Shown here: positions 1 through 38,240 of the stretch, in pieces
Numbering within the stretch: position 1 is the first letter of the stretch
How the letters are laid out: each line of letters starts with the position of its first letter
Assembly (NCBI GenBank): GCA_902776195.1
Contig: CACYPF010000024.1
Location: forward strand, 1 to 38,240
DNA from: an uncultured Prevotellaceae bacterium
GTDB taxonomy: Bacteria; Bacteroidota; Bacteroidia; Bacteroidales; Bacteroidaceae
DNA: 38,240 bases
Direction of reading: 5' to 3'
Notes under the pieces: model-generated
Told to the model about the DNA's origin: nothing
Databases searched by the model: none
Seen by the model: only the letters and a program-made list of their open reading frames with translations
Program-made: the position numbers and the translations under genes

Positions 1-49
1 AAAGATCGCTTTTATCTTACTCGCCAGCGGGTCTCCCCGAAAGCGGATG

Positions 50-80
50 CAAAGGTACGACTATTTTTCGAACTACCAAA
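50..80 (-). promoter_or_regulatory. Promoter firing out of the left edge
   Basis: On the minus strand a -33 TTTG (80-77) lies 19 bp from a perfect -7 TACCTTTG (57-50). This is the Bacteroidetes sigma-70-type consensus. It would start a transcript near position 43 that leaves the window, so the gene it serves is not visible. The rest of 1-213 is A/T-rich and holds no reading frame I can support. Confidence 0.6.
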
Positions 81-213
81 TATTTTTCCCATATTTTTTC
101 AAAAAACAAATGAAAATTTTCGACTTTCATGACAAAAACTAAAAATTCTTATACCATAATTATATTATTAGGTAAGAGAACCCTCTTTTCATCGCAAATT
201 TAAAATAGCATTA

Positions 214-903
214 TCATTTGACACGTTGATAGAAACTGCGAAGCGCACCTTGGTTGATTTCCTTACTCGACAGTTTGTTAAGTTCGCGTCGTGCAGTATC
301 TTTTCTTCCAAGATAAATAAGGACATCAATATATGACAATTGATAATCCACATTATCCGGATCTATTGTTTTAGCCTTCTCCCAATCATAGAGGGCTTCA
401 TCATATCGTTTCATCTCCGTTTCGAGGGATGCACGGGCAACATAGCCTCCAACAGAGTCTGGATGCTGTTCAACGACGATGTTCAACAAATCGAGGGCAT
501 CGTTGCGTTTCCCCATTAACTGATAAACATATGCCAGTCCCACCCTTGCCTCCATATGAGTAGGCTTCACAAGCAGAATATCATTATAGTCATTCTTCGC
601 TAAGTCATAACGACGCAAATGAGTATAAGCATAGGCACGGTAGAACAAGGCCGTCAGATTCTTCTCATCGTTTCTGAGAATTGTCTTGTATTCATCAACA
701 GCAAATTCCCATTGTTGCAATTCAAGATTAATCGCAGCTTTCCGAAGATGCAGGTTCACACTATAAGGATACCTCGCTATCTGTTGGTTGATGGCATTCA
801 GGGAGTCACGCCATTCCTGGTTAGACTGCGCCTGCATGCCAATAGCCAACAGCAAACAGCATACGACTGATGCTATGCGTTTTTGATGTAGTTTACAATC
901 CAT
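214..903 (-). CDS. Exported TPR-repeat protein
   Basis: A 229-aa protein. It begins with a short basic N-terminus and a hydrophobic segment (residues about 10-24) ending in MQAQ, which fits a signal peptide cleaved near residue 25. The rest is tetratricopeptide repeats from about residue 38 to 200, with recurrent A-Y..A..L..Y..A..D...A patterns typical of TPR helices. TPR proteins are protein-protein scaffolds; the partner cannot be read here. The start lies 31 bp inside the end of leuB, and the signal peptide needs this upstream start, so the overlap appears real. It is the last gene of the ftsY-rimO-HU-leuB run. Function beyond a periplasmic or outer-membrane-facing scaffold is unknown. Confidence 0.8.
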
Positions 904-1934
904 TCACCAACCTCTTTCGTACCATACTTGGCACCACCTTCCACCTGAATCTCCGGGGTACGCACATTGGCATCCAGGGAAGCATTCACCGCCTCACGGA
1001 TTAACGCACCCTCTTTCTTTAAATCAAAATGTTCCAGCAGCATAGCGGCAGAGAGAATCTCCGCAAGAGGATTCGCAAGATTCTGTCCAGCAGCCTGAGG
1101 CCATGAACCGTGAACGGGTTCGAACAAAGGGGTATGCTCGCCCAGTGAGGACGATGGCTGTAAGCCCATGGATCCCGTAATACAAGAGGTCTCGTCCGTA
1201 AGGATATCACCAAAGGTGTTTTCTGTCACGATGACATCAAAGAAGCGGGGTTCTGTCAGGACACGCATGGAGGCATTGTCGATAAACATATAATCAGTAT
1301 TCACGTCGGGATACTGTGACTCCATCTCCTTGGCTATCTGCCGCCATAGACGAGAACTTGCCAGCACGTTTGCCTTGTCGACAACCGTCAGATGCTTCTT
1401 GCGCTTCTGTGCGGTCTCGAAAGCAACTTTCAGAATACGCTCAATCTCCGGACGTGTATAGATGTCGGTATCGTACGCTTTATCGTTATCCTGGTATTTC
1501 TCACCAAAGTACATGCCACCCGTCAACTCACGAATAACCACGAAGTCGGCACCTTTCAAAAGTTCATCCTTCAAAGGAGACTTATGCAGCAAACAGTCGA
1601 AAGTGGCGACAGGACGAACGTTGGCAAACAAGCCCAATTTCTTACGCATAGCAAGAAGTCCCTGTTCAGGACGAACTTTCGCCGTTGGGTTATTATCAAA
1701 GCGAAGATCACCAACTGCAGCAAACAATACTGCATCAGCCCTCATACACACATCGTGTGTTGCCTCAGGATAGGGATCACCCACGGCATCAATGGCATGA
1801 GCGCCACAAAGAGCCTCCTCATAGGAGAACTCATGTCCGAATTTCTCTGCAATGGCGTCCATCACGGCAACGCCCTGTTTCATAATCTCTGGTCCTATAC
1901 CATCACCAGGAAGTACTGCAATTTTCAGTTTCAT
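873..1934 (-). CDS. leuB: 3-isopropylmalate dehydrogenase
   Basis: A 353-aa NAD-dependent decarboxylating dehydrogenase that converts 3-isopropylmalate to 2-oxoisocaproate in leucine synthesis. Visible family signatures are GDGIGPEI near the N-terminus, [10 protein letters not shown] (substrate-binding Arg and the LeuB-type loop), the metal-binding [10 protein letters not shown] segment and [12 protein letters not shown] near the C-terminus, which is the Bacteroidetes variant of the usual GSAPDIAG. Length is normal for LeuB. It starts 15 bp after the HU-LysM gene and its 3' end overlaps the TPR gene. No leuA, leuC or leuD is in the window, so this copy sits outside a leu cluster, inside a translation/envelope operon. 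Paralogous isocitrate or tartrate dehydrogenases are less likely given RELTGG. Confidence 0.93.
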
Positions 1935-1949
1935 ATTAATTCATCTAAT

Positions 1950-3074
1950 TTAATTATTTAATGTTCGTTTCTTTTTCCATTTCAGCTTAGGGATTTTGAT
2001 GACCTGTCCCTCTTTCAGTTCCGCATTTGCCTTTAAGCCGTTATACACCTCTACGTAGCAGGACATGCCCTCGCCCAACTCACGGCGGGCAATCCTTGAG
2101 AGCGTCTCACCCTTCTTAACAACCACCTCACGGTCAGTACCGACGATATGATAGGCGCCCGTTCGAACACGTGCATCCATTCTCTCATATTTCTTCCAGA
2201 ACGGCTCATCCTCTTGAGCAGGTTCTTTCTTTTCTTCCACGGTAGATTCTTCCTTAGGCTCTTCAGCAGCAGGTATGTCCTCCACCATATCCACTGAATC
2301 TACAGTGACCGTCTCTATACTATCTACAAAAACAGGTTCTGGGACAACCTCTTCCGCCTTATTTATATCCCCATTTTTAGAATGTTGCCCATACCAATAG
2401 CCTGCATATGCAGAAGCAGCCATCAAAACTATAGTCAACAAAACATACCCCAATATCTTCTTCCAAGAACTCGATTCTTCTTTGTCATCAAAATCAACAA
2501 GCGGCTCGTATTCATTCGTAATGTACTCCTCTATAACTTTTTCTTCCTCAACAGTTTTCACTTCGGCTTCAATAGTTTTTTTCTCAACAGGCTGTTCTGC
2601 ATTTGGTTGTTCCTCAACAGGCTCTTCCTCGACAGGCAACTGCTCAACTTCAAAAGGTTTTTGTTCGACTAACTTATTATCAATTGCCACATTATCCAAT
2701 ACCTCCTCTTGTTCCTCCTCCTGTTCCTCTTCTGGGATATCCTCAAACTCAACACCTTCATTCAATATGACCGTATCAAATTGCGAGAATGGCTTATTCA
2801 CCAGTTCTTTCATGGTAGCATCAGGAGTAAAAGTTATTTTAGCATGACTATCTATCACAACACGCTCTCCAGTACGAACACTGACACTCTCCCGGGCTTC
2901 GACACGAATCATTTTGAATGTGCCTAAACCTTTGATTTTCACCATACCACCTTCATTGAGATTCTGTTGGATAACCTCAAACATCATGACCGCAAATTGA
3001 CTTGCCTCTTTGGACGTCAATTTGTTTTTCTCTACAAGAATCTTTGAAATCTCCTGTATCGTTAATTTTCCCAT
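1950..3074 (-). CDS. HU domain - transmembrane - LysM fusion protein
   Basis: A 374-aa protein when started at 3074, where ATG overlaps the upstream HU stop as TAATG and is preceded by a strong AAAGGAGGT ribosome site; a start 30 nt further upstream exists but lacks this support. Order: residues 1-95 are an HU/IHF-type DNA-binding fold (GKLTIQEISKILVEK... and the conserved GLGTFKMI... segment); about 105-200 is a Glu/Val-rich acidic linker; 206-226 is one hydrophobic helix (LGYVLLTIVLMAASAYAGYW) preceded by WKK, fitting an N-in orientation; 230-295 is a second acidic linker; 308-364 is a LysM motif (KKGETLSRIARRELG ... VYNGLKANAELKEGQVIKIP). HU binds DNA and LysM binds N-acetylglucosamine glycans of peptidoglycan. 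The inferred topology puts DNA binding inside and wall binding outside. The role is not established. Confidence 0.88.
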   Translation of the reverse strand: MGKLTIQEISKILVEKNKLTSKEASQFAVMMFEVIQQNLNEGGMVKIKGLGTFKMIRVEARESVSVRTGERVVIDSHAKITFTPDATMKELVNKPFSQFDTVILNEGVEFEDIPEEEQEEEQEEVLDNVAIDNKLVEQKPFEVEQLPVEEEPVEEQPNAEQPVEKKTIEAEVKTVEEEKVIEEYITNEYEPLVDFDDKEESSSWKKILGYVLLTIVLMAASAYAGYWYGQHSKNGDINKAEEVVPEPVFVDSIETVTVDSVDMVEDIPAAEEPKEESTVEEKKEPAQEDEPFWKKYERMDARVRTGAYHIVGTDREVVVKKGETLSRIARRELGEGMSCYVEVYNGLKANAELKEGQVIKIPKLKWKKKRTLNN

Positions 3075-3355
3075 TATTGACCTCCTTTCAATTTTTCCTT
3101 CCATGTCTGATTCGGCTTGAAGTTCAAAACCAATTTAGGTGGCACAAGCATTCTCTGTCCTGTAGAAGGATTTACAATAACACGTTCCATTTTCTTTTTA
3201 GTCTCAAAGACACCGAAATTAGGGACAATGATACTGTTATCTGTCACAAAGGCATCACTCATTGCCGTGATGATATTATTCACCAGTTTCTGGGTATCCT
3301 TCTGCTCGTATCCAGAACGCGCTGACAGCTGGTTTATAAATTCCTTGTTGTTCAT
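3074..3355 (-). CDS. HU-family DNA-binding protein
   Basis: A 93-aa stand-alone HU/IHF-family protein: N-terminal dimerisation helices (NNKEFINQLSARSGYEQKDT), then the VPNFGVFETKKK turn and the strand carrying VNPSTGQRMLVPP, the intercalating-proline region of the DNA-binding arm. It ends shortly after the fold. The stop overlaps the start of the HU-LysM gene by one base and its own start overlaps the end of rimO by four bases, so the genes are translationally coupled. It is more diverged than a canonical housekeeping HU, and it may pair with the HU domain of the neighbour; that is inference from co-expression only. Confidence 0.88.
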   Translation of the reverse strand: MNNKEFINQLSARSGYEQKDTQKLVNNIITAMSDAFVTDNSIIVPNFGVFETKKKMERVIVNPSTGQRMLVPPKLVLNFKPNQTWKEKLKGGQ

Positions 3356-4659
3356 ATTATAGTGGTTGCATAAATGTCAAATTCTTCTGCATCTGTCACC
3401 CTCACATCATAAAAGGCTCCAATCGTTAATGATTCCCTCGCTGAAATCAACACTTCCGGATCAACTTCGGGTGAGCAGAACTCACTACGTCCCACAAACC
3501 AATCACCTTCCAAACGGTCAATGACAACACGCAATATCTGTCCTATTTTTGCAGCTTCTATCTCTGCACTGATATTTTGTTGTATACGCATCAAACGATC
3601 TAAACGAGCCTGCTTGACATCTGCTGGCACATCATCTTGATAATGCTTTGCTGAATAAGTCCCATCTTCCTCAGAATAAGCAAAAGCTCCCATCCTTTCG
3701 AAACGCGCCCAACGTGTGAAATCCAATAATTCCTGATAATCTTCCTCGGTTTCACCAGGAAATCCCACCATCAAAGTAGTACGAAGATGTATTCCTGGCA
3801 CCTCTTCACGCATCCTTTTGATCAACTCATATGTCTCTTTTTTCGTCACATGACGTTGCATACGACTAAGCATATGATCACTGATATGTTGAAGGGCAAT
3901 ATCCAGATATTTGCACACATTCTTTTTCTCACGCATCACTCTCAGCAATTCCCAAGGGAAATGAGCTGGGTATGCATAATGCAAACGAATCCATTCTACT
4001 CCTTCTATATCAGCCATCTTCTCGATGAGTTCAGCAATTTGCTGCTTTCCGTCAATGTCAACACCATAATAGGTTAACTCCTGGGCGATAATCTGAAACT
4101 CTTTCGTACCCTGAGCTACCAAAGCACGAACTTCTTCAAGAATTTCCCCCATAGGACGACTTTGGTGCTTTCCTGTAATTATTGGAATGGCACAATAAGC
4201 ACAATGGCGGTCACACCCTTCCGATATTTTAATATAGGCATAATGACAGGGAGTGGTTAGTTTTCGGGGGGCGGGATGGGTTATAGTATCTATAGTTCCT
4301 ATAGTACCTATAGTATTTAATAGTTCCTTGTAATTAAACTTCCCATACCAGCCATCAACTTCTGGAATTTCTGCTTCAAGGTCAGCAAGATAGCGTTCTG
4401 AAAGACAGCCCATTACGTACAACCTTTCTATTTTCCCGTCTGTCTTTGCCTGAGCAAACTCCAGAATAGTGTCTATACTCTCTTGCTTGGCATCTTCAAT
4501 AAAGCCACAAGTATTAATAACAACTATTTCACCATGGGGATCATCACTGTCATGTGCCACATGATAGCCATTTGCTTCGAAAAGTCCCATCAGTCTCTCA
4601 CTGTCCACGAGATTCTTCGAACATCCCAACGTGATGAAATCGATAGTCTTCTTATTCAT
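3352..4659 (-). CDS. rimO: Ribosomal protein S12 methylthiotransferase RimO
   Basis: A radical-SAM methylthiotransferase that modifies the conserved aspartate of ribosomal protein S12. I place the start at 4659 (MNKKTIDFITLGCSKN), giving 435 aa; a longer frame adds 21 unlikely residues inside ftsY. Visible parts: the MTTase domain with its three cluster cysteines at about residues 13 (GCSKNLVDSE), 51 (NTCGF) and 85 (GCLSERY); the radical-SAM motif GCDRHCAYCAIP with cysteines near 149, 153 and 156; and a C-terminal TRAM domain. CSKN at the first cysteine fits RimO rather than MiaB. The start overlaps the ftsY stop by 8 bp. A 9-bp in-frame repeat lies in the linker before the radical-SAM domain (see 4282-4317). 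Confidence 0.94.
   Translation of the reverse strand: MNKKTIDFITLGCSKNLVDSERLMGLFEANGYHVAHDSDDPHGEIVVINTCGFIEDAKQESIDTILEFAQAKTDGKIERLYVMGCLSERYLADLEAEIPEVDGWYGKFNYKELLNTIGTIGTIDTITHPAPRKLTTPCHYAYIKISEGCDRHCAYCAIPIITGKHQSRPMGEILEEVRALVAQGTKEFQIIAQELTYYGVDIDGKQQIAELIEKMADIEGVEWIRLHYAYPAHFPWELLRVMREKKNVCKYLDIALQHISDHMLSRMQRHVTKKETYELIKRMREEVPGIHLRTTLMVGFPGETEEDYQELLDFTRWARFERMGAFAYSEEDGTYSAKHYQDDVPADVKQARLDRLMRIQQNISAEIEAAKIGQILRVVIDRLEGDWFVGRSEFCSPEVDPEVLISARESLTIGAFYDVRVTDAEEFDIYATTII
4282..4317 (-). repeat. In-frame 9-bp tandem repeat inside rimO
   Basis: Four consecutive 9-bp units read tatagtatc, tatagttcc, tatagtacc and tatagtatt on the plus strand. In rimO they encode the Thr-Ile-Gly/Asp run in the linker between the MTTase and radical-SAM domains. 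Because the unit is three codons, gain or loss keeps the frame. Confidence 0.85.
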
Positions 4660-5608
4660 TCTTAAACAGAGAGTCAACGAACTGCCGCTTATTAAACAAC
4701 TGAAGGTCTTCCATACCTTCACCCAATCCGATATATTTCACAGGGACTTTCAACTGGTCGCTGATACCGATAACCACACCACCTTTGGCGGTTCCATCGA
4801 GCTTCGTGATAGCAAGGGAAGTGATCTGTGTGACAGCCGAGAACTGCTTCGCCTGCTCAAAGGCATTCTGTCCGGTACTACCGTCCAGAACAAGCATCAC
4901 CTCATCGGGAGCCTCTGGCAGCACTTTCTTCATCACGTCCTTGATTTTCTTCAGCTCATTCATCAGTCCCACCTTATTATGGAGACGACCTGCCGTGTCA
5001 ATCAAGACGACATCCGCACCATTTGCCTTTGCTGAGCTCAACGTGTCGAACGCTACCGAGGCAGGGTCACTACCCATCTGCTGCTTGACGACGGGCACTC
5101 CTACCCGTTCGCCCCAGATGCATAACTGCTCGACGGCTGCGGCACGGAAGGTATCGGCAGCGCCAAGATAGACCTTCTTGCCTGCCTGCTTGAACTGCCA
5201 GGCAAGTTTTCCGATGGTGGTCGTCTTACCGACACCATTCACACCAACGACCAGAATGACATACGGTGTATGGTCGGTTGGCAAATCCCAGTTATCATTA
5301 TCGTCCGAGTTGTTCTCGGCAAGCAAAGCTGCGATTTCATCACGGAGAATACCATTCAGTTCACTGGTGCTTACATATTTGTCACGAGCCACACGCTCCT
5401 CGATACGCTGAATAATCTTCAATGTGGTATCAACCCCCACATCACTGGTGATTAATACCTCCTCCAAGTCATCCAATACATCGTCATCCACTTTCGACTT
5501 ACCAGCCACGGCACGTGCCAGTTTGTCGAACACACTCGTCTTGGTCTTCTCCAGTCCCTTGTCGAGTGTTTCCTTCTTATCCTTATTAAAGAAACCAAAT
5601 ATACCCAT
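4652..5608 (-). CDS. ftsY: Signal recognition particle receptor FtsY
   Basis: A 318-aa SRP-type GTPase that docks SRP-ribosome complexes at the inner membrane for co-translational insertion. N domain covers about residues 1-95; the G domain carries the P-loop GVNGVGKTTT (122-131), DTFRAAA (152-158), DTAGR (204-208) and TKLDGTAKGG (268-277), the last three being diagnostic of the SRP GTPase family. It lacks the long acidic A domain of the 497-aa E. coli protein, as is usual outside Enterobacteria; the first residues (MGIFGFFNK) form the short membrane-binding amphipathic start. It is the first gene of the operon running down to the TPR protein, with a promoter at 5638-5669. Confidence 0.96.
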   Translation of the reverse strand: MGIFGFFNKDKKETLDKGLEKTKTSVFDKLARAVAGKSKVDDDVLDDLEEVLITSDVGVDTTLKIIQRIEERVARDKYVSTSELNGILRDEIAALLAENNSDDNDNWDLPTDHTPYVILVVGVNGVGKTTTIGKLAWQFKQAGKKVYLGAADTFRAAAVEQLCIWGERVGVPVVKQQMGSDPASVAFDTLSSAKANGADVVLIDTAGRLHNKVGLMNELKKIKDVMKKVLPEAPDEVMLVLDGSTGQNAFEQAKQFSAVTQITSLAITKLDGTAKGGVVIGISDQLKVPVKYIGLGEGMEDLQLFNKRQFVDSLFKNE

Positions 5609-5637
5609 AATTACCTAAACTCTTTCGATTTCAACGG

Positions 5638-5669
5638 CAAAGGTAGTGCAAATCGAACGAAATACCAAA
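5638..5669 (-). promoter_or_regulatory. Promoter of the ftsY operon
   Basis: Minus strand: -33 TTTG at 5669-5666, 20 bp spacer, -7 TACCTTTG at 5645-5638. This puts the start of transcription about 20-25 nt ahead of the ftsY ATG. Confidence 0.7.
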
Positions 5670-5724
5670 TTTATTTGAGTATTTCTGAGATGCAGCCTAC
5701 ACTTCAACGATAGTTAAAGATACA

Positions 5725-5759
5725 AAAAAGCCGAAACCATGAAAGATTTCGGCTTTTTC
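5725..5759 (-). terminator. Intrinsic terminator after DUF4295
   Basis: An 8-bp stem, AGCCGAAA (5729-5736) with TTTCGGCT (5747-5754), has a 10-nt loop and T-runs on both sides. It ends the rpmB-rpmG-DUF4295 transcript on the minus strand and could also act on the plus strand. Confidence 0.8.
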
Positions 5760-5777
5760 TATGTAAGCTTTTGAATA

Positions 5778-5936
5778 TTAGTTTTTAAAGAAGTCCTTAA
5801 CCTCCTCGTTAGGAACCATCTGCTCATCGAAGATATAAGCACCCGTCTTAGGGCTCTTAACCATCTTGATAACCTTTGTGTAAGCGCGACCATCCTTTGA
5901 GCCTTCATGGAGGGTAGCGACGGTTTTCTTTGCCAT
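5778..5936 (-). CDS. DUF4295 small conserved protein
   Basis: A 52-aa basic protein starting MAKKTVATLHEGSKDGRAYT and ending EEVKDFFKN. The sequence matches the DUF4295 family of Bacteroidetes, which is regularly encoded just after rpmB and rpmG, as here. Its biochemical role is not established; the conserved position beside two large-subunit protein genes suggests a ribosome-linked role, which is inference. It starts 12 bp after rpmG and ends just before the terminator. Confidence 0.88.
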   Translation of the reverse strand: MAKKTVATLHEGSKDGRAYTKVIKMVKSPKTGAYIFDEQMVPNEEVKDFFKN

Positions 5937-5948
5937 GCTCTAAATAGA

Positions 5949-6140
5949 TTATTTAATCTCCTTGTGCACAGTCATGCGCTTCAGGATGGGGTTATACTTC
6001 TTCAATTCCATTCTCTCAGGAGTGTTCTTACGGTTCTTAGTCGTGATATAACGACTTGTTCCGGGCAGTCCACTCTCTTTCATCTCGGTGCACTCCAGGA
6101 TAACCTGAACGCGATTACCTTTTGCTTTCTTGCCTGCCAT
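5949..6140 (-). CDS. rpmG: Large-subunit ribosomal protein bL33
   Basis: A 63-aa bL33: [19 protein letters not shown] at the start, [20 protein letters not shown] in the middle and a short basic end. It has the normal length and order for the Bacteroidetes form. The second and third zinc-ribbon cysteines of C+ paralogues are absent, so this is the zinc-free (C-minus) type. It sits directly after rpmB. Confidence 0.95.
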
Positions 6141-6143
6141 GTA

Positions 6144-6351
6144 TTAGTCTCCTATAACTTTAATGTCCTTCCAGTCTACATAACCTTTAGCAACAGCCTG
6201 CTTCAGGGCAGCGTCCAGACCTACCTTATTAATCATACGCAGACCAGCGGCGCTGATCTTCAACTGAATCCAGCAAGCCTCCTCTACATAGTAGAACTTC
6301 TTGCTGAACAGGTTTACATCACTTTCCCGTAATCTGACAAATTTTAGACAT
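6144..6351 (-). pseudogene. rpmB: Ribosomal protein bL28, disrupted by an internal deletion
   Basis: From ATG at 6351 the frame reads [10 protein letters not shown], a perfect bL28 start, then hits TGA at 6321-6319. One base further on, in the +1 frame, the normal body resumes at 6320 with [17 protein letters not shown] and runs 58 codons to [13 protein letters not shown] and a stop at 6144. From knowledge of the family, about 19 residues that normally join these parts (the KKAMxGNNVSHSKxRTKRTF-like region) are missing. This equals a loss of roughly 56 bp, which also breaks the frame. Both flanks are intact, so the lesion is recent or is a sequence/assembly error. A complete copy elsewhere in the genome is possible. 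Confidence 0.85.
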
Positions 6352-6402
6352 TTCTATCTACTTTTTTGTGTTCCTAAATTGTAACTTACTCCAAACAGGG
6401 TG

Positions 6403-6410
6403 CAAAGGTA
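6403..6410 (-). promoter_or_regulatory. -7 element of the rpmB operon
   Basis: TACCTTTG on the minus strand, 51 bp ahead of the rpmB ATG. No clear -33 TTTG at the usual spacing. The promoter looks intact even though rpmB does not. Confidence 0.55.
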
Positions 6411-6422
6411 CGCTTTTTTAAT

Positions 6423-6450
6423 GAGAAATGAGAAATGAGAAATAAGAAAT
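6423..6450. repeat. Heptamer tandem repeat (GAGAAAT)
   Basis: Three exact GAGAAAT units and a fourth AAGAAAT lie between the CinA-type gene (stop at 6460) and the promoter of the rpmB operon. A slippage-prone microsatellite; no function is visible. Confidence 0.8.
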
Positions 6451-6459
6451 TCCCTACTC

Positions 6460-6981
6460 TTAATATTTTTTAACTTCTTCCATGTATCCCGTCTCTGCTT
6501 TAAGAAAGTCAAGAAACATTTGCATCGCTTTGTTGGTAGCAATGGCGAGGTTGATATCACGACCATGGTCTTCCTCCACTTTCAGAGTCACTTGCTTTTC
6601 AGGAGATCCACAGGCAAGCCAGATTGTTCCTACGGGAATATCTTTTGTACCACCTGTTGGACCAGCAAAGCCTGTTGCGGCGATAGCGAAGTCTGTGTTC
6701 AACGCTTTGCAGGCTCCTGCGACCAACTGACGAGCCACTTCCTCGCATACGGCAGTCTGCTCCTCCAACACTTGTGGGTCAACGCCTAATAGTCGTTCCT
6801 TTATTTCATCCACATAGCAGACGATACCTCCTTTAAAATATTTAGAGGCACCAGGGATTGAAATAAGTGACTCGGCAATGCGCCCACCAGTGCAACTCTC
6901 CGCAGTAGCAACTGTTTTCTCAATCTCCCATAGTATTTGACTTACTTCCCTGCTGATAATTTTACTCTCAAAATCCAACAT
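6460..6981 (-). CDS. pncC: CinA C-terminal domain protein (nicotinamide-nucleotide amidohydrolase type)
   Basis: A 173-aa stand-alone CinA C-terminal domain. Family signatures are TAESCTGGRIAESL near residue 30 and ATGFAGPTGGTKDIPVGTIW near 110. Members such as PncC deamidate nicotinamide mononucleotide to nicotinate mononucleotide in pyridine-nucleotide recycling; other members have no proven activity. The N-terminal molybdopterin-like domain of full-length CinA is absent, which is common. The gene starts 12 bp after tsaD on the same strand. I am sure of the family and less sure of the exact activity. Confidence 0.85.
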   Translation of the reverse strand: MLDFESKIISREVSQILWEIEKTVATAESCTGGRIAESLISIPGASKYFKGGIVCYVDEIKERLLGVDPQVLEEQTAVCEEVARQLVAGACKALNTDFAIAATGFAGPTGGTKDIPVGTIWLACGSPEKQVTLKVEEDHGRDINLAIATNKAMQMFLDFLKAETGYMEEVKKY

Positions 6982-6993
6982 AGTATATATCTA

Positions 6994-8022
6994 TTATTTA
7001 AATGTTACCTTTGAAAAGGCGGGCGCATCAATTGGACACGTCTCACCGTCAAGATACTTATAATAACCCACGATGCCTATCATTGCAGCATTATCTGTGG
7101 TATAACTGAATTTCGGGATATAGATAGTCCATCCATACCGCTTAGCATGGTCATAAAAGGCATTACGCAATCCATTATTGGCACTCACACCACCAGCCAC
7201 CGCCACATGCTTAATACCCGTTTGTTTCACGGCAAGACGCAATTTCTTCATCAAAATGTCAACAATTGTCCATTCCAACGACGCTGCGATATCCTCCTTA
7301 TGATGTTCGATGAAATCAGGATCTTCCCCCACCCATTTACGCATATTATATAGGAAAGAGGTCTTCAAACCTGAGAAGCTATAATCGAGTCCTGGGATAT
7401 GCGGTTCCGCAAACTGATACGCCTTAGGATTACCCATCCGCGCTAATTTGTCAATAATAGGACCACCAGGGTAGCCGAGTCCCATCACCTTTGAGCATTT
7501 GTCAATAGCCTCTCCTGCTGCGTCATCAATGGTCTGTCCCAACACCTCCATGTTGTTATAGGCATTCACCTTGACGATTTGCGAGTTACCACCGCTTACT
7601 AACAGACAAAGGAATGGTAGCGGCGGTTGATTCGTGTCATTGTCTGACTCCTTGATGAAATGTGCCATCACATGTCCTTGCAGATGATTCACGTCCACCA
7701 GGGGAATACCCAGGGAACGGGCAAAACCTTTAGCAAAACTGACTCCTACCAGCAACGAGCCCATCAATCCAGGACCTCTGGTAAAAGCTATAGCAGTCAA
7801 CTGCTCTTTGGTGATACCCGCTTTTTTCAACGCTTGATCGACTACAGGTACCACATTCTGCTGATGTGCCCGGGATGCCAGTTCTGGCACGACCCCACCG
7901 TAAGCTTCATGGACAGCCTGTGATGCGGTGACATTCGACAGCAGTACTCCATCTTTGAGGACAGCTGCAGAAGTGTCGTCGCAGGAGCTTTCTATACCTA
8001 ATATATATATATTGTTTATCAT
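6994..8022 (-). CDS. tsaD: tRNA N6-adenosine threonylcarbamoyltransferase TsaD
   Basis: A 342-aa Kae1/TsaD-family ATPase that transfers the threonylcarbamoyl group to A37 of ANN-decoding tRNAs with TsaB and TsaE. Signatures: ILGIESSCDDTSAAVL at the start, RGPGLMGSLLVGVSFAKG near residue 95, the metal-binding NHLQGHVMAH near 120, LVSGGNSQI near 145, and VAGGVSANNGLR near 280. Length is normal. The 47 bp between its start and the map stop are largely filled by a decameric repeat (8033-8072), so expression may respond to whatever binds there. Confidence 0.96.
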   Translation of the reverse strand: MINNIYILGIESSCDDTSAAVLKDGVLLSNVTASQAVHEAYGGVVPELASRAHQQNVVPVVDQALKKAGITKEQLTAIAFTRGPGLMGSLLVGVSFAKGFARSLGIPLVDVNHLQGHVMAHFIKESDNDTNQPPLPFLCLLVSGGNSQIVKVNAYNNMEVLGQTIDDAAGEAIDKCSKVMGLGYPGGPIIDKLARMGNPKAYQFAEPHIPGLDYSFSGLKTSFLYNMRKWVGEDPDFIEHHKEDIAASLEWTIVDILMKKLRLAVKQTGIKHVAVAGGVSANNGLRNAFYDHAKRYGWTIYIPKFSYTTDNAAMIGIVGYYKYLDGETCPIDAPAFSKVTFK

Positions 8023-8032
8023 TTTTTCTTTT

Positions 8033-8072
8033 TTCTAGAGTGTTCTAGAATGTTCTAGAGTGTTCTAGATTA
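8033..8072. repeat. Four tandem 10-bp palindrome-bearing units upstream of tsaD
   Basis: Units TTCTAGAGTG, TTCTAGAATG, TTCTAGAGTG and TTCTAGATTA run head to tail. Each holds the palindrome TCTAGA, and the 10-bp period puts all of them on one face of the helix. The last unit contains the TAA stop of map; the first begins 11 bp before the tsaD ATG. Confidence 0.9.
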
Positions 8073-8921
8073 TCTAGTAAGTATCTCCACGCCATGCTCT
8101 GTCATCAACAAGGTATGCTCCCACTGCGCGCTGGGTTTCTCATCCTCTGAGATGACTTCCCATCCATAGGGGTCATCAGCATCAATAAAGACTTTCCACG
8201 TGCCCATGTTAATCATGGGTTCAATGGTGAACACCATCCCTGGCACCAGTAACATACCTGCATCTTTCTGTGCAAAGTGGCATACCTCTGGTTCCTCATG
8301 GAACTTCAGCCCCACTCCATGACCACACAAGTCACGCACCACTCCATAGTGATATTTCTTCGCATGTTTCTCAATAGCCTTTCCTATCTCATTAACGCAG
8401 CCCCAAGGCTTAGCTGCCTCCATACCGATTTCCAGACATTCTTTAGTGACACGCACCAACTGCTCTTTCTCAGGCGATGTCTTGCCGATGATAAACATAC
8501 GGGAAGCATCCGCATAATATCCGTTAAGGATAGTGGTGAAGTCTACATTAATGATATCTCCCTCCTCCAAGATATCATCTGCCTTGGGAATACCGTGACA
8601 TACCACCTCGTTGATACTCGTACAGACGCTCATGGGGAATCCCTCATAGTTCAGGCATGCAGGAATAGCTCCATGCTGTGCACAATAGTCGCGGCAGATC
8701 TGGTCGATCTCCAGGGTCGACATGCCTGCACAAATTTCCTTTTCCACAGCATCCAACACACCGGTATTCACCACGCCGGCACGACGGATGCCCTCTATCT
8801 GCTCAGGTGTTTTAATCAGGTCCCGTGTCGGAACCAAAGCCCCTTTGTTCTCCAGATACATAATCCGCTTATCGAACTCCGTGGGCTGTTCTCCTGGTTT
8901 ACAATGCCATCTTCTTTTCAT
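8070..8921 (-). CDS. map: Methionine aminopeptidase, type I
   Basis: Removes the initiator methionine from nascent proteins. I place the start at 8921 (MKRRWHCKPGEQP), giving 283 aa, because a promoter -7 TAACTTTG at 8949-8942 lies downstream of the other possible ATG at 8972, which therefore would not be transcribed from it. The five metal ligands are visible in order: Asp in NVDFTTILNGYYADASRMF (two), His in GHGVGLKFHEEP, Glu in FTIEPMI and Glu in WEHTLLMT. The short N-terminal extension before the catalytic fold is usual for Bacteroidetes forms. It diverges from htpG and precedes tsaD. Confidence 0.95.
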   Translation of the reverse strand: MKRRWHCKPGEQPTEFDKRIMYLENKGALVPTRDLIKTPEQIEGIRRAGVVNTGVLDAVEKEICAGMSTLEIDQICRDYCAQHGAIPACLNYEGFPMSVCTSINEVVCHGIPKADDILEEGDIINVDFTTILNGYYADASRMFIIGKTSPEKEQLVRVTKECLEIGMEAAKPWGCVNEIGKAIEKHAKKYHYGVVRDLCGHGVGLKFHEEPEVCHFAQKDAGMLLVPGMVFTIEPMINMGTWKVFIDADDPYGWEVISEDEKPSAQWEHTLLMTEHGVEILTR

Positions 8922-8941
8922 TTCATTTCGTAATTTGTGTG

Positions 8942-8949
8942 CAAAGTTA
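8942..8949 (-). promoter_or_regulatory. -7 element of map
   Basis: TAACTTTG followed by C on the minus strand, 20 bp ahead of the map ATG at 8921. It decides the map start. The -33 is weak (run of A/T). Confidence 0.6.
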
Positions 8950-9022
8950 CTACTTTTTTTTGAATATGGCACGGTATTTGCAATATTTATGGCAGAAGTT
9001 AATTATATAATAAATAAGGTAT

Positions 9023-11083
9023 ATGCAAAAAGGTAATATCGGGGTTACTACAGAGAACATCTTCCCCGTCATCAAAAAGTTTCTCTACTCAGATCATGAG
9101 ATTTTCCTCCGTGAGATGGTCAGCAATGCCGTCGATGCTACCCAGAAGTTGAAGACTCTCAAGGAACAGGGTGAGTTCAAAGGAGAATTAGGTGACCTTG
9201 CCGTACAAGTGAAGCTCGATACCGACAAGGGTACTATCACCATCAGCGACCGTGGTATCGGTATGACAGAGGAGGAGATTGACAAGTACATTAACCAGAT
9301 AGCCTTCTCTGGTGTCAACGACTTCCTGGAGAAATACAAGGACAATGCCAACAACATCATCGGACATTTCGGACTCGGCTTCTACTCTTCTTTCATGGTA
9401 TCTAAGAAAGTAGAGATAGTCACCAAGTCATATCGTGACGGTGCCAAGGCTGTGAAATGGAGCTGTGACGGCAGTCCTGCCTATGAGATTGACGAGGCAG
9501 AGAAGGAAGACCGTGGCTCTGACATCATCCTGTATATCGATGACGACTGCAAGGAGTTCCTTGACAAGCAGAAGATTCAGGAACTGCTGAACAAATACTG
9601 TAAGTTCATGGCGGTACCTGTTGCCTTCGGCAAGAAACAGGAGTGGTCTTCCGACGAGAAGAAGATGGTGGATACCGCCGAGGATAATATTATAAATAAT
9701 GTGGAGCCGCTGTGGACCAAGGCACCATCCAACTTGAAGGATGAGGACTACAAGAGTTTCTACCGTACCCTCTACCCTATGAGCGATGAGCCGATGTTCT
9801 GGATTCACCTGAATGTCGATTATCCCTTCAACCTCACGGGTATCCTGTACTTCCCACGTATCAAGTCGAATATCGACCTGCAGCGTAACAAGATACAGCT
9901 CTACTGCAACCAAGTATTCGTCACTGACCAGGTAGAGGGCATCGTCCCAGAGTTCCTCACCCTGCTGCATGGCGTGATCGACTCTCCCGACATTCCTCTG
10001 AATGTCTCGCGCTCCTATCTGCAGAGCGACCGTGACGTGAAGAAGATTTCCACCTATATCACCAAGAAGGTTGCCGACCGCCTGCAGAGCATCTTCAAGG
10101 AGGACCGTAAGCAGTATGAGGAGAAATGGGATGACCTGAAGCTCTTCATCAACTACGGAATGCTCTCAGAGGAGAGCTTCTACGACCGTGCCAAGGACTT
10201 CGCATTGATGAAGGACACGGACGGCAAGTACTTCACCTTCGATGAGTATAAGACACTGATTGAGGGAGCACAGAAAGACAAGGACGACACCCTCGTCTAC
10301 CTCTATGCCACTGACAAGGAGGAGCAGTACAGCTATATACAGGCTGCCAAGGACAAGGGCTACAGCGTATTGCTGCTGGACGGACAGCTCGATGTTCCTG
10401 CCATCCAGATGCTGGAGCAGAAGTTTGAGAAGAGCCGCTTCACCCGTGTCGACTCCGACATCATTGAGCGACTGATTGTCAAGGACGACGCTCCTAAGTC
10501 GACACTGACAGAGGACGAGTCTGCCAATTTGTCATCGGTATTCCGTTCGCAGATGCCAAAACTGGAGAAGACGGAGTTCATGGTGGAGGTACAGTCACTG
10601 GGTGAGCAGGCTCGTCCTGTGATGATTACCCAGAATGAGTATATGCGTCGTATGAAGGAGATGAGTCGTTTCCAGCCAGGCATGAACTTCTATGCACAGA
10701 TGCCTGACTCGATGAATCTTGTACTCAACAGCGACCACCCATTGGTAAAGCGTGTACTTGACGACTGCAAGTCATCTACCGAAGAAACACTGAAACCAGT
10801 AGAGAGCGAACTAAAGGGTCAGGAGGCCCGTCTTGCCGCTATCCGTCAGACTCAGGACAAGAAGAAATATGACGAGCTGACACAGGAGGATAAAGACCTG
10901 AAGGCAGAAGCAGAAAAGGCTGTTCAGGAACAGAAGGACAAGAAGCAACAGATTCTTGCCGACTATGCCAAGGGCAACTCCATCGTTCATCAGCTCATCG
11001 ACCTTGCTTTGCTGCAGAATGGTATGCTGAAAGGTGAGGCGCTCGATAAGTTCTTAAAGCGTAGCGTAGACCTTATTAAGTAA
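9023..11083 (+). CDS. htpG: Hsp90-family chaperone HtpG
   Basis: A 686-aa cytosolic Hsp90. The N-terminal GHKL ATPase shows EMVSNAVDATQKLK, DRGIGMTEEEID and GHFGLGFYSSFMV; the middle domain has the NVSRSYLQSDRDVKKIS segment with the catalytic-loop Arg; the C-terminal part ends GKFLKR-like. It is longer than the 624-aa E. coli protein. The difference includes a charged, coiled-coil-like stretch at about residues 585-650 (ELKGQEARLAAIRQTQDKKK...), usual in Bacteroidales. Spacing to map is 101 bp; TTTG at 8977-8980 could be a -33, but the -7 region (TAATTATA) is a poor match, so its promoter is unclear. Followed by a terminator at 11108-11139. Confidence 0.96.
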   Translation: MQKGNIGVTTENIFPVIKKFLYSDHEIFLREMVSNAVDATQKLKTLKEQGEFKGELGDLAVQVKLDTDKGTITISDRGIGMTEEEIDKYINQIAFSGVNDFLEKYKDNANNIIGHFGLGFYSSFMVSKKVEIVTKSYRDGAKAVKWSCDGSPAYEIDEAEKEDRGSDIILYIDDDCKEFLDKQKIQELLNKYCKFMAVPVAFGKKQEWSSDEKKMVDTAEDNIINNVEPLWTKAPSNLKDEDYKSFYRTLYPMSDEPMFWIHLNVDYPFNLTGILYFPRIKSNIDLQRNKIQLYCNQVFVTDQVEGIVPEFLTLLHGVIDSPDIPLNVSRSYLQSDRDVKKISTYITKKVADRLQSIFKEDRKQYEEKWDDLKLFINYGMLSEESFYDRAKDFALMKDTDGKYFTFDEYKTLIEGAQKDKDDTLVYLYATDKEEQYSYIQAAKDKGYSVLLLDGQLDVPAIQMLEQKFEKSRFTRVDSDIIERLIVKDDAPKSTLTEDESANLSSVFRSQMPKLEKTEFMVEVQSLGEQARPVMITQNEYMRRMKEMSRFQPGMNFYAQMPDSMNLVLNSDHPLVKRVLDDCKSSTEETLKPVESELKGQEARLAAIRQTQDKKKYDELTQEDKDLKAEAEKAVQEQKDKKQQILADYAKGNSIVHQLIDLALLQNGMLKGEALDKFLKRSVDLIK

Positions 11084-11107
11084 CAAAAGATTGTATCAGG
11101 ATAACTA

Positions 11108-11139
11108 CAAAAAGGAATCTCAATTGAGATTCCTTTTTT
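11108..11139. terminator. Bidirectional terminator between htpG and tetR
   Basis: GGAATCTCAATTGAGATTCC (11114-11133) is a perfect 20-bp palindrome, with A-run before it and T-run after it. It serves the two convergent genes. Confidence 0.88.
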
Positions 11140-11153
11140 ATTCATAAACCTCA

Positions 11154-11795
11154 CTACAGGGTAAAAGACAAATTATTCTTTTTCATCGATGCCTCTAACA
11201 TTTTCAATCCTTTTGTTGTACAGAATCCACGGAAAGGGACTAATAACAGATTGGTAAGAAGCTCTTCGTAAGGATACTTACTATATAGTCCTTTCTTCGT
11301 AACAGCTTCCCCAATCATGTCAAACATCTGATGAACCAATTCGTAATTGACATCTTTACGGAAAAAGCCCTCTTTCACGCCACGCTGCATAAAACTCAGG
11401 AATTCCTCATAAGTATTGGCATGTTCATCTTCCATAAACTTCACTATATTAGGGTAAAGCTGGATATCTTCATAGAAAAGATAGTTGACATCCTTCAGAC
11501 GTTCTACTTGACGTCTATATACTTCCCCTACGACCTCTATCACATTGTGATTATTAGCATATTCAGCCATATATAGACGTTTAACCTGATATTCCTTTCT
11601 CAGACAGGCAAAAAGGAGCGACTCTTTACCACCATAAATCTCGTAAAGGGTACGCTTGGAAATCGACAGACTCATTGCGATATCATCCATTTTCACGGCG
11701 CGAATACCATTTTTGGTAAAAGCATCCATAGCGGCCTCAAGGATTTTATCTTTCAAGGAAGTACGATAAGCATTCAAATCTTTTATTTCCTGCAT
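11154..11795 (-). CDS. TetR-family transcriptional regulator
   Basis: A 213-aa regulator if started at 11795 (MQEIKDLNAYRTSLKDKILE). The upstream extension of the open frame runs through the promoter and into maeB, so it is not coding. The N-terminal helix-turn-helix is clear: ILEAAMDAFTKNGIRAVKMDDIAMSLSISKRTLYEIYGGKESLL. The C-terminal ligand domain has no recognisable family signature. The gene is divergent from maeB with 117 bp between starts, and the two -7 elements are only about 40 bp apart, so a role in controlling maeB, itself, or both is plausible but unproven. Confidence 0.88.
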   Translation of the reverse strand: MQEIKDLNAYRTSLKDKILEAAMDAFTKNGIRAVKMDDIAMSLSISKRTLYEIYGGKESLLFACLRKEYQVKRLYMAEYANNHNVIEVVGEVYRRQVERLKDVNYLFYEDIQLYPNIVKFMEDEHANTYEEFLSFMQRGVKEGFFRKDVNYELVHQMFDMIGEAVTKKGLYSKYPYEELLTNLLLVPFRGFCTTKGLKMLEASMKKNNLSFTL

Positions 11796-11813
11796 AAGTA
11801 ACCAATTTGAATG

Positions 11814-11821
11814 CAAAGTTA
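11814..11821 (-). promoter_or_regulatory. -7 element of the tetR gene
   Basis: TAACTTTG then C on the minus strand, 18 bp ahead of the ATG at 11795; supports the short start. Confidence 0.6.
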
Positions 11822-11841
11822 CTAAAAAGATTAAAAAAAAA

Positions 11842-11871
11842 TTTGTATTCACAGAGTTTTTTGTAATTTTG
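11842..11871 (+). promoter_or_regulatory. Promoter of maeB
   Basis: -33 TTTG (11842-11845), 18 bp, -7 TAATTTTG (11864-11871). The transcript would start about 35 nt ahead of the ATG at 11913. Confidence 0.75.
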
Positions 11872-11912
11872 CGTGGAAAAAGGAAAAGTAATTTAATAAT
11901 ACTACAGCTTAT

Positions 11913-14216
11913 ATGGTTAAAATCTCTAAAGAGGCGGCTCTTGAATATCACGAGGCGGGTCGTCCTGGTAAAATTGAAGTAAAGCCGACCAAGGCTTATC
12001 GTACGCAAACAGATCTTTCGTTGGCTTATTCTCCTGGTGTCGCCTACCCTTGTTTGGAAATCCAGCAGAATCCTGATGATGCGTATAAATATACGGACAA
12101 AGGAAATCTCGTTGCCGTCATCTCTAACGGAACTGCCGTCCTTGGCTTGGGGGACATTGGCGCCATGAGCGGTAAACCAGTAATGGAAGGTAAAGGTTTG
12201 CTCTTCAAAATTTACGGTGGCATTGATGTCTTCGATATTGAGGTCAACGAGAAAGACCCGGAGAAATTCTGTGAGGCTGTAGAGCGAATAGCCCCCACTT
12301 TCGGAGGTATTAACCTAGAGGACATCAAGGCTCCTGAGTGCTTCTATATTGAGGACCGTCTGAAGAAGACGCTTGATATACCTGTGATGCACGATGACCA
12401 GCACGGTACGGCAATTATCTCTGCCGCCGGACTGAAAAATGCACTGGAAGTCATAGGTAAGGATATTAAGAAGGTCAAGATCGTTGTGAACGGTGCTGGC
12501 GCTGCTGCCATCTCCTGTACCAAGCTGTACATGGCGATTGGAGCGCAGAAGGAGAATATTGTGATGCTCGACTCCAAAGGTGTCATCAGTGTGGCACGTG
12601 AGGACTTGAACGAGCAAAAGAAGTTCTTCGCTACTCAGCGTACAGACATCCACACCCTTGCGGAGGCTGTCAACGGTGCTGATGTGTTCGTAGGTCTTTC
12701 AAAAGGTAACGTGCTCTCCAAGGAGATGGTGAAGACGATGGCTAAGGATCCTGTCATCTTTGCTCTTGCCAACCCTGTTCCTGAGATTTCTTATGAGGAT
12801 GCGATGGAGGCTCGTCCAGATACCTTGATGTCTACTGGCCGCACTGACTATCCCAACCAAATCAATAATGTGATTGGTTTCCCCTATATCTTCCGTGGTG
12901 CCTTGGACGTTCATGCCACTGCCATTAACGAAGAGATGAAACTGGCTGCCGTGCATGCGATTGCAGACCTTGCCAAGCAACCTGTCCCTGATGTGGTGAA
13001 CGATGTTTATAAGGTCAATAACCTCAGCTTCGGACGCAATTACTTTATTCCAAAACCAGTGGACCCCCGTCTGATTACTGAGGTCAGTGCTGCTGTGGCA
13101 AAAGCTGCCATAGAGAGTGGCGTGGCTCGTAAGAATATAGAGAACTGGGATGAGTACAAGAATTCACTGAGTGTATTGTTAGGACAGGAGACCAAACTCA
13201 CCCAGAAACTTTATGCCACTGCTGCAGCTCATCCACAGCGTGTGGTATTCGCGGAAGCCGTTCACCCCACCATGCTGAAAGCTGCCGTGCAGGCAAAGGC
13301 TGAAGGTATCTGTCATCCCATCCTTCTTGGTAATGACGAGGTTATCCAGAAACTCGCCAAGAAAATGGACCTGAACATAGAAGGTATCGAGATAGTCAAT
13401 CTCCGCCATCCGTCTGAACAGGAGCGTCGTGAGCGTTATGCCCGCATCCTGACAGAGAAGCGTCAGCGTGACGGATACACTTTCCAGGAGGCTAACGATA
13501 AGATGTTCGAGCGTAACTATTTTGGTATGATGATGGTGGAGACAGGAGAGGCAGACGCTTTCATTACAGGTCTCTACACTAAATATTCCAATACGGTGAA
13601 AGTAGTCAAGGAGGTGATAGGTATCCGCCCTGAGTACAAGCATTTTGGTGCCTTGCATATCATCAATTCCCAGAAGGGTACACTCTATATCGCTGATACC
13701 CTCGTCAATGAGAATCCTGATACTGACACCTTGGTGGATATTGCCAAACTGGCTGCTACCAGTGTACGTTTCTTCAACGAGAAGCCTGTTGTGTCTATGA
13801 TTTCCCACTCTAACTTCGGTAGTTCTACGAGTGATGGTGCAATGAAGGTGCGTCGTGCTACTGAAATTATGCAGGCACAGTATCCTGACCTTGCCATAGA
13901 TGGTGAGATGCAGTTAGGTTTTGCCCTCGATCGTGAGTTACGCGACGAACAGTATTCGTTCACCCGGCTGAAAGGTAAGGATGTGAACACACTGGTATTC
14001 CCCAACCTTACCTCCGCACGCTCATCCTATAAGATGTTGCAGATGCTGGATGCTGATGTCGAGATTATTGGTCCTATCCAGATGGGACTGAACAAGCCTA
14101 TCCACTTCATCGACTTTGGCGCTTCTGTTCGTGATGTCGTCAACATCGTAGCGGTAGCTACCATCGACGCGTATGTCGATAAGGTGAAGAACAGGATAGC
14201 TTCTAACAACAAGTAG
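11913..14216 (+). CDS. maeB: NADP-dependent malic enzyme with C-terminal phosphotransacetylase-like domain
   Basis: A 767-aa two-domain protein. Residues 1-420 are malic enzyme: AYSPGVAYPCLEI, GDIGAMSGKPVMEGK, PVMHDDQHGTAIISAAG (metal site) and the nucleotide fold VVNGAGAAAIS. Residues about 430-767 are a phosphate acetyl/butyryltransferase fold (PQRVVFAEAVHPTMLKAA ... SNFGSSTSDGAMKVRRATEI). The enzyme decarboxylates malate to pyruvate with NADP reduction. In characterised MaeB proteins the second domain binds acetyl-CoA or phosphate-type regulators rather than acting as a transacetylase. Length is normal. Divergent from a TetR gene; own promoter at 11842-11871 and terminator at 14231-14268. 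Confidence 0.95.
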   Translation: MVKISKEAALEYHEAGRPGKIEVKPTKAYRTQTDLSLAYSPGVAYPCLEIQQNPDDAYKYTDKGNLVAVISNGTAVLGLGDIGAMSGKPVMEGKGLLFKIYGGIDVFDIEVNEKDPEKFCEAVERIAPTFGGINLEDIKAPECFYIEDRLKKTLDIPVMHDDQHGTAIISAAGLKNALEVIGKDIKKVKIVVNGAGAAAISCTKLYMAIGAQKENIVMLDSKGVISVAREDLNEQKKFFATQRTDIHTLAEAVNGADVFVGLSKGNVLSKEMVKTMAKDPVIFALANPVPEISYEDAMEARPDTLMSTGRTDYPNQINNVIGFPYIFRGALDVHATAINEEMKLAAVHAIADLAKQPVPDVVNDVYKVNNLSFGRNYFIPKPVDPRLITEVSAAVAKAAIESGVARKNIENWDEYKNSLSVLLGQETKLTQKLYATAAAHPQRVVFAEAVHPTMLKAAVQAKAEGICHPILLGNDEVIQKLAKKMDLNIEGIEIVNLRHPSEQERRERYARILTEKRQRDGYTFQEANDKMFERNYFGMMMVETGEADAFITGLYTKYSNTVKVVKEVIGIRPEYKHFGALHIINSQKGTLYIADTLVNENPDTDTLVDIAKLAATSVRFFNEKPVVSMISHSNFGSSTSDGAMKVRRATEIMQAQYPDLAIDGEMQLGFALDRELRDEQYSFTRLKGKDVNTLVFPNLTSARSSYKMLQMLDADVEIIGPIQMGLNKPIHFIDFGASVRDVVNIVAVATIDAYVDKVKNRIASNNK

Positions 14217-14230
14217 TAAACAATCATAAA

Positions 14231-14268
14231 AAAGAGAGGAACCTCCACCCGAGAGATTCCTCTTTTTT
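14231..14268 (+). terminator. Terminator after maeB
   Basis: AGAGGAA (14235-14241) pairs with TTCCTCT (14257-14263), extended by flanking A and T runs; the T-run follows on the plus strand. Confidence 0.72.
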
Positions 14269-14273
14269 CTTTG

Positions 14274-14357
14274 TTAGTTCTGGTCCTTTTTGTGCTTGAA
14301 AATGATTACTCCTAAGATAACCAGCACAATTACTGCGATTACATGTAGCAAATCCAT
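14274..14357 (-). CDS. 27-aa single-helix membrane micro-protein
   Basis: A short frame from ATG at 14357: MDLLHVIAVIVLVILGVIIF followed by KHKKDQN and stop at 14274. It has an almost uninterrupted hydrophobic segment of about 17 residues and a basic tail, the layout of a one-pass membrane micro-protein with the tail inside. A perfect -7 TATCTTTG sits on the same strand at 14417-14410, about 50 nt upstream, and nothing else on that strand lies between it and the maeB terminator. No Shine-Dalgarno is seen, which is normal in Bacteroidetes. No family is recognised. Confidence 0.5.
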   Translation of the reverse strand: MDLLHVIAVIVLVILGVIIFKHKKDQN

Positions 14358-14409
14358 AATATCATTTATTTTATTTAAAGGACGAAAAATTCATCCAGAT
14401 TCTGTCATG

Positions 14410-14417
14410 CAAAGATA
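14410..14417 (-). promoter_or_regulatory. -7 element for the 27-aa ORF
   Basis: TATCTTTG followed by C on the minus strand. It points away from rubrerythrin and toward the micro-ORF; the -33 is not clear. Confidence 0.5.
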
Positions 14418-14532
14418 ATAATTATTTTATTAAAGCGATAAGTTTTAAATGATTTTCACGAAATCGGTCTGTTTAGCATCAGATCGAGGCTGACGGGATT
14501 GCTGTGAAGGTTTTACTTTTCTTACGATATAA

Positions 14533-14564
14533 TTTGGAAAATTGAAATTAATCACTTATCTTTG
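14533..14564 (+). promoter_or_regulatory. Promoter of rubrerythrin
   Basis: -33 TTTG (14533-14536), 20 bp, -7 TATCTTTG (14557-14564) then C. Transcript start about 50 nt ahead of the rbr ATG. The leader contains a 14-codon frame (14582-14626) whose TGA overlaps the rbr ATG. Confidence 0.72.
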
Positions 14565-14622
14565 CAAAAGAAGACAAAAACATGAGAAAATTCACAACAA
14601 TACGTAACACTAAACAAATACG

Positions 14623-15168
14623 ATGATGAAAGAACTGAAAGGAACAAAAACAGAGAAGAACCTGCAAGAGGCTTTTGCTGGTGAGTCGATGGCACGTAAC
14701 AAGTATTCTTATTGGGCATCCAAGGCTAAGAAAGACGGCTACGTACAGATTGCCGCTATCTTTGAGGAGACTGCAGCCAATGAGAAAGAGCATGCCAAGA
14801 TGTGGTTTAAGTTGTTAGAGGGTGGTGCTATCAAGGATACCGCTTCTAACTTAGAGGCTGCAGCCGGTGGTGAGAACTTTGAATGGACTGATATGTATGC
14901 CCGCATGGCAAAGGAGGCTCGTGAAGAGGGCTTCGACGAGATCGCAGAGAAGTTTGAGGGTGTTGCTGCCATTGAGAAGGCTCATGAGGAGCGTTACCGC
15001 AAGTTGCTGGACAATGTGAAGAAAGAGCGAGTGTTCTCGAAGGATGGTGATGTCATCTGGCAGTGTGCTAACTGCGGACACATCGTGGTAGGCAAGAAGG
15101 CTCCAGACGTATGTCCTGTATGTGACCATCCTCAGGCTTACTTCCAAGTAAAAGCAGAAAACTACTAA
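14623..15168 (+). CDS. rbr: Rubrerythrin
   Basis: A 181-aa non-haem di-iron peroxidase that reduces hydrogen peroxide in anaerobes. The ferritin-like four-helix part carries the iron ligands in [31 protein letters not shown] and [15 protein letters not shown]. The C-terminal rubredoxin knot has two CxxC pairs, CANCGH and CPVCDHP, at about residues 147 and 164. Length and order are canonical. Translation can start at either of two adjacent ATGs. It is a single-gene unit with its own promoter and a strong terminator; the substrate electrons presumably come from a rubredoxin or NADH reductase elsewhere. Confidence 0.96.
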
Positions 15169-15186
15169 GGAGAATTGAAAGGTAAA

Positions 15187-15226
15187 AAATGAAGGATTGA
15201 AGTCTTATTACTTCAATCCTTTTTTA
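15187..15226 (+). terminator. Terminator after rubrerythrin
   Basis: 12-bp perfect stem AAGGATTGAAGT (15192-15203) with ACTTCAATCCTT (15210-15221), 6-nt loop, T-run after it and A-run before it, so it can also act on the convergent DPP IV transcript. Confidence 0.88.
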
Positions 15227-15245
15227 TTTCCAATTCTTCTACGCT

Positions 15246-17432
15246 TCAGTCTTTCAATTCTTCCAAGAGGAAGTTGACACACTGTCGGAACAGGTGATTG
15301 CGAGTGTTACCACCAAAAATGCTGTGATTGCGGTTGGTATACACGAGCTGGCGGAAGTCTTTGTCAGCTTGCACCAATGCCTCAGTATATTCGGCAGTAT
15401 TACGCAGATGCACATTATCATCGGCACTGCCATGACAAAGCAAGAGGGCACCATGAAGCTGGTCGACACGACTGATCGGGTTCTGATCGTAGCCGCTTGG
15501 GTTCTCTTTGGGAGTACGCATAAACCGCTCTGTATAGATGCTGTCATAGAAACGCCATGAAGTGACAGGGGCTATGGCTATACCTGCACGGAACACCGGA
15601 CGCCCCTCTGACATGGACATCAACGTATTGAATCCACCATAGCTCCAGCCCCAGATGGCGATACGGTCCTTATCCACATACGACTGTTTACCTAACCATA
15701 AGGCGACTTCTACCTGATCATGAGACTCCAACTCACCTAATCGCAGATAAGTGCATTTCTCAAAATCAGCACCACGTCCTCCAGTTCCCCGACCGTCCAC
15801 ACAGACACAGAGGAACCCCTGCTGGCAGAGATACTGCTCCAGGATCGCACCTTGTCCATTCATACCGATATTCCAAGCGTCCTTCACCTGCTGACTGCCA
15901 GGACCGCTATACTGATACATGATGACCGGATAACGCTTGGTGGCATCGAAACCTGCAGGCTTCACCATCCATCCATTGAGTGTGATACCGTCTGCGGTGG
16001 TCAGCGTGAAAAGCTCACGACTGCCAAGCTGTTCCTTTGCCAGTTGTTCTTGCAACTCCTTATTATCGACGAGTGTGGTGATTTCCTTACCATTGTTGCC
16101 ACAAAGTGTCACGACAGTGGGGGTATTCAGATTGCTCCATGTATGGATGAATGACTGGTAGTTGCCGCTGAAGACCGCACTACTCCACCCTGCCTTGTCG
16201 GTAAGACAGGATGTCTTGCCATTCGCCAGTGTCATAAACACACGTTGGTCTGTCGCACCATATTGATGGGAGGCATAGTAAACAGTACCTGTCTGATCAT
16301 CGACACCATAAACCTCGCTGACCTCATAGTCACCCTGCCCCACCTGACGGAGCAGCTGTCCGTTCATGTTATAAAGGTAGAGGTGCATCCAACCGTCACG
16401 CTCACTGGGCAGCAGGATATACTTGCTTGTCACCCGCATGTTCTCCAAACATTCCTCCTTGATATACTTTGCTGTCTTATCCTCTATCAATAACTGACAG
16501 ACAGTAGACAGGGGGTTCGCCGTATAGACACGCAGACAGTCCTGGTGACGGTTCATGGTCAGTACCAATACCTTCGCTGCGTCATGGGTCGACTTTAAAC
16601 GAGGGATATAACCATCAGCATCGAGGGGTACCTGCAACTGGCGAGTCTGGCGACTGGCGATGTCAAAACTCCAAACACTGCATTTGGCATTATCCGCACC
16701 AGCCACAGGATATTTATAAGTATAAGCGCCAGGATATTCCGTAAACTCACTACGCTCGGGTCTCAAACCTTTATAGAGCGGCATGGAATACTGGCTGACA
16801 GAACGCTCATCGTAACGAACCCAGACCAGCTGCTTGCTGTCGGCAGAGAATACCATGGCACGACTATGACCAAACTCCTCCTCATTGACCCAGTCCGGAA
16901 TACCATTGATAATCTCGTTCTTCTTGCCATCCTTCGTCACCTGACTCTCCGCATTATCGTAAAGCAGTTTGATGAGGAAGATGTTGTTCTCACGGACAAA
17001 GGCTATCATCGTGCCATCAGGCGAGAACAAGGGAGTCTGCTGGGCGCCATTTCCTGATAATGGTACCAATTTACGACTAGCAATAGTGTAAATATAATAA
17101 TCGGCGGTAAAAGAGTGGCGGTATATTGATTTCCTGTTAGTCTCTACCAATATGCGCTTACCATCAGGACTCATAATATATCCGCTGATACGTTTTATCT
17201 TCGAGCCCTCGGCATTGAACAAGGTCTCCAAAGCCTTCCCGTTCTTAAACGAATACTTGACAATCGTCTTTCCATCGTTTTCCAACATGGTATAACTATC
17301 GCCGTCAGCGTTAGGTATCACCCCACGGATATTGTCTGGAATGAATTGTCCACTTGTGATTTGTCGTAAATCTAAGCTATATGCTGTTAACGGTAAAAGC
17401 ATCAACAGCAGACACATCTTAATCTTGTTCAT
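15246..17432 (-). CDS. Dipeptidyl peptidase IV (S9B family)
   Basis: A 728-aa exported serine exopeptidase that releases N-terminal dipeptides, preferring proline or alanine in position two. A signal peptide covers residues 1-20 (MNKIKMCLLLMLLPLTAYSL). The beta-propeller half carries DWVNEEEF (about 180-187), the glutamate motif that anchors the substrate amino group in DPP IV. The alpha/beta-hydrolase half has the nucleophile Ser597 in GWSYGG, Asp671 in HGSADDNVH and His703 in TNRNHSI. All key residues are present. It lies 11 bp after the GldB-like gene and is co-transcribed with it. Likely role: periplasmic or surface peptide feeding. Confidence 0.94.
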   Translation of the reverse strand: MNKIKMCLLLMLLPLTAYSLDLRQITSGQFIPDNIRGVIPNADGDSYTMLENDGKTIVKYSFKNGKALETLFNAEGSKIKRISGYIMSPDGKRILVETNRKSIYRHSFTADYYIYTIASRKLVPLSGNGAQQTPLFSPDGTMIAFVRENNIFLIKLLYDNAESQVTKDGKKNEIINGIPDWVNEEEFGHSRAMVFSADSKQLVWVRYDERSVSQYSMPLYKGLRPERSEFTEYPGAYTYKYPVAGADNAKCSVWSFDIASRQTRQLQVPLDADGYIPRLKSTHDAAKVLVLTMNRHQDCLRVYTANPLSTVCQLLIEDKTAKYIKEECLENMRVTSKYILLPSERDGWMHLYLYNMNGQLLRQVGQGDYEVSEVYGVDDQTGTVYYASHQYGATDQRVFMTLANGKTSCLTDKAGWSSAVFSGNYQSFIHTWSNLNTPTVVTLCGNNGKEITTLVDNKELQEQLAKEQLGSRELFTLTTADGITLNGWMVKPAGFDATKRYPVIMYQYSGPGSQQVKDAWNIGMNGQGAILEQYLCQQGFLCVCVDGRGTGGRGADFEKCTYLRLGELESHDQVEVALWLGKQSYVDKDRIAIWGWSYGGFNTLMSMSEGRPVFRAGIAIAPVTSWRFYDSIYTERFMRTPKENPSGYDQNPISRVDQLHGALLLCHGSADDNVHLRNTAEYTEALVQADKDFRQLVYTNRNHSIFGGNTRNHLFRQCVNFLLEELKD

Positions 17433-17443
17433 ATTTCAATAGT

Positions 17444-18229
17444 TTAATAGCTTGTATTATGAAGCAACTGTTCTATATTGACATCCTTATGATGCTTCAT
17501 AAAACTATCGATGGCTTCCACATGACTATTCTTGAAAACATGCTGTTGAGTCACTTGGTTGACTACCCACTGTATCTTACCCATATGCCGGTGACGTAAT
17601 TCTGGCGACGGTTCTTTGTCTTGCAGTGGGTAGAGACTGAGCAGATAGAAACTCAGGCAATCGGGAATAATCATGGAGCGTGTCATCAGACGGCGTTGCT
17701 CTTCTGTATAATGTTCGATATAGAAAGGATAGTCGGCACCAAGATATTTATCAAGGGAAATACCCAATGTCTTGTTCCCAACGATAATGCTCTGGTCGAA
17801 AGAACCAATCTGCGAGTAAATCTGGGGTATTTCCAAAGAGGGTATCACATCGCATAAACGACGGAAAGCATCCGTCAGTTCCTGATTTAAATCATCTATG
17901 TCAGCAAATTGCTTCTGCACATCAGTTATCAGACGCTGCAAGGTGGAGTCCTTGAAGAAGAAAAGCAACTTGTTATGAATATCAGGCTCGTTCACTTGTC
18001 CGATACGAAGAACATCCTCTATCAGCGTACGAGTCTGCATAGGGTACGACTTGTTCATCTGCAACAATGCGGAATAGTCACCTGTTGTAAGATAAAGACT
18101 TTCTATCATGTCGTAGCGATCAATAGACAATGCTAACTCCCCCGAAGTCTCCTCATTGGACTTCAGATGCCATTGACAACCCAGACAGGCTAACATGGCT
18201 ATGGTCAAGAATAAATAGACCTTTCGCAC
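17444..18229 (-). CDS. GldB-like lipoprotein
   Basis: A 261-aa probable lipoprotein: basic start, hydrophobic segment and cysteines at 15 and 18 (TIAMLACLGCQW), either of which could be the lipidated one. The middle has KTLGISLDKYLGADYPFYIEHYTEEQRRLMTRSMI, which resembles the conserved core of the gliding-motility lipoprotein GldB found across Bacteroidetes, including non-gliding members. GldB is required for gliding in Flavobacterium; its molecular role is unsettled and may be more general here. First gene of a two-gene unit with DPP IV; a complete promoter lies at 18275-18306. Family call is from motif memory only. Confidence 0.65.
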   Translation of the reverse strand: MRKVYLFLTIAMLACLGCQWHLKSNEETSGELALSIDRYDMIESLYLTTGDYSALLQMNKSYPMQTRTLIEDVLRIGQVNEPDIHNKLLFFFKDSTLQRLITDVQKQFADIDDLNQELTDAFRRLCDVIPSLEIPQIYSQIGSFDQSIIVGNKTLGISLDKYLGADYPFYIEHYTEEQRRLMTRSMIIPDCLSFYLLSLYPLQDKEPSPELRHRHMGKIQWVVNQVTQQHVFKNSHVEAIDSFMKHHKDVNIEQLLHNTSY

Positions 18230-18274
18230 GACGATTAAATGAGATTAATCATTTATTATTGTTAAATACGACTG

Positions 18275-18306
18275 CAAATTTACTAAAAAGTATTTTAAAA
18301 ACCAAA
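18275..18306 (-). promoter_or_regulatory. Promoter of the GldB-like/DPP IV operon
   Basis: Minus strand: -33 TTTG (18306-18303), 20 bp, -7 TAAATTTG (18282-18275). Full match to the consensus. Confidence 0.72.
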
Positions 18307-18399
18307 TTTTAACCTAAAAAAGATAAAAATATGTAGTCTTATGCGTCTTTTTCGTTTATTTGTGTGAAATTTGCAATCTCACAAACTACGGATAAAGAT

Positions 18400-19626
18400 A
18401 TGAAAAGACTCCTCTCTTCTATGGCACTGACCCTATGCTGTCTGTCCATCTTCGCTGAAAAGACTTTGACCGTCACAGTGACTAATCCCCAAAAGGACAC
18501 ACGCACTGATGTTCCCATTGTGATATCATTGGCATCTTATGGTGAGGTGCGTTCCGCTTTGGTTACTGTCGGAGGCAAGGAAATTCCCTGCCAACTGGAT
18601 GACTTGAATCAGGATGAGTCGTTCGACGAACTCTGTTTTTTAGCAGACTTAGGGAAGAAAGAGACAAAGGAATACAGCATATCCCTTTATGAGACAGGTG
18701 AGCCACGTCCCTATCCAGCCCGTGTATATGCAGAGATGGTGATGGCTAATACTAAAAACAAGAAACTGAAGAAGAATCAGCAGAACAACTATATCGAGTC
18801 TATCACGGCTCGTGGTGACGCTGCCTATACTTATAACCTGCAGCATCACCATGGTGTGGATTTCGAGAGTGAGCTGAATGGTATCCGTATTTATTTCGAC
18901 GCACGACAGACACTCGACCTCTATGGTAAATTCAACAAACAACTAGAATTACAAGAGACACAGTTCTATACGGACAAAGACCAGAAAGCAAAAGGATATG
19001 GTGATGATGTACTATGGGTTGGGCAGACCTTCGGACTCGGAGCATTCCGTGGTTGGGACGGTACCAAGCCGACGCATGTAGAACCAGTCCGCACTCGTAC
19101 TCAGCGGATTATCAGCTACGGTCCACTGCGCACCATCGTGGAACTCGTCGACCGCGGGTGGAAAGCTGATGCAACAAAGGCACCTGTCAATATGACCATC
19201 CGATATACACAGTATGCAGGACACCGTGATACGGACGTAGATGTATTCTTCAATAAAGATGTCAGCGACTACCGTTTCTCCACTGGTATCATTAACGTAA
19301 AAGGCTCAGAGGAGTTTAGTGACAAGAAAGGTCTGCGTGCTTGCTGGGGTGCCGACTTCCCTACTAACGACACGATTAACGGCAAGAGGGAGACTGTCGG
19401 GTTAGCCGTACTTGTTCCTCAGCAATATATCGTCAGTGAGGAGGTTGCCAACAAAGACAATTACACCTACGTACTGAAGATAAACGGTACGCACATGAAT
19501 TATAAGGTAACCTATACCTCTGCCAACGAGACCTTCGGATACCACTCCGCTAAAGAGTGGTTTGACTATTTGAAGGTATGGAGGCGGGAGGTAGAGGCTC
19601 CTGTTATTATTAAGACTGACGATTAA
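18400..19626 (+). CDS. DUF4861-family exported protein
   Basis: A 408-aa protein when started at the ATG at 18400, where a clean signal peptide begins (MKRLLSSMALTLCCLSIFAEK); the longer GTG-started frame adds 12 residues ahead of it. The body (LTVTVTNPQKDTRTDVPIVI, EYSISLYETGEPRPYPARVYAEM, RYTQYAGHRDTDVDVFFNKD) resembles DUF4861, a beta-rich Bacteroidetes family often found among glycan-related genes. No catalytic residues are known to me. It is a lone plus-strand gene whose last four bases overlap the last four of the convergent GHL10 gene. Its promoter is not clear. Confidence 0.75.
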   Translation: MKRLLSSMALTLCCLSIFAEKTLTVTVTNPQKDTRTDVPIVISLASYGEVRSALVTVGGKEIPCQLDDLNQDESFDELCFLADLGKKETKEYSISLYETGEPRPYPARVYAEMVMANTKNKKLKKNQQNNYIESITARGDAAYTYNLQHHHGVDFESELNGIRIYFDARQTLDLYGKFNKQLELQETQFYTDKDQKAKGYGDDVLWVGQTFGLGAFRGWDGTKPTHVEPVRTRTQRIISYGPLRTIVELVDRGWKADATKAPVNMTIRYTQYAGHRDTDVDVFFNKDVSDYRFSTGIINVKGSEEFSDKKGLRACWGADFPTNDTINGKRETVGLAVLVPQQYIVSEEVANKDNYTYVLKINGTHMNYKVTYTSANETFGYHSAKEWFDYLKVWRREVEAPVIIKTDD

Positions 19627-21119
19627 TACAATTTGATTTTCTTCTTCGCAGTCTTACTCTCGTTCTGCAACCGGTCGAGTGCCGTAACGATATAGACATA
19701 TCTTCCCTGTTCTAAATCCACAGGAAGCTCATAGAAGCAATTGTCAGTAATGGCTACGATATGAGACGGATTACTGATATCAGTGTCCTCGCCTTTCTTA
19801 AAGCAATAGACAACATACTTCGTCGCCTCATCGTCCCATGACTTAAATTTGGGAGCCGTCCACATCAATACCTGACGGTTGTTGATGGTGAAGACCTTCA
19901 ACTTACGCACTTTACCAGGTGCCTTATGGTCGAGATGCGGCATCAAGGGTTGCAGAGCGGGGTAACGCCAATATACATTCCTGAGATTGGTGCCGTAGTT
20001 ACCGATATTGTCAACAGCAGCCTTCGCATACCATAATACGGTACCTTGTACACCGGGATTCTCCTGATGGAGACGCATCTTTGCCGGCAGCTGATGACTT
20101 CCAGGATTCGAAGGGTCTGCATTCTTGACGGTTCGCTCCACGTCCTCACCAATGAACAGCGGACGAGCAGAGGCATGGTCGCTCCACCAACGTATCAGCT
20201 CTGTATAGTCGGCAGCCTTATGTCCCATCTCCCAATAAAGCTGTGGCACTATATAGTCTACCCATCCTTTCTCTATCCACAATAGGACATCAGCATAAAG
20301 TTCATCATAATTCTGCAATCCATTCGTCTTACTGCCGCGAGGGTCATTCTTAATATTACGGTAGATACCGAAAGGACTTACACCGAACTTCACCCATGGC
20401 TTCACCCGATGAATGGTGGTATTCAACTGCTCAATGAGTAAGTCAACCTGATGGCGACGCCAGTCGTTCTTATTGGCATAGCCTTGCGGATTAGCCCGGA
20501 ACTGCCCATCATCAGGAATCGCCACACCAGGTACAGGGTATGGGTAGAAATAGTCATCGATATGGAGTCCGTCGACATCATAACGCTTGAGGATATCCTC
20601 CACGATGGTACATATATAGTCACGATTCTCCTGTAAGGCAGGATGAAGCACTTGCAGACCATCATACTCGAAGACCCGTTCCGGATGCTGATTGCAGATA
20701 TGGTTAGGAGCCAAAGCATACGCCAGTTTTGATTTCGCACGATACGGGTTTATCCACGCATGGAGTTCCATCCCACGCTTGTGACACTGGTCTATCATCC
20801 ACTGCAAAGGATCCCAATATGGATACGGAGCCTTACCTTGTACACCCGTCAGGAAATAACTCCATGGCTCTATACTACTTGGGTACAGAGCGTCACAAGC
20901 AGGACGGACTTGAAAGATAATGGCATTCGCACCGTCTTTCTGTAATTCATCCAATTGGTAGGAAAGTGTCTTCTGCATCTTCTCCGTACCGATGTTCTGG
21001 AACTGTCCGTTTACACACTGAATCCATGCGGCACGGAACTCTCTTTTAGGGACAATGTATGTCTGTGCTTGCAGCAAATTCACGCAGCACAATAATATCC
21101 AAATAATATTTCTTCTCAT
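19623..21119 (-). CDS. GHL10-family (DUF187-like) exported glycosyl hydrolase
   Basis: A 498-aa protein with a signal peptide (MRRNIIWILLCCVNLLQAQ). The catalytic part is a TIM barrel of the glycosyl-hydrolase-like 10 type: FRAAWIQCVNGQFQN, GANAIIFQVRPACDALYPSS, LHAWINPYRAK, YDVDGLHIDDYFYPYP and GWVDYIVPQLYWEMG. The Asp-Asp pair in DGLHIDDYF is a candidate for catalysis. From about residue 405 a beta-sandwich resembling fibronectin III follows. Relatives are annotated as YngK-like and suggested to act on cell-wall or other sugars, but specificity is not known. It follows the HAD gene through an 18-bp spacer made of 7-bp repeats and is the last gene of the metH operon. Confidence 0.85.
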   Translation of the reverse strand: MRRNIIWILLCCVNLLQAQTYIVPKREFRAAWIQCVNGQFQNIGTEKMQKTLSYQLDELQKDGANAIIFQVRPACDALYPSSIEPWSYFLTGVQGKAPYPYWDPLQWMIDQCHKRGMELHAWINPYRAKSKLAYALAPNHICNQHPERVFEYDGLQVLHPALQENRDYICTIVEDILKRYDVDGLHIDDYFYPYPVPGVAIPDDGQFRANPQGYANKNDWRRHQVDLLIEQLNTTIHRVKPWVKFGVSPFGIYRNIKNDPRGSKTNGLQNYDELYADVLLWIEKGWVDYIVPQLYWEMGHKAADYTELIRWWSDHASARPLFIGEDVERTVKNADPSNPGSHQLPAKMRLHQENPGVQGTVLWYAKAAVDNIGNYGTNLRNVYWRYPALQPLMPHLDHKAPGKVRKLKVFTINNRQVLMWTAPKFKSWDDEATKYVVYCFKKGEDTDISNPSHIVAITDNCFYELPVDLEQGRYVYIVTALDRLQNESKTAKKKIKLY

Positions 21120-21147
21120 AACTATGAACTATGAACTCTAAACTATG
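21120..21147. repeat. Heptamer tandem repeat (AACTATG) between two genes
   Basis: Four 7-bp units: AACTATG, AACTATG, AACTCTA, AACTATG. They fill the whole gap between the GHL10 start (21119) and the HAD stop (21138-21140) and run into the last codons of the HAD gene. Confidence 0.85.
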
Positions 21148-21758
21148 AACTTATAAATCTCCTCTGTCCAGTCAGAACCATTCTCTGGACAGAAAGTACG
21201 GAAGCCTATCTGACTGGCAGCTGCCACATTACGGGGACCGTCATCTACGAAAAGCACCTCGCCAGGGAATGTCTGTTCTTGTTGTAACACCTCACGGAAA
21301 ATGTCTTCAGAAGGTTTCATCTTCTTTAGCTGATAACTCAAATAACAATGATCGAAATAATAGGAAAGAGGATGTCCCTTCCCATCAAATGCGGGACTCA
21401 TTGCCCAGTCCATCATATACGGATTCGTATTTGAAAGCAATACAACCCGATATCCCTCTTGACGCAGTCGCATCACAATATCCAGGTTACGCTGCGGTAC
21501 ATCCTTGGCATACCCCTGCCAGGCATAGGCACATTGTTCGTAAGTAAACTCCTTACCCATTAATTCTCCCAAGGCAACACGAAATTCCTCGGCAGAGATC
21601 AAGCCATGTTCCAAATCACCGAAGATGCCTGTCTGTGTATAAGGGTTCAGATAATCCTCGACCTGCGTGGCTCCGATCTCCTTGAAACGGCTGATTGCCT
21701 GCGGTTGATCGATGGTGATAATGACACCACCTAAGTCAAATGCTATTGTTTTGATCAT
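21138..21758 (-). CDS. HAD-superfamily phosphatase
   Basis: A 206-aa haloacid-dehalogenase hydrolase of the YihX-like group. Motif I is FDLGGVII, with the nucleophile Asp and Gly in place of the second Asp, as in YihX relatives; motif II is LLSNTNP; motif III Lys is in LKKMKPSEDIF; motif IV is LFVDDGPRNVAAA. YihX-type enzymes dephosphorylate small sugar phosphates such as alpha-glucose-1-phosphate; substrate here is unknown. It starts 7 bp after metH and its stop codon lies within the AACTATG repeat. Confidence 0.88.
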   Translation of the reverse strand: MIKTIAFDLGGVIITIDQPQAISRFKEIGATQVEDYLNPYTQTGIFGDLEHGLISAEEFRVALGELMGKEFTYEQCAYAWQGYAKDVPQRNLDIVMRLRQEGYRVVLLSNTNPYMMDWAMSPAFDGKGHPLSYYFDHCYLSYQLKKMKPSEDIFREVLQQEQTFPGEVLFVDDGPRNVAAASQIGFRTFCPENGSDWTEEIYKFIV

Positions 21759-21765
21759 ATATCAA

Positions 21766-24522
21766 TTATTCTTTAAAGAAGTCTCTCTTTTGTTTTCTTG
21801 CCTCCTCCAGAGGTAGTAATTGTTTTTGCTCCTGCTCATATTCCTCACGGAGATGCTTGTATTTCTCGTCTAATTCCTTTTCCACTTTCACCTCCTCGTC
21901 CTTGTTTAGCAAACGGGCGGCAACCAAGGCATTCTGGGAGGCGTCTTTCATCCATACTACCGGTCCTACATAAACGGGTGCTATCTTCAAGGCAACATGG
22001 AGCTCACTTGTTGTGGCTCCCCCAATCATAATAGGTATATCCAAACCTGCCCGTTGCATCTCATGAGCCACATTGACCATCTCTTCCAGACTTGGAGTAA
22101 TCAGTCCTGACAGTCCGATGATGTCTGCCTTGACCTCTATAGCCTTACGCACAATCTGTTCGGCAGGCACCATCACACCCATATCCACGACATCATAGCC
22201 ATTGCATGCAAGAACAACCGCAACGATATTCTTACCAATATCATGGACATCACCCTTGACCGTGGCAAGAAGAACCTTTCCAGCTTTCTTACCTCCGCCT
22301 ACTTGCTGTTTCTCTATGACAGGCTGCAGGATCTCCACAGCTTGCTTCATGGTACGCGCCGTCTTCACGACTTGTGGCAAGAACATCTTTCCACTGCCAA
22401 AGAGTCGTCCCACCTCATTCATACCATCCATCAAAGGACCTTCTATAATCTTTACTGCCTGGGGATATTTACCCAACGCTTCGTCTAAGTCCTGTTGCAG
22501 AAAATCACCTATACCTTTTATCAAGGCATATTGCAGACGTTGTTCCAGACTCTCCTCTCGCCATTTCTCTTGTTGTGAAGGGGATGAGAGTCCTGTAGAA
22601 GCAGGCTGAGACTGTTGCGCCTCTAACAACTGATTGGCAAGTTCTGTCAATGTCTCTGCAGCACCCTTGCGCCGGTTCAATATGACATCCTCTATCACCT
22701 CCAGTTGGTCGTGAGGTATGTCACTATACAGAACTTTCGAAGCAGGATTCACAATACCGAAGTCCATACCATGCTGTATCGCATGGTAAAGAAAGACGGC
22801 ATGCATCGCTTCTCGTATGTAATTGTTGCCACGGAACGAGAAAGACAGATTGCTGACTCCTCCACTTATATGAGCACCAGGAAGATGTTTCCTGATCCAA
22901 CCTGTCGCTTTAATGAAATCTGCAGCATAACTGTCATGCTCCTCCATTCCCGTCGCTACCGCTAACACATTCGGGTCAAAGATAATATCCAACGGATTCA
23001 TACCAACCTGTTGTGTTAGAATGCGATATGAGCGTTCAGCAATCTCTATACGACGCTCATAACTGGTTGCCTGTCCCTGCTCATCGAAGCACATCACAAC
23101 GACGGCAGCACCATAGCGCATGACATCCTTGGCATGTTGGATAAAGACTTCCTCCCCTTCTTTCAATGATATGGAATTGACGATGCTCTTACCTTGAACA
23201 CACTTCAATCCGGCTTTGATGACCTCCCAATCCGAAGAGTCTATCATCACGGGAACAGAGGCAATATCCGGTTCGGCAGCAATCATACGGAGGAACGTGG
23301 TCATCTCTGTGCGGGCATCCAACAGTCCGTCATCCATATTGATGTCAATGACCAGAGCACCATCGGTGACTTGTTTACGGGCAATGGCTATCGCTTCGTC
23401 ATATTTCTTCTCCTTGACAAGACGGAGGAACTTGCGAGAGCCTGCGACATTACAACGCTCACCGACATTCACAAAGCGCACCTCCGGCGTAACGTCCAAC
23501 AGTTCCAGTCCACTCAGCCACATTGTCTTTGGTCTGGGAACAGGCTGATGAGGTCGCTTGCCCTCAACCAAAGGAATATATTTCTCAATAAAATGCTCAT
23601 CAGTACCACAACAGCCTCCGATGATATTGACAAGTCCCTCGTCAATCATTTTCCCCATCTGCGGTGCCATCGATTCTGCCGTCTCATCATATAACCCCAT
23701 AGAGTTCGGCAGTCCTGCATTAGGATATGCACTAATATAATAAGGTGCTTTCCGGGATAGCTGACGCAGGAATGTGATCATCTGGCTGGCACCAAATGAA
23801 CAGTTCAGTCCGACGGAGAATATAGGATAACTGCTGATGCTGGCAAGAAAAGCCTCTAACGTCTGCCCGCTCAGAGTACGTCCTGCCAAGTCGCTGACTG
23901 TAGCACTGAGCATAATAGGCAATTCCACACCTCGCTTTTCCATGACCGTCATCGCAGCGTCAATAGCGACTTTCGCATTGAGTGTATCGAAAATAGTCTC
24001 AATCAGCAGGGCATCCACCCCACCCTCCATCAATCCGTCAATCTGCTCACTATATGCCCTGTGCAGCTCGTCGTAGGTCAGGTCACGGGCAGCGGGATTA
24101 CTCACATCCGGTGACATGGAACACGTCTTGTTAGTAGGACCGATACTTCCTGCCACGAAACGGGGTTTCTCTTCTGTAGAGAACGAATCAGCCATTTTCC
24201 TGGCGATACGTGCTCCCTCATAAGCCATCTCCCTGGCAAAATCCTCCAAATGGTAATCTGCCTGAGATATACGCTGGGAACTAAAAGTATTGGTGGAAAT
24301 GATGTCAGCTCCAACTTCCAGATACTTACGATGAATTTCTTCCACAATATCTGGACGGGTAAGGCAAAGCATGTCATTGTTACCTTTTAACTGTCCTGGG
24401 ATATCGCGGAAACGGGTGCCTCGGAAATCAGACTCAGAAAGTTGATATTTCTGAATCATTGTACCTGTAGCACCATCCAGTACCAATATACGTTGTTTGG
24501 TTAAGTCTTGCAGTCTGTTCAT
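21766..24522 (-). CDS. metH: Cobalamin-dependent methionine synthase without reactivation domain
   Basis: A 918-aa enzyme that moves a methyl group from methyl-tetrahydrofolate through cobalamin to homocysteine. Homocysteine domain, 1-325, with zinc cysteines 241 (GLNCSFGA), 304 and 305 (IGGCCGTD); pterin domain, about 340-620 (VNVGERCNVAGSRKF, DINMDDGLLD); cap domain, about 650-740; cobalamin domain, about 745-880, with the lower-ligand His760 in GDVHDIG. The protein then ends in a charged tail (to 918), where E. coli MetH (1227 aa) continues into the AdoMet reactivation domain. The shorter form is known in other bacteria, with the reactivation domain as a separate protein. It starts directly after the smpB stop. 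Confidence 0.95.
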   Translation of the reverse strand: MNRLQDLTKQRILVLDGATGTMIQKYQLSESDFRGTRFRDIPGQLKGNNDMLCLTRPDIVEEIHRKYLEVGADIISTNTFSSQRISQADYHLEDFAREMAYEGARIARKMADSFSTEEKPRFVAGSIGPTNKTCSMSPDVSNPAARDLTYDELHRAYSEQIDGLMEGGVDALLIETIFDTLNAKVAIDAAMTVMEKRGVELPIMLSATVSDLAGRTLSGQTLEAFLASISSYPIFSVGLNCSFGASQMITFLRQLSRKAPYYISAYPNAGLPNSMGLYDETAESMAPQMGKMIDEGLVNIIGGCCGTDEHFIEKYIPLVEGKRPHQPVPRPKTMWLSGLELLDVTPEVRFVNVGERCNVAGSRKFLRLVKEKKYDEAIAIARKQVTDGALVIDINMDDGLLDARTEMTTFLRMIAAEPDIASVPVMIDSSDWEVIKAGLKCVQGKSIVNSISLKEGEEVFIQHAKDVMRYGAAVVVMCFDEQGQATSYERRIEIAERSYRILTQQVGMNPLDIIFDPNVLAVATGMEEHDSYAADFIKATGWIRKHLPGAHISGGVSNLSFSFRGNNYIREAMHAVFLYHAIQHGMDFGIVNPASKVLYSDIPHDQLEVIEDVILNRRKGAAETLTELANQLLEAQQSQPASTGLSSPSQQEKWREESLEQRLQYALIKGIGDFLQQDLDEALGKYPQAVKIIEGPLMDGMNEVGRLFGSGKMFLPQVVKTARTMKQAVEILQPVIEKQQVGGGKKAGKVLLATVKGDVHDIGKNIVAVVLACNGYDVVDMGVMVPAEQIVRKAIEVKADIIGLSGLITPSLEEMVNVAHEMQRAGLDIPIMIGGATTSELHVALKIAPVYVGPVVWMKDASQNALVAARLLNKDEEVKVEKELDEKYKHLREEYEQEQKQLLPLEEARKQKRDFFKE

Positions 24523-25002
24523 TTAGTAATGTTTCATTGCACGATCCATCTCGCGCTTATCTTCCTTCTCTTTCAGGGTCTGCCGCTTATCAAACTCTTT
24601 CTTACCCTTACATAAGGCGATATCCATCTTTGCCCGCCCATGTTCGTCTATGAAGACCAGCAGGGGTACGATGGTATAACCGGTTTGTTTGGTGGCAGCA
24701 TGGAGTTTCTGAATCTCCTTCTTTGTCAGTAGCAACTTACGGTCACGCTTCATCTCATGGTTATTATACGAACCATAGAAATAAGGTGAGATATTCATCC
24801 CCTTTACCCATATTTCACCATTATTGATAAAACAATAGGTATCCACAAGACTTGCCTTACCCAGCCGGATAGACTTAATCTCCGTACCGGTCAAGACAAT
24901 ACCTGCCGTATAGGTCTCGATGAAGAAGTACTCAAACGATGCCTTCTTGTTGCGTATCTGTACAGGACTCTTCTTCCTGATTTTCTCTTCGTCTTTATTC
25001 AT
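24523..25002 (-). CDS. smpB: SsrA-binding protein SmpB
   Basis: A 159-aa protein when started at 25002 ([20 protein letters not shown]); a longer frame reaches into the DUF4375 gene. It binds tmRNA and brings it to stalled ribosomes for trans-translation. The family signatures are visible: [45 protein letters not shown] and the basic C-terminal tail [20 protein letters not shown], which enters the empty mRNA channel. Two bases separate its start from the upstream gene's stop and it abuts metH. The tmRNA gene itself is not in this window. Confidence 0.96.
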
Positions 25003-25003
25003 T

Positions 25004-25510
25004 TTATTTCTCAATATGAGCAAATTGCTCAATATGCTGGTCAATATATTCAGCGATCTGTTCCATCCATAACTCCTCGTTCTCTATGAAGAGGTCATCC
25101 ATATCGTCAAACTCAGGATATTGCTCGAATAATGCCATGAACTCATCCTCCGTGCAGTCCTGCTCAATCTCCTCATGATATTTCAGATAGAGCGTATGAG
25201 CGTCGTATATCAGTTTGGACAAGTCACGCAGTCCCCATAGCTTGACGGCTTTCGCAAAAGGATTCTTAAAGATAAAAGGACCATAGCCGTTATGTATCAG
25301 TTGCACAAATCCTCCGTCCATCACCTCCTCATGAAGGATATCCCATGCAAGAAGGGTTATTTGGTCTGCATTCAGCTCTGCCATGGTCTCTGCTGTCAAC
25401 TCGTCATGAATACCTTGACGGATGGCATGGACAAAAGCACTGACAAAGGAATCCATCCCTTCCTGCGCCGCTTCATTCAACTGGCTGTCTTTAACCTTAA
25501 TCTCTATCAT
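25004..25510 (-). CDS. DUF4375 (DMP19-like) protein
   Basis: A 168-aa acidic cytosolic protein with no signal peptide. The segment [20 protein letters not shown] is the hallmark of DUF4375, a family that includes Neisseria DMP19, a DNA-mimic that blocks a transcription factor. The C-terminal third is rich in Asp/Glu ([20 protein letters not shown]), consistent with but not proof of DNA mimicry. Its ATG overlaps the lipoprotein stop as ATGA. Function here is unknown. Confidence 0.75.
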
Positions 25511-26133
25511 AGCTCTATGATTACCTCTTCAAAATTACCCTCCTTATTAATAATATACCTGCAAGCGGCGAGCTCACTCTCTTTGTCATCATCCTCACCG
25601 CGGAAATAGCTGACAAGGGTGACTTCATACTTACTCGTGATATAGTACTCCTGACGCATCAGTCCCAGTTTGCCGTCTCGCTCCTCAATCTTCTGTTCAT
25701 AGACACACAGACGGTCCACGAGTACATATTCACGATTCATCGTGCAGAGATAAAGGGACACATTGGTGGAGTCAAGTTTCTCACCCAACAACATCATATG
25801 ATAGTCTTGGTAGGAAGGCAACTTGACAGCATAGAGTTCCACGTTACTCTCATAGTCGAATCGGGTATTATAGACAGGTGGAATCTTTTTCATCTGAGGA
25901 AGATACTCCACAAACTCTGGGGAATATTTCATAGGAACAGACCTCATGGACAGCGTATCAAAAAAGGCAACTACAGGGTCACTGGCTATAGGCTTCAGCA
26001 ATTGCTTTCCAACTTCTGCCTTACGGATGCTGTCTATCATACCCTCATAGTCAGCAGCATTCTTCCTGTTACCACAAGAGAACATGAGCAACAAGACAGC
26101 TAATACCGCAACTATATATGTTATCTTCTTCAT
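25507..26133 (-). CDS. Lipoprotein of unknown function
   Basis: A 208-aa protein when started at 26133 (MKKITYIVAVLAVLLLMFSC), which gives a lipobox ending at Cys20. The longer GTG-started frame would run through the promoter and is rejected. After the lipobox come a short Asn/Lys-rich linker and a region with a repeated aromatic pattern; no domain is recognised. It is the first gene of the unit that continues through DUF4375, smpB, metH, the HAD gene and GHL10. The -7 element ends 8 bp before the ATG, so its mRNA has almost no leader. Confidence 0.75.
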   Translation of the reverse strand: MKKITYIVAVLAVLLLMFSCGNRKNAADYEGMIDSIRKAEVGKQLLKPIASDPVVAFFDTLSMRSVPMKYSPEFVEYLPQMKKIPPVYNTRFDYESNVELYAVKLPSYQDYHMMLLGEKLDSTNVSLYLCTMNREYVLVDRLCVYEQKIEERDGKLGLMRQEYYITSKYEVTLVSYFRGEDDDKESELAACRYIINKEGNFEEVIIEL

Positions 26134-26141
26134 ATCGTCTG

Positions 26142-26149
26142 CAAATTTA
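26142..26149 (-). promoter_or_regulatory. -7 element of the lipoprotein-metH operon
   Basis: TAAATTTG followed by C on the minus strand, 8 bp from the ATG at 26133. The -33 is weak. Confidence 0.55.
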
Positions 26150-26207
26150 CACAATTTTTCCTAAACCTCCTCTATTACCATCTCTTTTCTTTCAAATTTG
26201 ATAGATT

Positions 26208-26234
26208 CGGCATCTCCATCAGCAGGAGATGCCG
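26208..26234. other. 10-bp hairpin in the intergenic region
   Basis: CGGCATCTCC (26208-26217) and GGAGATGCCG (26225-26234) form a perfect 10-bp stem with a 7-nt loop. It has a poor T-run afterwards, so it is a weak terminator at best. No gene in this interval. Confidence 0.6.
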
Positions 26235-26287
26235 CTTGCTTTTACCCCCAGTAACGGCTACTATTGTAAAGGACGCCTCCTTTCATT

Positions 26288-26330
26288 GTAAATCAAATTG
26301 ATTTGCAAAGTAAATCAAATTGATTTGCAA
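26288..26330. promoter_or_regulatory. Tandem 15-bp inverted repeats, operator-like
   Basis: Two identical 21-bp copies start at 26288 and 26310, a 22-bp period (two helical turns). Each holds AAATCAA-A-TTGATTT, a 7-1-7 perfect inverted repeat. They lie about 155 bp ahead of the promoter of the DUF5103 gene and about 140 bp behind the lipoprotein promoter, so either unit could be their target. The protein that binds is unknown. Confidence 0.6.
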
Positions 26331-26366
26331 TTCTGTATGATATTGTTTTCATTGACGATGCCTATT

Positions 26367-26434
26367 GCTTCAACTTTTGAAGCCCGTACCTTCGACCCTC
26401 AGCGCCTAAAGCTCCGACCCTTGGAGCCTAAGGC
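26367..26434. repeat. G/C-rich structured block with imperfect 22-bp repeat
   Basis: It begins with the hairpin GCTTCAA-CTT-TTGAAGC (26367-26383). Then 26391-26412 and 26413-26434 are an imperfect direct repeat, 17 of 22 matching, each built as CGACCCT...GCCTAA.GC. Several small hairpins overlap. It stands out from the A/T-rich surroundings. Confidence 0.6.
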
Positions 26435-26482
26435 TTCGCAAGGAGGAAGCGGCACCTCGAAAGAAAAAATAAATGAATTTAT

Positions 26483-26513
26483 TTTGTTCTTTACTCGGTT
26501 TACACTATCTTTG
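26483..26513 (+). promoter_or_regulatory. Promoter of the DUF5103 gene
   Basis: -33 TTTG (26483-26486), 19 bp, -7 TATCTTTG (26506-26513). The ATG follows 5 bp later, so the predicted transcript is leaderless or nearly so. Confidence 0.75.
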
Positions 26514-26518
26514 CAAAT

Positions 26519-27733
26519 ATGAAGAAAGAGATATTGTTTGGTTTGTTGCTCCTCGCCACAACATTGCAGGCTGGCAACAAGATATACTCGCCAATGGTCA
26601 AGACACTGACGACCATCGTGAATAACGACTGGCAGAATCGTCCTGTCATGGAACTGGGCAGCCGGGATGTTCTGCATATCGGATTCGACGAACTGTCACA
26701 TGACTCCCATCGTTACATCTGTCACCTTACCCGGTGTGAGGCAGACTGGTCAGAGACTACTGATGTTTTTGAAAGTGACTGGTTACAAGGATTTAACGAC
26801 TTTCCATTAGATGATTACCAGAACTCCCTTAATACCACGGTGAACTACACTCATTATGAGTTTACAATACCCAACAGTCAATGCATGATCCGGATGAGTG
26901 GCAACTACAGACTTAGTGTTTTTGATGAGGACAACGGTTATGAGAAAATACTTGATGCGGAATTCTATGTCGTCGAGCCTGTCGTCAATATCGGTCTCAA
27001 CCTCACCACAAATACCGATATCGATGTAAACAAGAGCCATCAGCAAGTGTCCATCAACTTAGAGTACAAAGACCTACATGTCATTCGTCCAGAAGATGAG
27101 ATATATACGGTGGTCATGCAGAACTGGAATGAGCAAACGGCACGACTGAACCCTGCTCCCCAGTATACCTATCACCAGGGGCTGCGATGGGAACATCAGC
27201 GGGAGCTCATCTTCGACGCAGGGAATGAGTATCATAAGTTTGAGGTTCTTGATGTCAGCCACCCTACCATGGGAATTGACCGTATAGGATGGGACGGGAA
27301 ACGCTATCAGGCTTTTCCTTTTACCACGACCATACGACGAAACTATCTGACTGACGAATCAGCTAACGGAGCTTTCTATATCCGCAACAGCAACAGGTCA
27401 GAGATTGCTTACACCTGTGATTACGTATGGGTAAACTACACGTTGGAAGCTCCGTATAGCGGAGAGATATTTCTGCAAGGTCAATGGACGAACAACGCCG
27501 ACGCCACAGCCTATCAGATGCAGTATGATGCAAACAGTCAATGCTATATAGCACAAGTCATGCAGAAGCAAGGCTATTATTCTTACCAGTATGTTGATAA
27601 GGATGGGCGTACAGCACCCACTGAGGGGAATTTCTTTCAGACAAGGAACAAATACCAGGTACTGGTCTATTACAAAGGATTAGGAGACCGCACATGGCGA
27701 CTGGTTGGTTATCGAGGATTAGTCGCACGATAA
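26519..27733 (+). CDS. DUF5103 / type IX secretion plug-like protein
   Basis: A 404-aa exported protein, signal peptide MKKEILFGLLLLATTLQAG. The body matches the DUF5103 family: VMELGSRDVLHIGFDELSHD, YRYICHLTRCEADWS-type segment (HRYICHLTRCEADWSE), SDWLQGFNDFPLDDYQNSLN, YTHYEFTIPN, and the late GYYSYQYVD...TEGNFFQTRNKYQVLVYYKG. In Flavobacterium a member acts as the Plug that closes the SprA channel of the type IX secretion system; Bacteroidales without a full system also carry it. Nothing else of that system is in the window, so the role here is open. Leaderless promoter upstream; its last 25 bp overlap the end of the convergent AraC gene. Confidence 0.85.
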   Translation: MKKEILFGLLLLATTLQAGNKIYSPMVKTLTTIVNNDWQNRPVMELGSRDVLHIGFDELSHDSHRYICHLTRCEADWSETTDVFESDWLQGFNDFPLDDYQNSLNTTVNYTHYEFTIPNSQCMIRMSGNYRLSVFDEDNGYEKILDAEFYVVEPVVNIGLNLTTNTDIDVNKSHQQVSINLEYKDLHVIRPEDEIYTVVMQNWNEQTARLNPAPQYTYHQGLRWEHQRELIFDAGNEYHKFEVLDVSHPTMGIDRIGWDGKRYQAFPFTTTIRRNYLTDESANGAFYIRNSNRSEIAYTCDYVWVNYTLEAPYSGEIFLQGQWTNNADATAYQMQYDANSQCYIAQVMQKQGYYSYQYVDKDGRTAPTEGNFFQTRNKYQVLVYYKGLGDRTWRLVGYRGLVAR

Positions 27734-30156
27734 TCATCAGGTGTCTGCCGATACTGATGGTAGAAACTTGCTATCAAATAATTGGCTGATTCAAAGTTTA
27801 AATCCTCTGCGATCTCATCCACCGTCTTGTCGCTATTCCTTAACAACTCCGCCACACGTTGCAGGCGAAGTCTCAAGACCAATGCACGTGGCGTTCTGTA
27901 GAGATTAGAAGACATCACCCCATAGAAGTCCTTCATATCCATCTGTGCCTCCTTTGCCAATTGGGCTATCGTGAGATCTTCCGGATGGTTCTTCACATAA
28001 GGAAGTACTTTCAGCATAATCTCAGAAAAGACATCCTCCGCATCGGTATTGGAATTATCCTTAATATCCAAAGAGGCGGAAAGTTGCTCGTTTTCCATAC
28101 TTTCACACATGACGGAGAAAGACTTGACACGTTTGATGATGCCACTTTCCACATTGCCCCGTTTCAGTTTCAATCGTGTAATACGGTTATAGAAGACAAA
28201 ATTGGTAATCAGCATTCCTAACAACAACCCACCAAGCGTAACATATACGATAGTCATACGCCACCATGGCTCGTCAACCGACAGTTTCCAGACATAGGGT
28301 TCTACTTGCCAGTTGTCTGGAGTCATGGATGCCTGCACCTCTATCTCATATTTTCCCGGAGGTATTCCTATAATTGGATAAAGAAGCATTCCCTGGCTAT
28401 CCACACGTCCCGTTCCATCATGCAAGGAATATACTTCCCAGTCATTATGAAATCCCTTGACACGGATACGATAATAGGTCTGTGCCGGTCGGAAGTAATT
28501 TAAACCCGAGAACAATAAGGATATGGTGTTCTGGTCATAGTTCACACTAAACTCTTTGGCACGGGTTATCGCACGGTCGAGAATCAACTTCCCGTCCACC
28601 TCCATTCCTGGCTGTATCGTCTGACCGTTAACCATCAGGCGTATCAGCTTCGGATATAGTTTGATATCAGTTTTCTTGGTTGTATGGAAATCTTTAGGAT
28701 TAAACTTCACCATATAATCTAATGCCTGCATGATGATGGAGCCGTCCTCCAGTTTCATGGCATAGCCGTTAACAAAAGAGTTCGTCGGGATATTATCATT
28801 GTCATTAAAGCTCACGACCCTCATCAAAGAGTCTTTTTTCATAATGAGACAAGAGATTCCGTTACTGGTACTTACCCAGAGATTATGATCGTTATCCTCT
28901 ACGATAGAATGAATGACATTATTATTCAGTCCGTCCTCACTACTGATAACAAGTGGATTCTTATCGCTCTCTGACAAGAAACGTTTCAGTCCCGTATAAG
29001 TACCCTGCCATATCCAACCACGACTGTCACGATAGGCACAATTAACTCGGCGTGGTAATGTGCCCTGGATATTTTCAATCTCCTTGGAGAGCATTCCTTT
29101 ATATTTATTAGCCAAAGGGTTATCCCATTTGTAAATCTTGAAGGGGGAAGCATAAGGCTTGGAATAAAGCAGACCACGTTTCTCCGTGCCAACCCACATA
29201 CCGCCTTGAAGGTCAAAGGCAATGTCATTGATATCCGTATCTATCTCCTCAAGATCGGTATTCATCAACGTTTTGAAATGCTGCCGCTCACCTGTCAACA
29301 TATTATATGTCCAATAACCATATTGAGAGGCAATATACAACTGTTCATCGTGAATAGCTATATTATTCATGTGATAGGGCAGCTCCATCAGGATGTGAGT
29401 TTCACCTGACAAGGCGTCTATTTTCATGAGAACAGATTCCGTCACGCCATTACGGATTTGATAATAGCAGCCTTTGTCGTAAAGCAACACCGAGGATCTG
29501 TTATACTTAACGGCTTTAGCAGCGTCCAAAGCCGGTTTCATATACACTAAACTGCCAGTGGAGATATTGAACGCCTCAATACTACTATCATCATAGAACA
29601 ACAGTTGCAACTGACCGTCGTACTCACCTACGTCATGAAGTTTCTTGCCTTTCCGGACTGGAAAATATTTCTTTTCCTTGCAGTTGTAAAGCTTGTTGTT
29701 TGACAACAGCAATAAACAACCATCATCATCTACAAACAGGTCTTCCGCCTTCCCTTTGAATCCCATCTCTTTCAGGACTCCCTGAACATCAGAGATAAAG
29801 CGCTCAGTCATCAGGTCCACACAAGTCACTTGATATTTGTCCTTGACCCATAGATGGTGGGCTTTGTCAAAATAGAGATGGTAATGCCCCTCATATTTGG
29901 GAAGCTCATAAATATCCTCTGACCGGGCATCAATATGCTCAAAGGAAGAACCATTATAGAAATTGATATGACCTATAGAACTGATGACCATACGCCCCGT
30001 CTTTGTACATATAATCACTTGGGCGCCATTATCAGCCAATCCTTCTGAGGCATCATGAACCCTGAAAAGACGGTCAGACTCTGCAGCATTCACTGCGAGA
30101 CTTACAGTCAACAGTATTGACAATACCAACCAGTAAACCTCTAATCTATTCTTCAT
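27709..30156 (-). CDS. Membrane-anchored sensor with AraC DNA-binding domain (no kinase)
   Basis: An 815-aa regulator. Signal peptide, residues 1-24; then about 540 residues of periplasmic beta-propeller repeats (for example WVGTEKRGLLYSKPY, DSRGWIWQGTYTGLKRF, DNDHNLWVSTSNGISCL); a Y_Y_Y domain at about 565-627 (YRIRVKGFHNDWEVYSLHDG ... LLYPIIGIPPGKYEIEVQAS); one membrane helix at 634-657; a short cytosolic linker; and an AraC helix-turn-helix pair at about 715-811 ending SFYHQYRQTPDDYR. This is the hybrid two-component sensor plan of Bacteroidetes, but with the histidine kinase and receiver left out. The nearest candidate targets are the convergent DUF5103 gene or distant loci. Full promoter at 30189-30219. 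Confidence 0.88.
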   Translation of the reverse strand: MKNRLEVYWLVLSILLTVSLAVNAAESDRLFRVHDASEGLADNGAQVIICTKTGRMVISSIGHINFYNGSSFEHIDARSEDIYELPKYEGHYHLYFDKAHHLWVKDKYQVTCVDLMTERFISDVQGVLKEMGFKGKAEDLFVDDDGCLLLLSNNKLYNCKEKKYFPVRKGKKLHDVGEYDGQLQLLFYDDSSIEAFNISTGSLVYMKPALDAAKAVKYNRSSVLLYDKGCYYQIRNGVTESVLMKIDALSGETHILMELPYHMNNIAIHDEQLYIASQYGYWTYNMLTGERQHFKTLMNTDLEEIDTDINDIAFDLQGGMWVGTEKRGLLYSKPYASPFKIYKWDNPLANKYKGMLSKEIENIQGTLPRRVNCAYRDSRGWIWQGTYTGLKRFLSESDKNPLVISSEDGLNNNVIHSIVEDNDHNLWVSTSNGISCLIMKKDSLMRVVSFNDNDNIPTNSFVNGYAMKLEDGSIIMQALDYMVKFNPKDFHTTKKTDIKLYPKLIRLMVNGQTIQPGMEVDGKLILDRAITRAKEFSVNYDQNTISLLFSGLNYFRPAQTYYRIRVKGFHNDWEVYSLHDGTGRVDSQGMLLYPIIGIPPGKYEIEVQASMTPDNWQVEPYVWKLSVDEPWWRMTIVYVTLGGLLLGMLITNFVFYNRITRLKLKRGNVESGIIKRVKSFSVMCESMENEQLSASLDIKDNSNTDAEDVFSEIMLKVLPYVKNHPEDLTIAQLAKEAQMDMKDFYGVMSSNLYRTPRALVLRLRLQRVAELLRNSDKTVDEIAEDLNFESANYLIASFYHQYRQTPDDYRATNPR

Positions 30157-30188
30157 CTCATGAATTTAAGGCTTTCTACTTGCGACTG

Positions 30189-30219
30189 CAAAGGTAAGGA
30201 AAAAGTTTTGATTATCAAA
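30189..30219 (-). promoter_or_regulatory. Promoter of the AraC sensor gene
   Basis: Minus strand: -33 TTTG (30219-30216), 19 bp, -7 TACCTTTG (30196-30189). Confidence 0.72.
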
Positions 30220-30224
30220 TTATT

Positions 30225-30263
30225 TAAAGAAAAAAGAGTACTCCTTACTAAAAGAGCACTCTT
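30225..30263 (-). terminator. Terminator after tRNA-Pro
   Basis: AAGAGTACTC (30234-30243) pairs with GAGCACTCTT (30254-30263), one G-T wobble, 10-nt loop, T-run on the minus strand. Confidence 0.75.
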
Positions 30264-30266
30264 CCG

Positions 30267-30339
30267 TCGAGGTGACAGGACTCGAACCTGCGACAGCCTG
30301 GTCCCAAACCAGGAACGCTACCAACTGCGCTACACCTCG
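30267..30339 (-). tRNA. tRNA-Pro (TGG)
   Basis: Minus strand, 73 nt. Acceptor stem CGAGGTG/CACCTCG, anticodon arm CCTGG-TTTGGGA-CCAGG giving anticodon TGG, T-arm GCAGG-TTCGAGT-CCTGT, discriminator A. The 3' CCA is not encoded. Confidence 0.95.
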
Positions 30340-30351
30340 TTTTTGCGGCTG

Positions 30352-30383
30352 CAAAGGTACACATTTTTTGTGACCCTTGCAAA
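30352..30383 (-). promoter_or_regulatory. Promoter of tRNA-Pro
   Basis: Minus strand: -33 TTTG (30383-30380), 20 bp, -7 TACCTTTG (30359-30352), 12 bp ahead of the tRNA. Confidence 0.72.
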
Positions 30384-30394
30384 TTTTTCCGCAA

Positions 30395-31582
30395 TTATTT
30401 TATAATTCCTTGTTCTACGAAGATCTTTTTCAGTGCTACCACAGAACGGTCAACCTGTTCTTCGGTATGTGTTGCCATCAACGCATAACGCACCAATGTA
30501 TCCTGTGGAGCACATGCGGGAGGTATCACTGGGTTGATAAACACACCTGCCTTGAATGCCAGTGCAGTCACCAGGAACGTCTTGTCAACATCACGCACAT
30601 AAAGCGGGATGATAGGACTCTCCGTATCACCAATCTCAAATCCTTCCTCACGGAAACGCTTCAAAGCATAGTTCGTCACTTTCCACAAAGCCTCGATACG
30701 CTCAGGCTCTTTCTGGATGATATGCAGAGCCTCCATCGCTGCTGCCGTAGCTGCAGGAGTGTTTGACGCAGAGAAGATGTATGTACGACAAGTATGACGC
30801 AGGAAATTGATGGTATCCCAGTCTGAAGCGATAAAGCCGCCGATAGAAGCAAGAGACTTCGAGAATGTACCCATAATCAGGTCAACCTCGTCCGTCAGAC
30901 CAAAGTGGTCACAAACACCACGTCCTTGTCTGCCAAAAACGCCAATACCATGAGCCTCATCGACCATGATAGAGCAATTATACTTATGCTTCAGCTCCAC
31001 AATCTCGGGAAGCTTTGCCAAGTCGCCCTCCATAGAGAACACACCATCCACAACGATCAGTTTGATAGCCTCGTGAGGTAATTTCTGAAGCACACGCTCC
31101 AAGTCCTCCATGTCGTTATGCTTGTAATGCAGCTGCTTGGCAAAAGAAAGACGACGACCGTCCACTATACTTGCGTGGTCACGATCGTCACATATAATAT
31201 AATCGTCCTTTCCGACTACCATTGCCAAGACTCCCTGGTTGACAGAGAAGCCTGTTGAAAAACAAAGGCAATCGTCTTTACCAATAAACTCTGAGATTTC
31301 TTTTTCCAACTGCACATGCAGGTCGAGTGTTCCATTGAGGAAACGGCTTCCTGCACAACCAGAGCCGTATTTGTCCAGCGCGGCTTTCGCAGCGTCAATG
31401 ATACGCTGGTCACCTGTCAGTCCTGTATAGGCATTAGAACCAAACATGAGCACTTTGTGTCCGCCCATCTCCACTTCCGTACCCTGCTTTCCTTCAATAG
31501 CACGGAAATAAGGGTAAACGTCAGCCTCCATAAACTTCTGCGGCTCACGATAATGCTTGTATTTCTCTTGTAACTGTCCCAT
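30395..31582 (-). CDS. spt: Serine palmitoyltransferase (alpha-oxoamine synthase family)
   Basis: A 395-aa PLP enzyme when started at 31582 (MGQLQEKYKHYREPQKFMEA); a longer frame begins upstream of the promoter -7. PLP features: FSTGFSVNQGVLAM, DDRDHASIVDG with the ring-stacking His, MVDEAHGIGVFGRQGRG with the pyridine-binding Asp, and the Schiff-base Lys in GTFSKSLASIGG (about residue 242). The start and the KFMEADVYPYFR segment match bacterial Spt, which condenses serine with palmitoyl-CoA in the first step of sphingolipid synthesis, a Bacteroides/Prevotella trait. Relatives such as KBL and BioF share the fold; the N-terminus favours Spt. Divergent from a lipid kinase gene. Confidence 0.88.
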   Translation of the reverse strand: MGQLQEKYKHYREPQKFMEADVYPYFRAIEGKQGTEVEMGGHKVLMFGSNAYTGLTGDQRIIDAAKAALDKYGSGCAGSRFLNGTLDLHVQLEKEISEFIGKDDCLCFSTGFSVNQGVLAMVVGKDDYIICDDRDHASIVDGRRLSFAKQLHYKHNDMEDLERVLQKLPHEAIKLIVVDGVFSMEGDLAKLPEIVELKHKYNCSIMVDEAHGIGVFGRQGRGVCDHFGLTDEVDLIMGTFSKSLASIGGFIASDWDTINFLRHTCRTYIFSASNTPAATAAAMEALHIIQKEPERIEALWKVTNYALKRFREEGFEIGDTESPIIPLYVRDVDKTFLVTALAFKAGVFINPVIPPACAPQDTLVRYALMATHTEEQVDRSVVALKKIFVEQGIIK

Positions 31583-31624
31583 TCCGATTAGGTATCGTTT
31601 CGTTAAATTTTCTATTTCAGTCTG

Positions 31625-31632
31625 CAAAGTTA
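31625..31632 (-). promoter_or_regulatory. -7 element of spt
   Basis: TAACTTTG then C on the minus strand, 42 bp ahead of the ATG at 31582; supports the shorter start. No good -33. Confidence 0.55.
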
Positions 31633-31726
31633 CACAAATTTTATCAAATCGTGCACATTTTATAAGATAATTCGTAAATTTATTGAAATTTATTTCAAAT
31701 ACGTCGGATAATTCTCATGAATTTCT

Positions 31727-31734
31727 TATTTTTG
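31727..31734 (+). promoter_or_regulatory. -7 element of the lipid kinase gene
   Basis: TATTTTTG then C, 8 bp ahead of the ATG at 31743, giving a very short leader. No good -33. Confidence 0.5.
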
Positions 31735-31742
31735 CATGTGAT

Positions 31743-32780
31743 ATGAGTCAGAAGAAGCACATAACATTCATCATCAACCCCATTTCTGGTGGTCATGAGA
31801 AGGAAGATATCGTCAAAATGATCAAGGAAGACCTTGACAATAACCTTTTTGATGCCGAGATCCGCATGACAGAATACGCAGGACATGCCATGGAAATTGC
31901 CCGTGAGTGCGTTAAGAAGGGGGTGGATATCGTGGCTGCGGTCGGTGGAGACGGAACAATCAATGAAGTGGCACGCACTCTGACACACACACAGACGGCA
32001 TTGGCGATTATCCCATGTGGTTCTGGCAACGGGCTTGCCCGCCATCTCTGCATCCCTATGAACCCCAAAAAAGCGATTCAGATTGTCAATAAGTGCCAGA
32101 TAGAGACTTTTGACTATGGGGTCATCAACGGCATTCCCTTTTTCTGCACCTGCGGCATGGGCTTTGACGCTTTTATCTCGCTGAAATTTGCCGAGGCAGG
32201 GAAACGGGGACCTATCACCTATGTGGAGAACGTACTCAAGGAAGGACTCAATTATAAGCCGGAAACTTACGAGGTGGAGGACGAGACTGGGGCTCACCGC
32301 TATAAGGCTTTCCTCATTGCCTGTGCCAATGCGTCGCAATATGGCAACAATGCCTATATAGCACCACAAGCATCTATGCGTGATGGAGTGATGGACGTGA
32401 TCATCATGGAACCGTTTGACGCATTAGAAGCACCACAGATCAGTATTGACCTCTTCAATAAGACCTTGACGAACAATTCAAAAATCAAGACATTCCAGAC
32501 CCGCAGCATTCATATCCACCGTAAAGAGGAAGGTGCCATTCATTTCGACGGCGACCCCATCGTTACGGATAAGGACGTGGATGTCCACATCGAACCGCTG
32601 GGCATCCGGATTGTATATAATCCCGATGACATAGAGGACACCAGTGAGCCTAATCCTTTCTTGAATGTGTTCAGTGAACTCTTTAATAATATTAATAATG
32701 TTCGCGAGGACATTGAGAAAGGTGGTCGCAAGATACAGGCTATTAACAAACTGATGCTCCGCAAGCTGTCTAAATTTTGA
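31743..32780 (+). CDS. Diacylglycerol/lipid kinase family protein (YegS-like)
   Basis: A 345-aa protein when started at 31743 (MSQKKHITFIINPISGG). The DAGK catalytic domain shows NPISGG, AVGGDGTINEVA, IPCGSGNGLARHL and TCGMGFDAFI, in family order; the C-terminal half is the second YegS-type domain with FDGDPIV. These enzymes phosphorylate lipids such as diacylglycerol, phosphatidylglycerol or sphingoid bases. Head-to-head position with spt (161 bp between starts) suggests a sphingolipid or ceramide substrate; this is inference. A small Cys-rich membrane protein gene follows 5 bp later. Confidence 0.9.
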   Translation: MSQKKHITFIINPISGGHEKEDIVKMIKEDLDNNLFDAEIRMTEYAGHAMEIARECVKKGVDIVAAVGGDGTINEVARTLTHTQTALAIIPCGSGNGLARHLCIPMNPKKAIQIVNKCQIETFDYGVINGIPFFCTCGMGFDAFISLKFAEAGKRGPITYVENVLKEGLNYKPETYEVEDETGAHRYKAFLIACANASQYGNNAYIAPQASMRDGVMDVIIMEPFDALEAPQISIDLFNKTLTNNSKIKTFQTRSIHIHRKEEGAIHFDGDPIVTDKDVDVHIEPLGIRIVYNPDDIEDTSEPNPFLNVFSELFNNINNVREDIEKGGRKIQAINKLMLRKLSKF

Positions 32781-32785
32781 ATCCT

Positions 32786-32950
32786 ATGCAGACTGCTATC
32801 GTTGTCATCATCCTGACGGTTGCCACAGGCTATGCCGCACAACGTTTCTACAAGGCACTCACTGCCCCACCCGACCCTTGTGCAAGTTGTTCTGGATGTG
32901 AATTGAAGAAAAAAAGTGATAGAAAATTTTGTCAATCCAAAGAAAAGTAG
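32786..32950 (+). CDS. 54-aa Cys-rich membrane protein (FeoB-associated-like)
   Basis: Starts ATG at 32786: one hydrophobic helix (about residues 4-16, AIVVIILTVATGY), then a Pro-rich turn and CASCSGC at about 32-38, a Lys-rich stretch and a last cysteine. This matches the layout of the FeoB-associated Cys-rich membrane proteins. No feoB is in the window, and the gene is placed after the lipid kinase, so the iron link is only by resemblance. Its last 23 bp hold the -33 element of the tRNA-Cys promoter. Confidence 0.6.
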   Translation: MQTAIVVIILTVATGYAAQRFYKALTAPPDPCASCSGCELKKKSDRKFCQSKEK

Positions 32951-32958
32951 TAACTTTG
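32928..32958 (+). promoter_or_regulatory. Promoter of tRNA-Cys
   Basis: -33 TTTG (32928-32931), 19 bp, -7 TAACTTTG (32951-32958). The -33 is inside the end of the preceding small gene. Confidence 0.75.
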
Positions 32959-32976
32959 CATCCGCTAAGACAAAAT

Positions 32977-33051
32977 GGTGCCTTGGATGAGTGGCTTAGT
33001 CAACGGTCTGCAAAACCGTCTACGGCGGTTCGAATCCGCCAGGCACCTCCA
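32977..33051 (+). tRNA. tRNA-Cys (GCA)
   Basis: Acceptor GGTGCCT/AGGCACC, anticodon arm ACGGT-CTGCAAA-ACCGT with anticodon GCA at 33010-33012, T-arm GGCGG-TTCGAAT-CCGCC, discriminator T (the tRNA-Cys identity base) at 33048. Bases 33049-33051 read CCA, so the 3' end may be encoded, unlike its neighbours. Confidence 0.95.
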
Positions 33052-33100
33052 AAGAAGCTCTCAGATCCTTATAAAGGTTGCTGAGAGTTTCTTCTTTTTA
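33052..33100 (+). terminator. Terminator after tRNA-Cys
   Basis: AAGAAGCTCTCAG (33052-33064) pairs with CTGAGAGTTTCTT (33081-33093), 13 bp with one wobble, and a T-run follows. Inside the loop a second small hairpin, CCTT-ATA-AAGG, is present. Confidence 0.8.
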
Positions 33101-33150
33101 TCCCATTTCTTAGGATGTACTTTCAAGAGGGGGAAGTCTGTATATAAGCA

Positions 33151-33190
33151 AAAAAAGAAAGAGACAATCAAATGATCATCTCTTTCTTTT
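33151..33190 (-). terminator. Terminator after tRNA-Arg
   Basis: AAAAGAAAGAG (33153-33163) pairs with CTCTTTCTTTT (33180-33190), 11 bp, 16-nt loop; T-run on the minus strand. It sits 2 bp past the tRNA end. Confidence 0.8.
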
Positions 33191-33191
33191 G

Positions 33192-33265
33192 TGACTCCCG
33201 CGGGATTCAAACCCACAACCTTCTGATCCGTAGTCAGATGCTCTATTCAGTTGAGCTAGGGAGCC
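33192..33265 (-). tRNA. tRNA-Arg (ACG)
   Basis: Minus strand, 74 nt. Acceptor GGCTCCC/GGGAGTC with one G-T pair, anticodon arm TCTGA-CTACGGA-TCAGA giving ACG, T-arm GTGGG-TTTGAAT-CCCGC, discriminator A. CCA not encoded. The A at wobble position would be converted to inosine. Confidence 0.95.
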
Positions 33266-33286
33266 ATCCTTTTCGTTTTGCGGTTG

Positions 33287-33318
33287 CAAAGGTACATACT
33301 TTTTATGGAACTGCCAAA
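33287..33318 (-). promoter_or_regulatory. Promoter of tRNA-Arg
   Basis: Minus strand: -33 TTTG (33318-33315), 20 bp, -7 TACCTTTG (33294-33287). Confidence 0.72.
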
Positions 33319-33355
33319 CTTTTAACGAACTTTTTTTTGAAAAACTTTCGCATGA

Positions 33356-33393
33356 AAGCAAAAAGGTGGGGCAAACCGAAAGATCTGCCCCAC
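33356..33393 (-). terminator. Terminator after the 67-aa gene
   Basis: GTGGGGCA (33366-33373) and TGCCCCAC (33386-33393) form a G/C-rich 8-bp stem; T-run on the minus strand. Ends the 1318-aa/67-aa transcript. Confidence 0.82.
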
Positions 33394-33398
33394 TCCTC

Positions 33399-33602
33399 TT
33401 ATGGTAGTAGCATGTTCTGGAGGTCGTTGAAATCGCCTCCTCCCATGATGAAGTCCATGCCATCGTCCTCGAACAACCTGCCACCGGCACTACCGCCACC
33501 GCCCCAATCCTGTGGGGTCAGATTAGAAGTTTGAAGGATAGGTCCTTGAGGTTGGAAACAAAAGCTTTCCATCTGCGGAGCAATATATAGTTTCTTTTTC
33601 AT
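33399..33602 (-). CDS. 67-aa Gly-rich small protein
   Basis: Starts MKKKLYIAPQMESFCFQPQG, then LQTSNLTPQDWGGGGSAGG and an acidic, Gly-rich end (GMDFIMGGGDFNDLQNMLLP). The K-K-x-Y-I-x-P-x-M/I-E opening is a common look of short Bacteroidales proteins found beside surface-protein genes; their function is not known to me. There is no signal peptide or membrane helix. It starts 14 bp after the 1318-aa gene with an excellent AGGAGG ribosome site, which is rare in this window, and a terminator follows, so it is a real and probably well-translated gene. Confidence 0.75.
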   Translation of the reverse strand: MKKKLYIAPQMESFCFQPQGPILQTSNLTPQDWGGGGSAGGRLFEDDGMDFIMGGGDFNDLQNMLLP

Positions 33603-33616
33603 CTTACAGTCCTCCT

Positions 33617-36600
33617 TTATTTAATGATTACCTTTTTACCGTTCATGATATACATACCCTTCTTAGGATACAGTACACGACGACCGCTCAGGTCATAGTA
33701 AACATTGTCCTCAGAACCCACCTTGATATTCTTGACAGCAGTGGTTTCGTCGTCTACGACAATATCCAGGAAGCGACCTAATGAAGCGCCACCCGTCACC
33801 TTGATATAGCAACGGAACGGATCCACCGTCATAGAGTTGTCGATGACATGAACTAATTTACCGTCTTCTGCTTTGAAGCAGTAGTATTGTGTACTAGCGT
33901 CAGAAAGGATCGACTTCTGGTCATACGTTCCCTCGAAGGTAGCGGAGCCTACTACGGGTGCCCCTGGGATCGTAGCCTTCACCTCGACCATCTTCGCACT
34001 GACAGTCTCCTTTGCCGGTTTGAACATATATGGCATGTTGGCTTTCGTCTCCTTGACGGATGTGAACATGATCTTGCCATCGGCGATACCTGTCATCTCA
34101 TAGAAAGTACCCAAGCTGCTTGCCTGTTCCTCGTCCAGAGCGAATGGCAGATATACGGTGCAGTGCTTGTCCAGCATGGTAGAGAAGTCACGAGCATGTA
34201 CGGCTTTCACGGCAACGAAGTCTTTTGATGCCTCAAATGGAGCAGCGGCATCCAGTTCCATGTCATTACATACGCTGCCGACAACCACGTTCTTGGTACC
34301 AGTTATCACCATATTACCTGCAGGCAGATAGATAAAGGTCTTCTCAGGAAGTTTCTTAAACAAGTCGTCAGAAAGCATGCGGTTTACAGACATACCCTTG
34401 ATACTGGTCTGACGTAAGTCCACATAAGTGATATCACCTGACAACTCATCGAAGGCGTCAACCTCAATGTCCTCAATATCCATGTCATTCACGGTGATGT
34501 GATTACCTTCCTTTATCATGAGGGACTTATCCAACTTCTTCGGAGACAGAGCGGGTCCTGGTGCTGGTGACACGTCGCTGGCGCTGACGCTCAAGCCCTT
34601 GATACCCACTGTCGCCGTCTCCTTACGTCCTGGAGCACGATGGCCGGCACTGCGACGAGAGGAACTTGGAGCGGATGTCACATTATATATAAATACATAA
34701 GAAGCTTCTGTCAACGCATAAGGAACGCGTCTTTCCTCAAAGCCCGTCGTACCAGAGATAACAACGGGATCGTTGTTGCCCACCTTCACATGCAGTTCTC
34801 CAGACTGGTTCGTATTGACATCGAGGACGATATCACCATTACCGGCAGGCAACAGGAATGTCATTCCATGGAAGGCTGAGGCGAAGGCTGGCGTACCAGG
34901 AAGGAGAGATCCGTCTATGACAGCTGCCATAATCGTATTAGCATCAGCGTCTGTCATCGAAGAGTTTATCTCAACGACTTTTTTGCCGTCTTCATTCAAG
35001 TAACCGTCAGCAACATCTGGCAGTGTATACAGAATCTTATTCACCAGAATACCGGCAGTCAAAGTAGATGTCTCAGCATTTTCAATATCCTTACCTAAGC
35101 CGACTCCACGACCATCTTCAGTTTTCTCTTCTCCGCTTTGTGTCACAAACGGCTCCATGCTGACGGCAATAGTTATCTGGTGTAGGTCAGGATTCTTCAT
35201 ATCTGTCAAGTTGTTCAGATAAGTCGGTGTAAATCCAACCAATGGCTGGTCAGAATAACTGAGCGTCAATGTTCCTGGCTCCACATCACCGGTAGCGAAT
35301 GTCAAAGGCACATTGGCACCTTGTCCTTGATAGATGAGTCCATCCTGTTCCTGTTCACCAATGTTATTATTATCACCCTTCAAGTAGATGGTCAGTCCTT
35401 TCTTAACCCAACTGTCGTCAGCACCGAGTATGACACTCGATATCGAGGCATTGTTCAATATCAGGGTGTTCTTACCATCAAACTGTACAGATCCTTGGTC
35501 ACCAAGCACATCCAAACGGTTGTCACTGGTAATAGGATAAGAGCCTCCGGCAGAAGTAATGGTGATACCATAGTTCACACCGATAACAACAGTGTTATTA
35601 TTACTATCATTACCTGTAAGGTTACCGGAAATGACAGCCAATGGCTCTACAATGTTTAATGTAACTTGGTCTTCACAGAAATTACCATCCTGAGTATAAG
35701 GCATGTTCATCGTCAAAGACCCCTTTACAGCAGCTGTAGACTGAATATTGACAGTCACATCTTCACCACTTAAACTGCGGAGTACCGGGTAGCTGCCTCC
35801 TTCAGAGAGTGTGTTATTACCAATCAGTTCAACCGTCAGTTCTGCGAGCGAAGTGCAGAGCGCACCTGCATTGGCACCATTCAGCGTCAATGTATTGGTC
35901 TCTTTATTAAAGCTGATCGTACCGTCACCAAGCACATCCGCTGCGTTGCCAGCATAGACCTGCATCTCGCCAACTTGAACGCCGTAAGAAGGAACTAGCT
36001 GAGCATTATGAACTTCGCCAGCCGAGAAATAGTATGTATCGGAAGTATAATTACCATATCTCAACATAATCAGCGCGAGTTCTTCACTGATAGTGAAATG
36101 GCCATAATAGCTATCGCTGATCACACCATTAGTACCCTCTTCATCAGTATTCGTCAGTGTCAGGCTTCCCACTTCGTCAGCATTCGACTTAAAGGTCAGC
36201 GAGGGAACATTAGTATCAGCGATATTCTGAATACAAGTTTCATCGGTAGTAATGGTGTTGGTACCATGAATATCAAAGGTCAGGTTAGACAAGCCTACCT
36301 TCACAGGAGCAGTGAGGGCAGCACCGTTTAACGTCAACGTATAAGTTGCCGCAGCAACCTGACCTTCACTTTTCATGAAAGACACGGTACCGTCTCCAAG
36401 GACATCCTCTGCATTGATTTCCGTCACCTGCGTATCACCAATGTAGAGAGGATAACTGTTCAGAACGTTCACTTCGAAAGGAAGGCTTTCTTCATTAAGG
36501 ACCGTACAACCGTTTTCCTGTTCAATGTCTATATTTACACTGAAAGACTCAGTACCAAGACCCTGTATGGTCACCTCTCCTGTCGTCGGATCAATCGTTG

Positions 36601-37573
36601 CAACATTGCTCTGTTTTGTACCTGTGTAGGAAACTGAGATTCCATCTTCAGGTTCGATGGCTGGACGCAAGGTTGGAGCAGACAACGGAGCAGCACCATT
36701 GACAGTAGAGAGGGAGGTTTCAGACAACTCGAAGAGTTTGCCTTTAACGACATCACTGATGGCATTGCCAAAAACAGTCCATGCGGTAACGGTTGCAGCA
36801 CCTTGCAAGGGGACATTTTCTCCTTGCATATTATATAACGCATTGGTAACATCAGCCAAAGACTCGTCCACATAGTCGATGGAATAACGAATCTCCCATG
36901 AAGGATCACCCTCAAAACCAAACGTTGGTTCGTTTTGCTGATTAGATGAAGCATACATAGAAGGATGTGGTAAATTCTCCGCATCAAAAATATTAATCTC
37001 ACCAATCTCATCTCCTACGGTATCATAGAGCATCATACCTGTATGCGAACCATTATTATTAATCGTAGCTAACTGGTATGCACAGGTTCTGTCCCAAACC
37101 AAACCGGAAAGGGTTACGGAATTGAAATCTCTTATGGCGCGTCTTCCATTGAAAGACAGAGAACATTCTTCCTCGCCTTTCGTAATGGTCAGAGCGGCTT
37201 TAGCCACTGACCTGATAGCAGTACAGGAGTCGTTACTACAATCTAATGTATTATTACCCTTAAGAACAATATTAAGGCTACTCAGTCCACTAACAATACA
37301 ACCATTGGAAATAGTCGTTCCACTTATTGTCGCATCATTTAACGTCAACGTGTTCGTTGAAGGGTCAAATGACACCGAACCCTGGATATATTCACCAGTA
37401 ATGTTTTCGGCATTTTCGCTGGTTACTACCACGCCACCTACGGTCAGTCCGTATTCAGGCTGTCCCCACACCGATTGCGGAAGGAGGGTCATTGCCGTTA
37501 CCAGCAACGTCACAAGCACCGAGAGGGTTCGCCCACCCGGCTTCAAATGGTTAAGTAAATACTTTTTCTTCAT
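33617..37573 (-). CDS. Large exported four-repeat surface protein
   Basis: A 1318-aa protein. Signal peptide 1-37 (…MTLLPQSVWG). Four related units of about 125-135 residues begin near 40, 373, 529 and 667, each opening with Y-G/P-L/V..(V/I)G..... followed by VLGDG-(T/S)-(V/I)-SF or similar and TLTLN.A; a beta-helix or beta-sandwich is likely. Between units 1 and 2 is a BIG2-like stretch (about 305-370, ATIDPTTGEVTIQGLG). Residues 965-985 are a basic Ser/Arg linker. The C-terminus (about 1090-1318) has the LPFAL/YEMTG/ANMPYMFKP module of Bacteroidales surface proteins and ends YYDLSGRRVLYPKKGMYIMN, like a sorting/anchor tail. Function unknown; adhesin or glycan binding is a guess. -7 element at 37660-37653. 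Confidence 0.85.
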   Translation of the reverse strand: MKKKYLLNHLKPGGRTLSVLVTLLVTAMTLLPQSVWGQPEYGLTVGGVVVTSENAENITGEYIQGSVSFDPSTNTLTLNDATISGTTISNGCIVSGLSSLNIVLKGNNTLDCSNDSCTAIRSVAKAALTITKGEEECSLSFNGRRAIRDFNSVTLSGLVWDRTCAYQLATINNNGSHTGMMLYDTVGDEIGEINIFDAENLPHPSMYASSNQQNEPTFGFEGDPSWEIRYSIDYVDESLADVTNALYNMQGENVPLQGAATVTAWTVFGNAISDVVKGKLFELSETSLSTVNGAAPLSAPTLRPAIEPEDGISVSYTGTKQSNVATIDPTTGEVTIQGLGTESFSVNIDIEQENGCTVLNEESLPFEVNVLNSYPLYIGDTQVTEINAEDVLGDGTVSFMKSEGQVAAATYTLTLNGAALTAPVKVGLSNLTFDIHGTNTITTDETCIQNIADTNVPSLTFKSNADEVGSLTLTNTDEEGTNGVISDSYYGHFTISEELALIMLRYGNYTSDTYYFSAGEVHNAQLVPSYGVQVGEMQVYAGNAADVLGDGTISFNKETNTLTLNGANAGALCTSLAELTVELIGNNTLSEGGSYPVLRSLSGEDVTVNIQSTAAVKGSLTMNMPYTQDGNFCEDQVTLNIVEPLAVISGNLTGNDSNNNTVVIGVNYGITITSAGGSYPITSDNRLDVLGDQGSVQFDGKNTLILNNASISSVILGADDSWVKKGLTIYLKGDNNNIGEQEQDGLIYQGQGANVPLTFATGDVEPGTLTLSYSDQPLVGFTPTYLNNLTDMKNPDLHQITIAVSMEPFVTQSGEEKTEDGRGVGLGKDIENAETSTLTAGILVNKILYTLPDVADGYLNEDGKKVVEINSSMTDADANTIMAAVIDGSLLPGTPAFASAFHGMTFLLPAGNGDIVLDVNTNQSGELHVKVGNNDPVVISGTTGFEERRVPYALTEASYVFIYNVTSAPSSSRRSAGHRAPGRKETATVGIKGLSVSASDVSPAPGPALSPKKLDKSLMIKEGNHITVNDMDIEDIEVDAFDELSGDITYVDLRQTSIKGMSVNRMLSDDLFKKLPEKTFIYLPAGNMVITGTKNVVVGSVCNDMELDAAAPFEASKDFVAVKAVHARDFSTMLDKHCTVYLPFALDEEQASSLGTFYEMTGIADGKIMFTSVKETKANMPYMFKPAKETVSAKMVEVKATIPGAPVVGSATFEGTYDQKSILSDASTQYYCFKAEDGKLVHVIDNSMTVDPFRCYIKVTGGASLGRFLDIVVDDETTAVKNIKVGSEDNVYYDLSGRRVLYPKKGMYIMNGKKVIIK

Positions 37574-37652
37574 AATCGTAATTATTTTGTTAATTTTCCT
37601 TTAGTCAGGATATCAGTTCAGATTTTGGTATCAGTTTTATAGTCTTCGCTTG

Positions 37653-37660
37653 CAAAGTTA
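37653..37660 (-). promoter_or_regulatory. -7 element of the 1318-aa gene
   Basis: TAACTTTG then C on the minus strand, 79 bp ahead of the ATG; leader about 70 nt. No clear -33. Confidence 0.55.
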
Positions 37661-37723
37661 TAAAAAAAAACAGAAACCGCATGATTATTCTAAAAATTTA
37701 TTCAAGTTAACTGTCGCGTCACT

Positions 37724-37850
37724 CATTCCAATACCTCCTAACCTCTATTCCAATGCCTGGAATACCCCTATAACAGATATTGGAATGAAGCGAAGGAGAT
37801 ATCGGAATGAAGCGTAGGAGATACTGGAATGACGCATCGGAGACATCGGA
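37724..37850. repeat. 22-bp tandem repeats with an inverted copy
   Basis: Three head-to-tail 22-bp units at 37782-37803, 37804-37825 and 37826-37847 share GGAATGAAGCG..GGAGATA and a partial fourth follows. An opposite-facing copy lies at 37724-37740: its reverse complement matches 37815-37831 at 15 of 17 positions. No reading frame is supported here. Confidence 0.82.
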
Positions 37851-37878
37851 ATCATTAATCAATCTTATACGCACAGCA

Positions 37879-38039
37879 GTCTCAGTCTCAGAATCTCAGT
37901 TTCCAAAATTGAGATTTTTACCCCATGTGTAATTTTATTATATATATATTATATATAATATATATATAATAATATATAAACTACTAATCAATCAACATTT
38001 CCGACTGTAAAAACGTAACTGAGATTCTGAGACTGAGAC
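37879..38039. repeat. Perfect 23-bp inverted repeat flanking an A/T palindrome
   Basis: Arms at 37879-37901 and 38017-38039 are exact reverse complements; each contains TCTCAG (or its complement) three times. The 115-bp spacer holds a perfect 38-bp palindrome made only of A and T at 37935-37972, almost concentric with the arms. No gene lies inside. Confidence 0.92.
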
Positions 38040-38129
38040 AGTTTAGAGGGAAAAACAGAATGTCTTTCCCTGTATAGTGTTGACTCCTTTTGAGCCTTGA
38101 TTTGTTGCTGTTTTGTTAATTACTGTTTA

Positions 38130-38240
38130 TTATACTGATTTTGTTGACTTATCTCTCTGATCAGGTTGTCTGCTTTCCTGCTTTTGTTGTCCCTTTTCCC
38201 GGGTTAGTGGACTTTGTACTGGAAACGTTGACCTTTTCAA
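38130..38240 (-). CDS. Possible C-terminal end of an off-window gene
   Basis: A frame open from the right edge to TAA at 38130, 36 residues, rich in Lys, Arg and Gln (ending EKGQQKQESRQPDQRDKSTK-like). It resembles the basic tails seen on mobilisation or nucleic-acid proteins, but it is too short to assign and could be chance. The stretch 38040-38129 holds a GGGAAA/TTTCCC hairpin (38048-38070) and T/G-rich DNA with nothing else I can name. Confidence 0.25.
   Translation of the reverse strand: MKRSTFPVQSPLTREKGQQKQESRQPDQRDKSTKSV

Follow-up and report, generated by a model that had tools for sequence, protein, structure and literature searches.

A free HU-family protein and an adjacent HU–LysM membrane protein as a candidate link between nucleoid and cell wall in Bacteroidota

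The minus strand of the window (the whole stretch analysed here, 38,240 nucleotides from an uncultured Prevotellaceae bacterium, contig CACYPF010000024.1 of GenBank assembly GCA_902776195.1) encodes two HU-family proteins in immediate succession, the second of which continues into a membrane helix and a LysM domain. The question raised by this locus is whether the two gene products could act together as a physical link between chromosomal DNA and the peptidoglycan. To our knowledge, nucleoid placement and segregation in Bacteroidota are poorly understood. The free HU-family protein is referred to here as HU1 and the HU–LysM protein as HUL, and the features of the locus are as follows.

873-1934, minus strand: leuB, the gene after HUL
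1950..3074, minus strand: HUL, 374 aa, composed of HU domain, acidic linker, membrane helix, linker and LysM (PF00216 and PF01476 above cut-off)
1989..2123, minus strand: LysM domain of HUL, residues 318-362 (Pfam 27.5 bits against a cut-off of 20.9; PDB 4uz2, E 4e-4)
2400..2456, minus strand: membrane helix of HUL, approximately residues 207-225 (hydropathy; numbering converted from a 384-aa frame)
2463..2738, minus strand: acidic linker of HUL, predicted to be cytoplasmic, residues 113-204 (composition of 189 homologues)
2739..2801, minus strand: post-HU motif of HUL, residues 92-112, VNKPFSQFDTVILNEGVEFED (residue conservation)
2796..3074, minus strand: HU domain of HUL, residues 1-93 (Pfam and alignment A1)
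3074..3355, minus strand: HU1, free HU-family protein, 93 aa (PF00216, 82 bits)
3080..3088, minus strand: Shine-Dalgarno-like AAAGGAGGT before HUL, within the HU1 coding sequence
3352..4659, minus strand: rimO, co-directional, upstream of HU1
4652..5608, minus strand: ftsY, co-directional, upstream of rimO

The gene order on the minus strand is ftsY, rimO, HU1, HUL and leuB, with overlaps of 8 bases between ftsY and rimO, 4 bases between rimO and HU1 and 1 base between HU1 and HUL (TAATG), the last of these agreeing with the original prediction. The open reading frame list places the start of HUL at 3104, and 3074 is preferred on the basis of the one-base overlap and the starts of homologues. 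The Shine-Dalgarno-like AAAGGAGGT is located 5 bases 5' of this start, and the same bases form K-G-G codons near the C-terminus of HU1. It had been read as a strong ribosome site; the motif is real, but it doubles as HU1 coding sequence and is a trait of Prevotella rather than a general one, being present before HUL in 94/101 Prevotella-type pairs, 17/60 pairs of other Bacteroidales and 7/28 pairs of f47, a family of another class. The corresponding counts before HU1 are 0/101, 5/60 and 0/28. Shine-Dalgarno-like sites are uncommon in Bacteroidota. The membership of an ftsY operon that was also suggested is consistent with the chained overlaps of the window but does not extend to relatives generally: rimO is found in the stretch read at 99/100 Prevotella loci, 65/96 loci of other Bacteroidales and 0/33 loci of f47 (stretch lengths differ), so the neighbouring genes say little about function. 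In Bacteroides finegoldii and Parabacteroides distasonis the order is ftsY-rimO-HU-HUL, and the annotation of the last two genes goes no further than HU family DNA-binding protein.

Residues 1-89 of HU1 (82 bits) and residues 5-93 of HUL (65.6 bits) match the Bac_DNA_binding family (PF00216, cut-off 22.4). Neither protein reaches the NCBIfam equivalog cut-off for IHF alpha or beta, where the best model, PRK00285.1, gives 49.5 bits for HUL and 53 for HU1 and 111 are needed, and neither reaches the cut-offs for HU-CCDC81_bac (HU1 15.7 vs 26 bits for PF18174, HUL 14.9 vs 35 bits for PF18175). HUL contains a single hydrophobic segment located between two low-complexity linkers, the first of which is acidic; together with the Pfam domains, this bears out the HU–helix–LysM architecture proposed for one chain. 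Across 189 homologues the acidic linker has a mean composition of 32% D+E and 6% K+R, and its length varies widely, with a 5th-95th percentile range of 66-218 residues. One HUL of about 817 aa (L109:2816-5272) exhibits a very long part N-terminal to the helix. The best conserved part of HUL is the post-HU motif (residues 93-112), with a mean top-residue frequency of 0.82 in alignment A1 and 0.91 in A2; the values elsewhere (A1/A2) are 0.66/0.77 for the HU domain and 0.62/0.73 for LysM, and 0.32-0.38 for the linkers.

A single helix is present in 185/189 HULs and two helices in 4/189, within a set that was selected for a helix after the HU domain; a helix is also found in frame in 39 of 40 extra loci for which it was not a selection criterion. 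Among the 185 single-helix homologues, the N-terminal flank of the helix has more K+R residues than the other flank in 134, as many in 32 and fewer in 19. The single helix, supported by this charge bias, suggests that the HU domain is located inside, and with HU in the cytoplasm and one helix, LysM would be outside; HUL is accordingly predicted from sequence to have a cytoplasmic HU domain and a periplasmic LysM domain.

The LysM domain of the window HUL passes the Pfam cut-off. A Pfam scan of ten relative HULs gives a LysM match at E 0.01 in 2/10 and above the cut-off in 0/10. A LysM model built here from Bacteroidales matches 160/161 Bacteroidales HULs, the miss being L257, the C-terminus of which still reads like LysM, and 1/28 HULs of f47. 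The C-terminal profile of the f47 HULs matches solved LysM proteins, the best being Kbp (E 1.6e-11). Kbp is a cytoplasmic potassium-binding protein, so glycan binding by the f47 proteins is not assured, and they may have a ligand other than a glycan. Neither model finds LysM at L300 and L313 among the 40 extra loci, and L313 has no helix in its reading frame either.

A search with the HUL profile A1 (E at most 1e-12) returned matches in 140/149 genomes of the same family, 49/295 of the order and 39/247 of the phylum. The 39 phylum matches fall into f47 (25), the family of the window (3) and f41 and f46 (11 short frames that look like plain HU). When an f47 HUL was used to search the other class, 40/117 genomes matched, all of them in f47. 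Nine genomes of the family have no A1 match (G576, G589, G602, G586, G691 and the four genomes of genus g299). Two of these, G576 and G589, encode HU1-HUL fusions, and G602 encodes HU1 with an arm-deleted HUL. At the position after rimO where HU1-HUL is expected, G586 (L259) encodes a 302-aa protein composed of a coiled coil, a helix and LysM, without HU. In G691 the contig ends about 500 bases beyond rimO, and no HU is found in this interval; neither HU1 nor HUL is found after rimO in the stretch read in 4/4 genomes of g299. HUL is not universal. Genome G034 has no HUL match and no close rimO match (the best is 29%), which makes an assembly gap likely there.

A mobile origin of the pair was considered and rejected. 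Six records matched in a plasmid search and one in a phage search; the three plasmid records opened and the phage record carry ftsY-rimO-HU1-HUL and look like chromosomal DNA whose records are mislabelled or unverified. Two other plasmid records match the HU part only, and the sixth is a Phocaeicola record. The phage record, L250 (MT838299.1, 'Bacteriophage sp.', unverified), contains ftsY, rimO, HU1 and most of HUL and is probably bacterial DNA.

The association of HU1 with HUL is nearly constant. The 128 loci retrieved with HUL queries comprise 112 distinct HULs, 14 repeat proteins and two loci with plain HU only (L150, L151), and HU1 is encoded directly upstream in 112/112 of the distinct HULs. 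Most of these are best matches, and for this reason 40 further hits were added, chosen by hand and most of them low-scoring, from rows of the family, order and other-class searches that had no locus yet; HU1 is directly upstream in 40/40. Whether the small HU gene always adjoins HUL, a check proposed with the original prediction, is thus answered in the affirmative by both sets, with four fusions in addition. Among 189 distinct HULs a separate HU1 is directly upstream in 157/161 from Bacteroidales and 28/28 from f47. In the reverse direction, with HU1 as the query, HUL is the next gene at 79/80 loci, and the sequence of L080 stops 86 bases past HU1. The two genes overlap in 110 of 185 pairs, are 0-4 bases apart in 62 and are further apart in 13.

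Four loci from three genera and two families (L253, L257, L258, L260) encode HU1 and HUL fused in one reading frame, which starts with an HU1-like domain, followed by what remains of a second HU, the post-HU motif, the helix and a LysM-type end. The HU1 scores of these fusions are 75, 31, 25 and 55 bits respectively, and the second HU is weak at 29, 15, 11 and 19 bits. They came from 30 genomes picked for a weak or missing HUL or as comparisons, from which no frequency can be derived. Gene fusion is a classic sign that two proteins work together.

A tree of 109 HU domains (99 columns) separates HU1 (100/94), HUL (99/95) and ordinary HU (95/91), and the HU1 and HUL groups each unite both classes, apart from ordinary HU. 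A quick tree of 111 rows gives the same three sets, with Bacteroidales HU1 needing two changes. The presence of both classes in each group indicates that the pair either existed before these lineages diverged or was transferred between them as a unit. Given the near-constant pairing, the fusions and the two groups apart from ordinary HU, HUL most likely functions by dimerising with HU1, which would give an asymmetric HU/IHF-like head at the inner membrane.

The arms of the two HU folds bear on this dimer. In the window both HU1 and HUL have full-length arms, and the tip reads NPxTG in HU1 and SVRTG, with the proline replaced, in HUL. An NPxTG tip is found in 0/161 Bacteroidales HULs and 20/28 of f47, and all 20 rows of HUL alignment A1 share R61, T68 and G69. 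The arm of HUL was gauged by the distance between the GxGxF motif and the post-HU motif, which a pattern could measure in 201 HULs, a further 28 being unmeasurable in this way. This distance is 39 residues in 180 of the 201, 19-28 in 12 and 53-57 in 9; of these nine, the five inspected are pattern mis-hits with full arms. The 12 HULs with a deleted arm belong to genera g147, g300, g273 and g22 and retain the post-HU motif NKPFSxFExVxL. The HU1 arm could be measured in 170 of 185 HU1 genes and has 21 residues in every one; in the 12 cases with an arm-deleted HUL, the arm of HU1 has 21 residues in 10 (that of L287 being read by eye), 20 in L257 and 19 in L258. Retention of the HU1 arm where the HUL arm is lost would follow if the grip on DNA came from HU1, and HU1-HUL dimers are favoured because an armless HUL homodimer could not clamp DNA. 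The deletions equally indicate that a second complete arm is not required in every case. Taken with the HU-less protein of G586, the 12 armless HULs suggest that some genera can do without the part that grips DNA, and a tether may have been modified or lost in the arm-deleted genera and in G586.

The core residue at the GxG position was considered as a further sign of a heterodimer and rejected. This residue is F in 23/23 ordinary HUs, and the HU1/HUL combination in 185 pairs is F/L in 133, L/F in 19, F/F in 22 and other in 11. A sign test for F/L compensation on a tree of 138 pairs is not significant, with only 4 (HU1) and 9 (HUL) independent pairs on supported branches.

A mixed HU1-HUL dimer is the reading favoured here. 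The two chains would be co-produced and would pair into a single asymmetric dimer of HU/IHF type, which would grip chromosomal DNA in the cytoplasm. The long acidic spacer and single membrane helix of HUL would carry this dimer to the periplasmic LysM domain, which would in turn bind peptidoglycan. The outcome would be a low-specificity tether between the nucleoid and the cell wall, probably for nucleoid placement or segregation, an account that we regard as probable with modest confidence. It is weakened by the loss of the arm in 12 HULs, the HU-less protein of G586, the absence of both genes after rimO in the stretch read in g299 and the low LysM scores of relatives. The features that can be read directly from the genes are the architecture, the near-invariant pairing, the fusions, the two paralogue groups and a charge bias that fits an HU domain inside. 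From these we infer the heterodimer, its binding to DNA and peptidoglycan and its cellular role.

The same genes can be read in other ways. The HU fold could be a dimerisation or protein-docking module. HU1 and HUL would then form a scaffold in the envelope, held to the wall by LysM and binding a partner through the post-HU motif. The high conservation of that motif within HUL and its persistence after arm deletion fit such a scaffold, as does the relative (G586) that has a coiled coil instead of HU, and CCDC81-type HU domains were reportedly proposed by Burroughs et al. in 2017 to act in protein contacts. The HU1 arm of 19-21 residues that is kept in the 12 arm-deleted cases argues against it, as do the arm-spanning spacing of 39 in 180/201 HULs and the three invariant A1 residues, and a scaffold of this kind is considered unlikely. 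A wall-sensing one-component regulator, in which LysM would sense peptidoglycan and the HU head would alter transcription in the manner of ToxR or CadC, is quite improbable. The combination in one chain of a domain of DNA-binding type, a single helix and a wall-type domain on the periplasmic side fits such a protein, but HU proteins have an established low sequence specificity of DNA binding, and an acidic spacer of such variable length (66-218 residues) suits a tether better than a signal relay.

The tether could also be concentrated at division sites, where it would keep DNA from the closing septum or along it, in parallel with a further HU-type protein encoded in the same genome at C2:79856-80863 (L118, L120). 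This protein consists of a CCDC81-type HU domain, an acidic linker, a helix and a SPOR domain, and is possibly a second DNA-to-wall link in this genome. SPOR domains localise to the septal wall. CCDC81-type HU matches are present in 24 of the 31 genomes tested, including all four g299 genomes and 0/4 of f47; 21 exceed the cut-off, and the full protein was read in the window genome only. From these counts, many of the sampled genomes have at least one HU-helix-wall candidate. The HU1 and HUL models have no match within 3.2 kb around the HU-CCDC81-SPOR gene. LysM as a class is not septum-specific, and a role in nucleoid occlusion or septum guidance is rated as doubtful.

Returning to the tether for nucleoid placement or segregation, HU1-HUL is a concrete candidate for a DNA-wall link in the gut genera Bacteroides, Parabacteroides and Prevotella. 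A broader proposal, put forward tentatively and at a little under even chances, is that the two genes constitute an old Bacteroidota module whose products form an obligate, asymmetric heterodimer of HU chains that is attached to peptidoglycan across the inner membrane. This would provide a direct, motor-free link from chromosome to wall beside an independent HU-SPOR version in many Bacteroidales. A role in chromosome partition is said to have been predicted by Burroughs et al. in 2017 for a CCDC81-type membrane HU protein of Bacteroidetes. No description of an HU-LysM protein or of the HU1/HUL pair was recognised in the literature searched, most subscription papers being outside it, and the available portions of PMC10434189 and PMC5353653 do not mention an HU-LysM protein. 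If the proposal is true, an IHF-like dimer with one anchored chain would be a use of HU not found in that literature.

Several known systems share parts of this design. RocS of Streptococcus pneumoniae, for which the authors propose DNA-to-membrane tethering, resembles HUL in combining an N-terminal DNA-binding domain and a C-terminal membrane anchor in one protein; unlike HUL, it has an amphipathic helix and coiled-coil oligomerisation, and no wall-binding domain is described in the portion of the source available, the comparison being by description (PMC11500499). HubP of Vibrio cholerae shares with HUL a periplasmic LysM domain, one membrane helix and a large, highly acidic cytoplasmic part. 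Its LysM domain is necessary and sufficient for the pole, and the chromosome 1 origin is placed through ParA1. HubP differs from HUL in making its chromosome contact via ParA1 and in a TPR region at its end, and no HU domain is given in the part of the source available, again by description (PMC8789113). The HU-CCDC81_bac-helix-SPOR protein of the window genome likewise joins an HU-type domain, an acidic linker, a helix and a peptidoglycan-binding-type domain in one chain, and differs from HUL in its CCDC81-type HU and in the SPOR domain that replaces LysM. IHF and HU share the HU fold with HU1-HUL, and IHF alpha and beta are likewise two different chains. The tip proline of HUL is replaced in Bacteroidales (0/161 keep NPxTG), a difference from IHF/HU, and these proteins are soluble, whereas HUL carries a membrane helix and a LysM domain.
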